Assembly: GCF_008084905.1 (NCBI RefSeq)
Contig: NZ_VSFC01000012.1
Coordinates: 1-64,000, forward strand
Source: Xanthomarina maritima
GTDB taxonomy: Bacteria; Bacteroidota; Bacteroidia; Flavobacteriales; Flavobacteriaceae
Length of the DNA: 64,000 nucleotides
Direction: 5' to 3'
Made by a program: the position numbers and the translations under genes
The notes under the pieces: model-generated
Databases searched by the model: none
What the model saw: the letters and a program-made list of their open reading frames with translations, nothing else
Told to the model about the DNA's origin: nothing
Shown: positions 1-64,000 of the stretch, piece after piece
How the letters are laid out: each line of letters starts with the position of its first letter
Position numbering within the stretch: position 1 is the first letter of the stretch

Positions 1-1367
1 AATACTGGGTTAATAGTATCTTGAATTGTTATAATTTGAGTTGCAGAAGCAGATAAATTACAATTATCAGTTATTGTAAATGTTCTTGTCACAGTTATTG
101 GACAAGATCCAGAAGAACTATCTTGATAAGTTATTGTTGCTACATTATCTTCAGTAAAAGTACCACCTTCAGCAGTAAATTGTAATTCAGAAATTGTAAT
201 AAGAGATTCAGAATAAGGTAAAGAAGTTACATTTCCATTAATGACATCTTCAGAGTCACATCCTTCAACTAGAATTGCATTTGGTGCATTAATAATTGGA
301 ACAGTACTATCTCCTGTAATTATAGTTTCAGTTTCACTAATAGTACAATTATTTTCATCTGTTACTGTAACAGTATAGGTTCCAGCTGGTAAATTATTAA
401 ATTGACCACCATTCTGAGTGTATCCAGAAGGTTGCGGATTAATACTATATGTATAATTACCAAAACCACCAGTAGTTCCACTAGCAGTAATAGAACCTGA
501 TGTTCCACCACTACAAGGAACATTTGTAGTATTTAATGTTAAACCAGATAAAATTGGATAAACTGTTACAGGATATGATTGATTATCAATTACTCCATTG
601 TTATCAGTAACAGTTAAAGTTACTGTATAAGTTCCAGGACTTGAGTATGTATGTGATGGATTTTGTTGATTAGAAGTTGGACTTCCATCTCCAAAATTCC
701 ATACATAGTTATAAGGGTTGTTAATATCGCCTCCAGTTGTTAAATCAGTAAAATTAATTTGGTAAGAATTACAAACTAAAGCAGATTCAAAATTTGCAAT
801 TAAAGGTGCATTAACAATAAATCCATCGGCATTAAAATAACATTTAGAAGGGTTTGTGCTACATGGTCTGCCAGCATTTGATTGCCATGCCATGTAAAAG
901 TTTTTTAACTGAATTTGATCTCCACAATTCCATGTAATGCTTTGAACTTGTAGGTTTTGACCAACAGGAATTGCTTGTCCATTATATAAACATTCATTTA
1001 CATGATAAGCAAAAGCACCATTTATGAACACATCATAATCAATATATAGACTATATCTGTTTGCACTAGTGTTTGCAGAAAATAATGCAAAAATATATGC
1101 TGATTGAGGTACTCCTGGAGTACAATTATTATCTAATGGATTTCCATTGATATCTGCTAAATAGAAATTACTTAATGTAAAGTCGTTTGCAGAACAGGAA
1201 TCAGCAGCTAATATTGCGTTTGTTGATTCTGTAATACTGCTATCATCAGTAATTAATTTAGTGGCACTTTCTTTAGTAAGAATTTGTCCTGAAGCATAAC
1301 TATTGATAAATAGAAATATAATCAAAAGTATATTATGCAAACTTATTTTATGAGTAATTGTCTTCAT
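1..1367 (-). CDS. PKD/SprB-repeat surface protein, N-terminal part (truncated by window edge)
   Basis: An open frame runs from an ATG at 1367 leftwards off the window, about 455 codons with no stop. It begins with a signal peptide (basic MKTITHK then a hydrophobic stretch ending around YASGQ). A Cys-containing N-terminal region of about 190 residues follows. Next is a PKD domain near residues 195-265 (motif WNFGDGSP, ending [11 protein letters not shown]), then a SprB-type repeat near 275-345 ([17 protein letters not shown]). After that comes a Cys-containing HYR-like segment with [10 protein letters not shown]. Such domain strings are typical of large type IX-secreted, surface-exposed adhesins or gliding proteins of Flavobacteriia. 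The C-terminal sorting domain would lie outside the window, so secretion route is inference. Ligand unknown. Confidence 0.85.
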
Positions 1368-1840
1368 AAGAATGTAGATTTGAATTTACAGCAAAACTTA
1401 TTTTTAAATTATGATTAATTATAAAAACTGTTAAATAAAAATATTTTCAAAAATTGGTTGAGGGAAGTACACTGAAATATCAGCGTATAATGGATTAAGT
1501 AAAATTTTTAGATTTGGGATCATTTTTAATTAATAGCTTACGTAACAAATTAATAGCGATTAATTAACCCAATCAAAAAAAAATGTTAAATAACTTAAAA
1601 AGTCGATAAGATGAGACATGTTTACACTTAATCGATAAAACTTAATTATTAAACGACAGCGTTTAATTTAATCATACATATATTTAAGTTATTTGGTCAT
1701 TAATTTGTTTAATTTCTTATATGTTAAATAATATTTGATATTTTTATAATAGCTTACCTTAATTTTAAAGTAGCCAAAGTAAGTCATATGACCGACATAT
1801 GCAACACTTTATCGAAGAAATATGTATTTAATCGTAAAAC
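1368..1840. other. Intergenic region between divergent surface-protein and sixA genes
   Basis: A 473-base, strongly AT-rich gap separates two divergent genes, so it must hold both promoters, but I see no clean TAnnTTTG box. Visible structure is limited: the word TAATAGC occurs at about 1531 and 1550 with TAATAGCTTAC again near 1748, and two CATATG hexamers (1785-1790 and 1796-1801) lie 5 bases apart just before sixA. No ORF or RNA gene is recognisable. Confidence 0.4.
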
Positions 1841-2332
1841 ATGAAAAAATTAATTCTTGTAAGACATGCTAAATCTTCTTGGAAAGAAAATTTAAATGAT
1901 CATGATAGAGGCTTAGAAACTAGAGGTTTTATTGATGCTGAGTTAGTTTCATTGAAATTTAAAGAGTTGAATATAACTCCAGATTTGGTGCTTTCTAGTA
2001 CTGCGAAAAGGGCTAAAAAAACGGCTGAAATATTTATTAAAAATTTGAATTTTGATCAAATTAATTTCAATTTAAATGAAAAGCTTTACGATTTTTCAGG
2101 AGAAAGTCTTGTTAAAACATTAAAACATGTTCAAAATGATGCCAATACATTAATGCTTTTTGGTCATAATCATGCATTAACTTATTTTGTTAATACCTTT
2201 GGAGACACATACATAGACAATGTTCCTACAAGTGGTTTAGTAATCATAGATTTTCAAATTGATTCATGGAAATATATTATAAAAGGACAAACGGTTAAAA
2301 TAATATTTCCAAGAGATTTAAGAATAAAGTAA
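1841..2332 (+). CDS. sixA: SixA-like phosphohistidine phosphatase (histidine phosphatase branch 1)
   Basis: A 163-residue cytosolic protein of the histidine phosphatase superfamily. The phosphate-accepting RHA motif is at residues 8-10 (RHAKSSW), the arginine-bearing SSTAKRAKKTA segment is near 52-62, and the second catalytic histidine lies in GHNH at 108-111. Length and motif order match SixA, which removes phosphate from phosphohistidine of HPt domains. Bacteroidetes relatives have not all been tested, so a generic phosphatase role is possible. The ATG start is followed directly by the family's MKKLILVRHAKSSW beginning. It sits 119 bases upstream of ppk1 and ppx on the same strand, which suggests a link to phosphate or polyphosphate metabolism (inference). 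Confidence 0.85.
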   Translation: MKKLILVRHAKSSWKENLNDHDRGLETRGFIDAELVSLKFKELNITPDLVLSSTAKRAKKTAEIFIKNLNFDQINFNLNEKLYDFSGESLVKTLKHVQNDANTLMLFGHNHALTYFVNTFGDTYIDNVPTSGLVIIDFQIDSWKYIIKGQTVKIIFPRDLRIK

Positions 2333-2424
2333 CTATTAGATTTTATAAGTTTATTATCTAAAAATTGATAAAATTTAAAGATTAAGTATGTCTTGTTTCT
2401 ACCTGAAAATTAATTCTAATAGAA

Positions 2425-2432
2425 TATATTTG
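2425..2432 (+). promoter_or_regulatory. Probable -7 promoter box for ppk1
   Basis: TATATTTG matches the Bacteroidetes -7 consensus TAnnTTTG and lies 19 bases before the ppk1 ATG. No good -33 TTG at the usual 17-23 base spacing was found, so this is a half-site only. Confidence 0.45.
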
Positions 2433-2451
2433 TAGTAATAAATTTGATTTC

Positions 2452-4518
2452 ATGACTAAAGCAGTAAAGCTTCATAATAATTACATAAATCGAGAGATAA
2501 GCTGGTTGCAATTTAACGCAAGAGTACTTCAAGAAGCTGCCGATAAAAATGTTCCATTAATAGAAAGATTAAGATTTCTAGGAATTTTTTCAAACAACTT
2601 AGATGAGTTTTTTAAAGTTAGATATGCAACAGTTAAAAGAATTGTAGAAGCTGGAAAAGGAGCTAAAAGTGAATTAGGAGGAATTAAAGCTAAAGAACTT
2701 TTAGAAGAAATTACTCAAATTGTTATAGAACAACAAAGCGAAAGTTTAGAGATTTTAAGTAAAATAGAAAAACAGCTTGAAAAGGAAAACATATTTATTA
2801 TTAATGAAACTGGCATAGACGAATCTCAACACCAATTTATAAAACAATACTTTATCCAAAAAGTTAGTCCAGCATTAGTGACTATCATTCTAAGTAATCA
2901 AGTAGAGTTGCCAAATTTAAAAGATAGTGCATCCTATTTAGCAGTGAAAATGGTTTTAAATAATACTAACCATCATCAATTTGCTTTAATTGAAATATCT
3001 AAATCTATGGATAGGTTTGTGGTTTTACCAGAAAAAGATGGTATAAGCTACATAATTATGTTAGACGATTTATTACGCTATTGTTTACATGATATCTTCA
3101 ATATTTTTAATTATGATTCCATTTCAGCTCATATGATTAAGATTACAAGAGATGGTGAGCTGGATTTTGAGAGTGATTTAAGTAAAAGTTTTATTGAAAA
3201 AATTTCAGATAGTGTAAAACACAGACAAATAGGAGAACCCGTTAGATTTGTTTACGATAAAACCATAGACAATGAAACATTAACTTATTTAATGTCTAAA
3301 ATGGGAATCGATTCTCACGATAGTATTATTCCAGGTGGAAGATATCATAATCGTAGAGATTATATGGGTTTTCCAAGTCTTGGACGAACAGACTTGCTAT
3401 ATGATAAAATAGATCCTTTACCAGTTAAAGGATTAAGTTTAGAAGATAGTATTTTTGATAGCGTGTCAAAAAAAGATTATTTACAATATGTACCTTATCA
3501 TACATTTTCTTATGTTGTAAAATTTCTTCGAGAAGCTGCATTAGATCCTAAAGTAAGAACCATTAAAATTACTATTTATAGACTTGCCGAAATTTCGCAT
3601 GTAGCAAGTTCTTTAATTAATGCTGCTAAAAACGGTAAAAAAGTAACGGTTTCTATTGAAATTCAAGCACGTTTTGACGAACAAGCAAATATAGATTATG
3701 CCGAACAAATGGAAAATGAAGGTATTAATCTTATTTTTGGTGTTCAAGGCTTAAAAGTGCATAGTAAAATGTGTGTGATTGAACGAGAAGAAAACCATAA
3801 ATTAAAACGCTATGGCTTTATAAGCACTGGTAATTTCAATGAATCTACTGCTAAAATTTACACAGATTTCACTCTGTTTACTTCAGATCAAAAGATATTA
3901 AAGGATATCAATAAAGTCTTTAATTTTTTTGAGATTAATTATAAAATATACAGATATAAACATATTATTACATCACCTCATTATACTCAAGTTGCATTTT
4001 TTAAATTAATAGACAATGAAATTCAAAATGTTAAAGCAGGAAATCCAGCTTATATAAGATTAAAAATGAATAGCTTATCTAGTTTTAAAATGGTAGATAA
4101 ACTTTATGAAGCTAGCAGAGCAGGAGTAAAAATACAATTAATTGTTAGAGGAATATGCTGTCTGATTCCTGGAATTAAAGGAATGAGTGAAAATATTGAA
4201 GTCATAAGTATTGTAGATAAATTCTTAGAACATACAAGATTGTATATTTTCTGTAATAATAACAATCCTAAAGTCTATATTTCTTCAGCAGATTTCATGA
4301 CAAGAAATATAGAAAATAGAGTAGAAGTAAGCTGTCCTATTTATTGTGAAGACATAAAGAAGGAATTAATAGATACGTTTGATATTTCTTGGAGCGATAA
4401 TGTAAAAGCTAGAATACTTAATGAAGCTCAAAAAAATGAATATAGAAAAAGTGGTAAAATTAAAATCAGATCTCAATTTGCTACTTATAATTACTATTTA
4501 AATAAATTAAAAAACTAA
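2452..4518 (+). CDS. ppk1: Polyphosphate kinase 1
   Basis: A 688-residue protein with the full Ppk1 architecture. It makes inorganic polyphosphate from ATP by way of a phosphohistidine intermediate. The N-terminal domain opens with NREISWLQFNARVLQEA (residues about 14-30), followed by the helical region with NNLDEFFKVRYA. The middle region carries RRDYMGFP. The two phospholipase-D-like C-terminal domains include KVHSKMCV, where His437 corresponds to the autophosphorylated histidine (His435 in E. coli). The later STGNFNESTA motif fits nucleotide/phosphate binding. Length matches the family (about 690). The stop is 2 bases before the ppx start, so the two enzymes that make and degrade polyphosphate are translated from one mRNA. 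Confidence 0.97.
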   Translation: MTKAVKLHNNYINREISWLQFNARVLQEAADKNVPLIERLRFLGIFSNNLDEFFKVRYATVKRIVEAGKGAKSELGGIKAKELLEEITQIVIEQQSESLEILSKIEKQLEKENIFIINETGIDESQHQFIKQYFIQKVSPALVTIILSNQVELPNLKDSASYLAVKMVLNNTNHHQFALIEISKSMDRFVVLPEKDGISYIIMLDDLLRYCLHDIFNIFNYDSISAHMIKITRDGELDFESDLSKSFIEKISDSVKHRQIGEPVRFVYDKTIDNETLTYLMSKMGIDSHDSIIPGGRYHNRRDYMGFPSLGRTDLLYDKIDPLPVKGLSLEDSIFDSVSKKDYLQYVPYHTFSYVVKFLREAALDPKVRTIKITIYRLAEISHVASSLINAAKNGKKVTVSIEIQARFDEQANIDYAEQMENEGINLIFGVQGLKVHSKMCVIEREENHKLKRYGFISTGNFNESTAKIYTDFTLFTSDQKILKDINKVFNFFEINYKIYRYKHIITSPHYTQVAFFKLIDNEIQNVKAGNPAYIRLKMNSLSSFKMVDKLYEASRAGVKIQLIVRGICCLIPGIKGMSENIEVISIVDKFLEHTRLYIFCNNNNPKVYISSADFMTRNIENRVEVSCPIYCEDIKKELIDTFDISWSDNVKARILNEAQKNEYRKSGKIKIRSQFATYNYYLNKLKN

Positions 4519-4520
4519 GT

Positions 4521-5426
4521 ATGCTCTTAATAAAAAAATATGCTGCTATAGATATTGGATCAAATGCCGTTAGATTACTGATAGCAAATATTATTGAAGA
4601 AAAAGGAAAAGAAACTCGCTTTAAAAAAAGTTCATTAGTTCGAGTGCCAATTCGTTTGGGTGCAGATGTGTTTTTAGAGCAGCATATTTCAGATTTTAAT
4701 AGAGATAGAATGCTGGATACTATGCAAGCATTCAAATTATTAATGAAAACACATAAGGTTGTTAAATATAAAGCTTGCGCAACTTCAGCCATGCGAGAAG
4801 CAGTAAATGGTAAAGAAATCTCGGAATTAATATATAAGAAAACAAAAATTAGAATAGACATTATTGAAGGTGAAGAAGAAGCAGCTATTATTGCAGCTAC
4901 AGACTTACAATCTTATATAGATAAAAACAAAACTTATCTATATGTAGATGTTGGTGGAGGAAGCACAGAATTTACTGTAATTAATAATGGAAAATCAGTT
5001 ACTTCAAAATCTTTTAAAATAGGAACAGTAAGATTATTAAACGACATAGTTAAAAAAGAAACTTGGCAAGAACTAGAAGTATGGATTAAACAAAACACTA
5101 GCTCTTATGAAAAAATAGATGTTATAGGTTCTGGAGGAAACATAAATAAAATATTCAAAATTTCTGGTAAACCTATGGGTAAACCTTTAACTTATTTCTA
5201 CTTAACGTCTTATTATAATACTTTACAATCTTATTCATACGAAGAAAGAATTACAGAATTAGATTTAAATCAGGATAGAGCAGATGTTATTATTCCTGCA
5301 ACCAGAATTTACTTATCCTCAATGAAATGGAGTGGTGCAAAAGACATTTATGTTCCAAAGATTGGATTGTCTGATGGTATAATAAAAAGCATCTATTACG
5401 ATACGGTTTCTAGCAATACACAGTAA
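4521..5426 (+). CDS. ppx: Exopolyphosphatase, Ppx/GppA family
   Basis: A 301-residue Ppx/GppA protein with the actin-like ASKHA fold. Phosphate loop 1 is DIGSNAVRLL at residues 11-20. The Glu-rich catalytic segment IIEGEEEAA is around 114-122. Phosphate loop 2 is DVGGGSTE at 143-150, and GSGGNINKI lies near 204-212. It is the short, single-module form without the C-terminal HD domain of E. coli Ppx, as is common in Bacteroidetes. Its start is 2 bases after the ppk1 stop, which supports translational coupling and a role in polyphosphate hydrolysis. Guanosine pentaphosphate (GppA-type) activity cannot be excluded from sequence. Confidence 0.93.
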   Translation: MLLIKKYAAIDIGSNAVRLLIANIIEEKGKETRFKKSSLVRVPIRLGADVFLEQHISDFNRDRMLDTMQAFKLLMKTHKVVKYKACATSAMREAVNGKEISELIYKKTKIRIDIIEGEEEAAIIAATDLQSYIDKNKTYLYVDVGGGSTEFTVINNGKSVTSKSFKIGTVRLLNDIVKKETWQELEVWIKQNTSSYEKIDVIGSGGNINKIFKISGKPMGKPLTYFYLTSYYNTLQSYSYEERITELDLNQDRADVIIPATRIYLSSMKWSGAKDIYVPKIGLSDGIIKSIYYDTVSSNTQ

Positions 5427-5524
5427 AAATTATACATTTAATCTTTAATATATATCTCTTTTCAGTAAATCATATATATTAGCTCCATTAGAAACCCGAA
5501 ACTACTTTATTAAATTATTAGATT

Positions 5525-6052
5525 ATGAAAAATACAATTTTACTGTTAGCTTTTATAATTTTCTCAACCTATTCATTCTCACAAAATGGAATGTATGGAG
5601 TTAGAGCTGGTTTAAATATTTCAAATTTAGATTTTGAACCAGATGCTACATTTGCCAATACGCATCGAAATGGTTTTGCCATTGGATTCTTTGGAGAGTA
5701 TGATTTATCAAAAGAAATTGGTATTGCTCCAGAGATTCAATTTTCTGCCGAAGGTGCTAAAGAAAAAGATTTACGAATAGATTATATTCAAATACCAGTT
5801 CTATTTAAGTTTAGATTTGGAGACAGATTCTCAATAGGTGTTGGACCCATGGCTGGTGTAAAAGTTTGGGAATATGAAGATGGATTTAGCAATTTCGCTT
5901 TCTCAATGGTTGGAGGCTTAGAATTTTTTATAACAAACGATATTTTTATCGATGCTAGATACCATTACGGTTTTACAGATGTGCTAGATAACCAGGCTGA
6001 ATCTGAAGCTAAAAATAGCAACTTTCAATTTGGAGTTGGTGTAAAAATCTAA
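5525..6052 (+). CDS. Outer-membrane beta-barrel protein (PorT-like / OMP_b-brl_2)
   Basis: A 175-residue protein with a Sec signal peptide (MKNTILLLAFIIFSTYSFSQ) and then alternating amphipathic strands. Examples are MYGVRAGLNISNLDF, FAIGFFGEYDL, IGIAPEIQFS, QIPVLFKFRFG and SIGVGPMAGVKV. The final strand FQFGVGVKI ends in an aromatic/hydrophobic pattern typical of outer-membrane barrels. This is the small porin-like family often annotated PorT or 'outer membrane beta-barrel domain'. The name PorT refers to a type IX secretion component, but this short member is more likely a general barrel of unknown role. It is followed by a strong terminator shared with the convergent miaE. Confidence 0.8.
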   Translation: MKNTILLLAFIIFSTYSFSQNGMYGVRAGLNISNLDFEPDATFANTHRNGFAIGFFGEYDLSKEIGIAPEIQFSAEGAKEKDLRIDYIQIPVLFKFRFGDRFSIGVGPMAGVKVWEYEDGFSNFAFSMVGGLEFFITNDIFIDARYHYGFTDVLDNQAESEAKNSNFQFGVGVKI

Positions 6053-6069
6053 AAGAAAATTAAACATAA

Positions 6070-6100
6070 AAAACTCCGATATTTTTAATATCGGAGTTTT
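6070..6100. terminator. Bidirectional intrinsic terminator
   Basis: A perfect 13-bp stem (AAAACTCCGATAT at 6070-6082 with ATATCGGAGTTTT at 6088-6100) and a 5-base loop are flanked by A and T runs. It lies between the convergent barrel gene and miaE and can serve both. Confidence 0.9.
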
Positions 6101-6106
6101 TTATGT

Positions 6107-6688
6107 TTATCCATGAATAGTTTCCTTTTTTCCTAAATATTTCATAATATCAGCTTCAAAATCAAGCAGGTCTTGCCATTTTTTATCTACTTCTTTTCGG
6201 TCTCCATATTGTCTAGCAAAACCTAAAAACATGGTATAATGGTTGGCTTCACTAACCATAAGTTTTCTATAGAATTCTGCTAGTTCTTTGTCTTCTAATT
6301 CTTCAGACAGTAGTCTAAAACGTTCACAACTTCTAGCTTCAATTAAAGCAGCATAAAGTAATCTGTGTACAAGTTGGGTGGTTCTGCTGCCACCTTTTGG
6401 AAAAAATGTTATTAATTTTAAAACATAGTCGTCTTTTCTATCTCGACCTAAAGTCCAACCGTTATCTAAAATGCGATCGTGAACCATTTTAAAATGACTA
6501 ATTTCTTCTTTAACCAAAGCAATCATTTCTTGAACAAGCTCTGTATATTCTGGAAAACCAACGATTAATGAAATGGCAGTACTCGCTGCTTTTTGTTCAC
6601 AATAAGCATGATCTGTTAAAATATCTTCAATATTTTTTTCAACTATGTTAACCCATCTTGGATCTGTTGGTAGTTTTAAGCCTAGCAT
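6107..6688 (-). CDS. miaE: tRNA-(ms2io6A)-hydroxylase MiaE
   Basis: A ferritin-like diiron enzyme that hydroxylates the isopentenyl group of ms2i6A37 in tRNAs reading U-starting codons. Carboxylate and histidine ligands are visible in order: DHAYCEQKAAS (about 26-36), KEEISHFKMVH (about 60-70), IEARSCERF and SEANHYTMF. I prefer the ATG at 6688, which gives MLGLKLPTDPRWV, the usual family start, and 193 residues. An ATG at 6706 would add MKNKVK and overlap the preceding gene. With the 6688 start, only one base separates it from the upstream lipoprotein stop, so the two are likely co-transcribed. Its substrate requires MiaA and MiaB, which are not in this window. Confidence 0.93.
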   Translation of the reverse strand: MLGLKLPTDPRWVNIVEKNIEDILTDHAYCEQKAASTAISLIVGFPEYTELVQEMIALVKEEISHFKMVHDRILDNGWTLGRDRKDDYVLKLITFFPKGGSRTTQLVHRLLYAALIEARSCERFRLLSEELEDKELAEFYRKLMVSEANHYTMFLGFARQYGDRKEVDKKWQDLLDFEADIMKYLGKKETIHG

Positions 6689-6689
6689 T

Positions 6690-7235
6690 TTAACTTTGTT
6701 CTTCAATTAAATAAGTTTGTTGTTTTCCATTTTGGTTAACAGACATTCTATATAATTTAAATGTTTTATCTAATGGATTTACAAAAGACATTTCTAAATT
6801 TATTTCTTCAACAGTTGATATTTCTTGATTAACCCAAACCTGTTCTAAGGTAGCATTATCCCAAAAAATGTCATTTGTAGTTGCAAAATCTTTGGCGCTT
6901 ATTTTTGTAGTAAGTATGTTTTTGTTATTTTTTTTAATACTTATTTCAGATTCAAAAACACGATGATATTTGGTATGATTATCAGTTTTTGTTAAAAGAA
7001 TAGTCTCATCTTCTAACGAATAGTTTTTAATATGAACTTTTACTTTATTAGAAATAAGTGTATCAGTAGTAACCTCAGTATATTCAATTGGATAGAAAGA
7101 AATTGTTTCTACTTTTGGTTGGTTTTTATTGTATTCAGAAATAGCTTCTTGCAGTAAATCATTTTGATTTTTTCTACTATCGCAACTAACAAAAACAATA
7201 CTAATTAAAACTAGGAAATAAATAAGTTTTCTCAT
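6690..7235 (-). CDS. Putative lipoprotein of unknown function
   Basis: A 181-residue protein with an SPII signal peptide: MRKLIYFLVLISIVFVSC, lipobox VSC with Cys18 followed by Asp-Ser. The mature part is charged and beta-rich, with segments such as TEVTTDTLISNKVKVHIKNY and ISTVEEINLEMSFVNPLDKTFKLYRM. I do not recognise a named domain. It stands between dnaX (27 bases downstream of the dnaX stop) and miaE (1-base gap), in a probable dnaX-lipoprotein-miaE transcript. Asp after the lipid Cys does not predict inner-membrane retention in Bacteroidetes, so cell location is open. Confidence 0.75.
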   Translation of the reverse strand: MRKLIYFLVLISIVFVSCDSRKNQNDLLQEAISEYNKNQPKVETISFYPIEYTEVTTDTLISNKVKVHIKNYSLEDETILLTKTDNHTKYHRVFESEISIKKNNKNILTTKISAKDFATTNDIFWDNATLEQVWVNQEISTVEEINLEMSFVNPLDKTFKLYRMSVNQNGKQQTYLIEEQS

Positions 7236-7262
7236 ATTGTACTAAGGTTTTTTCTCTATAAA

Positions 7263-9011
7263 CTAAATATCTAATCCAAAGGTTTTCTTTAATAACTCGA
7301 TATTAGGGTTTTTCTCTTTAAGTTTTAAATATTTTTCTAAAGGAGTAAAAGCATATTGTTTCTCCATCTCTTCATTAATTTCAATAGACAAATGAATGTC
7401 ATAGTTATTTAAAGATTTTTTTAAAAACATCATCAACTCATATTGCTGACGTTCAACTTCTACTTTGTTAGTTGCATTAGGAAATTCTAAATGAATGGTT
7501 GTTCCTTCAACTTTTGGTGTATCTATGGATAAAATAGAAGCTAAATTAAATTGCCCACTTTCTTCTAATTGTTTTATGAAAATATTCCAATAGTATAAAA
7601 ATTCTTCTTCAGTAAATAAATCTTTAGGTAAATTTTCCTCATCAATAACAACTTCCATTTGCTTTATTTGATGCTCTTTTTTTGCTTTAATACTTTTTAG
7701 AGATAAGCCAGAGGTAGCTGTTTTACCTGAGTTTAAAGTTATTTTTGGACTTTCAATTTTCTTAGGTTCTGGTACTTCTACATTAGGTTTATTTATTACC
7801 TGAGTTTGGTTTGCTATAGTATTGTAAGTGTCTTGATTTGTTTCTTCTGCAACTGATTGTATTTTGTCAGGTACGCCTACTATAACTGGAGTTATTCCTT
7901 TTTTAATAAAGTAACTTGCAGGAATTATGAAATTTTTGCTATTTTTTTTTTCTCCATCAAAAGTGATAGAGGCAAGCTGCATAAGGCATAATTCAACAAG
8001 TAAGCGTTGATTTTTGCTGGATTTATATTTTAGATCACAATCATTTGCCTGTTCAATGCCTTGTAATAAAAAGGGTTGTGATGTTTTTTTAGATTGGATG
8101 AGATATTTTTCTTTAGTTTCTTCTCCAACTTCAAGTAAATCTATAGTTTCAGAATTTTTGCAGACTAATAAATCTCTAAAATGAGAGGCCAATCCAGCAA
8201 TATAATGATGACCATCGAAACCTTTAGCTAAAATACTATTGAATTGAATTAATAAACTAGGAATGTTGTTTTCAAGAATATAATCTGTACTTGTAAAATA
8301 AGTTTCGTAATCAAGAACGTTTAAATTCTCAGTAACAGCTTGTCTGGTTAAGTTTTTTCCTGAAAAACTAACCACACGATCAAAAATAGAAAGAGCATCA
8401 CGCATGGCTCCATCTGCTTTTTGCGCTATAATATGAAGCGCATCATCTTCTGCTTGGATACCTTGTTCTTCAGCAATATATTTTAAATAGTCTTTAGCAT
8501 CTTTAACTGTAATGCGTTTGAAATCGAAAATCTGACAACGAGATAAGATGGTTGGAATTATCTTATGTTTTTCGGTTGTTGCAAGAATAAAAATGCAATG
8601 TTTTGGTGGTTCTTCTAATGTTTTTAAAAAGGCATTAAAAGCAGCTTGAGATAGCATATGTACCTCGTCAATAATATACACTTTGTATTTTCCTACTTGT
8701 GGAGGGATTCGAACCTGATCGGTTAATTCCCTAATTTGGTCCACACCATTATTTGAAGCAGCATCGAGTTCAAAAATATTAAATGCAAAATCTTCATCTT
8801 CTTTTTCGGTACCATCGCTATTTATCATTTTTGCCAAAATACGAGCACATGTTGTTTTACCAACACCACGAGGCCCTGTAAATAATAAGGCTTGAGCTAA
8901 ATGATTGTTTTCAATAGCGTTTAATAAGGTGTTTGTAATAGCCTGCTGACCCACAACATCTTTAAATGTTTGAGGTCTGTATTTACGTGCAGATACTACA
9001 AAGTGTTCCAT
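7263..9011 (-). CDS. dnaX: DNA polymerase III subunit gamma/tau
   Basis: A 582-residue clamp-loader ATPase subunit. The N-terminus is the usual (M)..VSARKYRPQTFKDVVGQ. The Walker A GPRGVGKT is at residues 46-53, and DEVHML (Walker B) and the sensor LATTEKHKIIPTILSRCQ follow, with a lid region ending near 220. Domain III and a Lys/Glu-rich tail (about 370-582) complete a tau-like protein. The four-Cys zinc module found between Walker A and LDAASNNG in most DnaX proteins is missing and replaced by a short acidic stretch (NSDGTEKEDEDFAFN, about 64-78). I see no slippery A-run shift signal that would clearly make a short gamma form. It is probably the first gene of a dnaX-lipoprotein-miaE unit. 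Confidence 0.96.
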   Translation of the reverse strand: MEHFVVSARKYRPQTFKDVVGQQAITNTLLNAIENNHLAQALLFTGPRGVGKTTCARILAKMINSDGTEKEDEDFAFNIFELDAASNNGVDQIRELTDQVRIPPQVGKYKVYIIDEVHMLSQAAFNAFLKTLEEPPKHCIFILATTEKHKIIPTILSRCQIFDFKRITVKDAKDYLKYIAEEQGIQAEDDALHIIAQKADGAMRDALSIFDRVVSFSGKNLTRQAVTENLNVLDYETYFTSTDYILENNIPSLLIQFNSILAKGFDGHHYIAGLASHFRDLLVCKNSETIDLLEVGEETKEKYLIQSKKTSQPFLLQGIEQANDCDLKYKSSKNQRLLVELCLMQLASITFDGEKKNSKNFIIPASYFIKKGITPVIVGVPDKIQSVAEETNQDTYNTIANQTQVINKPNVEVPEPKKIESPKITLNSGKTATSGLSLKSIKAKKEHQIKQMEVVIDEENLPKDLFTEEEFLYYWNIFIKQLEESGQFNLASILSIDTPKVEGTTIHLEFPNATNKVEVERQQYELMMFLKKSLNNYDIHLSIEINEEMEKQYAFTPLEKYLKLKEKNPNIELLKKTFGLDI

Positions 9012-9087
9012 ACAACAAAGTTAAAAATTCAATTCATATTTTAGAATTCTGGATTCAGTATTTAATAGTATTTATTAACAATTTGCG

Positions 9088-9095
9088 TACTTTTG
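9088..9095 (+). promoter_or_regulatory. Probable -7 promoter box of the RNase P RNA gene
   Basis: TACTTTTG fits TAnnTTTG and ends 5 bases before the predicted 5' end of the RNA (about 9100), the spacing expected for a Bacteroidetes promoter. Confidence 0.65.
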
Positions 9096-9098
9096 CAT

Positions 9099-9400
9099 AA
9101 AGCAGATCGCCTTATCGCTGTTCGTTTAGTCGAATAGAGGAAAGTCCGAACACCAAAGTGCAACATAGTGGTTAATGGCCACCAGTCGTGAGGCTAGGAA
9201 AAGTGCAACAGAAAGTATGTACAGGTAATGCTGTAGTGAAACCAGGTAAACTCTATGTGGTGCAATGTCATGTAAACCAATGCTTGAGAACTGCACGTTC
9301 GATGTTGGAGGGTAGGCAGCTAAAGTGTTCTGGTAACAGCACACTCAGATAAATGATAAGGACTCTTTTGAGTACAGAATTCGGCTTATAGATCTGCTTT
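9099..9400 (+). ncRNA. rnpB: RNase P RNA (bacterial type A)
   Basis: The catalytic RNA of ribonuclease P, which trims tRNA 5' leaders. The universally conserved 5' core GAGGAAAGTCCGAAC is at 9137-9151, and the 3' partner core ACAGAATTCGGCTTATAG is at 9374-9391. The ends close into helix P1: AAAGCAGATC at 9099-9108 pairs perfectly with GATCTGCTTT at 9391-9400. Internal conserved words such as GAAACCAGGTAAACTC (about 9238) also fit. The length of about 300 nt is normal for Bacteroidetes. A minus-strand reading frame inside it (9126-9344) is a shadow. The RNA lies between divergent dnaX and a small secreted-protein gene. Confidence 0.96.
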
Positions 9401-9404
9401 TTTT
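9391..9404 (+). terminator. P1 helix plus T-run acting as probable terminator of rnpB
   Basis: The 3' strand of P1 (9391-9400) runs straight into seven Ts (9398-9404). No other hairpin lies before the next ORF, so the closing helix of the RNA itself probably provides the termination signal. Confidence 0.5.
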
Positions 9405-9415
9405 ATATTTATTAA

Positions 9416-10018
9416 ATGAAATACTACTTACTTATCATATCTCTACTATTTTCAGTTATAGTTTGTTCTCAAGTAGAAGACAAAAAACCCTATATGTTTG
9501 ATGAAAACGGAAAAGCTATTGGCGAAAAAGAGTTTTTTAGTAAATTAAAATCTGGAGTTTACTTCAAAAGAGCTGTAGTTAACGATACTGCTGTTTTAGC
9601 TAAATTATATGTCAGAAAATTTGAAGGTCAATTAGATACTGCATCATATTCAATCTTTATTAATCATTTTGAAAAAACAGTTAAAACTAAAATAGATACT
9701 ACAAAGCCTTTAGTTGTTTATTTTTTTTATGAAAGCGATAAGCGCTTGGCAAAACACTATGCGAATACTGAAAGGTTGAAAGAACTTAATAATAGTGAAG
9801 TAGTTCAAACTTTTTATATGACAGAAAAAGGGTTTCATTTTAAGAACAGAAAGCATATTTTTTATGAAGATTCTTTAGATTTAGTAAAACAAACATTTAT
9901 TAGTCCACATAATTGTTGTGGGAGTGCAGTTGTACTAAAACCAAATGGAGAGTATTATAAAGAGTTAGGAGAATTTAATTCTATTAAAATTACTGAAAAA
10001 GCCTTGTCTGATTGGTAA
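9416..10018 (+). CDS. Secreted protein of unknown function (paralogue of 18585-19205)
   Basis: A 200-residue protein with a signal peptide (MKYYLLIISLLFSVIVCSQ). The mature N-terminus reads YMFDENGKAIGEKEFFSKL, then a beta-rich region with YFKRAVV, and a central LVVYFFYESDKRLAKHY. Near the C-terminus there is a Cys-Cys pair in PHNCCGSAVVLKPNGEYY. I do not recognise a named family. It aligns along its whole length with the product of 18585-19205, which shares EKEF...LKSG, EG.L, a D(T/S)....I/LVV.. segment and a C-terminal V(L/I)(K/R)P(N/D)G/R. Cys14-Ser before the cut could also be a weak lipobox (SVIVC). It starts 16 bases after rnpB and ends 4 bases before the convergent rsmD. Confidence 0.7.
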   Translation: MKYYLLIISLLFSVIVCSQVEDKKPYMFDENGKAIGEKEFFSKLKSGVYFKRAVVNDTAVLAKLYVRKFEGQLDTASYSIFINHFEKTVKTKIDTTKPLVVYFFYESDKRLAKHYANTERLKELNNSEVVQTFYMTEKGFHFKNRKHIFYEDSLDLVKQTFISPHNCCGSAVVLKPNGEYYKELGEFNSIKITEKALSDW

Positions 10019-10022
10019 GTTT

Positions 10023-10565
10023 TTAAGAAGATATTTCAAAAAAGCTAAACATATTTCCTCCATAACTTTTAGCATAACTAAAATTTTCAATTTGAGATAA
10101 ATCTGTATGTTTCGAATGTTCAACAATTAAAACACCCTTTTCTTCTAATAATTCATTTTTAAAGACAAGTTCTGGAATTTTAGAAAAATCTTCTAAAGAG
10201 AAATTATATGGTGGATCAGCAAAAATAATTGTCGCTTTTAGAGTTGTTTTTTCAAGGAATTTAAAGACATCACTTTTAACTGTTTGAATTGACATTTCAA
10301 AACTTCTAGCAGTTTCATTTATAAATTTAATACATCCATAATCTTGATCTACGCAAGTTATATTTGTGGTGCCTCTTGAAGCAAACTCATAACTGATATT
10401 ACCTGTTCCGGCAAAAAGGTCAAGCACTGAAATATCGTCCAAATAAAACAGATTGTTTAATATATTGAATAGAGCTTCCTTAGCCATATCTGTTGTTGGA
10501 CGAACAGGTAACTTTTTTGGTGCAGTAATTCGTCTGCCTTTAAATTGTCCGGAAACTATTCGCAT
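10023..10565 (-). CDS. rsmD: 16S rRNA (guanine(966)-N2)-methyltransferase
   Basis: A 180-residue Rossmann methyltransferase that modifies G966 of 16S rRNA in the small subunit. MRIVSGQFKGRRITAPK and RPTTDMAKEALFNIL form the signature N-terminus. VLDLFAGTGNISYEFASRG is the SAM site (about 62-80) and ADPPYNF is the catalytic (N/D)PPY motif (about 136-142). Length matches RsmD. The start codon overlaps the stop of the upstream DUF3822 gene by one base (TAATG), so the two are translationally coupled. This pair is a recurrent neighbourhood in Bacteroidetes. Confidence 0.94.
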   Translation of the reverse strand: MRIVSGQFKGRRITAPKKLPVRPTTDMAKEALFNILNNLFYLDDISVLDLFAGTGNISYEFASRGTTNITCVDQDYGCIKFINETARSFEMSIQTVKSDVFKFLEKTTLKATIIFADPPYNFSLEDFSKIPELVFKNELLEEKGVLIVEHSKHTDLSQIENFSYAKSYGGNMFSFFEISS

Positions 10566-11407
10566 TAAAAGCTTTGTGTTAGTACAAAATCTAAATAATT
10601 AGATTTTGGTTTCATAGTATAATTATAAGTATCTAATTTCGTTCCAAAGTTAATATGTCTAATATATTTATAAGCAATTGTATATAATTCAGATTCTTTA
10701 TTGATATCTCCTAAAAAAATTAGATGAATCTTTTCTGGGTTTAATTTCAATTGTTCTGCAGTAAAGAGAATGTAATAAATAAAATCTTCTTTGCTAGAAT
10801 ACTCGAAGGTATTGTAAAGGATTAATTTTCCTTTGTCTGTAACAATAATTTCAAAATGTCCTTTGTTGACATTTACGTAGAGTTTTGCATCGTCAGCATG
10901 TTTTTCCAATTGCAGTATTTTTTCTATTAAAACAGTAGAAAAATGGCTGTAAGTAAAACTGCCAAACGTATCGTAAATAAAGTTATTAATATTTACATAT
11001 GGAACATAAACATTAACACTGTCATTTATTTCAATAGAATCGAAAGCAATAAAATCTGATTTTAATATTTTAGAATTAAACTTTAAATAATCTGCTAATA
11101 AATCTTCATTAAATAATGCTTTAGGAACCATTGTAGAGATATCATTAACATAAATAACATGTATGGTCTCAAAATCTTGTTGTAGCTCTATTTCAGTATT
11201 GAAAAGATGTTTTAAAAAATCTAAAGCATCAAAAGGAGAGAGTTTTTTATCTTTTTCAAAATGCTTTAAAAAAGTAATGGTATTTGTTTCCTTGTTTAGA
11301 ATACAAAAAGAAAGTCCATTCAAACTTATTTGAATGGACAACTCAATTTTGGTTTTTATTTTACGAGTTTTATTCGCTATCTCCATAAGTTTTTGGCCAA
11401 TTTCCAT
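10565..11407 (-). CDS. DUF3822 family protein
   Basis: A 280-residue cytosolic protein of the Bacteroidetes DUF3822 family, recognised by the SIQISLNGLSFCI start region, the actin-like two-lobed layout and its place directly before rsmD. Conserved-looking segments are KLYVNVNKGHFEIIVTD and LILYNTFEYSSKEDFIYYILFTAEQL. The pattern resembles an ASKHA (actin-like) fold, but no ATPase motif is clear, and the function is unknown. The ATG at 11407 makes it overlap the upstream gene by 38 bases. An internal ATG at 11386 (residue 8) would cut this to 17 bases and is a fair alternative. It is coupled to rsmD by a TAATG overlap. Confidence 0.82.
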   Translation of the reverse strand: MEIGQKLMEIANKTRKIKTKIELSIQISLNGLSFCILNKETNTITFLKHFEKDKKLSPFDALDFLKHLFNTEIELQQDFETIHVIYVNDISTMVPKALFNEDLLADYLKFNSKILKSDFIAFDSIEINDSVNVYVPYVNINNFIYDTFGSFTYSHFSTVLIEKILQLEKHADDAKLYVNVNKGHFEIIVTDKGKLILYNTFEYSSKEDFIYYILFTAEQLKLNPEKIHLIFLGDINKESELYTIAYKYIRHINFGTKLDTYNYTMKPKSNYLDFVLTQSF

Positions 11408-12104
11408 TGGTTTTAACTTCGTCCATTGAACCTACTTTTAAAGCATCTCCATTAACACCATCAACAGAAACAACTTGGTTTTCTTGAGCTATTAAATCTT
11501 TATTTTGATCGTGTAAAATAACTGCTTTTTTAACGCTAGCTTCAAAAACTGGGATTTGTAAATCGTTTTGTTCTAATAAGCCTGCTTGCATTTCAAATTG
11601 TGCATCAGTATTAGGTACATTCATCATAGATTTATATCTGTCAGAATTTTTAAATAAAGAATCTTTTACAGAAACAAAACCTAAAGTATCAATAATAATA
11701 CTGTCTTTTAAAGTTTCAACACCACCATAACGTTTTGTTAATTCTTTGTCAATAACTGTTGTATCTCTACGTTGTGTTATAGTAAATTTGGCAGTATCTA
11801 GAAACTTTTCTAGATTGTCGAAACTAGGAGCAAATTTACCAGTAACTTGTTGATGCGCTAATTGTGCATCTCTAATATCAACCAATTTTTCAATGACTTT
11901 AGCGTAGCGTTTATCCTTTACTTTATTAAATTGGATAGGTTCGTAAATAGACATAAATGTCTGGTATCCTAAAAAGAAAATTAAAACCCAAAGTACAATT
12001 GTTAAAACAGGCTTCATTTTAGAAGGAATAAATTTGTCAATTAGCCATACTAAACCAATTGTAACTAGTATTACAGCAACAGCTATAAGAATTATTTTAA
12101 ACAT
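11370..12104 (-). CDS. Membrane-anchored protein of unknown function
   Basis: A 244-residue protein with two N-terminal membrane segments (ILIAVAVILVTIGLVWLI at about 5-22 and VLTIVLWVLIFFLGYQTFM at about 33-51). A conserved-looking soluble domain follows, with YEPIQFNKVKDKRYAKVIEKLVDIRDAQLAHQQVTGKF. That stretch strongly resembles the helix-plus-turn seen in pilin-like or T9SS-associated Bacteroidetes proteins that carry a LVDIRDAQ.AHQ...G.Y motif, but I cannot name the family. Its 3' end overlaps the DUF3822 start, giving a three-gene unit with rsmD. Periplasmic orientation of the soluble part is inference. Confidence 0.7.
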   Translation of the reverse strand: MFKIILIAVAVILVTIGLVWLIDKFIPSKMKPVLTIVLWVLIFFLGYQTFMSIYEPIQFNKVKDKRYAKVIEKLVDIRDAQLAHQQVTGKFAPSFDNLEKFLDTAKFTITQRRDTTVIDKELTKRYGGVETLKDSIIIDTLGFVSVKDSLFKNSDRYKSMMNVPNTDAQFEMQAGLLEQNDLQIPVFEASVKKAVILHDQNKDLIAQENQVVSVDGVNGDALKVGSMDEVKTNGNWPKTYGDSE

Positions 12105-12192
12105 AGTGTTTGTTATTAAATTTAATTAAGGTACAACGCAAATCTACAATTTTTTTTTAATCGTAAAAACCAAAGCACGTAAAAATCATTGC

Positions 12193-12200
12193 TATCTTTG
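12193..12200 (+). promoter_or_regulatory. Probable -7 promoter box for the RecD-like helicase
   Basis: TATCTTTG matches TAnnTTTG and lies 27 bases before the ATG. A matching -33 TTG was not found. Confidence 0.5.
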
Positions 12201-12227
12201 ATGAAATATTAAAATTTAACACCTTTC

Positions 12228-13652
12228 ATGACTTCTTCGGAATTTTACTCTCTTATTAAACAGCAGTTTCCATTTAATCCAACTTCTAAACAAGAAATTG
12301 TATTATTACAATTGTCTGAATTTATTTTTAGTGATAAACCGAATGACTTATATTTATTAAAAGGTTATGCTGGTACAGGAAAAACAACAATTATTGGCAC
12401 TATAGTTTCGAATTTATGGAAGGCAAAAAAGAGTGCTGTCTTAATGGCACCAACAGGTCGTGCAGCTAAAGTAATATCTAATTATTCAGGAAAAGAAGCA
12501 TTTACAATTCATAAAAAAATATATTTTCCTAAAAAAGAAAAAAGTGGCAATGTAAAATTTGTTTTGCAACCTAATAAACATAAAAACACCATTTTTATAG
12601 TTGATGAAGCTTCAATGATTCCAGATGCTCCAAGCGAATCAAAATTATTTGAAAACGGATCCCTATTAGACGATTTAATGCAATACGTTTATTCTGGTCA
12701 TAAATGTAAATTATTGCTAATTGGTGATACAGCTCAATTACCACCTGTAAAATTAGACTTAAGTCCTGCTTTAGATGACAATACTATAAGTTTAAATTAC
12801 AACAAACATGTAACTAAAATGGAGCTTGACGAAGTTGTAAGACAAGAACAAGACTCTGGAATTTTAGAAAATGCCACTCAATTAAGAGAATCTTTGTCCA
12901 ATGCTTTTTTTGACACCTTTAAATTTAATCTAAACGGTTATAAAGACATTGTTAGATTAGTAGATGGCCAAGAAATAATGGATGCAATAAATGATTCATA
13001 CAGTCAATTAGGAAACGAAGAAACAGCCATTATAGTTAGAAGTAATAAACGAGCCAATTTGTATAACGAACAAATTAGAAATAGAATTTTATTTAATGAA
13101 AACGAATTAACTCCAGGAGATTATTTAATGGTAGTTAAGAATAATTATTTTTGGATTAAACCAACAACAGAAGCTGGTTTTATTGCAAATGGTGATATTA
13201 TAGAAGTCCTAGAAATATTTAATATTATTGACCTTTACGGTTTTCGTTTTGCTGAAGTAAAAATTCGAATGGTAGATTATCCTAGAATGAGACCTTTTGA
13301 AACGGTATTACTGTTAGATACTATTACTGCCGAAACTCCTTCACTTACTTATGAAGACTCCAATAGGTTATATCAAGAAGTGATGAAAGATTACCAGAAT
13401 GAAAGCAGTAATTATAAAAAGTTTCTAAGTGTTAAAAACAACAAATATTTTAATGCGTTACAGGTTAAATTTTCTTATGCTATCACTTGTCATAAATCTC
13501 AAGGAGGACAATGGAATACGGTATTTGTAGAACAACCATATTTACCAGATGGCATTACAAAAGACTATTTACGCTGGTTGTATACAGCTGTAACACGTGC
13601 CAAAGATAAATTGTATCTTATTGGTTTTAAAGACGATTTTTTTGAAGATTAA
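12228..13652 (+). CDS. RecD-like superfamily 1B DNA helicase
   Basis: A 474-residue ATP-dependent helicase. Walker A is GYAGTGKT (residues 46-53), APTGRAAKV is motif Ia, IFIVDEASM is motif II and LIGDTAQLPPV is motif III. The C-terminal UvrD_C_2 part carries AITCHKSQGGQW (motif V) and LYTAVTRAKDKLYLIG (motif VI). It lacks the N-terminal domain of RecBCD-type RecD and the OB repeats of RecD2, so it is the short 'AAA_30 / exodeoxyribonuclease V-like' helicase widespread in Bacteroidetes. A role in DNA repair or replication is likely but not specified by sequence. No recB or recC neighbours are present. Confidence 0.88.
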   Translation: MTSSEFYSLIKQQFPFNPTSKQEIVLLQLSEFIFSDKPNDLYLLKGYAGTGKTTIIGTIVSNLWKAKKSAVLMAPTGRAAKVISNYSGKEAFTIHKKIYFPKKEKSGNVKFVLQPNKHKNTIFIVDEASMIPDAPSESKLFENGSLLDDLMQYVYSGHKCKLLLIGDTAQLPPVKLDLSPALDDNTISLNYNKHVTKMELDEVVRQEQDSGILENATQLRESLSNAFFDTFKFNLNGYKDIVRLVDGQEIMDAINDSYSQLGNEETAIIVRSNKRANLYNEQIRNRILFNENELTPGDYLMVVKNNYFWIKPTTEAGFIANGDIIEVLEIFNIIDLYGFRFAEVKIRMVDYPRMRPFETVLLLDTITAETPSLTYEDSNRLYQEVMKDYQNESSNYKKFLSVKNNKYFNALQVKFSYAITCHKSQGGQWNTVFVEQPYLPDGITKDYLRWLYTAVTRAKDKLYLIGFKDDFFED

Positions 13653-13736
13653 ATAAATTCCCAAAATATCTTTTGCAGATTTACATATGGATAAAAAGTT
13701 TAAACCAAACTAACATTAAATTTCTTTTAAAAATCC

Positions 13737-13744
13737 TATTTTTG
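13737..13744 (+). promoter_or_regulatory. Probable -7 promoter box of the kdsB operon
   Basis: TATTTTTG matches TAnnTTTG and is 23 bases before the kdsB ATG, in the 115-base gap after the helicase gene. Confidence 0.5.
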
Positions 13745-13767
13745 AACTAATAAACTAAAAACAATAG

Positions 13768-14496
13768 ATGAAAATAATTTCCATGATACCAGCACGATAT
13801 AGCGCATCTCGATTTCCGGGGAAACTCATGCAGGATTTGGAAGGAAAATCTGTAATTAGAAGAACATACGAAGCTACAGTAAATACAAAACTATTTGATG
13901 ATGTATTTGTAGTAACAGATAGCCAGATTATTTTCGATGAAATTGTAAATCATGGTGGAAAAGCCATCATGAGTAAAAAAGAACATGAATGTGGAAGCGA
14001 TAGAATTGCCGAAGCTGTTCAATTTATGGATATAGATATTGTAGTCAATGTGCAAGGAGACGAACCTTTTACTGAAGTATCTTCTTTGAAAAAATTGATC
14101 CATGTTTTTAAAAATGATGCAAATAAAGAAATCGATTTAGCATCATTAATGGTTCATATTACAGATTGGGACGAAATTAAAAACCCAAACACCGTTAAGG
14201 TAATTGTAGATAAAAATAATTTTGCAATGTATTTTTCCAGAAGCCCAATTCCATATCCAAGAGACGAAACTGTTCATGTTAAGTATTATAAACATAAAGG
14301 AGTTTATGCTTTTAGAAAAGAAGCTTTATTAGATTTTTACAGATTACCAATGCTTTCTTTAGAAGCTTCAGAAAAGATAGAATGTATTCGCTATTTAGAA
14401 TATAGTAAAAAAATTAAAATGGTTGAAACAAATGTTCAAGGCGTAGAAATAGACACGCCAGAAGATTTAGAACGAGCAAAAAAACTTTGGAAATAA
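13768..14496 (+). CDS. kdsB: CMP-Kdo / CMP-Kdo8N synthetase (3-deoxy-manno-octulosonate cytidylyltransferase)
   Basis: A 242-residue nucleotidyltransferase that activates a Kdo-type sugar with CTP for transfer to lipid A. The family start [13 protein letters not shown] (residues 7-19) is intact, NVQGDEPF (about 93-100) holds the metal-binding Asp, and [20 protein letters not shown] and [13 protein letters not shown] follow in the usual order. Length matches KdsB. It is the first gene of a tight unit with a HAD phosphatase and a KdnB-like oxidase. In Shewanella the KdsB next to KdnB prefers 8-amino-3,8-dideoxy-Kdo, so this enzyme may do the same. Sequence alone does not decide between Kdo and Kdo8N. 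Confidence 0.95.
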
Positions 14497-14500
14497 TAAA

Positions 14501-15205
14501 TTGAATAAAGAATATAAACATATTAAAGTTATTGGCTTTGATGCAGATGATACTCTTTGGGTAAACGAAACTTATTTTCGTGATGCCGAAGAGGCTTTTG
14601 CAAAACTACTAGAACAGTTCGAGACTCTTAATAAAATAGATCAAGAGCTCTTTAAAATGGAGATGAAAAATCTGCCACTTTATGGTTATGGAGTAAAAGG
14701 TTTTATTCTGTCTATGGTTGAAATGGCTTTAGAATTATCAAATAACAATGTATCCAATAAAACCATTCAAGCTATTTTGGAAATTGGAAAAGACATGATC
14801 AATAAACCTGTTGAATTGTTAGATGGCGTGGAAGAAGTTTTAAAAGCACTTTCTAAAAATTATAGATTAATTATAGCAACTAAAGGCGATTTACTAGATC
14901 AGGAACGGAAACTTGAAAAATCCGGTTTAATAGAATATTTTCATCATATTGAAGTGTTAAGTGATAAGCAAGAAGCCAATTATTCAAAACTTTTAAATCA
15001 TTTAGATATCAAACCATCAGAGTTTTTAATGGTAGGTAATTCATTAAAATCAGATATATTACCTTTAGTAAATATAAAAGCACATGCAATACATGTTCCT
15101 TTTCATACTACTTGGACACACGAACAAGTTGATGAAAGTGAAACGAATGGCAAATCATATAAAACGGTAAATAGCTTATTAGATATTTTACCATTATTAA
15201 ATTAA
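14501..15205 (+). CDS. HAD-family hydrolase with TTG start
   Basis: A 234-residue haloacid-dehalogenase-type phosphatase. Motif I is GFDADDTLW with Asp14 and Asp16, motif II is LIIATKGD, and motif III/IV residues follow in KPSEFLMVGNSLKSDI. The start is a TTG at 14501, four bases after the kdsB stop. The first internal ATG is near residue 52, beyond motif I, so TTG must be used or the enzyme would lose its nucleophile. The substrate is unknown. Sitting between kdsB and kdnB it could act on a Kdo-type sugar phosphate, but the classic Kdo-8-phosphatase KdsC is shorter and not obviously the same, so this is only suggestion. Confidence 0.85.
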   Translation: MNKEYKHIKVIGFDADDTLWVNETYFRDAEEAFAKLLEQFETLNKIDQELFKMEMKNLPLYGYGVKGFILSMVEMALELSNNNVSNKTIQAILEIGKDMINKPVELLDGVEEVLKALSKNYRLIIATKGDLLDQERKLEKSGLIEYFHHIEVLSDKQEANYSKLLNHLDIKPSEFLMVGNSLKSDILPLVNIKAHAIHVPFHTTWTHEQVDESETNGKSYKTVNSLLDILPLLN

Positions 15206-15232
15206 TTATATAATTATTGTTACAATAAATAC

Positions 15233-16315
15233 ATGACTTTTAAAAATTTTCCAATGGTGTCCAAAGTTGTTTTTGGACGTGGCTGTTTTAATCAATTAGG
15301 AGACATTCTTTCGCCAAAAAGATTAAATACAAAAGCTCCATTTATTTATATTGTAGACGATGTGTTTCAAGGTAATTCCTGGTTAACATCTAGAATACCT
15401 CTGTTTTACGAAGATAAAATATATTACATTTCTGCAGATCAAGAGCCAAAAACATCTCAAGTAGATGAATTAGTTGAAGAAATTATTCTTACTTACAAAG
15501 ATCTTCCTTCAGGCATTATAGGAATAGGAGGTGGAACAATTCTAGATTTAGCCAAAGCAGTTTCCATAATGCTTACTAATGATGGAGAAGCAAAAGAATA
15601 TCAAGGTTGGGATTTGGTAAAACATCCAGCCATTTATCATGTTGGAGTTCCAACAATTTCTGGTACTGGAGCCGAAGTTTCAAGAACTACAGTTTTAACA
15701 GGTCCAGAAAAAAAATTAGGAATCAATTCAGATTACACACCTTTCGATCAAGTTATATTAGATCCAGAATTAACTAAAGATGTTCCGAAGGACCAATGGT
15801 TTTATACTGGAATGGATTGTTATATTCATTGTATAGAATCTTTAACAGGCACGTATCTCAATGCATTTAGTAAGACTTATGGTGAAAAAGCATATGAGTT
15901 GTGTAAAGAGCTATTTTTAGACAATAACCTGTCTGATGAAGAAGCTCAAGACAAACTCATGATGGCGTCTTGGCATGGAGGTATGAGTATTGCATATTCT
16001 CAGGTAGGAGTAGCACATGCTATGAGTTATGGTTTGAGTTATTTATTAGGTACAAAACACGGAATTGGTAACTGTATAGTTTTTAATCATTTAGAAGAGT
16101 TTTATCCAGATGGTGTTGCTCTATTTAAAAAAATGAAAGCAAAGCACGACATTAAATTACCTCAAGGTTTATGTGCTAATTTAACTGACAAAGAGTTTGA
16201 TATCATGATAGATGTTGCTTTAAGTTTAGAACCACTTTGGGAAAATGCCTTAGGAAAACATTGGAGAAAAACAATATCTCGTGATAAGTTAAAGGAACTC
16301 TACTTAAAAATGTAA
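15233..16315 (+). CDS. kdnB: Iron-containing alcohol dehydrogenase, KdnB-like (Kdo 8-oxidase)
   Basis: A 360-residue group III (iron-type) alcohol dehydrogenase. GIGGGTILDLAKAV near residues 98-111 is the nucleotide-binding turn and VPTISGTGAEVSRT is the family signature. Metal ligands fall in GMDCYIHCIES, VGVAHAMSYG and LGTKHGIGN. The closest characterised match I can recall by sequence character is Shewanella KdnB, which oxidises C8 of Kdo before transamination by KdnA to 8-amino-3,8-dideoxy-Kdo. Its position in one operon with kdsB supports this. The partner aminotransferase KdnA is not in the window. A less specific aldehyde/alcohol dehydrogenase remains possible. Confidence 0.75.
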   Translation: MTFKNFPMVSKVVFGRGCFNQLGDILSPKRLNTKAPFIYIVDDVFQGNSWLTSRIPLFYEDKIYYISADQEPKTSQVDELVEEIILTYKDLPSGIIGIGGGTILDLAKAVSIMLTNDGEAKEYQGWDLVKHPAIYHVGVPTISGTGAEVSRTTVLTGPEKKLGINSDYTPFDQVILDPELTKDVPKDQWFYTGMDCYIHCIESLTGTYLNAFSKTYGEKAYELCKELFLDNNLSDEEAQDKLMMASWHGGMSIAYSQVGVAHAMSYGLSYLLGTKHGIGNCIVFNHLEEFYPDGVALFKKMKAKHDIKLPQGLCANLTDKEFDIMIDVALSLEPLWENALGKHWRKTISRDKLKELYLKM

Positions 16316-16316
16316 T

Positions 16317-16865
16317 ATGCAAAAGCTTGCCAAATTTATTTATTTTAAATTAATGGGTTGGAAAGTTGTAGGCAATACAACTATGTCTAAAGACACTGTT
16401 AAAAAAGCAGTTTTAATTGCAATGCCACATACAAGTTGGCATGATTTTTATATTGGTTTGTTATTAAGAAAGATTATTGGAATTAAATCTAACTTTATTG
16501 GTAAGAAAGAACTTTTTGTTTGGCCTTTTGGCTATTATTTTAGAGCCATAGGAGGAAGGCCTATTGATAGAACTTCTGGTCAAAATAAAGTAGAAGCTAT
16601 TGCCAAACTATTTGAAGAAAATGATGAATTTAGGTTAGCCTTAGCACCTGAAGGTACTAGAAAAAAAGTAACCGAGTGGCGAACAGGGTTTTATTACATA
16701 GCTAAAGCTGCAAATGTGCCAATAATTATGTTTACATTAGATTTTAAAAACAAGCAAAATAAAATATCTGAACCTTTTTATACAACCAATAACATGGAAG
16801 CAGATTTTAAATTTATGAAGAACTTTTATAAAGGTGTTGTTGGCAAAATTCCTGAGTATTCATAG
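16317..16865 (+). CDS. PlsC-like lysophospholipid acyltransferase family protein
   Basis: A 182-residue membrane-associated acyltransferase. The catalytic H-x4-D motif is PHTSWHD (His38, Asp43), followed by GGRPIDR (79-85, glycerol-phosphate binding) and PEGTR (111-115). It is short relative to PlsC (about 240 residues) and has no obvious N-terminal membrane helix, as in the small '1-acyl-sn-glycerol-3-phosphate acyltransferase' group of Bacteroidetes. The ATG starts one base after the kdnB stop, making it the last gene of the kdsB operon. It might act in lipid A or phospholipid remodelling, which is inference from context. A strong terminator follows. Confidence 0.85.
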   Translation: MQKLAKFIYFKLMGWKVVGNTTMSKDTVKKAVLIAMPHTSWHDFYIGLLLRKIIGIKSNFIGKKELFVWPFGYYFRAIGGRPIDRTSGQNKVEAIAKLFEENDEFRLALAPEGTRKKVTEWRTGFYYIAKAANVPIIMFTLDFKNKQNKISEPFYTTNNMEADFKFMKNFYKGVVGKIPEYS

Positions 16866-16959
16866 CCTTTTGGTATAGATTTTGAACTATTAAAATAGGT
16901 TAGTAGATGAAACATAAAGTAAACTTTTTGTCCCTAAAAAGAAACATCTATTACAATAA

Positions 16960-16988
16960 AAAAGCTACTTAGAATATAAGTAGCTTTT
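16960..16988. terminator. Bidirectional intrinsic terminator
   Basis: A perfect 12-bp stem (AAAAGCTACTTA at 16960-16971 with TAAGTAGCTTTT at 16977-16988) and a 5-base loop lie between the convergent acyltransferase and CarboxypepD_reg-like genes. Confidence 0.88.
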
Positions 16989-17009
16989 ACTTTTTTAAAG
17001 GTATTAGAA

Positions 17010-18476
17010 TTATTCTTCAACTTTAAATTCTTTCATTTCTTTTAAAGGTTCTAAAACATTATATTCTTTCCAATAATCTGGATCAAAAGCTTTTAAAGTT
17101 TCATAATCTATTTTTCGTTTTTCTTTAATAGCATTGAATTCTGTAGCAGTTATGTCTTTTTCTGCCATAATTAAGATTTCATTTTTTTCTTTAAAAATCC
17201 CTTCAACTTTAAATTCGAATGCTACCTTTTCGCTGCTGTTATTATCTTTAAACTTTATTGGTCTATCTACATAAAAATATCTGTCAAGTTGATCTGTCAT
17301 GTAGTTTGGATAATAATAACCATCTGCATGTTTTTTATAAATTACAAATCCTTTTTTGTTTTGTTCAATGTATTTAACACCTAATAAGAGTTTTAAATTA
17401 AGTTTTTCTCCAATTCGTCCTTTAGCAAATTGATAATCAGCTTTTAAAATGGCGAATGTTTCATTAGATACATAGAAAGTGCCTTGAAAATCTGCTGAAC
17501 CTCTTCTAGGAGCATATTCAATAACATAAACCATTTCTGATCCTATAAAGGTAACATCTTTAATTTCATATTCATATTTTTTGGTATCTGTAATAAAATC
17601 CAAAATTGTTTTTGAGGAAAAACCATGGTTTTCAACCATAGTATGAACCATTTTTCTAATAAATTTCATGGAATTAAAAGTGTCTTCCATTTTACTATTA
17701 TTTTCCTTTAAAGATACAGAGTCGGACATTTTAAATAAACCAGATTTAACCGTATAGACTTTATCTTCATTTAGATGTTTTAAAATAATATCTTTCCCTT
17801 TTTCAGCTAGCATTTCTACCGACTGGTTGTTGCGTTCATCTAATAAACGAATTGCTTTCTCAACTTCTAATTTAGCCTCTTCATTATTTTTAATACTTAA
17901 AACACCAACAAAATCTGTGTATTGCTTCGATTTGTTATTAATTAAAGATTGTTCTAAATCGTCGAAATCTTTATTAAAAGCTTCTAATTGTTTCTTTTTA
18001 AAACCAGAGGATTTATCAATTTCAAAATCGGCATCTTTACCAACAATATATTCTGTTCGTCTACTAAAAATGTCATATTGAACTAGACTGTTTTTATAAT
18101 TCTTTTTCAAGTTTCTATTTACATAATACATAATAGAATCTATGGTCAAAGGTTTGTTAGTTAAATAGACTTCATATAATTCGTTAATTTGTTCTGAAAG
18201 TTTATATTCTTTGGACGTAAATTCGTTTAATAGAAGTCCTTTTTTCTCAAAGCCTAAACAAGAAATATATACCGAATCTGAAGGTTTAAAACCTTCTGTA
18301 ACAATGGAAAAGTTTCCTTCCTCATTAGTAATAACACCATAGTTTTCACCAATTTGAATAGTTGCAAACGGTATAGGTTCATTTGCTTTTGTTAGTACTT
18401 TTCCAGAAACTTGCTGTGAAAAACTAAAATATATGTAGCTTAGTGAAAAAAGGATGGTTAAAGACTTTTTAAGCAT
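17010..18476 (-). CDS. CarboxypepD_reg-like domain outer-membrane-associated protein
   Basis: A 488-residue exported protein with a signal peptide ending near YFSFSQ. A CarboxypepD_reg-like beta-sandwich (about 21-95) follows, with VSGKVLTKANEPIPFATI and GVITNEEGNFSI. The long C-terminal part has features of the DUF5686-like / TonB-receptor-plug-less group: YVIEYAPRRGSADFQGTFYVSNETFAILKADY and KHADGYYYPNYM. Such proteins sit at the outer membrane of Bacteroidetes and their function is mostly unknown. There is no TonB box or barrel of full length here. It is a single gene bracketed by terminators on both sides. Confidence 0.75.
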   Translation of the reverse strand: MLKKSLTILFSLSYIYFSFSQQVSGKVLTKANEPIPFATIQIGENYGVITNEEGNFSIVTEGFKPSDSVYISCLGFEKKGLLLNEFTSKEYKLSEQINELYEVYLTNKPLTIDSIMYYVNRNLKKNYKNSLVQYDIFSRRTEYIVGKDADFEIDKSSGFKKKQLEAFNKDFDDLEQSLINNKSKQYTDFVGVLSIKNNEEAKLEVEKAIRLLDERNNQSVEMLAEKGKDIILKHLNEDKVYTVKSGLFKMSDSVSLKENNSKMEDTFNSMKFIRKMVHTMVENHGFSSKTILDFITDTKKYEYEIKDVTFIGSEMVYVIEYAPRRGSADFQGTFYVSNETFAILKADYQFAKGRIGEKLNLKLLLGVKYIEQNKKGFVIYKKHADGYYYPNYMTDQLDRYFYVDRPIKFKDNNSSEKVAFEFKVEGIFKEKNEILIMAEKDITATEFNAIKEKRKIDYETLKAFDPDYWKEYNVLEPLKEMKEFKVEE

Positions 18477-18528
18477 GTGTTTTATTTTTTAAAACGATTA
18501 ACTTATCGATTTGTTACCTATAAAGATG

Positions 18529-18559
18529 AAAAATCCCAAACAAAAAGTTTGGGATTTTT
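18529..18559 (-). terminator. Intrinsic terminator after the 18585-19205 gene
   Basis: A 13-bp perfect stem (AAAAATCCCAAAC at 18529-18541, GTTTGGGATTTTT at 18547-18559) with an AAAAA loop. It lies 26 bases past the stop of the minus-strand secreted-protein gene. Confidence 0.88.
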
Positions 18560-18584
18560 AGAAACATTTATGAAATTAATTAAA

Positions 18585-19205
18585 TTAAGACATATCTAAT
18601 ACATTAAGATTGTCAAAAAAACCTAAAAAAATTCTATAAGTTCTATCAGGTCTAATAATTACATGATTGTAATCTAAATCTGAATTATTAAAAAAAGTTT
18701 TGTTTAAAAAATTATATGAATCTAGATATAAATGGTTCTCTAGATTTGGAATAATCCCTGAATTTTTATTTCCAATTAAAAAAGAGTCATAAATTTTAAT
18801 TGATCTTTCTCTACTTTTACTTACCTGATACCAATATCTTTTGTAATTAATATCTTGTAATAATTTATCATCATTTTTATTATATAAATGAATAACAATA
18901 ATTCGATTACTATCAATATCCTTACCAACAATCTTCCCAATCATGAGACGAATTTGTGTATTTTCAGTTTCTGTTAATTTACCTTCATAAGAATTGTGAA
19001 CTAAATAATGAACTACAAGATTATCTTTTTCAACTGATTTTTCTATATAACCAGATTTTAAACACTTGTTGAATTCTTTTTCAGAGATATAAATTCCACT
19101 GGCATCAACATATTTTACCTTCTTTTTAGTGTTTTGACCAAATGTGACATTTGAAACAAAACACAATAGAATAAGTGATAATGTTAATAGTTTAAAGTAT
19201 TTCAA
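18585..19205 (-). CDS. Secreted protein of unknown function (paralogue of 9416-10018)
   Basis: A 206-residue protein with a signal peptide ending near SNVTFGQ. The mature part has KKVKYVDASGIYISEKEFNK, LKSGYIEKSVEKDNLVVHYL, YEGKLTETENTQIRLMIGKI and IVIHLYNKNDDKLLQ. The C-terminal VIIRPDRTYRIFLGFFDNL lacks the Cys pair of its paralogue. Its order of blocks matches the product of 9416-10018, so the two define a small secreted family of unknown role. It lies 18 bases downstream of a receptor-L-domain lipoprotein gene on the same strand, so the two are probably co-transcribed. Confidence 0.7.
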   Translation of the reverse strand: MKYFKLLTLSLILLCFVSNVTFGQNTKKKVKYVDASGIYISEKEFNKCLKSGYIEKSVEKDNLVVHYLVHNSYEGKLTETENTQIRLMIGKIVGKDIDSNRIIVIHLYNKNDDKLLQDINYKRYWYQVSKSRERSIKIYDSFLIGNKNSGIIPNLENHLYLDSYNFLNKTFFNNSDLDYNHVIIRPDRTYRIFLGFFDNLNVLDMS

Positions 19206-19223
19206 TATAGGATTATATTTAAT

Positions 19224-20192
19224 TTACATTTGACAATTCCCATCTAAAATATCTTGTATAGTTGGGTCGTAGCCATTAAAATATGTATTATATTCGCCTA
19301 GTAGCCCACCATTTTCAATTAGGTTAGTTATACCACAAAAGTTAAATAGTTCATAATTATTTGATATATTAAGTTGATTGGTTACTTGATCTAGGTTGTA
19401 TAACCCATCAATGTTAACCAATGAATGATTTTTATATATTGATAAACCTCCAAATGCTTTATTTAGATTATTCAATCCGTCTAAATTTTCCAATGAATTA
19501 TTCAAATCAATGACAAAACCACCACTAACTCTAGAAAGGCTATTCAAATCATTAATATTTGTTAAAAGAGGATTTGATTGAATACGCAATCCATTAGTAA
19601 CTATTTCTACATTGTTTAACCCTTCTAGATTAGTTAACGAAGGATTATTTATTATTTGTAAAGAGCCTACTTTTTTTAGATCTATAAGTGGTAATAACGA
19701 ATATGTTGGAATATTCACATTGTATTGACCATCAATATAAAGTATTCCAGTAATTTCTGTATATTTATTAAGACCAAATAGATCAACTTCTAATTGACCC
19801 CATAGAGTCCAACTACCTATACCAATATGTGGATCGTCTAAATTGTTTAGGTTGATTGTTACATTTGCTAATTTAGAAGTAGTTCCATTTGCAACTTTTA
19901 CTTTTCCAGTTATAGTTGGATTTGTTTCAAAGTCAAAAAGAGATTCATCTTTTACTTTTAAAACTCCAGTAGAAGAATTTATAAATAATGCTCCATCAAC
20001 ACTCTCACTTTGAATAGAAAATGTTACACTGCCATTATTTGTAGAGCCATCAATGGTACCTAAAACAAAATTAAGCGTAGGGTTTTCATCAATTGTTGTT
20101 GTAAAGTTATTTGTTGTAACTGTAGTTTCAATATCATCAGAACTACAAGAGAATAATAAAATTAAGGAACAAATTGCAAATATATATTTCAA
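19224..20192 (-). CDS. Lipoprotein with cadherin-like and receptor-L-domain-like repeats
   Basis: A 322-residue surface or periplasmic lipoprotein: MKYIFAICSLILLFSC with Cys16 in the lipobox, followed by SSDD. Residues about 30-115 resemble a cadherin-like fold (LFINSSTGVLKVKDESLFDFE, then KVANGTTSKLANVTINL). Residues about 165-300 are leucine-rich, receptor-L-domain-like turns repeating a pattern of the type 'G L . I . . N . S L . N L . G L N N L', with clear copies at SLTNLEGLNNV, SLENLDGLNNL and SLVNIDGLYNL. Such repeats usually mediate protein or glycan binding, but the ligand is unknown. It is probably co-transcribed with the secreted protein 18 bases downstream. Confidence 0.8.
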   Translation of the reverse strand: MKYIFAICSLILLFSCSSDDIETTVTTNNFTTTIDENPTLNFVLGTIDGSTNNGSVTFSIQSESVDGALFINSSTGVLKVKDESLFDFETNPTITGKVKVANGTTSKLANVTINLNNLDDPHIGIGSWTLWGQLEVDLFGLNKYTEITGILYIDGQYNVNIPTYSLLPLIDLKKVGSLQIINNPSLTNLEGLNNVEIVTNGLRIQSNPLLTNINDLNSLSRVSGGFVIDLNNSLENLDGLNNLNKAFGGLSIYKNHSLVNIDGLYNLDQVTNQLNISNNYELFNFCGITNLIENGGLLGEYNTYFNGYDPTIQDILDGNCQM

Positions 20193-20206
20193 GTTAGTTT
20201 TATTAA

Positions 20207-20929
20207 TTATTCATCAGAGCTTTCTTCCATAGTATGATACACATTCTGCACATCGTCATCTTCTTCTAATTTTTCAAGTAGTTTTTCAACATCTGCTATA
20301 TCATCTGCACTTAGTGTTTTAGTAACTTGTGGAATACGTTCAAAACCAGAAGAAAGGATTTCAATGTCACGAGACTCTAATTCTGCTTGAATGGCTCCAA
20401 AACTTTCAAAAGGTGCGTAGATTAAAATACCATCGTCATCAACAAAGACTTCTTCTGCACCAAAATCTATTAATTCTAATTCTAATTCTTCTGGATCTAA
20501 GCCTTCGTTTGGAATTCTAAAATTACAAGTATGGTCGAACATAAAAACAACTGAGCCAGAGGTTCCTAAACTACCATCACATTTATTAAAATAACTTCTT
20601 ACGTTAGCAACGGTTCTGGTATTGTTGTCTGTAGCAGTTTCAACTAATATTGCAATACCATGTGGTGCATAACCTTCAAAAATAACTTCTTTATAATCGC
20701 CTTGACTTTTATCACTTGCTTTTTTAATAGCACGTTCAACATTGTCTTTTGGCATATTAACTGCTTTGGCATTCTGTATAACAGCTCGTAATCTGGAATT
20801 ACTTGCAGGATCAGGACCACCTTCTTTTACTGCCATGACTATGTCTTTACCAATACGTGTAAAGGCCTTACTCATGGCAGACCAACGCTTCATTTTACGT
20901 GCTTTACGAAATTCAAAAGCTCTTCCCAT
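20207..20929 (-). CDS. yebC: YebC/PmpR family DNA-binding/translation factor
   Basis: A 240-residue conserved protein with the invariant start MGRAFEFRKARKMKRWSAM, in place of the MAGHSKWANIKHRK start of many relatives. It also has the family block IGKDIVMAVKEGGPDPASN, followed by NMPKDNVERAIKKAS and YEGYAPHGIAI-like GYAPHGIAILVETATDNNTRTVANVR. YebC proteins were described as transcriptional regulators, and some members are now linked to translation of difficult peptide stretches. The acidic C-terminus is family-typical. It ends 14 bases before the upstream edge of the lipoprotein gene on the same strand. Confidence 0.93.
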   Translation of the reverse strand: MGRAFEFRKARKMKRWSAMSKAFTRIGKDIVMAVKEGGPDPASNSRLRAVIQNAKAVNMPKDNVERAIKKASDKSQGDYKEVIFEGYAPHGIAILVETATDNNTRTVANVRSYFNKCDGSLGTSGSVVFMFDHTCNFRIPNEGLDPEELELELIDFGAEEVFVDDDGILIYAPFESFGAIQAELESRDIEILSSGFERIPQVTKTLSADDIADVEKLLEKLEEDDDVQNVYHTMEESSDE

Positions 20930-21029
20930 TTAATAAATATTTTTATTTTTAATTCTTACGAAAATAAGAATTCTGATTTAATAATTAATGTATACAAATT
21001 TAACAAAAAATTGATGCTATGAAAATTGT

Positions 21030-21320
21030 TTACTCTTGAACTTCAACAATCATTTCTATAGCTTCGGCTAGCTGAAAATCTTTGTTTGTAACACCTCCAG
21101 CATCGTGTGTTGATAGTGAAATGGAAAGTATGTTATACACATTTGTCCATTCTGGATGATGATTTAAAGCTTCGCATTCAAAAGCTATTCGGCTCATAGC
21201 ACTAAAGCAATCTCTAAAATTATCGAATTCGAATTCTGCGTGAAGTGCATTTTCATAATATTCCCAATCTGGAAAACGCAATAATTTTTTTTCTATGTCT
21301 TGATCTGATAATTTGCTCAT
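21030..21320 (-). CDS. phhB: 4a-hydroxytetrahydrobiopterin dehydratase
   Basis: A 96-residue pterin-4a-carbinolamine dehydratase, which regenerates tetrahydrobiopterin after aromatic amino acid hydroxylation. The signature HHPEW (His54, His55, Pro56) followed by VYN and THDAGGVT (71-78) is complete, including the two catalytic histidines. Length is normal. The hydroxylase partner (PhhA) is not in this window. It precedes or is co-directional with yebC (100-base gap). Confidence 0.93.
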   Translation of the reverse strand: MSKLSDQDIEKKLLRFPDWEYYENALHAEFEFDNFRDCFSAMSRIAFECEALNHHPEWTNVYNILSISLSTHDAGGVTNKDFQLAEAIEMIVEVQE

Positions 21321-21370
21321 GTTGTTTGATTTTATGTGTATATAAATTTAAACAATTTTAATGTGAAATT

Positions 21371-22207
21371 CTACAAAACAGCTAATTCTGTTAAAATTTC
21401 TTGACTTGAATACTGTAGATGCTTTGCTAATAGATTGTGTTTTGATAACACGGCTAAATAGCGTTCATCATTTGTAGTAAAAACTTGCTTTAAAGTATAG
21501 TTTTCAAGATTTAATGTTTTAATAATGTCTTCTATAAACTCGTCATGATGCACTAAATCTTTAGAACCTAAATGAAAAATTCCAGTTTTGTTTCTGTTAA
21601 TGATGTAGTGTATTTGTTGCGTTAACTTAGAATCTGTAGACACATTCATAATTAAATTCGGAAAGACTTCCACAGGTTCTTTCTCATTAATAAACAATTT
21701 TATTTCCTGAACTCTTGGCGAATGTGTTCCAAAAACCATAGGCAATCTAATGATGACTATTTGTCTTTTAGGTAAACGCATGAGCATGTTTTCAATTTTA
21801 ATTTTAAAATGCCCATATATACTATGACTTAAAGTTTTGTCGGTTTCGTAACTAGGAAATTTACTATAACCATCAAACACATTGGCAGAAGACAAAAAGA
21901 TGAATTTGCACTGTTTGTTTTGTTTTAAGTATTCTGTAATATGCTTATATGCAATTACTTGAGCAGAAAATTCACCTCTTAAAGCCGAAATTATAATGGT
22001 TGGTTTTACAGCTTCTAGAATATCAAAAATATCGTCTTCTTCCATATTATATTGAAAAAAGTGTTTGTTTCTTTCAAAATAAATATGGTCTGTTTTATAG
22101 GTTCCGAAAGTTTTAAAATAAGAGCAAAGCTCTTTATAAATGGCGTTTCCTAAAAATCCACTTGCACCTAAAATTAAAATACGATGTTTATCTTCTCTTT
22201 CTTTCAT
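21371..22207 (-). CDS. NAD(P)-dependent SDR / RmlD-like sugar-nucleotide reductase-type protein
   Basis: A 278-residue extended short-chain dehydrogenase. The nucleotide-binding glycine motif is GASGFLG (residues 14-20), the Tyr-x3-Lys pair is in SIYGHFKIKIENML (about 130-143), and FIFLSSANVFDGYSKFPSYE carries the family Ser. It resembles the RmlD substrate-binding family (dTDP-4-dehydrorhamnose reductase), but no rml neighbours are present, so the exact substrate is open. It is 26 bases downstream of glsA on the same strand. Confidence 0.8.
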   Translation of the reverse strand: MKEREDKHRILILGASGFLGNAIYKELCSYFKTFGTYKTDHIYFERNKHFFQYNMEEDDIFDILEAVKPTIIISALRGEFSAQVIAYKHITEYLKQNKQCKFIFLSSANVFDGYSKFPSYETDKTLSHSIYGHFKIKIENMLMRLPKRQIVIIRLPMVFGTHSPRVQEIKLFINEKEPVEVFPNLIMNVSTDSKLTQQIHYIINRNKTGIFHLGSKDLVHHDEFIEDIIKTLNLENYTLKQVFTTNDERYLAVLSKHNLLAKHLQYSSQEILTELAVL

Positions 22208-22233
22208 ATAGGTCTAAAACGGAAGATTTGTAA

Positions 22234-23148
22234 TTAAAATATCGATTGATTGGTTTGTGTAGTGAATTGTTCTAGGGCTTGCATACCAAGTTTAGAATTT
22301 CCTCTTTCGTTTAAACCTGGAGCCCAAACAGAAATAATAAATTCGTTTGGAAGTAAGGCTACAATGCCACCACCAACACCACTTTTTCCTGGTAGGCCAA
22401 CTTCGAAAGCAAATTCTCCAGCTTCATCGTAAAAGCCACAAGTTAACATGATGGCATTGATACGCTTGGCTTGACTTTTAGTGAGGATTTTATTGTTGGC
22501 AAGACATTTCCCTTTATTAGCCAACAGATAAAAGGCTTTTGTTAGCTGAGAACATGTCATTTCTATAGAGCATTGATGAAAGTAAAAATCTAAAACAACA
22601 TCCACATCATTTTCCAGATTATTAAAAGATTTTAAAAGATTTGCAGCTGCATAGTTATTAAAACCAGTCTTTTTTTCAGAATCTGCAACTTTATAATTGT
22701 AATCAATACCTGAATCTCCTGAAATTTCTCTAATAAAGGCTAAGAAATCTATTTTTGGACTATCTAGTAAAGACACTAATATATCTGCAATAACTATAGC
22801 TCCAGAATTGATAAATGGATTTCTAGGAATACCTTTCTCCAATTCTAATAAAGACAGATGATTAAACGGATTTCCTGAAGGTTCTACATCCAATCGATTC
22901 CAGATATTTGTTCCAACTTTAGATATGGCCAAAGCCAAGCTTAATACTTTAGAGATACTCTGAATGGAAAATTTCTTTTCAGAATCTCCAACCGAAAAAG
23001 AGTCTCCAGAAATTAATTGTAAATGGATTCCAAAAGTATTTTTATCTATGTTAGCTAATTCTGGAATGTAAGTGGCAATCTCACCTTTATCTTTTTCCTG
23101 AATTACTTCCTGATAGATGTTGTTTAAAATACTTTGGTAATCAATCAT
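22234..23148 (-). CDS. glsA: Glutaminase A
   Basis: A 304-residue serine-type glutaminase that hydrolyses glutamine to glutamate and ammonia in the cytosol. The catalytic S-x-x-K is Ser64-Lys67 in FSIQSISKV, GIPRNPFINSGAIVI is the substrate-loop signature, and GLPGKSGVGGGIVALLP carries the Tyr/Gly-rich pocket near 250-265. Length matches the YbaS/YneH family. The start is 3 bases from the gcvT stop, so glsA is likely co-transcribed with gcvT. Confidence 0.95.
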   Translation of the reverse strand: MIDYQSILNNIYQEVIQEKDKGEIATYIPELANIDKNTFGIHLQLISGDSFSVGDSEKKFSIQSISKVLSLALAISKVGTNIWNRLDVEPSGNPFNHLSLLELEKGIPRNPFINSGAIVIADILVSLLDSPKIDFLAFIREISGDSGIDYNYKVADSEKKTGFNNYAAANLLKSFNNLENDVDVVLDFYFHQCSIEMTCSQLTKAFYLLANKGKCLANNKILTKSQAKRINAIMLTCGFYDEAGEFAFEVGLPGKSGVGGGIVALLPNEFIISVWAPGLNERGNSKLGMQALEQFTTQTNQSIF

Positions 23149-23151
23149 ATC

Positions 23152-24234
23152 TTATCCTTTATAAAAAGGAAGTTTTATAACTGTTGCAGGAACAGCATTT
23201 TTTCTAATTTGAATATGTATTTTACTGTCAATATCAGCAAATACTTTTGGTACATAACCTAAACCAATCCCAATTCCTAATGATGGAGACATGGTTCCTG
23301 AAGTAACACGACCAATAGTTTTACCTTGACCATCAACAATATCGTAACCTTGTCTTGGAATTCCACGTTCGTCTAATTTAAAAGCCACTAATTTGTTTTC
23401 AACACCATTAGCTTTTTCGGCTTCTAAGGCTTTAGAATTTGTAAATTCTTTGGTGAATTTTGTTACCCAACCTAAACCTGCTTCAAAAGGAGAAGTAGAG
23501 TCGTCTATATCGTTACCATAAAGGCAATAACCCATTTCTAAACGCAGTGTATCTCTAGCAGCTAAACCAATAGGCTTGATACCATAAGCAGCTCCAGCTT
23601 CAAACACTTTATCCCAAACTTGTTTTACTTCACTATTCTTGCAATAGATTTCAAAGCCACCACTTCCAGTGTAACCAGTTGCTGAAATAATGACATTTTC
23701 TACACCAGCAAAATCGCCTACAATAAAATTGTAGAAGTTAATTTCTGAAAGATCATGACTTGTTAAGCTTTGCATAGCTTCAACAGCTTTAGGTCCTTGA
23801 ATGGCTAAAAGAGAATAGTCTTCGCTTAAATCTTTCATTTGAGCACCAACATCATTTTTTGATGAGATCCAGTTCCAATCTTTCTCAATATTGCTAGCAT
23901 TTACAACTAGTAAATAAGTTTCTTCTTTAACACGATACACAATTAAATCGTCAACAACACCACCATCATTATTTGGTAAATAACTGTATTGAGCTTTCCC
24001 AACTGTTAATTTGCTTGCATCGTTACTGGTTACTTTTTGTACTAAAGCCAATGCATTTGGACCTTCAATTAAAAATTCTCCCATATGTGATACATCAAAA
24101 ACACCAACAGCATTTCTAACCGTTTCGTGTTCTATATTAACGCCTTCGTATTGAACAGGCATATTATAACCAGCAAAAGGAACCATTTTTGCACCAAGAG
24201 CTTCATGAGTGGATGTTAAAGCAGTATTTTTCAT
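23152..24234 (-). CDS. gcvT: Aminomethyltransferase (glycine cleavage T protein)
   Basis: A 360-residue tetrahydrofolate-dependent aminomethyltransferase of the glycine cleavage system. [17 protein letters not shown] near the start, [13 protein letters not shown], and the second half with [30 protein letters not shown] and [10 protein letters not shown] are all in the usual order. Length is normal. It works with GcvH, GcvP and Lpd, none of which are in this window. It is the first gene of the gcvT-glsA-SDR unit. Confidence 0.96.
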
Positions 24235-24295
24235 TGAATATATATATTTAGTTTCGATCTAACGGAAATCAATTAATTGATCTTTTAATAAGTTT

Positions 24296-24303
24296 CAAAA
24301 GTA
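24296..24303 (-). promoter_or_regulatory. Probable -7 promoter box for gcvT
   Basis: On the minus strand this reads TACTTTTG, a match to TAnnTTTG, giving a leader of about 55 bases before the gcvT ATG. No clear -33 TTG at 17-23 bases. Confidence 0.4.
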
Positions 24304-24420
24304 TCAAAAATTATCTGTTTTAAAGACTATACTACTAGATTAAAAATTTGTTAATTTTTATAGATAATATCAAGAAACTAAATAGAAACAAGTATTTTTA
24401 TTTTTTTAAACCATAACAAG

Positions 24421-26055
24421 ATGAAATTAAAACTAATCACACTTTGCGCTTTTTTATTTTCCTTATTAATTATTGCCCAAGATGGTAATCCAACCGATTA
24501 TTTAAGCTCTGAATTCCATAAGGAAAGAAGAGATGCTTTTAGAGCTAAAATGCCAGAAAATAGTGTTGCTGTTTTATTTGCAAACCCTATTAGAAATAGA
24601 GCAAACGATGTAGATTATATTTATCATCAAGACCCTAATTTTTATTATTTAACAGGTTTTAAAGAACCTCATGCTGTGTTGGTTATATTTTCAGACGAAC
24701 AAACAAATGCTGAAGGAAATAGCTATAAGGAAATGTTGTTTGTCCAAGACAAAAATGCACGAATGGAACTTTATAATGGAGCTCGATTAGGTGTAGAAGG
24801 AGCAAAAAATAAATTAGGCTTTGATATGGCTTATTTTGGATCTGATTTTGAAAATTCAGGAATAGATTATGCGTCATTTAATAAAGTGATGTTTTTTAAT
24901 TTCGAAGATGATTATAGAAAGTCAAAAAGAGAAAAGGCAGATTTATACAGCTTAATAGAGACATTTAAAACACAAGCAAATTATAGTGTAAATGCTATTC
25001 CAAATCCAATGAAAGAGCGTGCCTACGAAATGATTAAAGCAACCGAAATAGAACAAAGTGCAGATGTGGCTCAAAACTTAGGTCGTGCTTTAGAATACTA
25101 TCCAGAATTAAAAGATGATAAAATTATTTCAGAATATGTTAATACTACAGATAATAATACACGTATAGAATTAAAACAACAAGTTATTAAAATTGAAAGT
25201 GAAACTCCTAAAAGCAATTTAGACACACAATCTCTAACAACCATAATGGGAGAATTAAGACAGATAAAAACCGAAGAAGAAATGGTGTTGTTAACCAAAG
25301 CTGTAAGAATTTCTGCTATGGGACAACGTGAAATAATGAAGGCTATGCATCCTGGTATGTCTGAAACAGAAATACAAGGCGTTCATGAATATGTTTATAA
25401 AAAATATGGTAGTGAATATGAAGGCTATCCAAGTATTGTTGGAGCTGGAAATAATGCATGCGTTTTGCATTACATTGATAATACCAAAATGCATGTTGAA
25501 AACGATTTAGTTTTAATGGATTTAGGTGCTGAATACCATGGTTATACGGCAGATGTTACTAGAACTATTCCTGCAAATGGTAAATTTACCAAGGAACAAA
25601 AAATTATTTACGACTTAGTATATGAAGCTCAGGAAGCTGGTATTGCATCAGCAGTTGTAGGAAACCCTCACAATATAACAGATACTGTTGGAAGGGAAAT
25701 AATTACTAAAGGTTTATTGGAATTGGGTATTATTAAATCAGAAGAAGAATCTAGAAAGTATTTTCCTCATGGCACCTCACATTATATTGGTTTAGATGTG
25801 CATGATGCTGGACTTTATGGCGCTTTTGAAGCTAATATGGTTATTACAGTAGAACCTGGAATCTATATTCCTAAAGGTAGTGATTGCGATGAAAAGTGGT
25901 GGGGAATTGGCGTACGAATAGAAGACGATATTTTAATTACTGAAAATGGACCAATCAACCTATCTGCTGAAGCTCCACGTAAATCTGAAGAGATTGAAAA
26001 ACTAATGAAAGAGAAAAGTGCATTAGACGATTTTACTTTACCTAGTTTGGATTAA
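24421..26055 (+). CDS. Exported aminopeptidase P family (M24B) metallopeptidase
   Basis: A 544-residue exported metallopeptidase with a signal peptide (MKLKLITLCAFLFSLLIIAQ). An N-terminal AMP_N domain (NRANDVDYIYHQDPNFYYLTGF) and a creatinase-like M24 domain (about 280-525) follow. Metal-binding motifs are visible: LMDLGAEYHGYTADVTRT (two Asp), FPHGTSHYIGLDVHDAG (His), VEPGIY (Glu) and GVRIEDDI (Glu). The enzyme removes N-terminal residues followed by proline. It is longer than cytosolic PepP because of extra residues in the middle and the signal. It stands alone, divergent from gcvT. Confidence 0.9.
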   Translation: MKLKLITLCAFLFSLLIIAQDGNPTDYLSSEFHKERRDAFRAKMPENSVAVLFANPIRNRANDVDYIYHQDPNFYYLTGFKEPHAVLVIFSDEQTNAEGNSYKEMLFVQDKNARMELYNGARLGVEGAKNKLGFDMAYFGSDFENSGIDYASFNKVMFFNFEDDYRKSKREKADLYSLIETFKTQANYSVNAIPNPMKERAYEMIKATEIEQSADVAQNLGRALEYYPELKDDKIISEYVNTTDNNTRIELKQQVIKIESETPKSNLDTQSLTTIMGELRQIKTEEEMVLLTKAVRISAMGQREIMKAMHPGMSETEIQGVHEYVYKKYGSEYEGYPSIVGAGNNACVLHYIDNTKMHVENDLVLMDLGAEYHGYTADVTRTIPANGKFTKEQKIIYDLVYEAQEAGIASAVVGNPHNITDTVGREIITKGLLELGIIKSEEESRKYFPHGTSHYIGLDVHDAGLYGAFEANMVITVEPGIYIPKGSDCDEKWWGIGVRIEDDILITENGPINLSAEAPRKSEEIEKLMKEKSALDDFTLPSLD

Positions 26056-26153
26056 GAAAATCTGATTTTTGGAGTGTCGTTTAAGACCCATATAATTTGT
26101 TTTAATACTGAAACAAATTCAGTACAAGTAAATTTTCTCATATGAAAAAGAAG

Positions 26154-27107
26154 TTAATCATTTTTATTTAAAAAATTAATCACAGGTATTAGGCTTTCAA
26201 GAGGACTTTCTTCCATTGGAACATGTCCAATATCATCCAATATAACCAAGGTATCGTTTGGTAAATCTTCCTGAAATAGATAAGCGTTTTCTACAGGAAT
26301 TAATAAATCATTCGCTCCCCAAAGTATCAACGTTGGCTGCTGAATGTTTTTGATGTTATTATAAGCATTAGCATCTTCTGTCATTTTAAATCTATCGACT
26401 AAGGCTTGACGATTTCCTTCTCTGAGAGTGAGTTCAAAGTACCTATCGACTAAAGAATCTGTTACTTTTGAGGTATCGAAATACACATTTTCAACACTAG
26501 ATTTCACTAAAAAACGTGGCGTTATATAAGTAAGCAACTTGTTAAACACAGGAGTTTTAGCCAATTTAAAAGCAATTGGTACGCTCTTAGAATTCATTGG
26601 ATATCCTGCAGCATCTATTAAAATCAATTTTTTTACCATCTCTGGTTTCTCTAAGGTAAAGTTCCAGGCTATTTGTCCACCTAAAGAATTGCCAGCAAGC
26701 ACACATTGTTTAATATCTAAAGCTGTTAAAAATTCCTTTAAGAAATTTGTGTAATTAGTCATCGAATAATTACCATCTGGAAATGGGCCAGTTAGGCCAT
26801 AAGCAGGAATATCCATTCTAACCACACGTTTTGATTTTTTCAAACTTTTTGCCCAAGTATCAAATGTATGTAAACTAGAACCTGTTCCGTGGATAAGAAC
26901 TATTGGAATAGAGTCGGCTTGGTTTCCTTCATTACGAAAATGAACATCCATGCCATTCACTGAAATAAATAAAGATGGAGTTTTAGCGTACTTTGCTTTT
27001 AATTTATTTAGAGGGATATCTCGATGACCAAAAAAGACAACAACTGTTATAATAATCAATAAAACAATTGTTAAAATAATTTTTAAACTTTTAGTTACAT
27101 ATTTCAT
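26154..27107 (-). CDS. Membrane-anchored alpha/beta hydrolase
   Basis: An alpha/beta hydrolase of about 317 residues with an N-terminal signal anchor. The oxyanion motif is LIHGTGSS, the nucleophile elbow is GNSLGGQ (Ser in GxSxGG), the acid is in LILWGANDLLIP, and the histidine is in DIGHVPMEESP. I place the start at the ATG at 27107 (MKYVTKSLKIILTIVLLIII), because the longer ATG at 27146 adds MLNSFSIKIHLYL in front of the natural signal-anchor. The substrate is not predictable; such Bacteroidetes members are often called 'alpha/beta fold hydrolase'. It is convergent to the aminopeptidase and 82 bases downstream of a GNAT gene on the same strand. Confidence 0.82.
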   Translation of the reverse strand: MKYVTKSLKIILTIVLLIIITVVVFFGHRDIPLNKLKAKYAKTPSLFISVNGMDVHFRNEGNQADSIPIVLIHGTGSSLHTFDTWAKSLKKSKRVVRMDIPAYGLTGPFPDGNYSMTNYTNFLKEFLTALDIKQCVLAGNSLGGQIAWNFTLEKPEMVKKLILIDAAGYPMNSKSVPIAFKLAKTPVFNKLLTYITPRFLVKSSVENVYFDTSKVTDSLVDRYFELTLREGNRQALVDRFKMTEDANAYNNIKNIQQPTLILWGANDLLIPVENAYLFQEDLPNDTLVILDDIGHVPMEESPLESLIPVINFLNKND

Positions 27108-27189
27108 AAGATACAAGTGTATTTTAATACTGAATGAATTTAGCATAAATAATTGATATCCTCTTTAGATGAATAAGAATAAGACACAA

Positions 27190-27705
27190 TTAATACACCA
27201 AAAGCATCTGATGATTCGGGTTTGAGTGGGTTTCTGAAATTTTAAAATTATAGCTTCCAACAATTTTAAAACCTGCTTTATTATAAAAATTAATGGCTTT
27301 GTGGTTTTCAATCCAGGTAAAAAGCCACATGCCATTTTGTTCATGTTCTTTAGATAATGTAACATTAAAATTAAAGAGTTTTAAACCTAATTTTAAATGA
27401 TGAAATTCTTCCAAAATATAAAGTCTTTCTAATTTTGTCACGTTTTTAAAAGGTATGCTATCTTGATAGAAATTGTATATTATTTTTGAATAACCTATAG
27501 GTTCCTGATTGTAATTTAAAATATGAAATACATTATTTTCATCATTTAATTCTGTTTCAAAAACTGCTTTTGTAAACTTTGATTCTACATAATTTAAAAT
27601 ATCCTTTTCAGAAGCACTCATTCCATGAGATTCAACAAAAGCTTGTCTTCCAATTTTAGAAAGTATTTCTGCATCATTTAAAGTGGCTTTAATAATAGAA
27701 TTCAT
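27190..27705 (-). CDS. GNAT family N-acetyltransferase
   Basis: A 171-residue GNAT acetyltransferase. The acetyl-CoA-binding region is LERLYILEEFHHLKLGLKLF (about 92-111), with the loop His-His-Leu-Lys-Leu-Gly in place of the usual Q/RxxGxG/A. Motif B is NHKAINFYNKAGFKIVGSY (about 133-151). The ordinary GNAT beta-bulge is clear, and length is normal. Substrate unknown. A TACTTTTG box on the minus strand at 27736-27743 is 31 bases upstream and could be its -7 promoter element. Confidence 0.83.
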   Translation of the reverse strand: MNSIIKATLNDAEILSKIGRQAFVESHGMSASEKDILNYVESKFTKAVFETELNDENNVFHILNYNQEPIGYSKIIYNFYQDSIPFKNVTKLERLYILEEFHHLKLGLKLFNFNVTLSKEHEQNGMWLFTWIENHKAINFYNKAGFKIVGSYNFKISETHSNPNHQMLLVY

Positions 27706-27735
27706 TTGAAAAAAGAATAGTTAGATTTATGCTTT

Positions 27736-27743
27736 CAAAAGTA
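27736..27743 (-). promoter_or_regulatory. Probable -7 promoter box for the GNAT gene
   Basis: On the minus strand this reads TACTTTTG (TAnnTTTG), 31 bases before the ATG at 27705. The nearest downstream CAA (minus-strand TTG) is not at the usual spacing. Confidence 0.4.
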
Positions 27744-27777
27744 TTATTTTTACTTCATATAAATTAATTGAATTTCA

Positions 27778-29322
27778 ATGAAAATATTATCAAAAGAACA
27801 AGTTTACGAAGGAGATAGACTAACAGCCGAAAGACAGAATATAACTTCTGCTGAGTTGATGGAACGTGCTGGTTTACAAATTTTTAATTGGCTTCATTTA
27901 AGAATGCAAGGAGCTCAAGTGCCTATTCATGTGTTTTGTGGCATTGGGAATAATGGAGGAGATGGCTTGGTTGTAGCAAGACATTTAGTTATTCATGGCT
28001 ATAATGTGCATACCTATGTGGTTAATTGTAGCGATAAGCGTTCCAAAGATTTTTTAGTTAATTACGATAAAATTAAGCATGTAACCAAAGAATGGCCAAC
28101 GCTTTTAGATTGCAAAGAAGACTTTCCACCAATTGGAGTAGATGATATTATTATTGACGCTGTTTTTGGTATAGGTTTAAATAGAGAAGCCAATGCTTGG
28201 ATAAAAGAGTTGTTTCAACATTTTAGAACTTCTAAAGCCTTTACTTTAGCTATAGATATTCCTTCTGGTTTGTATACAAATCAAGTACCTGAAGATGAAA
28301 ATGGTGTGGTTTGGGCTAACCATACCTTAAGTTTTCAATCGCCTAAACTGGTGTTCTTTTTACCTGATACAGCTAAATATTCCATTCAATGGGAAGTGTT
28401 AGATATTGGTATAGATAGAGAGTTTTTAATTAAAACACAGACTGAAGCAGAGTTAATAGGTAAACAAGAAGTGTTACCGATTTATAAACCTAGAAATAAA
28501 TTTTCTAATAAAGGACATTTTGGGCATACCATGATTATTGGTGGAAGTTATGGTAAAATTGGAGCTGTTACTTTGGCAAGCAGAGCTGCATTAATTTCTG
28601 GTACTGGTTTAGTAACGGCTTTTATTCCAAGATGTGGATATCATGCTTTACAAGCTTCTTTTCCTGAAGCTATGGTAATAACTGATGTAGATGAAAATAT
28701 GATTACAAAAATAGATTTTGAAGTTAGTGCTTCTGCAATTGGAATAGGCGTTGGTTTAGGAACAGATGCCAAAACAGTTAGTGCCTTTGGAGAGTTTTTA
28801 AAAAAGAATAAAATTCCACTCGTTTTAGATGCTGATGCTATTAATATACTTTCTGAAAATAAAGACTTTTTAAAACACCTTCCAGAAGGTTCTGTATTAA
28901 CGCCTCATCCTAAAGAATTGGAGCGTTTAATTGGGAGTTGGAAAGATGATTTTGATAAGCTAAAGAAAGTTAAAGCCTTTTCGAAAAAACATCAAGTTAT
29001 TGTAGTTATAAAAGGAGCGCATACCATAACCGTTTTAGAAGACCAGTTATATATAAATTCTACAGGAAATCCAGGTTTAGCAACAGCAGGAACTGGTGAT
29101 GTTTTAGCAGGCATTTTGACAGGATTGATAGCTCAAGGCTATAATCCGTTGGTTGCAGCCATTTTTAGCGTGTATCTACATGGTAAATCGGCAGATATAG
29201 CTGTAGAACATACTGGATATCAAAGTCTAATAGCTAGCCATGTAATAGAATCCATTGGAGATGCCTATTTAGATTTGTTTAAACAGCCAGAACCTCCAAT
29301 ACAAGAACCAAATGAAGAATAA
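27778..29322 (+). CDS. nnr: Bifunctional NAD(P)HX epimerase/dehydratase
   Basis: A 514-residue fusion of the YjeF N-terminal NAD(P)HX epimerase and the C-terminal ADP-dependent NAD(P)HX dehydratase. It repairs damaged, hydrated NAD(P)H. The epimerase half shows GIGNNGGDG (55-63) and AIDIPSGL. The dehydratase half (from about 235) shows HFGHTMIIGGSYGKIGAV, GVGLGTD, DADAINILSE, LTPHPKELERL and GNPGLATAGTGDVLAG. The last of these carries the conserved Asp of the active site. Length matches the E. coli NnrD-E fusion. It ends 2 bases before a strong terminator. Confidence 0.95.
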   Translation: MKILSKEQVYEGDRLTAERQNITSAELMERAGLQIFNWLHLRMQGAQVPIHVFCGIGNNGGDGLVVARHLVIHGYNVHTYVVNCSDKRSKDFLVNYDKIKHVTKEWPTLLDCKEDFPPIGVDDIIIDAVFGIGLNREANAWIKELFQHFRTSKAFTLAIDIPSGLYTNQVPEDENGVVWANHTLSFQSPKLVFFLPDTAKYSIQWEVLDIGIDREFLIKTQTEAELIGKQEVLPIYKPRNKFSNKGHFGHTMIIGGSYGKIGAVTLASRAALISGTGLVTAFIPRCGYHALQASFPEAMVITDVDENMITKIDFEVSASAIGIGVGLGTDAKTVSAFGEFLKKNKIPLVLDADAINILSENKDFLKHLPEGSVLTPHPKELERLIGSWKDDFDKLKKVKAFSKKHQVIVVIKGAHTITVLEDQLYINSTGNPGLATAGTGDVLAGILTGLIAQGYNPLVAAIFSVYLHGKSADIAVEHTGYQSLIASHVIESIGDAYLDLFKQPEPPIQEPNEE

Positions 29323-29352
29323 AAAAAGCCACTCAATTTGAGTGGCTTTTTT
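29322..29352. terminator. Bidirectional intrinsic terminator
   Basis: A 14-bp stem (AAAAAAGCCACTCA at 29322-29335 with TGAGTGGCTTTTTT at 29339-29352) and a 3-base loop, between the convergent nnr and TlpA-like genes. Confidence 0.88.
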
Positions 29353-29370
29353 AAGTAATGTATTTAAAAA

Positions 29371-30411
29371 TTAAATGCTTAATGAAGTAAATAATTCAAT
29401 AAGTTTTTCGCTAGAAGGTCTAGGAGCATCTGGAGTTACTACATTTCCATCTGGATCGATTAAAATAAATCGAGGAATGCCTTTAATTTTATAATCTTTA
29501 ATAAATTGAGACTGCCAACCTTCTGGAGCAAATAATTGAATACCACCTAATTCTTTATCAGCAATCATGGTTTTCCAATCTTCACGAGCTTTATCCCAAG
29601 AACCTCCATGAGATCTGTCGTCATCGATAGAAAGACTAACAAAATTTATATTTTTACCATGATATTCTCTTTCAAGTTTTTTCAATGAAGGAATTTCTGC
29701 TTTACAAGGCCCACACCAAGTAGCCCACACATCTATGTAAGTATATTTACCTTTTAAATCTTCTAAAGATGTTGTCGTACCATCTACATTTTCATAATCT
29801 ACAAAGATTGGAGAAGGAGTGCCTTCTGGTAATTCTTTTTTCAAATTGATAGCATCAGCTAAATAACCTTTGTAAAATTTAAGCATAGGTTCGATATCTT
29901 TTACACTGCTATTAATTAGTGAAGAGTCAATACCTGTTTGAGATGCATAAAACTCATTTAATTCTACTTTAATATTGTCTAAAGCTTTATCAAGCTCTTC
30001 CATTTCGGTAAGAGTACTTAATTCGTCCATATTTAATAAGGTTTCTTGTTTTAAAGCTTTTTTTGCTAAAAAGTTACTGTGCTCAGAACCTGTTCCAGTA
30101 TAAGCAATAGATTCATCAAATTCTTTTGTATCTATAGTTAAATTGATTTCAAAACCATTTTTTAAGAAGATAGGAGCTGCTTCAGAGCCATCAAAAAAGC
30201 TGTAAACACCAGTTTCAACTTTTAGAGTGTCGCTAAATGTTCCATTTTCATTTACTTTTATTGTTTTAGAATAATCACGAGATCTAATAACAACAGAGTC
30301 ACTATTTTTGTTAGATATTGTTCCAGAAAATGTTACGTAATCTTTAGGAGCTTCTTCTTTTTTACAAGCAACAATAGCTATTGCACTTAAAAGTATTAGA
30401 ATTTTTTTCAT
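29371..30411 (-). CDS. TlpA-family thiol-disulfide oxidoreductase lipoprotein
   Basis: A 346-residue lipoprotein: MKKILILLSAIAIVAC with Cys16 in the lipobox and KKEEAPK after it. The N-terminal DUF4369-like beta domain covers about 24-100 and a helical linker about 105-190. The C-terminal thioredoxin domain (about 200-345) carries the active-site WCGPC at 232-236 and the cis-Pro segment KGIPRFILIDPDGNVV. It is the usual exported, envelope-anchored TlpA-like disulfide reductase of Bacteroidetes. Its partner is unknown. It is a single gene between terminator and hutH. Confidence 0.92.
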   Translation of the reverse strand: MKKILILLSAIAIVACKKEEAPKDYVTFSGTISNKNSDSVVIRSRDYSKTIKVNENGTFSDTLKVETGVYSFFDGSEAAPIFLKNGFEINLTIDTKEFDESIAYTGTGSEHSNFLAKKALKQETLLNMDELSTLTEMEELDKALDNIKVELNEFYASQTGIDSSLINSSVKDIEPMLKFYKGYLADAINLKKELPEGTPSPIFVDYENVDGTTTSLEDLKGKYTYIDVWATWCGPCKAEIPSLKKLEREYHGKNINFVSLSIDDDRSHGGSWDKAREDWKTMIADKELGGIQLFAPEGWQSQFIKDYKIKGIPRFILIDPDGNVVTPDAPRPSSEKLIELFTSLSI

Positions 30412-30434
30412 TGTGTTTGTTTATATTTTTTTAT

Positions 30435-30442
30435 CAAAAATA
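30435..30442 (-). promoter_or_regulatory. Probable -7 promoter box for the TlpA-like gene
   Basis: On the minus strand this reads TATTTTTG, matching TAnnTTTG, 24 bases before the ATG. Confidence 0.45.
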
Positions 30443-30540
30443 GAAGATATTTTAGATAATTCATTAAAACCATTAATTATTAACAAATGTTTGCATAAAA
30501 GAATTGTAATGTTGAATTTTGGAATCTATTAAAAAATACC

Positions 30541-32049
30541 ATGGATAACATTCATAATATATCTTCGAAAACATTAGATTTAAAAACCCTTCACGATATT
30601 ATTTTTGAAGAGAAAACATTGAAACTTTCTGAAGAAGTTATTGAAAAAATAACAAGATGTAGAACTTATTTAGACGAAAAACTTAAAAACCAAGATAAAC
30701 CTATTTATGGAATTAATACAGGGTTTGGTTCTTTATATAATGTGAAGATTTCAAAAGAAAATCTAACAAAGCTTCAAGAAAACTTAATGATGTCTCATGC
30801 TTGTGGAACAGGAGAAGTTGTACCTCATTCTGTTGTAAAGTTGATGCTTTTATTAAAAATACAATCGTTAAGTTATGGACATAGTGGTGTACAACTTCAG
30901 ACTGTTGAGCGATTGATTGACTTTTATAATAATAATGTTTTACCAGTTATTTTTACACAAGGTTCTTTGGGTGCTTCTGGAGACTTGGCACCTTTAGCAC
31001 ATTTGGCTTTACCTTTAATTGGAAAAGGAGAAGTTAATTTTAAAGGAAAAGTTTATTCTGGAGAAGCCATCTTAAATGAATTTAAATGGGAACCTATTAA
31101 ACTGCAATCTAAAGAAGGATTAGCATTATTAAACGGAACTCAATTTATGAGTTCTTATGGAATTCAATTATTATTGGAATCTTATAAGTTATCTTATTTA
31201 GCCGATTTAATAGGAAGTATTTCTTTAGATGCATTCGATGGTAGAATAGAACCATTTAATGAGTTAGTACATTTAGTAAGGCCACATAATGGACAGTTAA
31301 AAACAGCTGAGCGTGTTAGAGAATTTCTTGAAGGAAGTGAGTTGATAGCTCAAGAGAAAGTTCATGTACAAGATCCCTATTCTTTTAGATGTATGCCTCA
31401 AGTTCATGGTGCAAGTAAAGACACATTAGCTTTTGTTGAAAAAACGTTTATTACTGAAATTAATTCGGTAACAGATAATCCTAATATTTTTTCTAAAGAA
31501 GATGAAATTATTTCAGGTGGGAATTTTCATGGACAACCTTTAGCCTTAGCATTAGATTACCTAAAAATAGCTATGGCAGAATTAGGTAATATTTCTGAAA
31601 GACGCGTGTTTCAATTAGTTTCTGGTTTGCGTGGTTTACCAGCCTTTTTAGTGGATAGTCCAGGGTTAAATTCTGGTTTTATGATACCTCAATATACAGC
31701 AGCTAGTATTGTAAGTGCAAATAAACAGTTAGCAACTCCTGCAAGTATCGATAGTATTGTATCTAGTAATGGCCAAGAAGATCATGTAAGTATGGGAGCG
31801 AATTCAGCTACTCAAGTATTTAAATTAGTTGAAAATATTAAACGTGTATTAGCTATAGAATTGTTTAATGCGTCTCAAGCATTAAGTTTAAGGGCTCCTT
31901 TAAAATCTTCAGAATTTATAGAATCTTTTTTAAATGTATATAGAAGCGAAGTGCCTTTTGTAGCATTCGATAGAGAACTGTATAAAGACATTGAAAATTC
32001 TATTTTATTTCTTGACAACTTATCAATAGATAGTCAGGAAGTATTATAA
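30541..32049 (+). CDS. hutH: Histidine ammonia-lyase
   Basis: A 502-residue MIO-dependent ammonia-lyase that turns histidine into urocanate. The autocatalytic MIO triad is Ala145-Ser146-Gly147 inside GSLGASGDLAPLAHL. SHACGTG near residue 87 (His as selectivity residue), NTGFGSL near 60, LLNGTQFMSS and GNFHGQPLALALD support the family. The known Flavobacterium tyrosine ammonia-lyase has a different pattern (GVGASGD, RSHSSG), so histidine is the more likely substrate. No other hut genes (hutU, hutI, hutG) are within the window, so the pathway must be elsewhere. It ends 4 bases before the convergent 32054-32425 gene with no terminator between. Confidence 0.88.
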   Translation: MDNIHNISSKTLDLKTLHDIIFEEKTLKLSEEVIEKITRCRTYLDEKLKNQDKPIYGINTGFGSLYNVKISKENLTKLQENLMMSHACGTGEVVPHSVVKLMLLLKIQSLSYGHSGVQLQTVERLIDFYNNNVLPVIFTQGSLGASGDLAPLAHLALPLIGKGEVNFKGKVYSGEAILNEFKWEPIKLQSKEGLALLNGTQFMSSYGIQLLLESYKLSYLADLIGSISLDAFDGRIEPFNELVHLVRPHNGQLKTAERVREFLEGSELIAQEKVHVQDPYSFRCMPQVHGASKDTLAFVEKTFITEINSVTDNPNIFSKEDEIISGGNFHGQPLALALDYLKIAMAELGNISERRVFQLVSGLRGLPAFLVDSPGLNSGFMIPQYTAASIVSANKQLATPASIDSIVSSNGQEDHVSMGANSATQVFKLVENIKRVLAIELFNASQALSLRAPLKSSEFIESFLNVYRSEVPFVAFDRELYKDIENSILFLDNLSIDSQEVL

Positions 32050-32053
32050 ATGT

Positions 32054-32425
32054 TTAGTTAGATTCTAAAAGGTTATTTGCCCAATCTATTGCTTTATTTA
32101 ATTGAGCGAAGCTTTTAAATGGTTTAGAAAAGAAAGTTTTTTCTAAGGCCACATTATCTCTATATAATTTGTCTCCTGTTACAACAGCAAAACCTTTTAG
32201 ATTTGTTATTTGAGACGTTTTAAAATAGATGTTTGGATCTACAGAATACGAATTAATTCTATGGGTTATATAAACAAACGCTTTATTGCTAAAATATGTT
32301 TTAGCAATATCTTCTAACACACTGTTAAAATCTGGAGTTACAACTATTCCTTCATTCATAACTACAATTATATAATTATCATGAACAGTAACCTTACCAA
32401 ATGGAAATGTAAGCAAATTTGACAT
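32054..32425 (-). CDS. Small conserved Bacteroidetes protein, STAS/SpoIIAA-like
   Basis: A 123-residue cytosolic protein with no signal peptide: TFPFGKVTVHDNYIIVVMNE at the start, then FVYITHRINSYSVDP, GFAVVTGDKLYRDNVALE and KPFKSFAQLNKAIDWANNLL. The alternating beta-alpha pattern and the short length resemble the SpoIIAA/STAS-like proteins of Bacteroidetes, but I am not certain of the family and no anti-sigma partner is adjacent. It is convergent to hutH and 109 bases from clpC, both on the minus strand apart from hutH. Function unknown. Confidence 0.55.
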   Translation of the reverse strand: MSNLLTFPFGKVTVHDNYIIVVMNEGIVVTPDFNSVLEDIAKTYFSNKAFVYITHRINSYSVDPNIYFKTSQITNLKGFAVVTGDKLYRDNVALEKTFFSKPFKSFAQLNKAIDWANNLLESN

Positions 32426-32477
32426 TTTATATGTTTAATTTTTTAGTAAAATTACTTTAAAAAACAATATGCAAATA

Positions 32478-32510
32478 AAAAACGTCATTAATTATTTTAA
32501 TGACGTTTTT
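32478..32510 (-). terminator. Intrinsic terminator of clpC
   Basis: A 13-bp stem (AAAAACGTCATTA at 32478-32490 with TAATGACGTTTTT at 32498-32510) and a 7-base loop, about 24 bases beyond the clpC stop on the minus strand. Confidence 0.88.
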
Positions 32511-32533
32511 ATAGGTATAATGAAAGCCTTAAG

Positions 32534-35086
32534 TTATGATTCAGTTGCGTTTTTAGACTTATCAACTTTAACAGTTAATTCTTGAGATTTTGTATCTAAA
32601 TCCATTGAAATAATATCTCCTTCTTGAATGTTAGAGTTAATAATTTCTTCTGCGAGTTTATCTTCAATATATTTCTGAATGGCTCTTTTTAGAGGTCTTG
32701 CTCCATATTGTTTGTCAAACCCTTTATCAGCAATATAATCTTTAGCTTTTTTACTTAATTTAAGCGTATAACCCAGAGATTTAATACGATCAAATAATTT
32801 TTCTAATTCAATATCGATTATCTTATTAATATCTTCTCTTTCAAGCGCATTAAAAACAACCACATCGTCAATTCTATTAAGGAATTCTGGAGCAAATGCT
32901 TTTTTAAGTGCATTTTCAATAACACTTCTTGCATTGGCATCTTCTTGCGCTTTTTGAGAAGCTGTTCCAAAACCAACACCAGTTCCAAAATCTTTTAATT
33001 TTCTAGAACCAATATTAGAAGTCATAATAATAATAGTGTTTCTAAAATCTATTTTCCTTCCTAAACTATCTGTTAAATATCCATCATCCAAAACTTGTAA
33101 AAGCATGTTAAAAACATCTGGATGTGCTTTTTCAATTTCATCAAGTAATACAACAGCATAAGGCTTTCGTCTTATTTTTTCTGTTAATTGTCCGCCTTCT
33201 TCATAACCAACATAACCTGGAGGTGCTCCAACCAATCTAGAAATAGCAAACTTCTCCATGTATTCACTCATATCAATTCTAACTAAAGAATCTTCACTAT
33301 CAAATAATTGTTTAGATAAAACTTTAGCAAGTTGGGTTTTACCAACTCCAGTTTGACCTAAAAAGATAAAAGACCCAATAGGCTTATTTGGATCTTTAAG
33401 TCCAGCTCTATTTCTCTGAATAGCTTTAACTACTTTAGCAACGGCTTCGTCTTGACCTATAACTTTTCCTTTAATAAGTTCAGGTAATTGAGCAAGTTTA
33501 TTGCTTTCTGTTTGCGCAATTCTATTAACAGGGATTCCAGTCATCATTGAGACTACATCTGCTACATTATCTTCTGTAACAACTTCTCTATGTAATTTGG
33601 TTTCTTCTTCCCATTTTTCTTGAGCAACAGCTAGTTCTTTTTCAAGTCGTTTTTCGTCGTCTCTTAATTTGGCAGCTTCTTCGTATTTCTGCTTTTTAAC
33701 AACGGTTGATTTAGTTTCTCTAACAGCTTCTAACTGTTTTTCAAGATCTAAAACTTGCTTAGGAACATTTATGTTTTTAATATGAACACGAGAACCAGCC
33801 TCATCTAAAGCATCAATAGCTTTGTCTGGTAAGAAACGATCTGTCATGTATCTATTTGTTAATTTCACGCAAGCTTCAATAGCTTCGGGGGTATAATCAA
33901 CATGATGATGATTTTCGTATTTATCTTTAATATTATTTAATATTTCAATCGTTTCTTCTACACTAGTTGGCTCGATAATTACCTTTTGAAAACGACGCTC
34001 TAAAGCACCATCTTTTTCAATGTATTGCCTGTATTCATCTAGGGTAGTGGCTCCAACACATTGAATTTCTCCTCTAGCTAAAGCAGGTTTAAACATGTTG
34101 GAAGCATCTAAACTTCCAGTAGCTCCACCAGCACCAACTATTGTATGAATTTCATCTATAAATAAAATAATATCATCATTTTTTTCAAGTTCATTCATCA
34201 CAGCCTTCATTCGTTCTTCAAACTGTCCTCTATATTTTGTTCCAGCAACTAAACTTGCTAAATCAAGAGTTACAACACGTTTGTTGAAAAGAATACGAGA
34301 CACTTTACGTTTAACAATTCTGTTAGCTAGACCTTCTGCAATAGCAGACTTACCAACTCCAGGTTCACCAATAAGAAGTGGATTGTTTTTCTTTCTTCTA
34401 CTTAGTATTTGTGATACTCTTTCAATTTCTTTTTCCCTACCTACAACAGGGTCAAGCTTGCCTTCTTCGGCCATAGCTGTAAGATCACGTCCAAAATTAT
34501 CTAAAACTGGAGTTTTAGATTTTTTATTTGTTTTAGAAGAGGGTGAATTAAATAAATTATCCTTAGAACCATCATCTTCAGAAGAGGCATCATCATCGTC
34601 TTGAAAAGATTCAGCTTTTGGTTCTAAATATTCGTCATCATTAGTTATCATATGTTTAAATTGTTCTTTAGCGTTATCGTAATCAACTTTTAATTTATTT
34701 AAAAGTTTGGTTGTAGGGTCGTTTTCGTTTCTTAAAATACACAAAAGTAAATGTGCCGTGTTTATAGATGTGCTTTGAAATAATTTAGCTTCTAAAAAGG
34801 TTGTTTTTAGAGCTCGTTCAGCTTGCCTTGTTAAATGCAGATTCTTTTTTTCATTAGAAATAACTGCTACATTTGGATTTGCAGGACTTAATATTTCTAC
34901 TTTACGTCTCAAGTGATTTAAATCAATTTCTAAGGCATTAAGTATGTTAATAGCTTTACCATTTCCATCGCGTAACAAGCCAAGCATTAAATGCTCAGTG
35001 CCAATAAAATCATGACCTAAGCGCAATGCCTCTTCTTTGCTATAAGCAATGACGTCTTTTACTCTTGGTGAAAAATTATCATCCAT
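32534..35086 (-). CDS. clpC: ATP-dependent Clp protease ATP-binding subunit ClpC
   Basis: An 850-residue Hsp100 chaperone that unfolds substrates for ClpP. The N-terminal Clp_N double repeat (about 1-150) has SKEEALRLGHDFIGTEHLMLGLL. AAA domain 1 carries Walker A GEPGVGKS, and a UVR-like coiled linker region EEAAKLRDDEKRLEKELA lies near 460-490. AAA domain 2 carries GQTGVGKTQ, and PPGYVGYEEGGQLTEKIRR is the ClpP-coupling type signature. The length is a little above Bacillus ClpC because of an acidic, Ser/Asp-rich linker near 150-195 (QDDDDASSEDDGSKDN). Divergent from gyrA. Confidence 0.96.
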   Translation of the reverse strand: MDDNFSPRVKDVIAYSKEEALRLGHDFIGTEHLMLGLLRDGNGKAINILNALEIDLNHLRRKVEILSPANPNVAVISNEKKNLHLTRQAERALKTTFLEAKLFQSTSINTAHLLLCILRNENDPTTKLLNKLKVDYDNAKEQFKHMITNDDEYLEPKAESFQDDDDASSEDDGSKDNLFNSPSSKTNKKSKTPVLDNFGRDLTAMAEEGKLDPVVGREKEIERVSQILSRRKKNNPLLIGEPGVGKSAIAEGLANRIVKRKVSRILFNKRVVTLDLASLVAGTKYRGQFEERMKAVMNELEKNDDIILFIDEIHTIVGAGGATGSLDASNMFKPALARGEIQCVGATTLDEYRQYIEKDGALERRFQKVIIEPTSVEETIEILNNIKDKYENHHHVDYTPEAIEACVKLTNRYMTDRFLPDKAIDALDEAGSRVHIKNINVPKQVLDLEKQLEAVRETKSTVVKKQKYEEAAKLRDDEKRLEKELAVAQEKWEEETKLHREVVTEDNVADVVSMMTGIPVNRIAQTESNKLAQLPELIKGKVIGQDEAVAKVVKAIQRNRAGLKDPNKPIGSFIFLGQTGVGKTQLAKVLSKQLFDSEDSLVRIDMSEYMEKFAISRLVGAPPGYVGYEEGGQLTEKIRRKPYAVVLLDEIEKAHPDVFNMLLQVLDDGYLTDSLGRKIDFRNTIIIMTSNIGSRKLKDFGTGVGFGTASQKAQEDANARSVIENALKKAFAPEFLNRIDDVVVFNALEREDINKIIDIELEKLFDRIKSLGYTLKLSKKAKDYIADKGFDKQYGARPLKRAIQKYIEDKLAEEIINSNIQEGDIISMDLDTKSQELTVKVDKSKNATES

Positions 35087-35346
35087 ATATTAGTTTCTTT
35101 CTTCATTAAAAATAATAAATTCAACTGACTAAAAACAAAAACCATACCTTAAAATATAGGTTTTGTGCTAATAGACAAAAAAAACTTAATAAAATCAAAA
35201 TATTTAACAGCTTACTTATTAAATATAAAAGCTAGAAATTGTTAATAAAAAACTTCAAAAAAATAACATGAAACACTTACTGTAACTGATGAAATGGTTA
35301 TATTAGCACGATTTGAAAAACTTGAAAAAAACTAATTAAATTATAT
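35087..35346. other. Intergenic region between divergent clpC and gyrA
   Basis: 260 bases, very AT-rich, must carry the promoters of both genes. I see no clean TAnnTTTG box, no repeat and no small ORF. Confidence 0.4.
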
Positions 35347-37902
35347 ATGGCAGAAGGAGAAAAACTCATTCCAATAAATATTGAAGATGAAATGAAATCG
35401 GCTTACATTGATTATTCAATGTCAGTCATTGTGTCACGTGCTTTACCAGATGTAAGAGATGGTTTAAAACCCGTTCATAGACGTGTTCTTTATGGAATGC
35501 ATGAATTAGGTGTTAGAGCAACTGGAGCACATAAAAAATCAGCTAGAATCGTTGGAGAAGTTTTAGGAAAGTATCATCCACATGGTGATACGTCGGTTTA
35601 TGATGCTATGGTACGTATGGCTCAAGAATGGAGTTTGCGTTACATGCTTGTAGATGGTCAAGGAAATTTTGGGTCGATAGATGGAGATAGCCCTGCAGCT
35701 ATGCGTTATACAGAAGCACGTATGCGTAAAATATCTGAAGATATGCTTGCAGACATCGACAAAGAAACTGTTGATCATAAATTAAATTTTGATGACACCT
35801 TACAGGAACCTACAGTTTTACCTACAAGAATTCCTGGACTTCTAGTAAATGGTGCTTCTGGTATTGCTGTAGGTATGGCAACTAATATGCCACCACACAA
35901 CTTATCTGAGGTTGTAGATGGAACTATAGCATACATTAACAATAACGATATTGACATTGATGAGTTAATTACTCATGTTAAAGCTCCAGATTTTCCAACA
36001 GGTGGAACAATTTATGGTTATGATGGTGTGAAAGAAGCTTTTCATACTGGTCGAGGACGTATCGTAATGCGTGGAAAAGCGAATATTGAAGAAGTTCAAG
36101 GTCGTGAAAGTATTATTGTAACTGAAATACCTTATCAAGTCAATAAAGCAGATATGATTAAAAAAACTGCTGATTTGGTAAATGAAAAGAAACTTGAAGG
36201 AATTTCTACTATTCGAGATGAGTCAGACAGAAATGGGATGCGAATTGTTTACGTGTTGAAACGTGATGCTATTCCAAATATCGTTTTAAATAAACTTTTT
36301 AAATATACAGCTTTACAATCTTCATTTAGTGTTAATAATATTGCGCTAGTAAATGGAAGACCTCAATTACTTAACTTAAAAGAGTTAATTCATTTTTTTG
36401 TTGAACACAGACATGAAGTAGTAGTTAGAAGAACTACTTATGAATTGCGTAAAGCAGAAGAGCGTGCACATATTTTAGAAGGCTTAATTATAGCTTCAGA
36501 TAATATAGATGAAGTTATAGCTTTAATTCGTTCATCATCTAATGCTGATGAAGCTCGTGAGAAATTAATTGAACGTTTTAAGCTTTCAGAAATTCAAGCA
36601 AAAGCGATTGTAGAAATGCGTTTGCGTCAACTTACAGGTTTAGAACAAGACAAATTACGTTCTGAATATGAAGATTTAATGGTTACTATAGAAGATTTGA
36701 AAGACATTCTTGAAAAAAAAGAACGTCGAATGGAAATTATTAAAACAGAGCTTGAAGAAGTTAAGCATAAATATGGAGACGAGCGTCGTTCTAAAATAGA
36801 ATATGCTGGAGGCGATTTAAGTATTGAAGATATGATTCCAGACGAAAAAGTAGTGATTACAATTTCGCATGCTGGTTATATTAAACGTACATCGCTTACC
36901 GAATATAAAACTCAAAATAGAGGAGGAGTTGGACAAAAAGCGTCAACTACCCGAAACGAAGATTTTCTAGAACATTTATTTGTTGGAACAAATCACCAAT
37001 ACATGTTGTTCTTTACTCAAAAAGGAAAATGTTTCTGGATGCGTGTATACGAAATCCCAGAAGGAAGTAAAACGTCTAAAGGTCGTGCAATCCAAAACTT
37101 AATAAATATTGAGCAAGACGATGCTGTAAAAGCATTTATCTGTACTCAAGACCTTAAAGACGAAGATTACATTAATAACCATTATGTAATTATGGCTACC
37201 AAAAAAGGACAAGTTAAAAAGACATCTTTAGAGCAATATTCTAGACCAAGAACTAATGGAATTAATGCCATTACAATTAAAGAGGATGATATTTTATTGG
37301 AAGCTAAATTAACTACAGGAGAAAGTCAGGTCATGTTAGCATTAAAATCTGGTAAAGCCATTCGATTTGAGGAAGCTAAAACAAGACCAATGGGTAGAAG
37401 TGCATCTGGAGTTAGAGGAATACGCCTAGCTAATGAAAAAACTGATGAAGTTATTGGAATGATTGCTGTAGATGATATGGAAAGTGATATTCTTGTAGTT
37501 TCAGAAAATGGCTATGGAAAACGTTCTAGTTTAGAAGATTACAGAATTACTAATAGGGGAGGAAAAGGTGTAAAAACCATTTCTATTACAGAAAAAACAG
37601 GTAATTTAGTGGCTATAAAGAATGTGACTGATAGTGATGATTTAATGATTATCAATAAATCTGGGATTGCAATTAGAATGGCAGTTGAAGATTTAAGAGT
37701 CATGGGTAGAGCCACACAAGGTGTAAAACTAATTAATTTAAAAGGAAACGATTCAATAGCAGCTGTTGCAAAAGTCATGCATGATGAAGATGAAGTAGAT
37801 GAAAATGGAGATGGTATAATTTCTGAAACTACTGAAATATCTAATCAACATGAAGATGGCACAACTCTTGATAATTCCCAAGAAGAAGAAGAAAATAAAT
37901 AA
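35347..37902 (+). CDS. gyrA: DNA gyrase subunit A
   Basis: An 851-residue type II topoisomerase subunit that introduces negative supercoils with GyrB. The active-site tyrosine is Tyr121 in [10 protein letters not shown]. The quinolone-pocket loop is GDTSVYD (80-86), so the position matching E. coli Ser83 is Thr82 and Asp87 is Asp86. The C-terminal pinwheel has repeated VVS/R..G motifs ([27 protein letters not shown]). The GyrA-box position reads QNRGGVG, a variant of the consensus QRRGGKG. An acidic tail rich in Glu/Asp ends the protein. Its stop is 16 bases before the following TPR gene, so the two are probably co-transcribed. Confidence 0.97.
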
Positions 37903-37918
37903 TTTAATATTAATAACA

Positions 37919-39166
37919 ATGAAAAAACAATTTATAGTTGCTTTGGCATTTATAGTAACTACACTTTCTTTTGCACAAAAAAAAGAATTAAAAGAAGCTG
38001 AAAAAGCAATTAAAGACAACAACTTTGCTGAAGCAAAAACAATTTTAAACCAAGTAGAACCTATGCTTTCTACTATGGATGATAAATATAAAGCTCAATA
38101 TTATTTTTTAAATGCTGAAGCATTATATGCAAATGGTTCTTCTAATAATGATGATGTAACTAAAGCATTAAAAAGTTTAGGCTTGGTAGAAGGAGATTAT
38201 GTTGAAGAATCTGAACAATTAAAGAATAGTATGATTCAGTCTTTTGTTAAAAAAGGTAATGATGCTTACGAAAGTAAAGATTATAGTGTGTCATCAAAGA
38301 ACTTTGAGAATGCCTATAGAGTTTCACCAAAAGATACTTTATATTTATATTATGCAGCTGTAACTGCTACTGGTGTTCAAGAATTTGACAGAGCTATTGT
38401 GCTTTATGAAGAATTGGAAGAGTTAAACTATACTGGAATTGAAACAGAATATACAGCTATAGATAAAGAGACAAACGAAATAGAAGTATTTCAAAGTAAA
38501 AACATTAGAGATATTTCTGTAAAAGGAGGAACGCATATTAAACCTAGTCAACGTAATACTGAGTCTAAACAAGGTGAGATAATTAAAAACATGGCATTGA
38601 TTTATACAAGTAAAGGGCAAAATGAAAAAGCTCTTGCAGCCATGGCTAAAGCTAGACAAGCAAATCCAGACGATTTAAATTTATTAATTTCTGAAGCAAA
38701 TTTATATTTCCAATTAGGAAATAAAGCTAAGTTTAAAGAACTATTACAAGAGGCTACACAAAAAGATCCAAATAATGCTGAATTACAATTTAATTTAGGA
38801 GTTATGTCTCAAGAATCTGGAGATATAGAGTCTGCTAAAAAATATTATAATAAAGCAATTGAATTAGATCCATCTTATACCAATGCTCAAATTAATATGG
38901 CTGCAATGATTTTAGATCAAGAAAAAGATTTAATTGAAGAAATGAATAGCCTTGGTAGTTCTTCTGCTGATAATAAGCGTTACGATGAATTAAAATTACA
39001 ACGTACTGAGATCTACAAAAGTGCCATTCCATATTTGGAAGCAGTTTTAAAAACAGATCCAAATAATATAGATGCTGCAAAAACACTTATGAATATTTAT
39101 AGTGCTACTGGGAATACAGATAAGTTTAAAGCAATGAAAGCTAAAGTAGAGTCTTTAGAAGGATAA
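37919..39166 (+). CDS. Exported tetratricopeptide-repeat protein
   Basis: A 415-residue protein. The start is the ATG at 37919, giving a signal peptide MKKQFIVALAFIVTTLSFAQ; an upstream ATG at 37850 would fuse it to unrelated residues inside gyrA. TPR helices are visible throughout, for example NNFAEAKTILNQVEP (about 35-50), AELQFNLGVMSQESGDIESAKKYYNKAIELDP (near 300) and a final repeat around ILKTDPNNIDAAKTLMNIY. Such repeats are protein-binding scaffolds. The gyrA neighbour is conserved in flavobacteria, but no role follows from it. A strong terminator lies 19 bases downstream. Confidence 0.85.
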   Translation: MKKQFIVALAFIVTTLSFAQKKELKEAEKAIKDNNFAEAKTILNQVEPMLSTMDDKYKAQYYFLNAEALYANGSSNNDDVTKALKSLGLVEGDYVEESEQLKNSMIQSFVKKGNDAYESKDYSVSSKNFENAYRVSPKDTLYLYYAAVTATGVQEFDRAIVLYEELEELNYTGIETEYTAIDKETNEIEVFQSKNIRDISVKGGTHIKPSQRNTESKQGEIIKNMALIYTSKGQNEKALAAMAKARQANPDDLNLLISEANLYFQLGNKAKFKELLQEATQKDPNNAELQFNLGVMSQESGDIESAKKYYNKAIELDPSYTNAQINMAAMILDQEKDLIEEMNSLGSSSADNKRYDELKLQRTEIYKSAIPYLEAVLKTDPNNIDAAKTLMNIYSATGNTDKFKAMKAKVESLEG

Positions 39167-39184
39167 GTACTCTTTAATTACTAT

Positions 39185-39216
39185 AAAAAAAGCCGCTTTT
39201 TTATGCGGCTTTTTTT
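39185..39216. terminator. Bidirectional intrinsic terminator
   Basis: A 12-bp stem (AAAAAAAGCCGC at 39185-39196 with GCGGCTTTTTTT at 39205-39216) between the convergent TPR and NlpC/P60 genes. It overlaps the NlpC/P60 stop by two bases. Confidence 0.88.
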
Positions 39217-39964
39217 ATATCACTTTTTTAATAACTCTTAATTTATGTGTGTGCATGCGTTTTTCATGGTTGTAAATTCCAGAATGATCTAATCGGTCAA
39301 TTCTTACTTTACCATGAGCATGAATAATATAGTTGTCTTTCATTATAATCCCAACATGAACGATACGTCCTTCATCATTATCAAAAAAGGCCAAATCACC
39401 AGGCTCACTTTCTTCAATAAAACTTAAAGGTTCTCCTTGAGTAGCTTGTTGCGAAGCATCTCTTAAAAGTATATAGCCATTAAGTTTATAAACCATTTGT
39501 GTAAAACCGGAACAATCAATCCCAAAAGGCGTTTTTCCTCCCCAAAGATATGGCGCATTTAAATAAAGAAATGCTGTTTCAATTAATTGTGTCTTCGACT
39601 TTCTCTCATTAATTATATTACCATCATGAGTGTGATTTAGAATTGAAAGACCGTTTAATGATGAACCTAAAGGAATAGCATATAATTGCTTGTCTATATC
39701 TTCTACAAATTCAACTAAATCAGTTGAGAGAATAGGTTTTTCAAGATGAATTGTTCTATATTGTTCTTCAGAAATTTTAAAATATTGTTTGTTGTCTATC
39801 CAACCTTCATATTTATCAAATCCAAGACGAATTTTGCTCCAAGACTTACGCTGTTCAAGAACTTTAAAATAATCACCATACAATACTTGCGAAACTAATT
39901 CGCTAGTATCTGTAGGTTCTAGTCTTAAAGGAACAATGCTTAAATTACAAATTCCGTATTGCAT
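39215..39964 (-). CDS. C40 family peptidase, SH3 plus NlpC/P60
   Basis: A 249-residue cell-wall hydrolase of the NlpC/P60 (C40) type with no obvious signal peptide. The N-terminal SH3-like domain (about 1-65) has SELVSQVLYGDYFKVLEQ and KYEGWIDNKQY. The catalytic domain starts near 120: LYLNAPYLWGGKTPFGIDCSGF with Cys151 in DCSGF, then HVGIIMKDNYIIHAHGKV with His203 and His215/His217. It is expected to cut D-Glu-mDAP-type peptide cross-links. The lack of a signal is common in the flavobacterial members. It ends just before the TPR gene's terminator. Confidence 0.9.
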   Translation of the reverse strand: MQYGICNLSIVPLRLEPTDTSELVSQVLYGDYFKVLEQRKSWSKIRLGFDKYEGWIDNKQYFKISEEQYRTIHLEKPILSTDLVEFVEDIDKQLYAIPLGSSLNGLSILNHTHDGNIINERKSKTQLIETAFLYLNAPYLWGGKTPFGIDCSGFTQMVYKLNGYILLRDASQQATQGEPLSFIEESEPGDLAFFDNDEGRIVHVGIIMKDNYIIHAHGKVRIDRLDHSGIYNHEKRMHTHKLRVIKKVI

Positions 39965-39982
39965 TAATAATTAATATCAGGA

Positions 39983-41161
39983 TTAGTTTCTTTTAATAAC
40001 AACTGCAGATGCCCCACCACCACCATTACAAATAGCAGCTGCACCAATTTTTGCATTGTTTTGTTCTAAAACGCTTAATAAGGTAATTAAAATTCTAACA
40101 CCAGAACACCCAAGTGGATGACCTAAAGAAACTGCACCACCATTTACGTTTACATTGTTATCGTTAAGTTCTAATATTTTCATATTAGCTAAACCAACTA
40201 CTGAAAAAGCTTCATTAAATTCGAAAAAATCTACGTCGTTTATAGAAATTCCAGCTTTATCTAAAGCTTTTGGTAATGCTTTAGCAGGAGCTGTAGTAAA
40301 CCATTCTGGTTCTTGAGCAGCATCTGCATAACCTGTTATGGTTGCTAATGGTTTTAATCCTAATTCTAATGCTTTATCTTTACTCATTAACACCATTGCT
40401 CCAGCTCCATCATTAATTGTAGAAGCATTAGCAGCAGTTACAGTTCCTTCTTTTGTAAAAGCAGGACGTAAAGCAGGAATTTTTTCTATTTTAACATTTG
40501 TAAATTCTTCGTCTTTAGAAACAATTATGGCATCACCTCTTCTTTGTGGAACTTCAACAGGAACAACTTCATTATCAAATTTACCTGCTTCCCAAGCAGC
40601 AGCAGAACGCTTATATGACTGTATAGCAAATGCATCTTGATCTTCTCGAGAAAATTTATATTCTGTAGCACAAGCATCAGCGCAAACTCCCATAGCATTA
40701 TTATCGTAGGCATCAACTAAACCGTCCTTTTGCATTCCGTCTTCTAGAGTAGCAGGTCCGAATTTCGTTCCTGTTCTTGCATGATAATAATGAGGAATTA
40801 AACTCATATTTTCCATACCTCCAGCTACAATAATATCAGCATCACCTAGAGCAATAGATTGAGCAGCTTGCATAACACTTTTCATTCCTGAAGCACACAC
40901 TTTATTGACAGTAGTACATGGAACCGTATTTGGGATACCAGCATAAATAGCTGCTTGTCTTGCAGGTGCTTGTCCAGTACCAGCTTGAACAACATTTCCC
41001 ATAATAACCTCTTGAACTAAGTTTGGTTTTAAGTTAATCTTGTCTAATGCTCCTTTAATTGCTATGGCACCTAATCTTGGGGCAGGAATTGTTGATAAAG
41101 CTCCTAAAAAACTACCAATTGGTGTTCTTGCTGCAGATACTATAACTACTTCTTTACTCAT
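39983..41161 (-). CDS. Acetyl-CoA C-acyltransferase (thiolase)
   Basis: A 392-residue thiolase of the AtoB/FadA group. The N-terminal catalytic Cys89 sits in VNKVCASGMKS, and the C-terminal motifs NEAFSVVGL, NGGAVSLGHPLGCSGVRI and ICNGGGGASA carry the His, Cys and oxyanion residues. It condenses or cleaves acyl-CoA, in acetoacetyl-CoA formation or fatty-acid breakdown. Length is typical. It is 18 bases upstream of the NlpC/P60 gene on the same strand. A CAAAATTA at 41189-41196 (minus-strand TAATTTTG) is the probable -7 promoter box. Confidence 0.95.
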   Translation of the reverse strand: MSKEVVIVSAARTPIGSFLGALSTIPAPRLGAIAIKGALDKINLKPNLVQEVIMGNVVQAGTGQAPARQAAIYAGIPNTVPCTTVNKVCASGMKSVMQAAQSIALGDADIIVAGGMENMSLIPHYYHARTGTKFGPATLEDGMQKDGLVDAYDNNAMGVCADACATEYKFSREDQDAFAIQSYKRSAAAWEAGKFDNEVVPVEVPQRRGDAIIVSKDEEFTNVKIEKIPALRPAFTKEGTVTAANASTINDGAGAMVLMSKDKALELGLKPLATITGYADAAQEPEWFTTAPAKALPKALDKAGISINDVDFFEFNEAFSVVGLANMKILELNDNNVNVNGGAVSLGHPLGCSGVRILITLLSVLEQNNAKIGAAAICNGGGGASAVVIKRN

Positions 41162-41188
41162 TTTAAGTGTGTTTAATTTTTATTGGTG

Positions 41189-41196
41189 CAAAATTA
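41189..41196 (-). promoter_or_regulatory. Probable -7 promoter box for the thiolase gene
   Basis: On the minus strand this reads TAATTTTG (TAnnTTTG), 27 bases before the ATG at 41161. No good -33 TTG at 17-23 bases. Confidence 0.45.
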
Positions 41197-41289
41197 ATCA
41201 ATTTTTAATAGAATCTAGAATGTTTACATTATTATAAGTCGTCTATTTCGGTGATATTTTTATTACATTTGAATTACTTAATATTATCA

Positions 41290-43338
41290 ATGAAAGACTT
41301 TATTAATTTTCTTTATAAAAACCATTCCTTAGCTTATAAATTAATACTTTTTATAAGTACTACATTTTTAATAGTCTATTTGTTTCCTAAAAGTGGAAAG
41401 TTTAAATATAATTTTGAAAAAGGAAAACCTTGGCAGTCAGAAAATTTATATGCTCCTTTCGATTTTGCAATAAAAAAAACAGATGAAGAAATTCAATCTG
41501 AAAAAAAAGAAATTAAAGATAATGCGATACTTTATTTTAATTTAGAACCTAAAATAAAAGATCAAGTAATTGCTGATTATAATTCTGAATTTAAACTAGA
41601 ATTACCAGATTCATTAGTAAAAAAAGATAAAGAAAAGTTATTTGCTCTTGGATTAAATATTATAGATCACATTTATAATTATGGTGTTTTAAGTGAAGAT
41701 TTCGACTTTTCGAATGATCGGAAGGTAGTACTTTTAGAAGGAAGAACAGAAAAGCAAACAATTAAATTTTCAGATTTAATTAAACAAGGAGAAATAAAAA
41801 ATAAAATCAATAATACATTAAATAATGAAAATTTAAGTCAGTATTCAACCCCATATATTTCTTTATTTTTCGATATAGTTGAACCTAATTTAGAGTATGA
41901 TAAAGGGATTACTGAAAAAGCTTTGCAGAGTGATTTAGATAAAGTTGCTTATACAAGAGGAAGCGTAGAAAGAGAAACTTTAATCATCTCAAAAGGAGAA
42001 GTGGTTGAAGGGAGTAAATATCAAATTCTTAAATCTTTAGAGTCTGAATATGAATCTCAAGTTTGGACTAAATCTAATTACAATTGGATTCTTTTTGCAT
42101 ACACTTTATTGGTTTCTTTAGCTTTATTGATGCTACTGTTATTTTTAAGAAAATATAGGTTTGATATTTTTGAAAACAATACAAAAGTTACCTTTATCTT
42201 TTTTAATGTATTCTTAATGGTTTTAATAACAACTTTGGTTGTTAATTATAATTCTCAATATATTTATGTAGTACCTATTTGTATACTACCCTTAGTTTTA
42301 AAAGCATTTTTTGATGCTAGGTTAGGGATGTTTACTCATGTTATAACTGTTTTATTACTAGGCTCAATAGTTTCAAATAGTTATGAATATATGTTTCTTC
42401 AAATAATTGCAGGAATTGTGACTATACTAACAGTTTCTGAGCTATATAAAAGAGCAAATTTGTTTATTTCAGTAGGGCAAATAACACTAATTTATATAAT
42501 AGCATATTTTGCTTTTTTTGTAATTCATGAAGGAAGTGTTGAAACATTAAAATGGGAAACTTTCGGTATGTTTGTATTATGTGGATTAGCTACTTTATTT
42601 GTGCAACCACTTATATATGCTTATGAAAAATTGTTTGGTTTGGTATCAGATGTATCTTTACTTGAATTATCGGATACTAACACAAAACTTTTAAAAGAAC
42701 TTTCAAATAAAGCCCCAGGAACTTTTCATCATTCATTAAACGTTGCTAATTTAGCTGAAGCTTCAGCAAACGAAATAGGGGCAAATGCCATGTTAGTTAG
42801 AGTAGGAGCATTATACCATGACATAGGTAAAATGATGAATCCGACTTATTTTACAGAAAATCAATCTACTGGAATAAATCCACATGATGAATTGTCTTCA
42901 AAAGAAAGTGCAAAAATTATAATTGATCATGTAATTAATGGTATTGAAATAGCTAAAAAAAACAACCTTCCAGATAGAGTTATAGATTTTATTAGAACTC
43001 ATCATGGTACAAGTACAGTTTACTATTTTTATAAAAAAGAGAAAGATTTTGACAGCACTGTTGATAAAAATTTATTTACTTATCCTGGGCCAAAACCATT
43101 TAGTAAGGAAACAGCTATTCTAATGATGTGCGATAGTGTTGAAGCAGCATCAAAAAGTTTGAAAGAGCCAACTTCTATTAAGATAGATAATTTTGTTGAA
43201 AATATTATAAATAAGCAAATGGTTGACGAACAATTTTTAAATGCCAACATTACTTTTAAAGAAATTCAGTCTATAAAAAAAGTACTAAAGCACAAGCTAG
43301 CAAACATTTATCATTTACGTATTGAATATCCTGAATAA
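41290..43338 (+). CDS. pgpH: 7TM-HD phosphodiesterase (PgpH-like, cyclic-di-AMP)
   Basis: A 682-residue membrane protein of the 7TMR-HDED plus HD family. The start is the ATG at 41290 (MKDFINFLYKNHSLAYKLIL), not the ATG at 41251. The first TM (about 17-37) is followed by an extracytoplasmic domain to about 265, then seven TMs (about 270-480). A cytosolic HD domain follows, with FHHSLNVANLAEA, LYHDIGKMMNP and FIRTHHGTSTVYYFY. In Listeria and Bacteroidetes, PgpH degrades c-di-AMP, a regulator of osmotic balance. It lies between thiolase and the tRNA cluster, with no operon partner. Confidence 0.9.
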   Translation: MKDFINFLYKNHSLAYKLILFISTTFLIVYLFPKSGKFKYNFEKGKPWQSENLYAPFDFAIKKTDEEIQSEKKEIKDNAILYFNLEPKIKDQVIADYNSEFKLELPDSLVKKDKEKLFALGLNIIDHIYNYGVLSEDFDFSNDRKVVLLEGRTEKQTIKFSDLIKQGEIKNKINNTLNNENLSQYSTPYISLFFDIVEPNLEYDKGITEKALQSDLDKVAYTRGSVERETLIISKGEVVEGSKYQILKSLESEYESQVWTKSNYNWILFAYTLLVSLALLMLLLFLRKYRFDIFENNTKVTFIFFNVFLMVLITTLVVNYNSQYIYVVPICILPLVLKAFFDARLGMFTHVITVLLLGSIVSNSYEYMFLQIIAGIVTILTVSELYKRANLFISVGQITLIYIIAYFAFFVIHEGSVETLKWETFGMFVLCGLATLFVQPLIYAYEKLFGLVSDVSLLELSDTNTKLLKELSNKAPGTFHHSLNVANLAEASANEIGANAMLVRVGALYHDIGKMMNPTYFTENQSTGINPHDELSSKESAKIIIDHVINGIEIAKKNNLPDRVIDFIRTHHGTSTVYYFYKKEKDFDSTVDKNLFTYPGPKPFSKETAILMMCDSVEAASKSLKEPTSIKIDNFVENIINKQMVDEQFLNANITFKEIQSIKKVLKHKLANIYHLRIEYPE

Positions 43339-43364
43339 ATATTATAAAAAATTAAAAAAAATAG

Positions 43365-43395
43365 TTGCGTTCTTAAAGATGATACATTACATTTG
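43365..43395 (+). promoter_or_regulatory. Bacteroidetes promoter of the tRNA cluster
   Basis: A -33 TTG at 43365-43367 and a -7 TACATTTG at 43388-43395 are spaced by 20 bases, a near-perfect TTG-N(17-23)-TAnnTTTG promoter, 37 bases before the first tRNA. Confidence 0.85.
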
Positions 43396-43432
43396 CATCC
43401 GCAATTTTATTGCTAAAGTTCATTAAATTATT

Positions 43433-43516
43433 GGAGAGGTGCCAGAGTGGTAATGGAGCAGATTGCTAATCTGTCGACGCGTAAGTGTCGCCAGGGTTCG
43501 AATCCCTGTCTCTCCG
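43433..43516 (+). tRNA. tRNA-Ser (anticodon GCU)
   Basis: An 84-base class II tRNA. The acceptor GGAGAGG at 43433-43439 pairs with TCTCTCC at 43509-43515, with one G-U closing pair. The anticodon loop TTGCTAA has GCU at 43465-43467. The long variable arm (about 43474-43492) and T-arm GGTTCGAATCC are present. No encoded CCA is seen. Confidence 0.96.
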
Positions 43517-43548
43517 CAATTTTTTTGATAATAATTTAGATAACTATT

Positions 43549-43623
43549 CGGGGTGTAGCGTAGCCCGGTTATCGCGCCGCGTTTGGGACGCGGAGGTCGC
43601 AGGTTCGAATCCTGCCACCCCGA
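43549..43623 (+). tRNA. tRNA-Pro (anticodon UGG)
   Basis: A 75-base tRNA. The acceptor CGGGGTG (43549-43555) pairs with CACCCCG (43616-43622), and the anticodon loop TTTGGGA at 43582-43588 has UGG at 43584-43586. The T-arm AGGTTCGAATCCT is intact. The C at position 1 is the usual tRNA-Pro feature. Confidence 0.96.
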
Positions 43624-43641
43624 CTAATTTTTAAGAGTTAC

Positions 43642-43715
43642 GGGCTCGTAGCTCAGCTGGATAGAGCACCTCCCTTCTAAGGAGGCGGTCATAGGTTCGA
43701 ATCCTATCGGGCTCA
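43642..43715 (+). tRNA. tRNA-Arg (anticodon UCU)
   Basis: A 74-base tRNA. The acceptor GGGCTCG (43642-43648) pairs with CGGGCTC (43708-43714) through two G-U pairs. The anticodon loop CTTCTAA at 43674-43680 has UCU at 43676-43678. D-arm GCTCAGCTGGATAGAGC and T-arm GGTTCGAATCC are intact. Confidence 0.96.
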
Positions 43716-43716
43716 C

Positions 43717-43748
43717 AAAAAGCTTCACTAGTAATAGTGAGGCTTTTT
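43717..43748 (+). terminator. Intrinsic terminator of the tRNA cluster
   Basis: A 14-bp stem with one T-G wobble (AAAAAGCTTCACTA at 43717-43730 with TAGTGAGGCTTTTT at 43735-43748), a 4-base loop and a T-run. It starts 2 bases after the tRNA-Arg. Confidence 0.85.
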
Positions 43749-43847
43749 TGTTTTTATTGATTATTTAAAACTAATATTGAAAAGTATAGTATATTATACT
43801 ATTAGTTTCTAAAAGAAGTTAGGAAATAACATAGAAATGCTATAAAT

Positions 43848-44348
43848 TTAATAAATACATTGCAAAACTTTCTGAAGACTATCTTTATTGGAATTTGAAA
43901 TATTAAAATCAACATAACCTTTTGTTGTTTCTACTCTAGCCATCTTAAATTTACCAAATTTTAATACATTGTAGAACTCTTCACTTAACTTAAAAAGATT
44001 AGTAACATACCATCCACTATTATAATATAAATTATTGTAATCACTAGAAATGCTTTTTTCAAAAGGCAAAGTAATTACTTCCTCATTATCTGATAATAGC
44101 ATTAAATTATCTTTTTCAGCTAAAATAAAGCTATCTTTCATAACTATCCAGACTTTTAAAAATCTTTGATTATCAACTTTAACGCCTTGTACTCTTATTA
44201 CATTTATTCTATAATCAACAAATGCAAAAACTTCATGTTTTGTTTTAATTATGTGTTTCTTAGTAAAGGGGTCTATTTCATCCTTTTCATATTTACATTG
44301 ACTATAGTTAGATAAACTTATTAAACTGATAAGTATAATTCTAATCAT
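43848..44348 (-). CDS. Small exported protein of unknown function
   Basis: A 166-residue protein with a signal peptide (MIRIILISLISLSNYSQ). The mature part begins CKYEKDEIDPFTKKHIIKTKHEVF. That D-E-I/V-D-x-F-T-x-K-x-x-x-x-T-K pattern recurs in small Bacteroidetes envelope proteins I recall only by shape. The rest shows a beta-rich fold: RFLKVWIVMKDSFILA, LMLLSDNEEVITLPF and VDFNISNSNKDSLQKVL. No domain or function can be named. It lies alone between the tRNA cluster and a small Lys-rich ORF, opposite in strand to both. Confidence 0.65.
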   Translation of the reverse strand: MIRIILISLISLSNYSQCKYEKDEIDPFTKKHIIKTKHEVFAFVDYRINVIRVQGVKVDNQRFLKVWIVMKDSFILAEKDNLMLLSDNEEVITLPFEKSISSDYNNLYYNSGWYVTNLFKLSEEFYNVLKFGKFKMARVETTKGYVDFNISNSNKDSLQKVLQCIY

Positions 44349-44445
44349 AATTCGTTAGTTTTTTTTCCATTAGCTAGAAATAAAGATAATATAACTTTTT
44401 GTTTTTAATTTGTATTTTTAATTAATAAAGATATACACTTTGATA

Positions 44446-44595
44446 ATGGCAAAAACTGGTAGAGAAAAAAACACTAAAAACAAAGCCAAGCATTCTAAAT
44501 TAATGAATAGAAAAAAGAATAAGCTTAAGGAAGAAGTAACGAAACGTAAAGAGCGTTTAAAAGAAATAATCCAGAATGCTAATAAGAATGAATAG
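44446..44595 (+). CDS. Small Lys/Arg-rich protein of 49 residues
   Basis: ATG at 44446 to TAG at 44593-44595. The 49-residue product begins MAKTGREKNTKNKAKHSK, then LMNRKKNKLKEE and VTKRKERLKEIIQNANK, ending in Asn-Glu. It is short and highly basic, predicted helical in the second half. The AT-rich region just upstream (ACTTTGATA) gives only a partial TAnnTTTG match. It is flanked by opposite-strand genes, so it has its own promoter. I recognise short basic proteins of this kind in flavobacterial genomes but not a named function; a ribosome- or nucleic-acid-binding role is only suggested by the charge. Confidence 0.65.
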   Translation: MAKTGREKNTKNKAKHSKLMNRKKNKLKEEVTKRKERLKEIIQNANKNE

Positions 44596-44600
44596 AAACA

Positions 44601-45263
44601 TTAAATATTAAATAATTTTTGAGCTTTAGTGTAGGAGATTTCATTAAAATTATTAATTACTTTATTCGCTAGACTATAATCTTGATTTTTAGAATGAATA
44701 CTTTTATATCCTACACAAAAAATGTTTGCAGCTTTAGCTGCTTTTATCCCATTAGTTGAGTCTTCTATTACAAAACAATTTTCTTTATTATAGCCACTGA
44801 CTTCAGCTGCTTTTAAAAATATTTCAGGATGTGGTTTCGATGCCTTTAAATCTGCTCCACTTAACTTTGAAATAAAATATTGATCTAAATTAAATCTTGT
44901 AAATATACTGTCAATGGTACCCATAGATGCCGAAGATGCTAAAACAAGAGTTAGTCCATTATTATGATAATCTTTAATTAGATTTAAGACTCCATCTATA
45001 AGATGAAGATTTGGGTCGTTTATAAGTAATTCTTTAAAAATATTTCTTTTTACTAGAACTAGATCTTCTGGATTGTTATTTAGTTTAAAATGCTCGCATA
45101 AATTTCTGCAAACATTTATAGTAGATTGCCCAGTGAAAGTTTGGTATTGAGATTCGCTTACTTCAATGTTTAAAGTCTCGAACATTCCAAAATATGCTTT
45201 GTGATGAAGAGGTTCGGTGTCAACAATAACACCATCCATATCAAATAAGACAGCTTTAAACAC
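44601..45263 (-). CDS. HAD family phosphatase, beta-phosphoglucomutase-like
   Basis: A 220-residue HAD hydrolase. Motif I is FDMDGVIVDTEPLHH with Asp8 and Asp10, the cap helix region has FTGQSTINVCRNL, motif II is LVLASSAS, motif III Lys is in KASKPHPEIFLKA, and motif IV is FVIEDSTNGIKAAKAA. The IVDTEPLHH pattern groups it with beta-phosphoglucomutase and sugar phosphatases, but the substrate is open. It is convergent to the small Lys-rich ORF (6 bases apart) and is the last gene of the minus-strand block. Confidence 0.85.
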   Translation of the reverse strand: MFKAVLFDMDGVIVDTEPLHHKAYFGMFETLNIEVSESQYQTFTGQSTINVCRNLCEHFKLNNNPEDLVLVKRNIFKELLINDPNLHLIDGVLNLIKDYHNNGLTLVLASSASMGTIDSIFTRFNLDQYFISKLSGADLKASKPHPEIFLKAAEVSGYNKENCFVIEDSTNGIKAAKAANIFCVGYKSIHSKNQDYSLANKVINNFNEISYTKAQKLFNI

Positions 45264-45337
45264 TAATAATTTTTTTGCAAATATACTGAAGCTATTTAAT
45301 AATAAGCAAATTACTTAGTTTAAAGTTTAATTAGTAA

Positions 45338-46522
45338 TTATAGCTTCTTACAACAAAGTAATATTTTTTGATTTTCTAAATTGGTGGTAGCAAAAATATA
45401 TTTGTTGCCACCATCTTTTATTCCTAGTTTTTTCCGAATAATATTAACTGAATCAGGGAAATTTCTAGTTGTAATATTGGCTTTTGTAATCTCTCTGTCT
45501 TTAAATACTTTTTTATTATAAGGTAAAATATCTTCAATTTTAAAAATTCTACCTGGAAATTCAATTATAGAATTTGAAGTGTAAAGATGTGAGTTTTGAT
45601 GTAGCTTATAGATGTTTAATTTTTCTGAAACACTATTAAATCCTCCAGATTTTAAGATGGCAACATTAGGCTCGTAAAGATGCGTTAACGGCATGCTAAA
45701 GGTAGTTTGAGCTATAGATTCTTCTTCTAATTTAAAACTAAAAGTTTCCGTTTTATTGGCTTTTAAATTAGACGTATTTATTTTAATTTGAGCATTGTTA
45801 TATGCGCTTTTATCTAATATCCAAAGCAATTCTTTTACTTCGTTATTTACTGCTATAACATGGATTTTCTTTACATATTTTAATTCATTAATACCAACAG
45901 ATAAATCTAATAGAGGTGACGTTTTAGTTAAGATATTATTTGAATACCTAAACAATAGTTCTAAATGCTCAGGGACATTAGGCAAGCAATCCTTTAAAAA
46001 GAATACTTTACCTTTGCTGTCGTGTCTTCTAGAAGGATCAATATATATCCAATCAAAATTAGAATTCGTGTTTTTTAAATATGAAATACCATCAGTTGTC
46101 AGGGTTTCTATATTCTCAATCTTTAATTGCTTAAAATTGTGTTTTACAAGTTGCGAAAGCTCTTCATTTATCTCACAATGAATAACTTTTTTGAATTTTT
46201 TAGAGAAATATAAACAGTCTACTCCAAAACCACCTGTTAGATCTATTAATGTATTACCTGCAACCAAACTAGCTTTAAACTCAGCTGTGATTTCAGATGA
46301 AGTTTGCTCTATGTTAAGCTTGTTTGGATAATATATTTTAGGTGTGTTGAACCAGGTTGGAAGTTTGTTTTTGCTTCGTATTTTCGATTCAATTTGCTCT
46401 ACAAGCTCCTTGATATCTATGTTTAATCCTTTATGTTTTTTTAATAAAAGATCTGTAGAGTTAGAATTTAAATTGTTATTTATAAAATATTGATTTTCAG
46501 TATTTAAAATATAATCTTTCAA
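45338..46522 (-). CDS. PG_1098-like class I methyltransferase with THUMP-like domain
   Basis: A 394-residue SAM-dependent methyltransferase. The central Rossmann domain has LIDLTGGFGVDCLYFSKKF (SAM site, about 93-110), HCEINEELS and WIYIDPSRRHDSKGK. The C-terminal part (about 310-394) fits the PG_1098-type ferredoxin-like plus THUMP-like domain that binds RNA. It is expected to modify rRNA or tRNA; the target is unknown. It lies 6 bases from the AI-2E transporter gene. Confidence 0.82.
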   Translation of the reverse strand: MKDYILNTENQYFINNNLNSNSTDLLLKKHKGLNIDIKELVEQIESKIRSKNKLPTWFNTPKIYYPNKLNIEQTSSEITAEFKASLVAGNTLIDLTGGFGVDCLYFSKKFKKVIHCEINEELSQLVKHNFKQLKIENIETLTTDGISYLKNTNSNFDWIYIDPSRRHDSKGKVFFLKDCLPNVPEHLELLFRYSNNILTKTSPLLDLSVGINELKYVKKIHVIAVNNEVKELLWILDKSAYNNAQIKINTSNLKANKTETFSFKLEEESIAQTTFSMPLTHLYEPNVAILKSGGFNSVSEKLNIYKLHQNSHLYTSNSIIEFPGRIFKIEDILPYNKKVFKDREITKANITTRNFPDSVNIIRKKLGIKDGGNKYIFATTNLENQKILLCCKKL

Positions 46523-46528
46523 AGTAAA

Positions 46529-47617
46529 TTATAAATCTTTTGTAAGTTTTTGTACAATCTTATTATCAGATAAAAATTCTTTTAAAATAACTTTAATCGC
46601 AGTATAAGTTGGTACTGCTATAATCATACCTACAATACCAAATAAAATACCAGCAATAATAATTACTAAAAATATCTCTAAAGGATGAGATTTTACACTT
46701 TTTGAAAAAATAATTGGCTGACTAAAAAAGTTATCAATTAACTGTCCAATACCAATAACAATAAGTACATATAACGTATTAGGCAGAATAACATCACTAA
46801 AACTTTGTCCTAAATTATTAGTCATAGTTAAAATAATCATTAATGCACCTCCAATTAGAGGACCTACATAAGGAACTAAATTTAATAATGCGCATAGAAA
46901 TGCAATAACTAAAGCATTTTCAGCTCCTATTATTAAAAGTCCAATGGTGTAAATAAGGAACAAAACAGAGATCTGAAGGATTAATCCAACAAAATAGCGT
47001 GATAATAAATCTTTAATTTTAGAGAACGATTTTTTAGTACGTTCCTCTTTGCTATCTGGAATAAAAGCCAAAATACTGCTTTCGAATAATTGACTGTCTT
47101 TTAAGAAGAAAAAGGAGATAAACAACACCGAAAACAAGCCAATGCTAAAGCTTCCAAACCCAGAAATCATGGTATTTAATAAGTCTGGAATCATTGAATA
47201 ATCAATTTTCGATAAAAAATGAGACTCCTTTATAGATTCTTTTACATTTTCAGTTTCAATTTTAAAATACGAAGTAACTTCATAATAAATATTTTCAATA
47301 TTTATTTTAAGAGACTCTATATCTAATAAGGCAAGATTATGACTTTGTTTTACTATTAGCGGAATAAATAATCCAACCAAGCTAACAAGTAAACCTATTA
47401 AAAAAACCATAGTAACAATTACTGCGATGGTATCTTTAAATTTTAATTTGTTTTTAAAAAATAACACTATTGGTCTGCCAATTAATGAAATAACTGCTGC
47501 AATAACAATATAAACAATTACAGATTGGATTTTATATAGGAAGAATAAAAGCAAAGTAATGCTAAGGACAATTCCTAATGCACTTAAAATTCCTTTTGAT
47601 ATGGTATTTGAATTCAT
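46529..47617 (-). CDS. AI-2E family transporter
   Basis: A 362-residue integral membrane protein of the AI-2E/PerM/YdbI family. Eight membrane segments are visible by hydrophobicity, for example IVLSITLLLFFLYKIQSVIVYI near the start, VTMVFLIGLLVSLVGLFIPLI and LVPYVGPLIGGALMIILT. The last of these is the family signature. The name reflects a proposed autoinducer-2 export in E. coli; substrates of other members are not established, and Na+/H+ antiport has been reported. It sits in the RNA-modification block. Confidence 0.88.
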   Translation of the reverse strand: MNSNTISKGILSALGIVLSITLLLFFLYKIQSVIVYIVIAAVISLIGRPIVLFFKNKLKFKDTIAVIVTMVFLIGLLVSLVGLFIPLIVKQSHNLALLDIESLKINIENIYYEVTSYFKIETENVKESIKESHFLSKIDYSMIPDLLNTMISGFGSFSIGLFSVLFISFFFLKDSQLFESSILAFIPDSKEERTKKSFSKIKDLLSRYFVGLILQISVLFLIYTIGLLIIGAENALVIAFLCALLNLVPYVGPLIGGALMIILTMTNNLGQSFSDVILPNTLYVLIVIGIGQLIDNFFSQPIIFSKSVKSHPLEIFLVIIIAGILFGIVGMIIAVPTYTAIKVILKEFLSDNKIVQKLTKDL

Positions 47618-47665
47618 TTAGTAAATATACATATTGAAGTTGAAATAGTGGAATACTTAGATTTT

Positions 47666-48169
47666 TTATTTTAGTTGATTCGTTATCTCATAGAGAGTTA
47701 TAGAAGTTGCTTGAACTACATTCATGCTGCTATTTTGACCAAACATATTGATGTGAATTATAGCATCTGAAAGTTTTAAAACTTCTTCTGAAACCCCAAA
47801 GTTTTCATCTCCAATGATAAGCGCAAACTTATATTCTTTTGAAAATTTAAACGTATTTAATGGCTGACTATTTGAAGTTATTTCTAATGATATAATCTTA
47901 TAATTTTCTGATTTTAAAGTTTGGATGGTTTCAAAAATAGATTCTTTTTCTTCAAAAGAAACTACTTTTTCTGCAGCTCTTGATGTTTTTGTCATTTTTC
48001 TACCAAGAGGAATCGATGAACCACAAAATAGAATTTTTTCTACACCAAAAGCATCTGCTGCTCTAAACAAGCTACCAATGTTTGGAGCATTGGTAATGTT
48101 GTCGCATACAAGTGTTATTGGAAATGTTTGTTTAGTAAAATCAGTATTGTAATGTGTAAGCTGTTTCAC
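47666..48169 (-). CDS. SpoU/TrmH family RNA 2'-O-methyltransferase
   Basis: A 167-residue trefoil-knot methyltransferase. DNITNAPNIGSLFRAADAFG is motif 1 (carries the Asn and Arg), IIGDENFGVSEEVLK is motif 2, and IHINMFGQNSSMNVVQATSI is motif 3 with the SAM-binding knot. It lacks the N-terminal RNA-binding extension of TrmH, so it is a minimal SpoU protein. It methylates tRNA or rRNA ribose; the site is not predictable. It is 6 bases from the DUF4159 gene on the same strand. Confidence 0.9.
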   Translation of the reverse strand: MKQLTHYNTDFTKQTFPITLVCDNITNAPNIGSLFRAADAFGVEKILFCGSSIPLGRKMTKTSRAAEKVVSFEEKESIFETIQTLKSENYKIISLEITSNSQPLNTFKFSKEYKFALIIGDENFGVSEEVLKLSDAIIHINMFGQNSSMNVVQATSITLYEITNQLK

Positions 48170-48175
48170 AAGAGA

Positions 48176-48832
48176 TTAATTTTCAAAAGCAAACTTTACA
48201 ATGTTTGCTCCCATTTTAAGTGCTTTCTCTCTAACATCTATTGGATCGTTGTGTACCACTTCGTCTTCCCAACCATCACCTAAATCGCTTTCAACTGTAA
48301 ATAGTAAAACAAGCCTATTTTCAAAGAAAATCCCATATGCTTGAGGTCTTTTGCCATCATGCTCATGTATTTTTGGTAAACCTTTTGGGAAACTATACTC
48401 TATATTAAAGATTGGATGATTTGCAGGAATCTCAATTAATTCATTATCAGGAAATACTTTTTTTAATTCTTCTGTTATATAAGGTTGCATACCATAATTA
48501 TCATCTATATGTAAAAATCCACCAGAAATTAAGTAGTTTCTTAAATTCTCAGCATCTTCATCACTAAAATATACATTTCCATGTCCTGTCATATGAACAA
48601 AAGGGTATTGAAATAGTTCAGTACTGCCTGTTTCAACAGTTTGAGGACTTGAGTTAATTTTAGTATTAATATTATTATTACAGAAGGCTATTAAATTAGG
48701 AAGAGCCGTGGGATTGCTATACCAATCTCCACCACCTTTATATTTTAATACTGCTATTTCTTGAGCATTTAAACTTAAAGTTAAAAAGCAAAAATAAAAA
48801 GTAAATATGATAATCTGGAAAGTCTTATTCAT
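48176..48832 (-). CDS. DUF4159 domain-containing protein
   Basis: A 218-residue exported protein with a signal peptide ending near LSLNAQ. The DUF4159 domain has YKGGGDWYSNPTALPNLIAF, YPFVHMTGHGNVYFSDEDAENLRNYL, GGFLHIDDNYG and the C-terminal DGWEDEVVHNDP. The fold is glutamine-amidotransferase-like. The family is common in Bacteroidetes beside rsmE and tsaD, and its function is unknown. The start overlaps rsmE by 8 bases, so it is translationally coupled. Confidence 0.88.
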   Translation of the reverse strand: MNKTFQIIIFTFYFCFLTLSLNAQEIAVLKYKGGGDWYSNPTALPNLIAFCNNNINTKINSSPQTVETGSTELFQYPFVHMTGHGNVYFSDEDAENLRNYLISGGFLHIDDNYGMQPYITEELKKVFPDNELIEIPANHPIFNIEYSFPKGLPKIHEHDGKRPQAYGIFFENRLVLLFTVESDLGDGWEDEVVHNDPIDVREKALKMGANIVKFAFEN

Positions 48833-49529
48833 TTATAAAAGCAATACTATGACAAGCAACAACTGCTGCTGTTTCTGTTCTTAATCTAGTGTTTCCCAAA
48901 GTTACAGGAATAAATTGAAATTGAAGAGCTTGCTCGATTTCTTTAACACTAAAATCGCCTTCAGGCCCAATTAAAATCGTAATATCTTGATTTGATTTAA
49001 TTTCAGTTTTTAAAGATTTTTTATCTGTTTCTTCGCAATGAGCAATAAATTTTTGCCCTTTTATCGATTGGGTAATAAAGTCTTTATAAGCAATAGCATC
49101 ATTTAACTTTGGCATATAACAAGAAAGAGATTGTTTCATAGCAGCTTGTAAAATTTTCTCAAAACGATCTGTTTTAATTACTTTTCGTTCACTGTTTTCA
49201 CAAATAATTGGTGTAATTGTATCAATGCCAATTTCAGTAGCTTTTTCTAAAAACCATTCGTATCTATCATTCATTTTTGTTGGTGCTACTGCCAAATGAA
49301 CTTGATAATTTCTTTTTGTTTGTTTTGTTTTATCAGTAATAATAGCCACACAGTTTTTAATATCTGCAACTGTTATTTTAGCTGTAAAAAGCCAACCAAA
49401 CCCATTGGTAATTTTTAATATTTCTCCTTCAGATTTACGTAACACTTTTACAATATGTTTGCTTTCTTCTTTAGGAAAAATGATTTGAGTAGTTGTTTCT
49501 GAAATTTCAGGATTATAAAATAATTGCAT
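48825..49529 (-). CDS. rsmE: 16S rRNA (uracil(1498)-N3)-methyltransferase
   Basis: A 234-residue trefoil-knot methyltransferase that makes m3U1498 in 16S rRNA. The N-terminal PUA-like part has HIVKVLRKSEGE, then VHLAVAPTKMNDRYEWFLEKATEIGI (with GI.TI..), ERKVIKTDRFEKILQAAMKQS and the knot ILIGPEGDFSVKEIEQA and LGNTRLRTETAA. The start overlaps the parvulin gene's stop by one base (TAATG). Confidence 0.94.
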   Translation of the reverse strand: MQLFYNPEISETTTQIIFPKEESKHIVKVLRKSEGEILKITNGFGWLFTAKITVADIKNCVAIITDKTKQTKRNYQVHLAVAPTKMNDRYEWFLEKATEIGIDTITPIICENSERKVIKTDRFEKILQAAMKQSLSCYMPKLNDAIAYKDFITQSIKGQKFIAHCEETDKKSLKTEIKSNQDITILIGPEGDFSVKEIEQALQFQFIPVTLGNTRLRTETAAVVACHSIAFINE

Positions 49530-50161
49530 TAGTTTAATGGTTCTACAATTTTAAGAACTTTAATTTCTTTGATTTCTTTTGGTTGATAAGTGTTTAGAAT
49601 TATATAATATAAACCTTTTTCATCATTATCTAAAGTATAAATTTCGTTTTCAGAGTGTTGATTTTCTGTAATATCGATGTCGAAAAATTTAGCTGATTCA
49701 TCTTTAACAAACCAACCAGTGTCTCCACCACGAGTAGCATTATTAGCAACAGAATATTTTTTTGCTAAAAAATCGAATGGAGAACCATTGTTGTACGTTG
49801 TTATTATTCGGTCTCTATAAGCTTTAGTTTTAGCTATATCTCTTTGTTCGCTATCTAATAAAATATAGCTCATTCTATAATGTGTTATTGTATTTTTTTC
49901 AATCACTTTATAGGTAGTTCTTTCGTAACCGTTTTCAGTTGTTGTTTTTCCTCCAACAGATAATTTAAAGAGGTCTGTTGCTAAAACCGATTTATGCTTC
50001 TCTTCGTTAAAAGTAATTAACTTGTTGCCTTTGGTTTTATTGTTTTTTAAATAAGCTTCTGCTGAAAACGTATCAGTAATTAAATCTAATTCTGTAGAAT
50101 TATCTTCCTGTGCATGTATGGTTGAAGTAATAAGGATGAATAAAAATAAAAATCTTTTCAT
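49529..50161 (-). CDS. Parvulin-type peptidylprolyl isomerase
   Basis: A 210-residue exported protein with a signal peptide (MKRFLFLFILITSTIHA) and a PpiC rotamase domain (about 95-195). The family signature shows in SPFDFLAKKYSVANNATRGGDTGWF, of which FDFLAKKYS and GGDTGWF are the recognisable ends. It would catalyse cis-trans isomerisation of prolyl bonds of exported proteins in the periplasm. The domain is shortened relative to SurA or PrsA, with little N-terminal chaperone region. Positioned between tsaD and rsmE, an arrangement common in flavobacteria. Confidence 0.85.
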   Translation of the reverse strand: MKRFLFLFILITSTIHAQEDNSTELDLITDTFSAEAYLKNNKTKGNKLITFNEEKHKSVLATDLFKLSVGGKTTTENGYERTTYKVIEKNTITHYRMSYILLDSEQRDIAKTKAYRDRIITTYNNGSPFDFLAKKYSVANNATRGGDTGWFVKDESAKFFDIDITENQHSENEIYTLDNDEKGLYYIILNTYQPKEIKEIKVLKIVEPLN

Positions 50162-50268
50162 TTGGGAATTGTATTTAGCATTTAGTTTAACAAAAAAACA
50201 AAAAAATTAGCTTTGAATAATATTATTTTTTAAGGTTATTAACAGAGTTTTCAAAGTATGTTTATTGT

Positions 50269-51291
50269 TTAAATTTTTAACCTTGCAGAAGCAGTAATAC
50301 TTTGTTCAGAGAAATCGTTTTCTAAATATTTTAAATAGCCTACAATCGCTATCATTGCTGCATTATCTGTAGTAAATTCAAATTTTGGCACATAGGTAGT
50401 CCATCCAAATTTTGTTTCACCAGCTTTTAAAGCTTGTCTAATCCCAGAATTTGCAGAAACACCACCACCAATAGCAATATGTTTTATTCCAGTTTGTTTA
50501 GATGCTAATTTTAGTTTGTCTATTAAAATACCAATAATAGTATATTGAATAGATGCACAAATATCATTGATGTTTTCTTCTATAAAATCAGGATTTGCTT
50601 TTGTTTCTTTTTGAATAAAGTATAGAATAGCTGTTTTTAATCCAGAAAAGCTAAAATTTAAGCCACCTACTTTGGGTTTGGTAAATTTAAAAGCTTTCGG
50701 GTTTCCTAATTGCGCACATTTGTCAATTTCTGGTCCTGCTGGATAACCTAATCCTAAAATTTTTCCACTTTTATCGTAAGCTTCACCAACAGCATCATCA
50801 ATTGTTTCGCCAATAACTTCCATGTTAAAATAATTGGATACTTTAACAATTTGTGTGTGTCCACCAGAAATTGTCATGGCAAGAAACGGAAAAGGAGGTT
50901 TGTTGAAACCATCTTCATCTATAAAATGCGCTAAAATATGTGCTTGCATATGGTTAACATCTATTAATGGAATATTTAATCCTAAAGCTAAAGACTTAGC
51001 AAAAGATGTTCCAACAAGCAAAGAACCCATTAAACCTGGACCACGAGTAAAGGCAATAGCATGAAGCTGTTCTTTAGTAATATTTGCTTTTTTAATGGCT
51101 TGATTTACAACAGGAACAATGTTTTGTTGGTGTGCTCTAGAGGCTAATTCTGGGACAACTCCTCCATATTCTTCATGTATTTTTTGACTAGCTATAACAT
51201 TACTTAAAATGCGTCCGTTTTGTATAACAGATGCTGCTGTATCATCGCATGAAGACTCAATTCCTAGAATATAAATATTTTGTGAAGACAT
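50269..51291 (-). CDS. tsaD: tRNA N6-threonylcarbamoyladenosine transferase TsaD
   Basis: A 340-residue ASKHA-fold enzyme that, with TsaB and TsaE, transfers threonylcarbamoyl to A37 of ANN-decoding tRNAs. The start IYILGIESSCDDTAA is canonical, the iron-binding histidines are His114 and His118 in DVNHMQAH, and AIGGGVSANSGIRQAL is the phosphate loop near 270. Length is normal. It is divergent from tamB across a gap of about 100 bases and heads the long minus-strand block. Confidence 0.97.
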   Translation of the reverse strand: MSSQNIYILGIESSCDDTAASVIQNGRILSNVIASQKIHEEYGGVVPELASRAHQQNIVPVVNQAIKKANITKEQLHAIAFTRGPGLMGSLLVGTSFAKSLALGLNIPLIDVNHMQAHILAHFIDEDGFNKPPFPFLAMTISGGHTQIVKVSNYFNMEVIGETIDDAVGEAYDKSGKILGLGYPAGPEIDKCAQLGNPKAFKFTKPKVGGLNFSFSGLKTAILYFIQKETKANPDFIEENINDICASIQYTIIGILIDKLKLASKQTGIKHIAIGGGVSANSGIRQALKAGETKFGWTTYVPKFEFTTDNAAMIAIVGYLKYLENDFSEQSITASARLKI

Positions 51292-51317
51292 TAGTAAGAA
51301 TTAGGCACAATAATTGT

Positions 51318-51325
51318 TAATTTTG
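51318..51325 (+). promoter_or_regulatory. Probable -7 promoter box for tamB
   Basis: TAATTTTG matches TAnnTTTG. With this box, a transcript would begin around 51332, just before the candidate ATA (51337) and ATC (51352) starts of tamB. Confidence 0.5.
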
Positions 51326-51329
51326 GTTT

Positions 51330-51337
51330 CAAAGTTA
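51330..51337 (-). promoter_or_regulatory. Probable -7 promoter box for tsaD
   Basis: On the minus strand this reads TAACTTTG (TAnnTTTG). A CAA at 51354-51356 (minus-strand TTG) is 16 bases away, close to the -33 spacing. The tsaD transcript would begin near 51323, so its promoter overlaps that of tamB. Confidence 0.5.
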
Positions 51338-51351
51338 TAACTTTAAAACGT

Positions 51352-54300
51352 ATCAAAAAATTTTTAAAAATACTATCTAAATTAGTAGCAATAATCTTGC
51401 TACTTTTCATCATTTTGGTGTTGTTATTATCTATTCCATCGATTCAAACATATTTAGGAAAAAAAGTCACTACTAAATTAAATGATGATTTTAAAACCAA
51501 CATTAATATTGGTAAAGTTGGGCTTCAATTTAATGGAGATGTAGAATTAAAAGAAATACTTATTAGAGATTATAAGAAAGATACATTAATAAGTGTTTTG
51601 GAATTAAATACATCGATTTTAAATTTTAGAAATATTATCAACTCTAAACTGGCATTTGGAGATATAGATTTAGAAGGGTTGTTATTTAATTTAAAAACTT
51701 ATAAAGGCGAAACAGATACAAATCTGGATATTTTTGTAGCTAAATTTGATGAAGATAATCCTTCAGATAAAGAAAGTGAATTTCTTCTTTCCTCTAGCGA
51801 TGTTACTATAAATGGAGGAACTTTTAGATTGATAGATCAAAACAAAGAATCGCCTAAAATTTTAGAATTCACAAACATCTATACAAATACTACCAATTTA
51901 TTAATTAATGGAAGTGATGTAAGTACTCGAATAAACACATTAGCTTTTTTAGATAGTAGAGGGTTAGAGGTTAAGAATTTAATAAGTAATTTTACCTACA
52001 CTCCAAGTAATATTTTACTTGAAAATTTGAGTATAAAAACGCTAAATTCATCATTAAAAGGAGAAATTAAATTTTTATATAAAAGAGAAGAATTACAAGA
52101 TTTTACAAACAAAGTAACAGTTGACGCTACATTTACAGAATCTGACATTGCTTTAAACGAGTTAAATATATTTTATAATGAATTTGGTATTAACCAAAGA
52201 GCCAAGTTAAGTGCGAAGCTTGATGGAACACTAAACGATTTACAGGTTACTAATTTAAATTTGTTTACAAGTTCTAGAAGTGAAATTTATGGAGATATAA
52301 ATTTTAAAAACCTGTTTAATGTAGAGGAGGATAATTTTTACATGAGAGGAGATTTTCATAAATTATCTTCAAATTATAGAGATTTAAAAGCTTTACTACC
52401 TAATGTTCTAGGTGAATCTATACCATCTTCTTTTGATAAACTTGGAAATTTTAATGTGGTAGGTCAAACAGAAATAACCACTTCAACAATTACTGCTAGT
52501 TTAGCTATAGACACACAATTAGGCTTTATTGATGCTAATTTAGACATGCAAAAAATAAACGATATTGATAATGCATCTTATAATGGTAATGTTGTTTTTA
52601 AAGAGTTTAATATTGGTAAATTTATTAACGATGAAACACTTGGTGAAACTTCGTTAAATTTAGATGTAAATGGATCAGGGTTTACCAAAGAAAATGTTGA
52701 TACACATTTAAAAGGTGATATTTTTTCAATTACATATAATAATTATACTTATCAGAATATTCAGGTTTCAGGTAATTTAATGAATAAAATATTTAATGGA
52801 AAACTTATTTCTAATGACAACAATTTGAAACTTGAATTTAATGGTTTAGCCAATTTTTCAGAAGATATAAATACATTCGATTTTGTTGCAAATGTCGAGT
52901 ATGCCAATCTTAATGCCTTAAATTTTATTAAGAATAATGATATATCTATTTTCAAAGGGACAGTAGAAATGAAAATGGAAGGTGTGACAATAGATAATGC
53001 TATTGGTAGTATTCAGTTTAATAAAACATATTATAAAAATGAAAACGATGAATATTTTTTTAACGATTTTGCCATAACATCAACATTTGATGGAAAGAAA
53101 AGGCATGTAACAGTTAATTCTCCAGATATTATTGAAGGAGAGTTAAGTGGTGAATTCTTATTCAGAGATATTGGATTGTTGTTCGAAAACGCATTGGGAA
53201 GTATTTATACAAATTACAAACCTCATAAAGTTAAATTAAACCAATATATTGATTTTAACTTCAAAATATATAATAAAATAGTTGAAGTTTTTGTGCCAGA
53301 ATTGTCATTAGGTACAAATACTTATATAAGAGGTAGAGTAGAGAGCGATGAGAAAGAATTCAAATTAACTTTTAAATCTCCTGGAATTAAACTATTCGAT
53401 TATTTTGCAAATAACATAGAATTACAATTAGACAACAAAAACCCTTTGTATAATGCCTATATAGAGATAGATAGTGTAAATACTAAATATTATAATGTAT
53501 CTAAATTTAGTTTAATTAATAAAACCTTAAAAGACACTTTATTTGTAAGAACAGAATTTCAAGGAGGTAATAAAAATAAGGATGTTTATAATTTGAATTT
53601 TTATCACACTATAAATAAAGAAAACAAATCTGTTATTGGATTTAAAGAATCAGATGTTACATTTAAAGGAAATACATGGACTATAAATGAGAAAAGAGAT
53701 TTTTTAAATAAAATAGAATTTGATAATGATTTGATAAATTTTAACATTGATCAAATTGTTATGAATCATAAAAATGAAGAAATTAAGCTTTCAGGTATTA
53801 TAAAAGACTCAACTTATAAAAACATAAACTTAAACTTCAAAAATGTAGGTTTAGCTAAAATAACACCAGAAATAGAAGGATTAGAATTGAAAGGCAATGT
53901 TAATGGAAAGCTGGATATCCTACAACAACAAGGTAGTTATTTACCAAATTCAACTATTACAATAGATAATTTTGTTGTTAACGACTTAGCTTTAGGTTCT
54001 TTTAATGCCAAAATTGTTGGGAATGATAACCTAACTGACTTTAACGTAGACATAAAAATAAAAGATGATATATCTCAGTCATTCGCTGCATATGGAGATA
54101 TTCATTTAGAAGGCGAAGCTTCTACAATTGATGTAGGTTTAAAATTTAATTATTTTAGTCTAGAAATTTTAAATCCGTTTTTAGTTGATATTCTCGAAGA
54201 TATTAGAGGAGATGTTTCTGGAATAGCAAGAGTTACTGGTAACCTAAATAAACCAGATATTAATGGCGATTTAAAACTAAATAATTCTGGATTCGAAATA

Positions 54301-55803
54301 CCTTATTTAAATGTAGATTATATTTTTGATGAAAACTCTACAGTAAGCTTAACAAATCAAAGTTTTATATTTAATACACTTAAATTAACAGATACCAAGT
54401 TTGATACAAAAGGTATTTTAAATGGAAGTATAAGTCATACAAATTTCTCAAAATGGAAATTAGATTTAGATGTTGAAACTTCTAATTTAGTCGTTTTAGA
54501 CACAGATGGTGTGATTGATGATGAAGAAGATGAAGTTTTGTATTATGGAACAGCTTTTATAGGTGGTTCAGCTACAATTAAAGGGCCTGCAGATGAATTG
54601 GTAATAAGCGTTATTGCTGAAACAAACCCAGGAACTACGTTTGTAATTCCGTTAAGTGATATGGAATCTTTTGGAGATAATTCTTTCATTCACTTTTTAA
54701 CACCTGAAGAAAAAGCAGCCAAACTAAAAGGAGAAAACGTAGTTGTAAAAGAAGTTAAAGGATTGGAATTAGATTTTGACTTAGATGTTACACAAGATGC
54801 CGAAATAGAAATAGTTATTGATAAAGATTCTGGAAGTACAATTAGAGGAAAAGGTGAAGGAGGATTGTTAATTGAAATAAACACTAATGGTAAATTTAGA
54901 ATGTTTGGAGATTTTGTGGTTTTCCAAGGAATTTATAATTTTAAATATGGTGGAATTGTTGAAAAGAAATTTATTGTTGAAGAAGGTAGTTTAGGATGGG
55001 ATGGTGCGCCTTATGATGCTAGAATAGATATCAAAGCAATTTATAAAACTCAAGCAAACCCTTCACCATTATTAGATAATCCAATAAATAGGAGCATTCC
55101 TGTTTATGTAGAAACTACACTTACTGGACAGTTGGAAAAACCAGATATTGATTTTAGTTTTACTTTTCCAAATTTAAGTTCAACTGTAAAGTCTGAAATT
55201 CAATATAGGCTAAATTCTAAAGAAGATAGAGATAATCAAGCATTATATTTATTAGCAACAGGATCTTTTTCTAACAGATTAAACGATGTTAATTTTACTG
55301 GGACACTTACTGAACGTCTAAATGGAATTATTAATGGAATGTTTACAAACGACAATAAAGTAAATATTGGATTAAATTATGAAGCAGGAGAAAACACTCC
55401 TGAATATCAAACTGATAACAGGTTAGGTGTTACTTTACAAACTAATATTTCCGAACGCGTTATTATTAATGGAAAAGTTGGAGTTCCTGTAGGTGGTGTT
55501 AGTGAATCTGTTGTAGCTGGAGATGTTCAAATAGATTTTCTTCTTAATGAAGAAGGAACCTTAACAGCAAAAGTGTTTAACAGAGAAAATAGTATTAGGA
55601 ATTTTGGTGAAGAAATTGGTTATACACAAGGAGTTGGTATTGCTTACAGTGTAGATTTCGATACATTTAAAGAGCTAATAAATAAAATATTTAAAGGTAA
55701 TGTAGAAACAATTGAAAAACCAAAAGAAGAAAAAGAAACAAATAAAAATGAAGATTTATTGCCATCTCATATAGGTTTCAAAGAAAAGAAAGCTAAACAA
55801 TAA
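51352..55803 (+). CDS. tamB: Translocation and assembly module TamB (very large, non-ATG start)
   Basis: A protein of about 1480 residues with an N-terminal membrane anchor, a long beta-helical AsmA-like middle region and the TamB C-terminal domain. TamB links inner and outer membrane and moves lipids or assists outer-membrane protein insertion. No ATG exists between tsaD and the hydrophobic segment. The only ATG/GTG/TTG start in frame is TTG at 51397, which begins inside the anchor (LLFIILVLLLSIPSIQTYLG) and lacks the usual basic flank. The frame stays open upstream and encodes KKFLKILSKLVAIILL, so I place the start at ATC 51352 (or ATA 51337). C-terminal motifs include LRTKFRMFGDF-like KFRMFGDFVVFQGIYNFKYGG and TATGSFSNR-like LLATGSFSNRLNDV. 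Confidence 0.75.
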   Translation: MKKFLKILSKLVAIILLLFIILVLLLSIPSIQTYLGKKVTTKLNDDFKTNINIGKVGLQFNGDVELKEILIRDYKKDTLISVLELNTSILNFRNIINSKLAFGDIDLEGLLFNLKTYKGETDTNLDIFVAKFDEDNPSDKESEFLLSSSDVTINGGTFRLIDQNKESPKILEFTNIYTNTTNLLINGSDVSTRINTLAFLDSRGLEVKNLISNFTYTPSNILLENLSIKTLNSSLKGEIKFLYKREELQDFTNKVTVDATFTESDIALNELNIFYNEFGINQRAKLSAKLDGTLNDLQVTNLNLFTSSRSEIYGDINFKNLFNVEEDNFYMRGDFHKLSSNYRDLKALLPNVLGESIPSSFDKLGNFNVVGQTEITTSTITASLAIDTQLGFIDANLDMQKINDIDNASYNGNVVFKEFNIGKFINDETLGETSLNLDVNGSGFTKENVDTHLKGDIFSITYNNYTYQNIQVSGNLMNKIFNGKLISNDNNLKLEFNGLANFSEDINTFDFVANVEYANLNALNFIKNNDISIFKGTVEMKMEGVTIDNAIGSIQFNKTYYKNENDEYFFNDFAITSTFDGKKRHVTVNSPDIIEGELSGEFLFRDIGLLFENALGSIYTNYKPHKVKLNQYIDFNFKIYNKIVEVFVPELSLGTNTYIRGRVESDEKEFKLTFKSPGIKLFDYFANNIELQLDNKNPLYNAYIEIDSVNTKYYNVSKFSLINKTLKDTLFVRTEFQGGNKNKDVYNLNFYHTINKENKSVIGFKESDVTFKGNTWTINEKRDFLNKIEFDNDLINFNIDQIVMNHKNEEIKLSGIIKDSTYKNINLNFKNVGLAKITPEIEGLELKGNVNGKLDILQQQGSYLPNSTITIDNFVVNDLALGSFNAKIVGNDNLTDFNVDIKIKDDISQSFAAYGDIHLEGEASTIDVGLKFNYFSLEILNPFLVDILEDIRGDVSGIARVTGNLNKPDINGDLKLNNSGFEIPYLNVDYIFDENSTVSLTNQSFIFNTLKLTDTKFDTKGILNGSISHTNFSKWKLDLDVETSNLVVLDTDGVIDDEEDEVLYYGTAFIGGSATIKGPADELVISVIAETNPGTTFVIPLSDMESFGDNSFIHFLTPEEKAAKLKGENVVVKEVKGLELDFDLDVTQDAEIEIVIDKDSGSTIRGKGEGGLLIEINTNGKFRMFGDFVVFQGIYNFKYGGIVEKKFIVEEGSLGWDGAPYDARIDIKAIYKTQANPSPLLDNPINRSIPVYVETTLTGQLEKPDIDFSFTFPNLSSTVKSEIQYRLNSKEDRDNQALYLLATGSFSNRLNDVNFTGTLTERLNGIINGMFTNDNKVNIGLNYEAGENTPEYQTDNRLGVTLQTNISERVIINGKVGVPVGGVSESVVAGDVQIDFLLNEEGTLTAKVFNRENSIRNFGEEIGYTQGVGIAYSVDFDTFKELINKIFKGNVETIEKPKEEKETNKNEDLLPSHIGFKEKKAKQ

Positions 55804-55895
55804 AAAGTGTCTTGTGTTATTTAACATTAGCATGATATTAATCATAGATATTAATACGTATAATTTAGTAAGTTTACTTAGTGTAAAATATTTTA

Positions 55896-56882
55896 ATGAA
55901 TAAAAAAATAAATAAAATAGGAGTTATGACTTCTGGAGGTGATGCTCCTGGAATGAATGCTGCCATTCGATCTGTTGTTAGAACTTGCGCTTATCATAAT
56001 ATTGAGTGTGTAGGTATTTATAGAGGTTATGAAGGGATGATGGAAGGTGATTTTAAAACACTTACGGCTAGATCTGTTAATCACATAATCCATACAGGAG
56101 GAACTGTTTTAAAATCGGCTCGATCAGAAGAGTTTCGAACAATAGAAGGTAGAAAGAAAGCACATTCATATTTAATAAAAGAAAATATTGATGCATTAGT
56201 CTTAATTGGAGGTGATGGAACATTCACTGGAGGATTAATTTTTAACGAAGAATTTAATTTTCCAGTTATGGGAATTCCAGGAACTATTGATAATGATATT
56301 TTTGGAACTAATTTCACAATTGGATACGATACTGCTATAAATACTGTTGTTGAAGCAATTGATAAAATTCGAGATACTGCAAGCTCTCATAAGCGCTTAT
56401 TTTTTGTAGAAGTTATGGGTAGAGATGTTGGTCATATTGCTTTAAACGCTGGAGTTGGTGCAGGAGCAGAAGAAATCTTAATTCCTGAAGAAGATTTAGG
56501 ATTAGATAGACTTGTCGAATCTTTGAAGCGAAGTAAAGCATCAGGAAAATCTTCAAGCATAGTTGTAGTTGCCGAAGGAGATAAAATTGGTAAAAATGTA
56601 TTTGAGCTTAAAGATTATATAGATGAAAATATGCCTGAATACGATGTTCGTGTTACTGTTTTAGGACATATTCAACGTGGTGGTTCTCCAACATGTTTCG
56701 ATAGAGTTTTGGCAAGTAGAATGGGAGTTAAGGCAGTTGAATCTTTGCTTGATGGAAAATCCAATTACATGGTTGGAATATTAGATAATAAAATAGAATT
56801 AACAGCTTTAGAAAAGGCTGTTAAAGGAAAAACAGAAATAAATTTAGAATTATTACGAGTGTCAGATATTATGACCACTTAG
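55896..56882 (+). CDS. pfkA: ATP-dependent 6-phosphofructokinase
   Basis: A 328-residue glycolytic kinase that phosphorylates fructose 6-phosphate. The ATP site has [10 protein letters not shown] (12-21), and GGDGT is at 105-109 with Gly108 at the position that separates ATP-dependent from PPi-dependent enzymes. The catalytic TIDND is at 130-134 and [10 protein letters not shown] at about 248-257 binds substrate. The 320-residue length and motifs match bacterial PfkA. It leads a three- to four-gene unit with gapA. Confidence 0.95.
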
Positions 56883-56931
56883 TAAAAAGCTTAAAAACAG
56901 AAAATTAATAATTAGAAAATATATAAATAAA

Positions 56932-57936
56932 ATGTCAATTTTAAAATTAGGAATAAACGGCTTTGGAAGAATAGGAAGATTAGTTTTTAGAGAAGCAATA
57001 AAACAAAATATAGAAATTGTTGGTATTAACGATTTGTTAGAGGTTGATCATCTAGCTTATTTGTTAAAATACGATTCAGTTCATGGCAGATTTGAAGGAA
57101 CTATAGCCATTGAAAATGGAGATCTTGTTGTAAATGGAAAATCAATTAGAATAACTGCTGAAAAAGACCCAAGAAAATTAAAATGGGATGAGATTCAAAC
57201 AGATGTAGTAGCAGACTGTACAGGTATTTTTAAAACTATGGAAACTGCAAATTATCATATAGAAGCTGGAGCAAAAAAAGTAATTATTTCAGCTCCTAGT
57301 AAAGATATTCCTATGTTTGTTATGGGTGTGAATCATAAGGATATTAAAGCCTCAAATAAAATTATTTCTAATGCGTCTTGTACAACTAATTGCTTGGCTC
57401 CAATGGCAAAAGTTATGGACGATAATTTTGGTATTGAAGAAGCATTAATGACAACTATTCACGCTACAACAGCTACACAATTAACAGTAGATGGTCCTTC
57501 TAGAAAAGACTTTAGATCAGGTAGAAGTGCATTATTAAATATAATTCCTGCTTCAACTGGAGCAGCAAATGCAGTAGGAAAAGTAATTCCTAAATTAGAT
57601 GGAAAATTAACTGGAATGGCCTTTAGAGTTCCAACAGCTGATGTTTCTGTAGTTGACTTAACTGTTAGAACACAAAAGGAAACTTCATTAGAAGAAATAA
57701 AAAATGCTTTTAAGAGAGCTTCAGAATATGAAATGAAAGATATTTTAGGCTATACAGAAGAAAAAGTAGTGTCTCAAGATTTTGTTAGCGAAACAAGAAT
57801 ATGTGTTTTTGATGCAGATGCCTGTATAGAATTGAATTCCAGATTTTTTAAAATAGTTGGGTGGTATGATAATGAATATGCTTATTCTGTAAAATTACTG
57901 GAATTAGCAGAGCTTATGCATTCATTAAAAAATTAA
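56932..57936 (+). CDS. gapA: Type I glyceraldehyde-3-phosphate dehydrogenase
   Basis: A 334-residue GAPDH. NAD-binding [10 protein letters not shown] (8-17) opens the protein. The catalytic Cys150 is in [12 protein letters not shown] and His177 is in TIHATTATQ. The next blocks are [15 protein letters not shown] and the C-terminal [11 protein letters not shown]. Asp/Ala choices near residue 34 (NDL) fit NAD use in glycolysis. The gene lies 49 bases after pfkA and 10 bases before the BadF-like gene, so the three are probably one operon. Confidence 0.97.
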
Positions 57937-57946
57937 TAATAAATTC

Positions 57947-58819
57947 ATGATATTAATTGTTGACAGTGGTTCTACAAAAAGCGATTGGATTTCTGTGGAT
58001 ATCCAATCTCATCAACAAACAAAAAAAATGCACACAAAAGGTTTAAATCCTGCCATTTTAACTAAAGAAAATCTTTTTAAGATTATTCAAGATAATACAG
58101 AATTAATGGCTTTAAAATCTCAAGTATCTCATGTTTTTTTTTATGGAGCAGGTTGTGGCACTGAAAAACCTAGACTCTTATTAAATAAAGTTTTGCAATC
58201 TATTTTCAAAAAGGCTCAAGTTGAAGTTAAAGAAGATACGTTTGCAGCAGTAAGGGCAACAATAAATCATGAAAAAGAAGCTGCAGTTGTTTGTATCTTA
58301 GGTACAGGTTCTAATTGTAGCTATTTTGATGGTAAAAATCTATTTCAACGTGTTGCATCTTTAGGATATACCATAATGGACGATGCTGCTGGAAATTATT
58401 ATGGCAAACAATTAATTCGTGATTATTATTTTAATCACATGCCAGAAAATCTAAAATCTTCTTTTGCTCAAAAATATAATGTTGAAGCAGACGATATTAA
58501 ATTTAATTTGTATAAACAACCAAATCCAAATGCTTATTTAGCCTCGTTTGCAGAGTTTATGTTTCAAAATAAAGATTCAGAATATATTAAGCTCCTTATA
58601 TTAAAAGGACTTCGAGAATTTTCAAAAAACATGATTTTGCAATTTTCTGAAGAAATAAAAACAGTTCCAGTTCACTTTGCTGGCTCTATTGCTCATTATT
58701 CAAAAGATGAAATTTTAGAAGTAGCAAAAGAGTTTCATTTTAAAGTAGGAAATGTAGTTAGACGTCCTATTGATAGGCTAGTTTCATACCATTTAAATCA
58801 ATTAAGTTCATGGAAATAG
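57947..58819 (+). CDS. BadF/BadG-type ATPase, N-acetylglucosamine kinase-like
   Basis: A 290-residue ASKHA-fold kinase-type protein. The phosphate 1 loop is VDSGSTKSDW with Asp6 and Gly8, GTGSNCSYF near 123-131 is the phosphate 2 loop, and AGSIAHY near 243-249 is the adenosine loop. The closest described group is N-acetylglucosamine kinase/BadF-BcrD ATPase. In Bacteroidetes this gene commonly follows gapA or pfkA, so a glucosamine- or glucose-type sugar kinase feeding glycolysis is likely but unproven. Its last 10 bases overlap the mgsA start. Confidence 0.85.
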   Translation: MILIVDSGSTKSDWISVDIQSHQQTKKMHTKGLNPAILTKENLFKIIQDNTELMALKSQVSHVFFYGAGCGTEKPRLLLNKVLQSIFKKAQVEVKEDTFAAVRATINHEKEAAVVCILGTGSNCSYFDGKNLFQRVASLGYTIMDDAAGNYYGKQLIRDYYFNHMPENLKSSFAQKYNVEADDIKFNLYKQPNPNAYLASFAEFMFQNKDSEYIKLLILKGLREFSKNMILQFSEEIKTVPVHFAGSIAHYSKDEILEVAKEFHFKVGNVVRRPIDRLVSYHLNQLSSWK

Positions 58820-59172
58820 CAATTATTGCGCACGATGGAAAGAAAGTTGAAATGGTTCAGTTTCTAAACGAACATAAAGAGGTGCTTCTTCAAAAAAACA
58901 TGTCTTTAGTATCTACTGGAACTACTGGAAAAAAAGTTAAAAAAGCTGGATTTGAAGTGTTAAGATTACTTTCAGGACCTTTAGGTGGTGATGCACAAAT
59001 TGCTGCTCGTGTAGCTGAGGGTAAATGTAATATGGTTTTATTTTTTAGAGATCCATTAGAAAAACATCCTCACGAGCCAGACGTGTTAATTCTTATGCGT
59101 TTATGCGATGTTCACGATGTGCCCTTGGCAACCAATCCTGCAACTGCTGAACTATTGGTAAACGGATTGTAA
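58810..59172 (+). CDS. mgsA: Methylglyoxal synthase
   Basis: A 120-residue enzyme that converts dihydroxyacetone phosphate to methylglyoxal and phosphate, a bypass of lower glycolysis. The catalytic Asp61 is in SGPLGGDAQI. Asp81, His88 and Asp91 in DPLEKHPHEPD keep the same spacing as Asp91, His98 and Asp101 of E. coli, and STGTTGKK binds phosphate. It is shorter than E. coli MgsA (152) because both ends are trimmed, as in many Bacteroidetes. The start overlaps the previous gene by 10 bases, so it is translationally coupled to it. Confidence 0.93.
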   Translation: MEIAIIAHDGKKVEMVQFLNEHKEVLLQKNMSLVSTGTTGKKVKKAGFEVLRLLSGPLGGDAQIAARVAEGKCNMVLFFRDPLEKHPHEPDVLILMRLCDVHDVPLATNPATAELLVNGL

Positions 59173-59470
59173 TTAGTTACTTAAACATATATGTGATTTT
59201 AATTAAGTATTATAGGTGCCGTTATGATGTTTAACACTTTTTTGTAAGAAAATTTTACTTGCTTTTATGTCTATTCTTTTTTTTTTTTTTAAATTTGGTT
59301 ATAATTTGGTAGCTAATAAATATTTTTAGTTTAAATAATTGATTTGTAGTCCTATAGTCATTGTTTGTCTTTTATAAATAAGTGTTTAAAAAATTTATTT
59401 TTGGACTATATGTTTTATTTAGCCACCTTTTTAATTAATCAATATCAATTTTAACTTAATAATTTTAACC
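59173..59470. other. Intergenic region before the sulfatase
   Basis: 298 AT-rich bases. It holds an uninterrupted run of 14 Ts at about 59277-59290, which is a likely sequencing or slippage hot spot and may act as a termination zone for mgsA. No clear TAnnTTTG promoter, hairpin or ORF is seen. It marks the boundary between the glycolysis operon and the accessory sulfatase region. Confidence 0.4.
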
Positions 59471-61093
59471 ATGAAAAACACAAAAATGTTATCATTAATG
59501 ATGATAGGTATATTTTGCCTATCATTTTCTCTGACATTTGCTCAGAAAAACAGCAAAAGACCAGCAAAACCAAATATCATCATGATTGTTTCAGATGATA
59601 CAGGTTGGGGAGATTTAGGAGTATATGGAGGAGGTGTAGGTAGAGGAATGCCTACTCCAAATTTAGACAAAGTAGCAAAAGAAGGTATGCAATTTTGGTC
59701 ATTTTATGGGCAACCAAGTTGTACGCCAGGTAGAGCTGCAATGCAAACTGGTAGGATTCCAAACCGTTCTGGTATGACTACAGTTGCCTTTCAAGGACAA
59801 GGTGGTGGACTACCGGCAGCAGAATGGACACTAGCTTCAGTATTAAAAAAAGCAGATTATAACACGTATTTCTCTGGAAAATGGCATTTAGGTGAAGATG
59901 ATTATGCTATGCCAATAGCACAAGGATATGATATTATGCAAAATGTGGTTTTATATCACTTAAATGCATATACTTATGCGTTCCCTTCTTGGAACCCAGA
60001 AATGTCTCCAGAAATGGCAGCATTTTTCCAAAAAGTAACTAAAGGAATTTTAGAAGGAGAAGCTGGTAAGCCAGTTAGAGAAATTTCTAAAGTAACTACA
60101 GAGAACCTTCCAGAATTAGATATGATGATGACGGAAAATGTTTTAAAGCAAATGGATGTGTATGCGAAAGATAGTAAGCCATTTTTTATGAGCATCAACT
60201 TTGCTAAAAACCATCAACCTAACATACCTTCTAAGCAATTTAAAGGAAAATCACCAGCTAAAAGCAAATATGCAGATGCAGTAATGGAAATGGATTACAA
60301 CGTTGGTCGTATTATGGACAAAATTAAGGCTCTAGGCATTAGCGAGAATACAATTGTAGTTTATACAGTTGATAATGGAGCTTGGCAAGATGTATATCCA
60401 GATGCTGGTTACACACCATTTAGAGGGTCTAAAGGTACAGATAGAGAAGGTGGAAGCCTTGTTCCAGCATTAGCATGGTGGCCAGGACAAATTAAAGCAG
60501 GCTCTGATAATCATGATATTGTTGGTGGATTAGACTTTATGGCAACCTTTGCATCTTTAGCAGGAGTAGAATTACCAACTAAAGATAGAGAAGGAGTTCC
60601 TATGGTTTTTGATAGTTATGATATGTCTAACATCTTATTTGATGAAGGGAAACCATTACGTAGAAAATGGTTTTACTTTACAGAGTCTGAATTATCTCCT
60701 GGAGCTGTAAGAGTTGATAGATGGAAAGCTGTTTTCAATACACGTGGAGACAATGGTGCTTTAGCAGGAAGTAATATGCCAGGACAAGAATTAGGTTGGA
60801 GAGGAGATCAAACCTATGTTGCAACTGTACCAGCTATTTATGATTTATGGGCAGATCCTCAAGAACGCTACGATTTATTTATGAATAGTTTTACAGAAAA
60901 AACATGGACATTACCAATCTTCAATAAAGCGACACAAGACTTAATAGAATCGTATGTTAAGTATCCACCACGTCCACTACAAAGTGAAGTATTTACGGGT
61001 CCATTAGAAATTAAACAATTTAGAAATATGGAAAAAGCTAAATTGCTGCTAAAAGAAAAAGGTATTGTAATACCTAAATTGGAAGGAGAATAA
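59471..61093 (+). CDS. Exported arylsulfatase-type sulfatase
   Basis: A 540-residue exported sulfatase with a signal peptide ending near LTFAQ. The metal-binding start PNIIMIVSDDTGWGDLG (Asp pair) is intact. The formylglycine motif is SCTPGRAAMQTGR with Cys84, which fits the CxPxR core but has Gly where many sulfatases have Ser or Ala. Later motifs GKWHLG, VYTVDNGAW and WWPGQI are family-typical. It removes sulfate from a polysaccharide or steroid ester; substrate unknown. Activation needs a formylglycine-generating enzyme that is not in this window. It is first in a run of three accessory genes. Confidence 0.9.
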   Translation: MKNTKMLSLMMIGIFCLSFSLTFAQKNSKRPAKPNIIMIVSDDTGWGDLGVYGGGVGRGMPTPNLDKVAKEGMQFWSFYGQPSCTPGRAAMQTGRIPNRSGMTTVAFQGQGGGLPAAEWTLASVLKKADYNTYFSGKWHLGEDDYAMPIAQGYDIMQNVVLYHLNAYTYAFPSWNPEMSPEMAAFFQKVTKGILEGEAGKPVREISKVTTENLPELDMMMTENVLKQMDVYAKDSKPFFMSINFAKNHQPNIPSKQFKGKSPAKSKYADAVMEMDYNVGRIMDKIKALGISENTIVVYTVDNGAWQDVYPDAGYTPFRGSKGTDREGGSLVPALAWWPGQIKAGSDNHDIVGGLDFMATFASLAGVELPTKDREGVPMVFDSYDMSNILFDEGKPLRRKWFYFTESELSPGAVRVDRWKAVFNTRGDNGALAGSNMPGQELGWRGDQTYVATVPAIYDLWADPQERYDLFMNSFTEKTWTLPIFNKATQDLIESYVKYPPRPLQSEVFTGPLEIKQFRNMEKAKLLLKEKGIVIPKLEGE

Positions 61094-61109
61094 ACTTTGT
61101 ATATGTAAT

Positions 61110-61140
61110 AACAAAAGGGTGCATTTTGCACCCTTTTGTT
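61110..61140 (+). terminator. Intrinsic terminator after the sulfatase
   Basis: A 14-bp stem (AACAAAAGGGTGCA at 61110-61123 with TGCACCCTTTTGTT at 61127-61140) and a 3-base loop. Confidence 0.85.
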
Positions 61141-61158
61141 TCTTAAAAAACGAAATCG

Positions 61159-62226
61159 ATGAAAAAATTTAACAAATCAATTTATTACTTTTTTGTTCTT
61201 ACTTTCATACTCGCTTTTATCTCTTGTAAAGAACAAACAAATGCAAAAGAGCCTGTGGTTGCAAAAACAGAGCAGCCAACAGAAAACAAAGACCCTTTAC
61301 CATCTTGGAATGATGGAGCAACAAAACATGCTATCGTTAGTTTTGTAAATGCGGTTACAGATAAAAATAGTGCTGACTTTGTAAAACCTGCTGACAGGAT
61401 TGCAACTTTTGATAATGACGGAACCTTATGGTCTGAACAACCTATGTATTTTCAGTTGTTTTTTGCAATGGATAGAGTAAAAACATTAGCACCAGAACAC
61501 CCTGAATGGAAAACCAAACAACCATTTAAAGCGGTGTTAGACAATGATATGAAAGCCTTAATGGCATCGGGTAAAAAAGGATTACTTGAAATTGTAGCAG
61601 AAACTCACTCAGGCATGTCTACTACAGATTTTGAAACTATTGTCCTTAATTGGGTTGCTAAAGCAAAGCACCCAGACCCAAGATTTAAAGACAGACTTTA
61701 TACACAAATGATTTTTCAACCCATGTTAGAGTTATTGGATTATTTAAGAGCTAATGAATTTGATGTCTTTATTGTTTCTGGTGGTGGTATTGAATTTATG
61801 CGTCCTTGGACCGAAAATGTTTATGGAGTACCATCTCAAAACGTGGTAGGAAGTAGTTTTAAAGTTACTTACGAATATAATGATGGGAAACCAACTTTAA
61901 TGAGGTTGCCTAAATTTGATTTTATTGACGACAAAGATGGAAAACCTGTTGGTATCAATTCACATATTGGTAAAAAACCAATTCTTGCTTTTGGAAACTC
62001 AACAGGAGATCAGCAAATGTTAGAATGGAGCCAAAGTAAAGGGACAAAAACGTTCCAAGGATTGGTACACCATACAGATGCAGATAGAGAATGGGCTTAC
62101 GGTCCAGACTCTCATATTGGAACCTTTTCTGATGAATTAATGAAAAAAGCAGATTCAAGTGGTTGGCATGTGGTGAACATGAAAACAGACTGGAAAGTTG
62201 TTTACCCTTTTGAGTTAACTAAATAA
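61159..62226 (+). CDS. HAD-fold phosphatase-like lipoprotein
   Basis: A 355-residue lipoprotein: MKKFNKSIYYFFVLTFILAFISC with Cys23 in the lipobox. The HAD core has motif I ATFDNDGTLW (Asp85 and Asp87), motif II FIVSGGGIEFM and motif III/IV in PILAFGNSTGDQQML. It resembles the phosphoserine-phosphatase-like HAD-IB proteins seen beside sulfatases. The C-terminus reads WHVVNMKTDWKVVYPFELTK. Periplasmic or outer-membrane location is likely. It lies between two terminators and follows the sulfatase on the same strand. A short DNA segment near 63450 looks like a decayed copy of its C-terminus. Confidence 0.85.
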   Translation: MKKFNKSIYYFFVLTFILAFISCKEQTNAKEPVVAKTEQPTENKDPLPSWNDGATKHAIVSFVNAVTDKNSADFVKPADRIATFDNDGTLWSEQPMYFQLFFAMDRVKTLAPEHPEWKTKQPFKAVLDNDMKALMASGKKGLLEIVAETHSGMSTTDFETIVLNWVAKAKHPDPRFKDRLYTQMIFQPMLELLDYLRANEFDVFIVSGGGIEFMRPWTENVYGVPSQNVVGSSFKVTYEYNDGKPTLMRLPKFDFIDDKDGKPVGINSHIGKKPILAFGNSTGDQQMLEWSQSKGTKTFQGLVHHTDADREWAYGPDSHIGTFSDELMKKADSSGWHVVNMKTDWKVVYPFELTK

Positions 62227-62248
62227 AAAACAAATACTTAATATGATT

Positions 62249-62279
62249 AAGGTTTAGCTTTATTAAAAAGCTAAACCTT
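62249..62279 (+). terminator. Intrinsic terminator after the HAD lipoprotein
   Basis: A 12-bp stem (AAGGTTTAGCTT at 62249-62260 with AAGCTAAACCTT at 62268-62279) and a 7-base loop, followed by a long T-run. Confidence 0.85.
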
Positions 62280-62288
62280 TTTTTTGTT

Positions 62289-62414
62289 TAAAATGGATTA
62301 AAAATAACTGATATTTAATTTTTAATATTATTAATTATTATTTGTAGTAATAATACACAAAATTATAATAAATTTAAACATACAAAAATATATTTAATGC
62401 TTTAATCCATTTTA
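62289..62414. repeat. Inverted repeat pair of 14 bases
   Basis: TAAAATGGATTAAA at 62289-62302 and its exact reverse complement TTTAATCCATTTTA at 62401-62414 flank about 98 AT-rich bases. It is too far apart for a simple terminator hairpin and has no transposase. A short palindrome GCCAGGCTGGC follows at 62435-62445. Confidence 0.4.
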
Positions 62415-62520
62415 TTTATGAGAAAAGTCTGTTAGCCAGGCTGGCAATAGTATAGAAAACGCAACGCTACAGGTAAAAAAATAATTTTGATAAAAAGCAT
62501 AAATTTGAAAATAAACTAAA

Positions 62521-63189
62521 ATGAAATCAATGAAAATAAAACCATTCATACTTCGAATCCTTTTGTTCAGTATTGGAATCCTTATCATACTGGCATGCAA
62601 AGAAGAGACTCAAGCACAAACTAATGGAATAGCCCATTTCGAGGCTGGACTTAAGGCTGTAGATGCTGACAACATGCCACAGGCGTTTCAGGAATTTTTA
62701 GAGGCAGCTAAAGAGGGACATATCGATTCCCAGTTCAATGTTGCACTCATGTATGAGCAGGGTCTTGGAGTTAGTAAAAATGAAAGCGAAGCGCTTTTTT
62801 GGTATGAAAGTTCTGCTTCTCGAGGAAATTCAGGTGCACAATTTAATCTTGGTGTGCTCTATGAAAATGGGATTGGCACTACCATTAATTTCGCAAAAGC
62901 AAATGAGTGGTATCGTAAGGCTTCAGAACAAGGGGATGGGTTGGCTATTGGCAATCTTGGAATGTTGTATATACGAGGCCAAGGTGTACAAGAGAACAAG
63001 GTTGCTGGTATAGCACTTCTCCTAACATCTGCTGCTATGGATACTTCTCCTGAAAACCATGCAAGGAATAATATTACAGCGACTCGTGGTTTAACTACAG
63101 CGATGATTACTGAAGCCCAAGTTCTTTCAGACGAAATGAATCGTGCTAATAACGTCTTGGTACCACTTGATAACTATTTAAATAAATGA
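62521..63189 (+). CDS. Sel1-repeat lipoprotein
   Basis: A 222-residue lipoprotein: MKSMKIKPFILRILLFSIGILIILAC with Cys26 in the lipobox. About four Sel1-like helical repeats follow (FQEFLEAAKEGHIDSQFNVALMYEQGLGV, then SEALFWYESSASRGNSGAQFNLGVLYENGIG, FAKANEWYRKASEQGDGLAIGNLGMLYIRGQGV, then a degenerate one to the C-terminus). Sel1 repeats are protein-binding scaffolds. Codons such as GGG, CTC and CAG and a more GC-rich look than the rest of the window hint at foreign origin (inference). It sits 3' of the sulfatase and HAD lipoprotein. Confidence 0.85.
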   Translation: MKSMKIKPFILRILLFSIGILIILACKEETQAQTNGIAHFEAGLKAVDADNMPQAFQEFLEAAKEGHIDSQFNVALMYEQGLGVSKNESEALFWYESSASRGNSGAQFNLGVLYENGIGTTINFAKANEWYRKASEQGDGLAIGNLGMLYIRGQGVQENKVAGIALLLTSAAMDTSPENHARNNITATRGLTTAMITEAQVLSDEMNRANNVLVPLDNYLNK

Positions 63190-63231
63190 GAGAAAAGTAC
63201 TTATAAGAATTTATATTACCATTGTTCTTTA

Positions 63232-63257
63232 AAGTGACTCCATAAGGTGTCACTTTT
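63232..63257 (+). terminator. Weak intrinsic terminator after the Sel1 gene
   Basis: AAAGTGAC at 63232-63239 pairs with GTCACTTT at 63250-63257 across a loop of 10 bases that can itself form a short CC/GG pair, followed by a T-run. Confidence 0.6.
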
Positions 63258-63553
63258 TTTTTATTATAAAACCTATGGTTTTATAACTGATCAGCTGTAA
63301 TAAGTTAACTGTTAGTACATGGCAAAAAACGGCTAGTTCAAATCTTAGATTAATAGCTTCGTGAACTACGATTTTTATTTCAAGCATCCCTTAAAGGTAT
63401 ATTATATAAAATTTTTTATCAAAGCATTTTATGAAGCTAAATAAAAAAAGATGGACATTATTTGTTATAGCCATAGATTGGAAAGTAGTTTATCTTTTGA
63501 AAATTAAAGTAAAAATTAGTTGGATTATTAAATAAATCTCTAAAAAATAAATT
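63258..63553. other. Decayed intergenic DNA, includes a HAD C-terminus-like remnant
   Basis: About 300 bases with no ORF above 20 codons. Within it, 63452-63513 reads in one frame as WTLFVIAIDWKVVYLLKIK. The centre DWKVVY matches the C-terminus DWKVVYPFELTK of the HAD lipoprotein at 61159-62226. The following DNA also matches if one base deletion is allowed after the Tyr codon. The rest of the stretch shows nothing recognisable. Confidence 0.5.
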
Positions 63554-64000
63554 ATAAAGTTTTCTATCCCTTATATTTTATTGGTTGGGTTTATAATAAC
63601 TATTCATACTTATGCTCTAGAAAATAAAACAAATCAAGACGGCAAAACCTCTGTATAACTGTCATAACAAGTGATTGACCCAACTATTTTAGCCTAGCAG
63701 TTACAGTTAGAAGAGTTTGCAATTTTTGATATTGAAGAGCAAGATGGGTTTGCCCAAAATTTTATATTTAGAGGAATTATTCCTTTAAAAAAGGGTTGCT
63801 ATTGCCCTTTCCACAATTAATCCGTGTTATTGCTTTTGTAAATACATCACCTAGTTGAAAAACAGGACTAGGAGATGTCACTTTAAATCAGTTTTTATTC
63901 TAGCTAATAAAGATTGAGGGCAATTTGGAGCAGGTTGGAATCTTCAAATACCAACAGCATCAAACCATGAATTAGGTTCACCTCAATGGCAAATGTATTA
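63554..64000 (+). pseudogene. Decayed outer-membrane transporter-family gene (partial)
   Basis: The frame can be rebuilt from a lost start (ATA at 63554, then KFSIPYILLVGFIITIHTYA, a signal peptide). It goes on through DPTILA and DGFAQNFIFRGIIPLKKG. In the first frame there are stops at 63656-63658, 63665-63667 and 63695-63697. Near 63810 the frame shifts and continues as PQLIRVIAFVNTSPS, stop at 63856-63858, then KTGLGDVTLNQFLF, stop at 63901-63903. A second shift near 63920 restores GQFGAGWNLQIPTASNHELG. The motif order FIFRGIIPLK, P.Q.IRV, KTGLGD and LQIPTA..ELG..QWQ matches the exported 'transporter' (neuromedin-U-like) outer-membrane family. The gene continues beyond the window edge. Confidence 0.7.

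Follow-up and report, generated by a model that had tools for sequence, protein, structure and literature searches.

A very probable pseudogene of an outer-membrane channel-type gene beside an intact paralogue in a sulfatase slot of Xanthomarina maritima

Pseudogenes left by redundancy are an ordinary kind of pseudogene in bacteria. COG4313 proteins are outer-membrane channels of 12 strands that have been implicated in the uptake of hydrophobic molecules, as reported in PMC4493636. Solved members exist for these channels and for the amyloid exporter FapF. We analyzed a stretch of Xanthomarina maritima DNA (the window, 64,000 nucleotides), which forms the start of a contig of 338298 bases (G000:C18); downstream coordinates continue the same numbering. 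The segment from 63554 to ~64296, hereafter psi1, is very probably a pseudogene whose intact form coded for an outer-membrane beta-barrel of the channel type. The features of the locus are listed in Table 1.

Table 1. Genes and gene remnants in the slot and at its two flanks, in contig coordinates
Feature	Position	Strand	Remarks
Left flank of the slot, which we take to be a methylglyoxal synthase-like gene	58810-59172		
Sulfatase gene, intact, 540 aa	59471-61093	+	Pfam PF00884, E 1e-49; 97% identity to its G007 counterpart at this locus
HAD-family gene, intact, 355 aa	61159-62226	+	Pfam PF12710, E 1.8e-10; 84% identity to the G007 gene
Sel1-repeat gene, intact	62521-63189	+	Pfam PF08238, E 1e-26; 77% identity in L114
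Remnant, last ~31 codons of a second HAD gene	63416-63508	+	Profile columns 315-345 of 345
psi1, broken channel-family gene	63554-64000 in the window	+	Runs on to ~64296, past the window end
Intact channel-family gene, 268 aa	64404-65210 (L003 2405-3211)	+	Starts ~107 bases beyond the psi1 end
DUF4268 gene, possibly truncated	65275-65679, region to 65750 (L003 3276-3750)	-	Profile positions 33-137 of 140
psi2, second broken channel gene	65921-66404	+	Stops, frame change, first profile columns not found
Right flank of the slot, presumably a GuaC/IMPDH-like gene	66454-67494		

The earlier note on this DNA had placed five in-frame stops in psi1, and all of them were found at exactly those positions: 63656 (TAA), 63665 (TAA) and 63695 (TAG) in the frame of 63554, and 63856 (TGA) and 63901 (TAG) in the frame of 63556. 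The motifs that had been read, i.e., DPTILA, FIFRGIIPLK, PQLIRV, KTGLGD and LQIPTASNHELGSPQWQ, were each present. Two frame changes were also borne out, at positions that depended slightly on the method. The first, which had been put near 63810, fell at ~63797 in the profile alignment; the second fell at 63886 in the profile alignment or at ~63920, as had been proposed, in many tblastn alignments, and the break count is unchanged whichever position is taken for it. In addition, the segment of psi1 from 63995 to 64108, which corresponds to profile columns 146 to 214, is ~95 bases shorter than the profile expects. A start codon ATA in place of ATG at 63554 is possible and unproven; a stop codon lies directly upstream in frame, and a relative in G012 aligns from its own residue 4 at 63554, with an E-value of 5e-4 that holds for a 1.2-kb stretch only. 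The N-terminal stretch 63554-63787 aligned to this relative across three stops. The G+C content of psi1 was 31.2%, compared with 34.4% in the intact copy and a window mean of 29.9%. Nothing pointed to a usable reading frame, and the proposal that psi1 is a broken member of a family of outer-membrane channel-type proteins was upheld. The motif order is kept across the breaks, as it would be if psi1 were still functional and its translation relied on recoding, i.e., on programmed frameshifts and read-through of the stops. However, five stops of all three kinds and two frame changes lie within less than 450 bases, the middle is shortened, and the eight flanking genes compared show no such breaks; we regard recoding as next to inconceivable.

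Similarity to the family was assessed with a profile of 95 full-length family proteins, which was aligned to the DNA by a method that permits changes of frame. A frameshift-aware search of this type had been suggested, and it gave a single alignment (63701-63995) that spanned both frame changes with a score of 48.4. In 300 dinucleotide shuffles, the mean score was 14.3 and the maximum 24.1; across 126 real stretches of 1 kb, taken from both strands of the window, the maximum was 19.7. With single Pseudomonas proteins, tblastn returned collinear pieces over psi1 from 63677 to 64179, the best case being L010 (63677-63787, 63799-63942, 63921-63992 and 64108-64179). Taken singly, the pieces scored weakly. 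In HMMER, the third piece scored 15.5 bits, whereas the first scored 5.7, which the best of 500 shuffle sets equalled, and the second -0.1; with a profile of Pseudomonas proteins only, the corresponding values were 13.0, -2.3 and 3.3, and the best shuffle reached 2.2. The C-terminal part alone was also weak, as its score was reached by 4 of 500 shuffles. When proteins from 17 neighbourhoods were searched by strict tblastn at the 3-Mb setting, psi1 was unmatched at E 1e-3. These weak single pieces and the empty strict search are what a chance resemblance of AT-rich intergenic DNA to the family would give. However, the joint score lies far outside both the shuffles and the real stretches, the pieces stand in the correct order with single proteins, and the adjoining HAD tail provides separate support; mere chance is a highly improbable account of psi1. 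The similarity to the family runs across the in-frame stops and the frame changes beyond chance, and intact relatives exist, both among the full-length proteins of the profile and as one copy in the same genome.

We also considered whether the gene is truly intact and appears broken through an assembly or sequencing error. The first frame change sits in a run of A then G, which would suit such an error. However, the stops are spread across psi1, bases are missing from its middle relative to the profile, the eight flanking genes of the contig are nearly equal in length to their G007 counterparts, and the genome completeness is 99.98%. With spread breaks and intact flanks, an error was thought very unlikely, as judged from the assembled sequence alone. 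A different reading accepts that the gene is dead and supposes that part of it was kept in another role, e.g., as the promoter or leader of the intact gene downstream. The DNA before that gene aligned with the corresponding upstream stretches of G004 and G007 (from 64271 and 64197, respectively), which overlap the psi1 end. However, the overlap is limited to the last part of psi1, and E-values are inflated in AT-rich DNA (several intergenic matches lay at ~1e-5). A retained leader is unlikely, and a decayed channel-type gene is the reading that we adopt below.

The HAD tail just upstream of psi1, behind the Sel1 gene, had gone unseen in the earlier note. Its profile score was 28.0, and none of 300 shuffles reached it (maximum 18.2). 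The DNA matched the paralogous, second HAD subfamily of congeners (best E 1e-8) and not the intact HAD gene of the window, and the remainder of this second HAD gene is absent. psi1 would once have stood directly behind the HAD gene of which only this tail remains. The psi1 unit lies in an accessory slot bounded by the two flanking genes in Table 1, and this slot also holds the intact sulfatase, HAD and channel genes and the dead psi2. The Sel1-repeat gene adjoins the HAD gene in G001 too. A further HAD remnant in 62227-62520 was considered and rejected, as its score was reached by 54 of 300 shuffles.

The same slot was then compared among seven congeners. It was empty in three of them (G002, G003 and G006), and no channel-gene remnants were found in these three slots. 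G007 carried sulfatase, HAD and channel genes; G004 and G005 carried sulfatase and HAD genes, with further genes in G005; and G001 carried two sulfatases, HAD and Sel1. That is, a channel open reading frame stood at the exact locus in one of the seven congeners, while three had sulfatase and HAD genes and no channel open reading frame. The statement that relatives usually keep the gene in this place was overstated on these counts. At any locus, a family member lay beside or one gene from a HAD gene in all seven congeners (7 of 11 HAD loci); a sulfatase was also nearby at 3 of the 11 HAD loci, and one other locus (G003) was cut by a contig end. Of these seven congener channel proteins, five had themselves contributed to the profile used for the search, and two (L116 and L118) had not. 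As a separate observation, the stretch between the two flanking genes appears as an insertion slot in which differing sulfatase units occur in four congeners and in the genome of the window.

Past the window end, which was out of view for the earlier note, the gene family proved to be still present at this place: the intact copy follows psi1 almost at once, and the second broken copy lies beyond it, so that the single intact channel gene has a dead one on either side. In psi2, the first 102 of 263 profile columns were not found, the frame changes near 66362, and two stops fall in 65921-66376, or four when counted over a slightly longer match. Three intact relatives have 98 invariant residues in common, of which 23 are lost in psi2 and 14 in the intact copy. 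In a comparison of 152 shared codons, the changes found in psi2 alone were distributed over the codon positions as 19/20/32, compared with 9/3/26 for G007 and 11/1/28 for G004; for the latter two counts, psi2 served as one of the two references. The intact paralogue showed a similar distribution to psi2 (20/23/35 over 152 shared codons). Therefore, the codon-position pattern fails to tell dead from live here, because the intact paralogue also evolved fast. Between the intact copy and psi2, the DUF4268 gene may carry a break close to its start, as the likely start peptide sits in another frame; at 143 aa, its open frame falls just short of the range in congeners (145-162 aa), and the break is unsure. 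A further DUF4268 copy, 37% identical, is found on contig C2 of the same genome.

A close intact counterpart of psi1 was not found in the family sample, the phylum sample or the plasmids. The family sample (198 other genomes from 198 genera) gave three weak matches and the phylum sample (394 other genomes) two, all at 30-32% identity; the best match among 34 plasmid records was 41%. In the own genome, no DNA copy of psi1 was found besides itself, apart from one 56-base match. In a scan of genome contigs, 78 of the 80 relatives taken (of 103 confirmed) were titled Pseudomonas, and none was of the phylum of the window. A 26-row tree placed psi2 together with the genes of G007 and G004 (moderate support, 87/90) on a branch of 0.43, compared with 0.058 for the nearest row, G004; four sites supported this grouping, versus one and one for the alternatives. 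The intact gene fell outside that group (moderate support, 81/72). psi1 fell within a larger clade with Pseudomonas, Agrobacterium and the other copies of the window, on a very long branch (1.91) and at a tentative position; 36% of its columns were filled.

The channel copies were presumably redundant, with selection relaxed on two of them. psi2, which groups with the G004 and G007 genes, may have been the resident that died while a diverged paralogue took over, a reading that we consider somewhat less likely than not. It is possible, and on balance rather unlikely, that the slot works as a revolving door, in which a sulfatase unit requires a single outer-membrane channel, paralogues arrive one after another, a newcomer takes over the role and the resident decays. 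On that doubtful scheme, psi1 would be the older corpse and psi2 the younger, flanking the current holder. Elsewhere in the genome (G000:C24, L146 3374-4929), another sulfatase gene carries several frame changes; its longest open piece is 95% identical to the G007:C1 gene, a close relative. Its neighbour in congeners, a HAD gene, is absent here; i.e., a second sulfatase-HAD unit has decayed too. One of the breaks in this sulfatase gene falls within a run of A and might reflect a sequencing error.

psi1 is a real, ordinary pseudogene in a crowded spot, and by itself it is of little weight, as bacteria carry many pseudogenes. Beyond what had been noted before, the locus holds an intact paralogue, a second dead copy and a HAD tail. 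It matters for annotation that the sulfatase unit does have a channel gene, as the intact copy stands next door. The locus also points to a barrel family that has no Pfam model and whose genes neighbour sulfatases in several Bacteroidota as well as on an enterobacterial plasmid. Among eight family proteins, six gave no match to Pfam at E-values up to 10, and two had matches below the cut-off only, none of them to a channel family. The intact copy had no NCBIfam match at E 0.1, and a profile of 30 relatives had no match among PDB sequences at E 1. The family, which is without a Pfam or NCBIfam model (64404-65210; L007-L086), occurs in Bacteroidota, in Pseudomonas and on plasmids, with several members beside sulfatases. 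Members adjoin an arylsulfatase on the Persicobacter plasmid pPP2, an alkyl sulfatase on a Citrobacter plasmid and a sulfatase in G007; in Flammeovirga, an arylsulfatase lies ~2.6 kb away, and the Agrobacterium member has no annotated sulfatase in the 12 kb covered. Given such neighbours and the fold of a relative, the intact protein may provide the neighbouring sulfatase with a passage through the outer membrane for a sulfate ester or for the product of one. The label "neuromedin-U-like", which we take to be a database annotation for such proteins, was given by none of the libraries used. Literature matches listed for neuromedin U with Pseudomonas concerned animal or unrelated subjects only, a query joining neuromedin U, outer membrane and sulfatase had no match, and none of the matches listed for sulfatase, pseudogenes, Flavobacteriaceae and COG4313 named the locus.

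Finally, we compared the family with known systems. An AlphaFold2 model was built from 30 sequences for a Pseudomonas relative with ~43% identity to the intact copy (pLDDT 85.1, pTM 0.77; two of the five models were poor, at 63.0 and 49.5). It consisted mostly of strands, with a signal-like helix at 2-21, a helix at 27-34 and then 14 strand segments. A signal-peptide-like helix with a barrel resembling the solved COG4313 and FapF members was seen for the Pseudomonas-relative model only, and no sequence match to a curated model of a COG4313/FapF-like channel was found. In Foldseek, the best solved matches of this model were FapF (5o68) and then the COG4313 channel Pput2725 (4rl8; TM 0.63, E 1.1e-5). 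The family is similar in length to mature COG4313 channels (270-320 residues; PMC4493636), whereas it lacks a PDB sequence match or an above-cut-off Pfam match. The COG4313 case described in that source lies beside aromatic degradation genes (PMC4493636), whereas sulfatase and HAD genes are the neighbours here. The FapF structures (5o65, 5o67 and 5o68) were the best fold matches to the Pseudomonas-relative model, with TM up to 0.69; however, identity was 12-14% only. As for pseudogenes, psi1 resembles the ordinary products of redundancy in its stops, frame changes and deletions; unlike them, it is one of two dead copies that flank an intact copy in the same slot.
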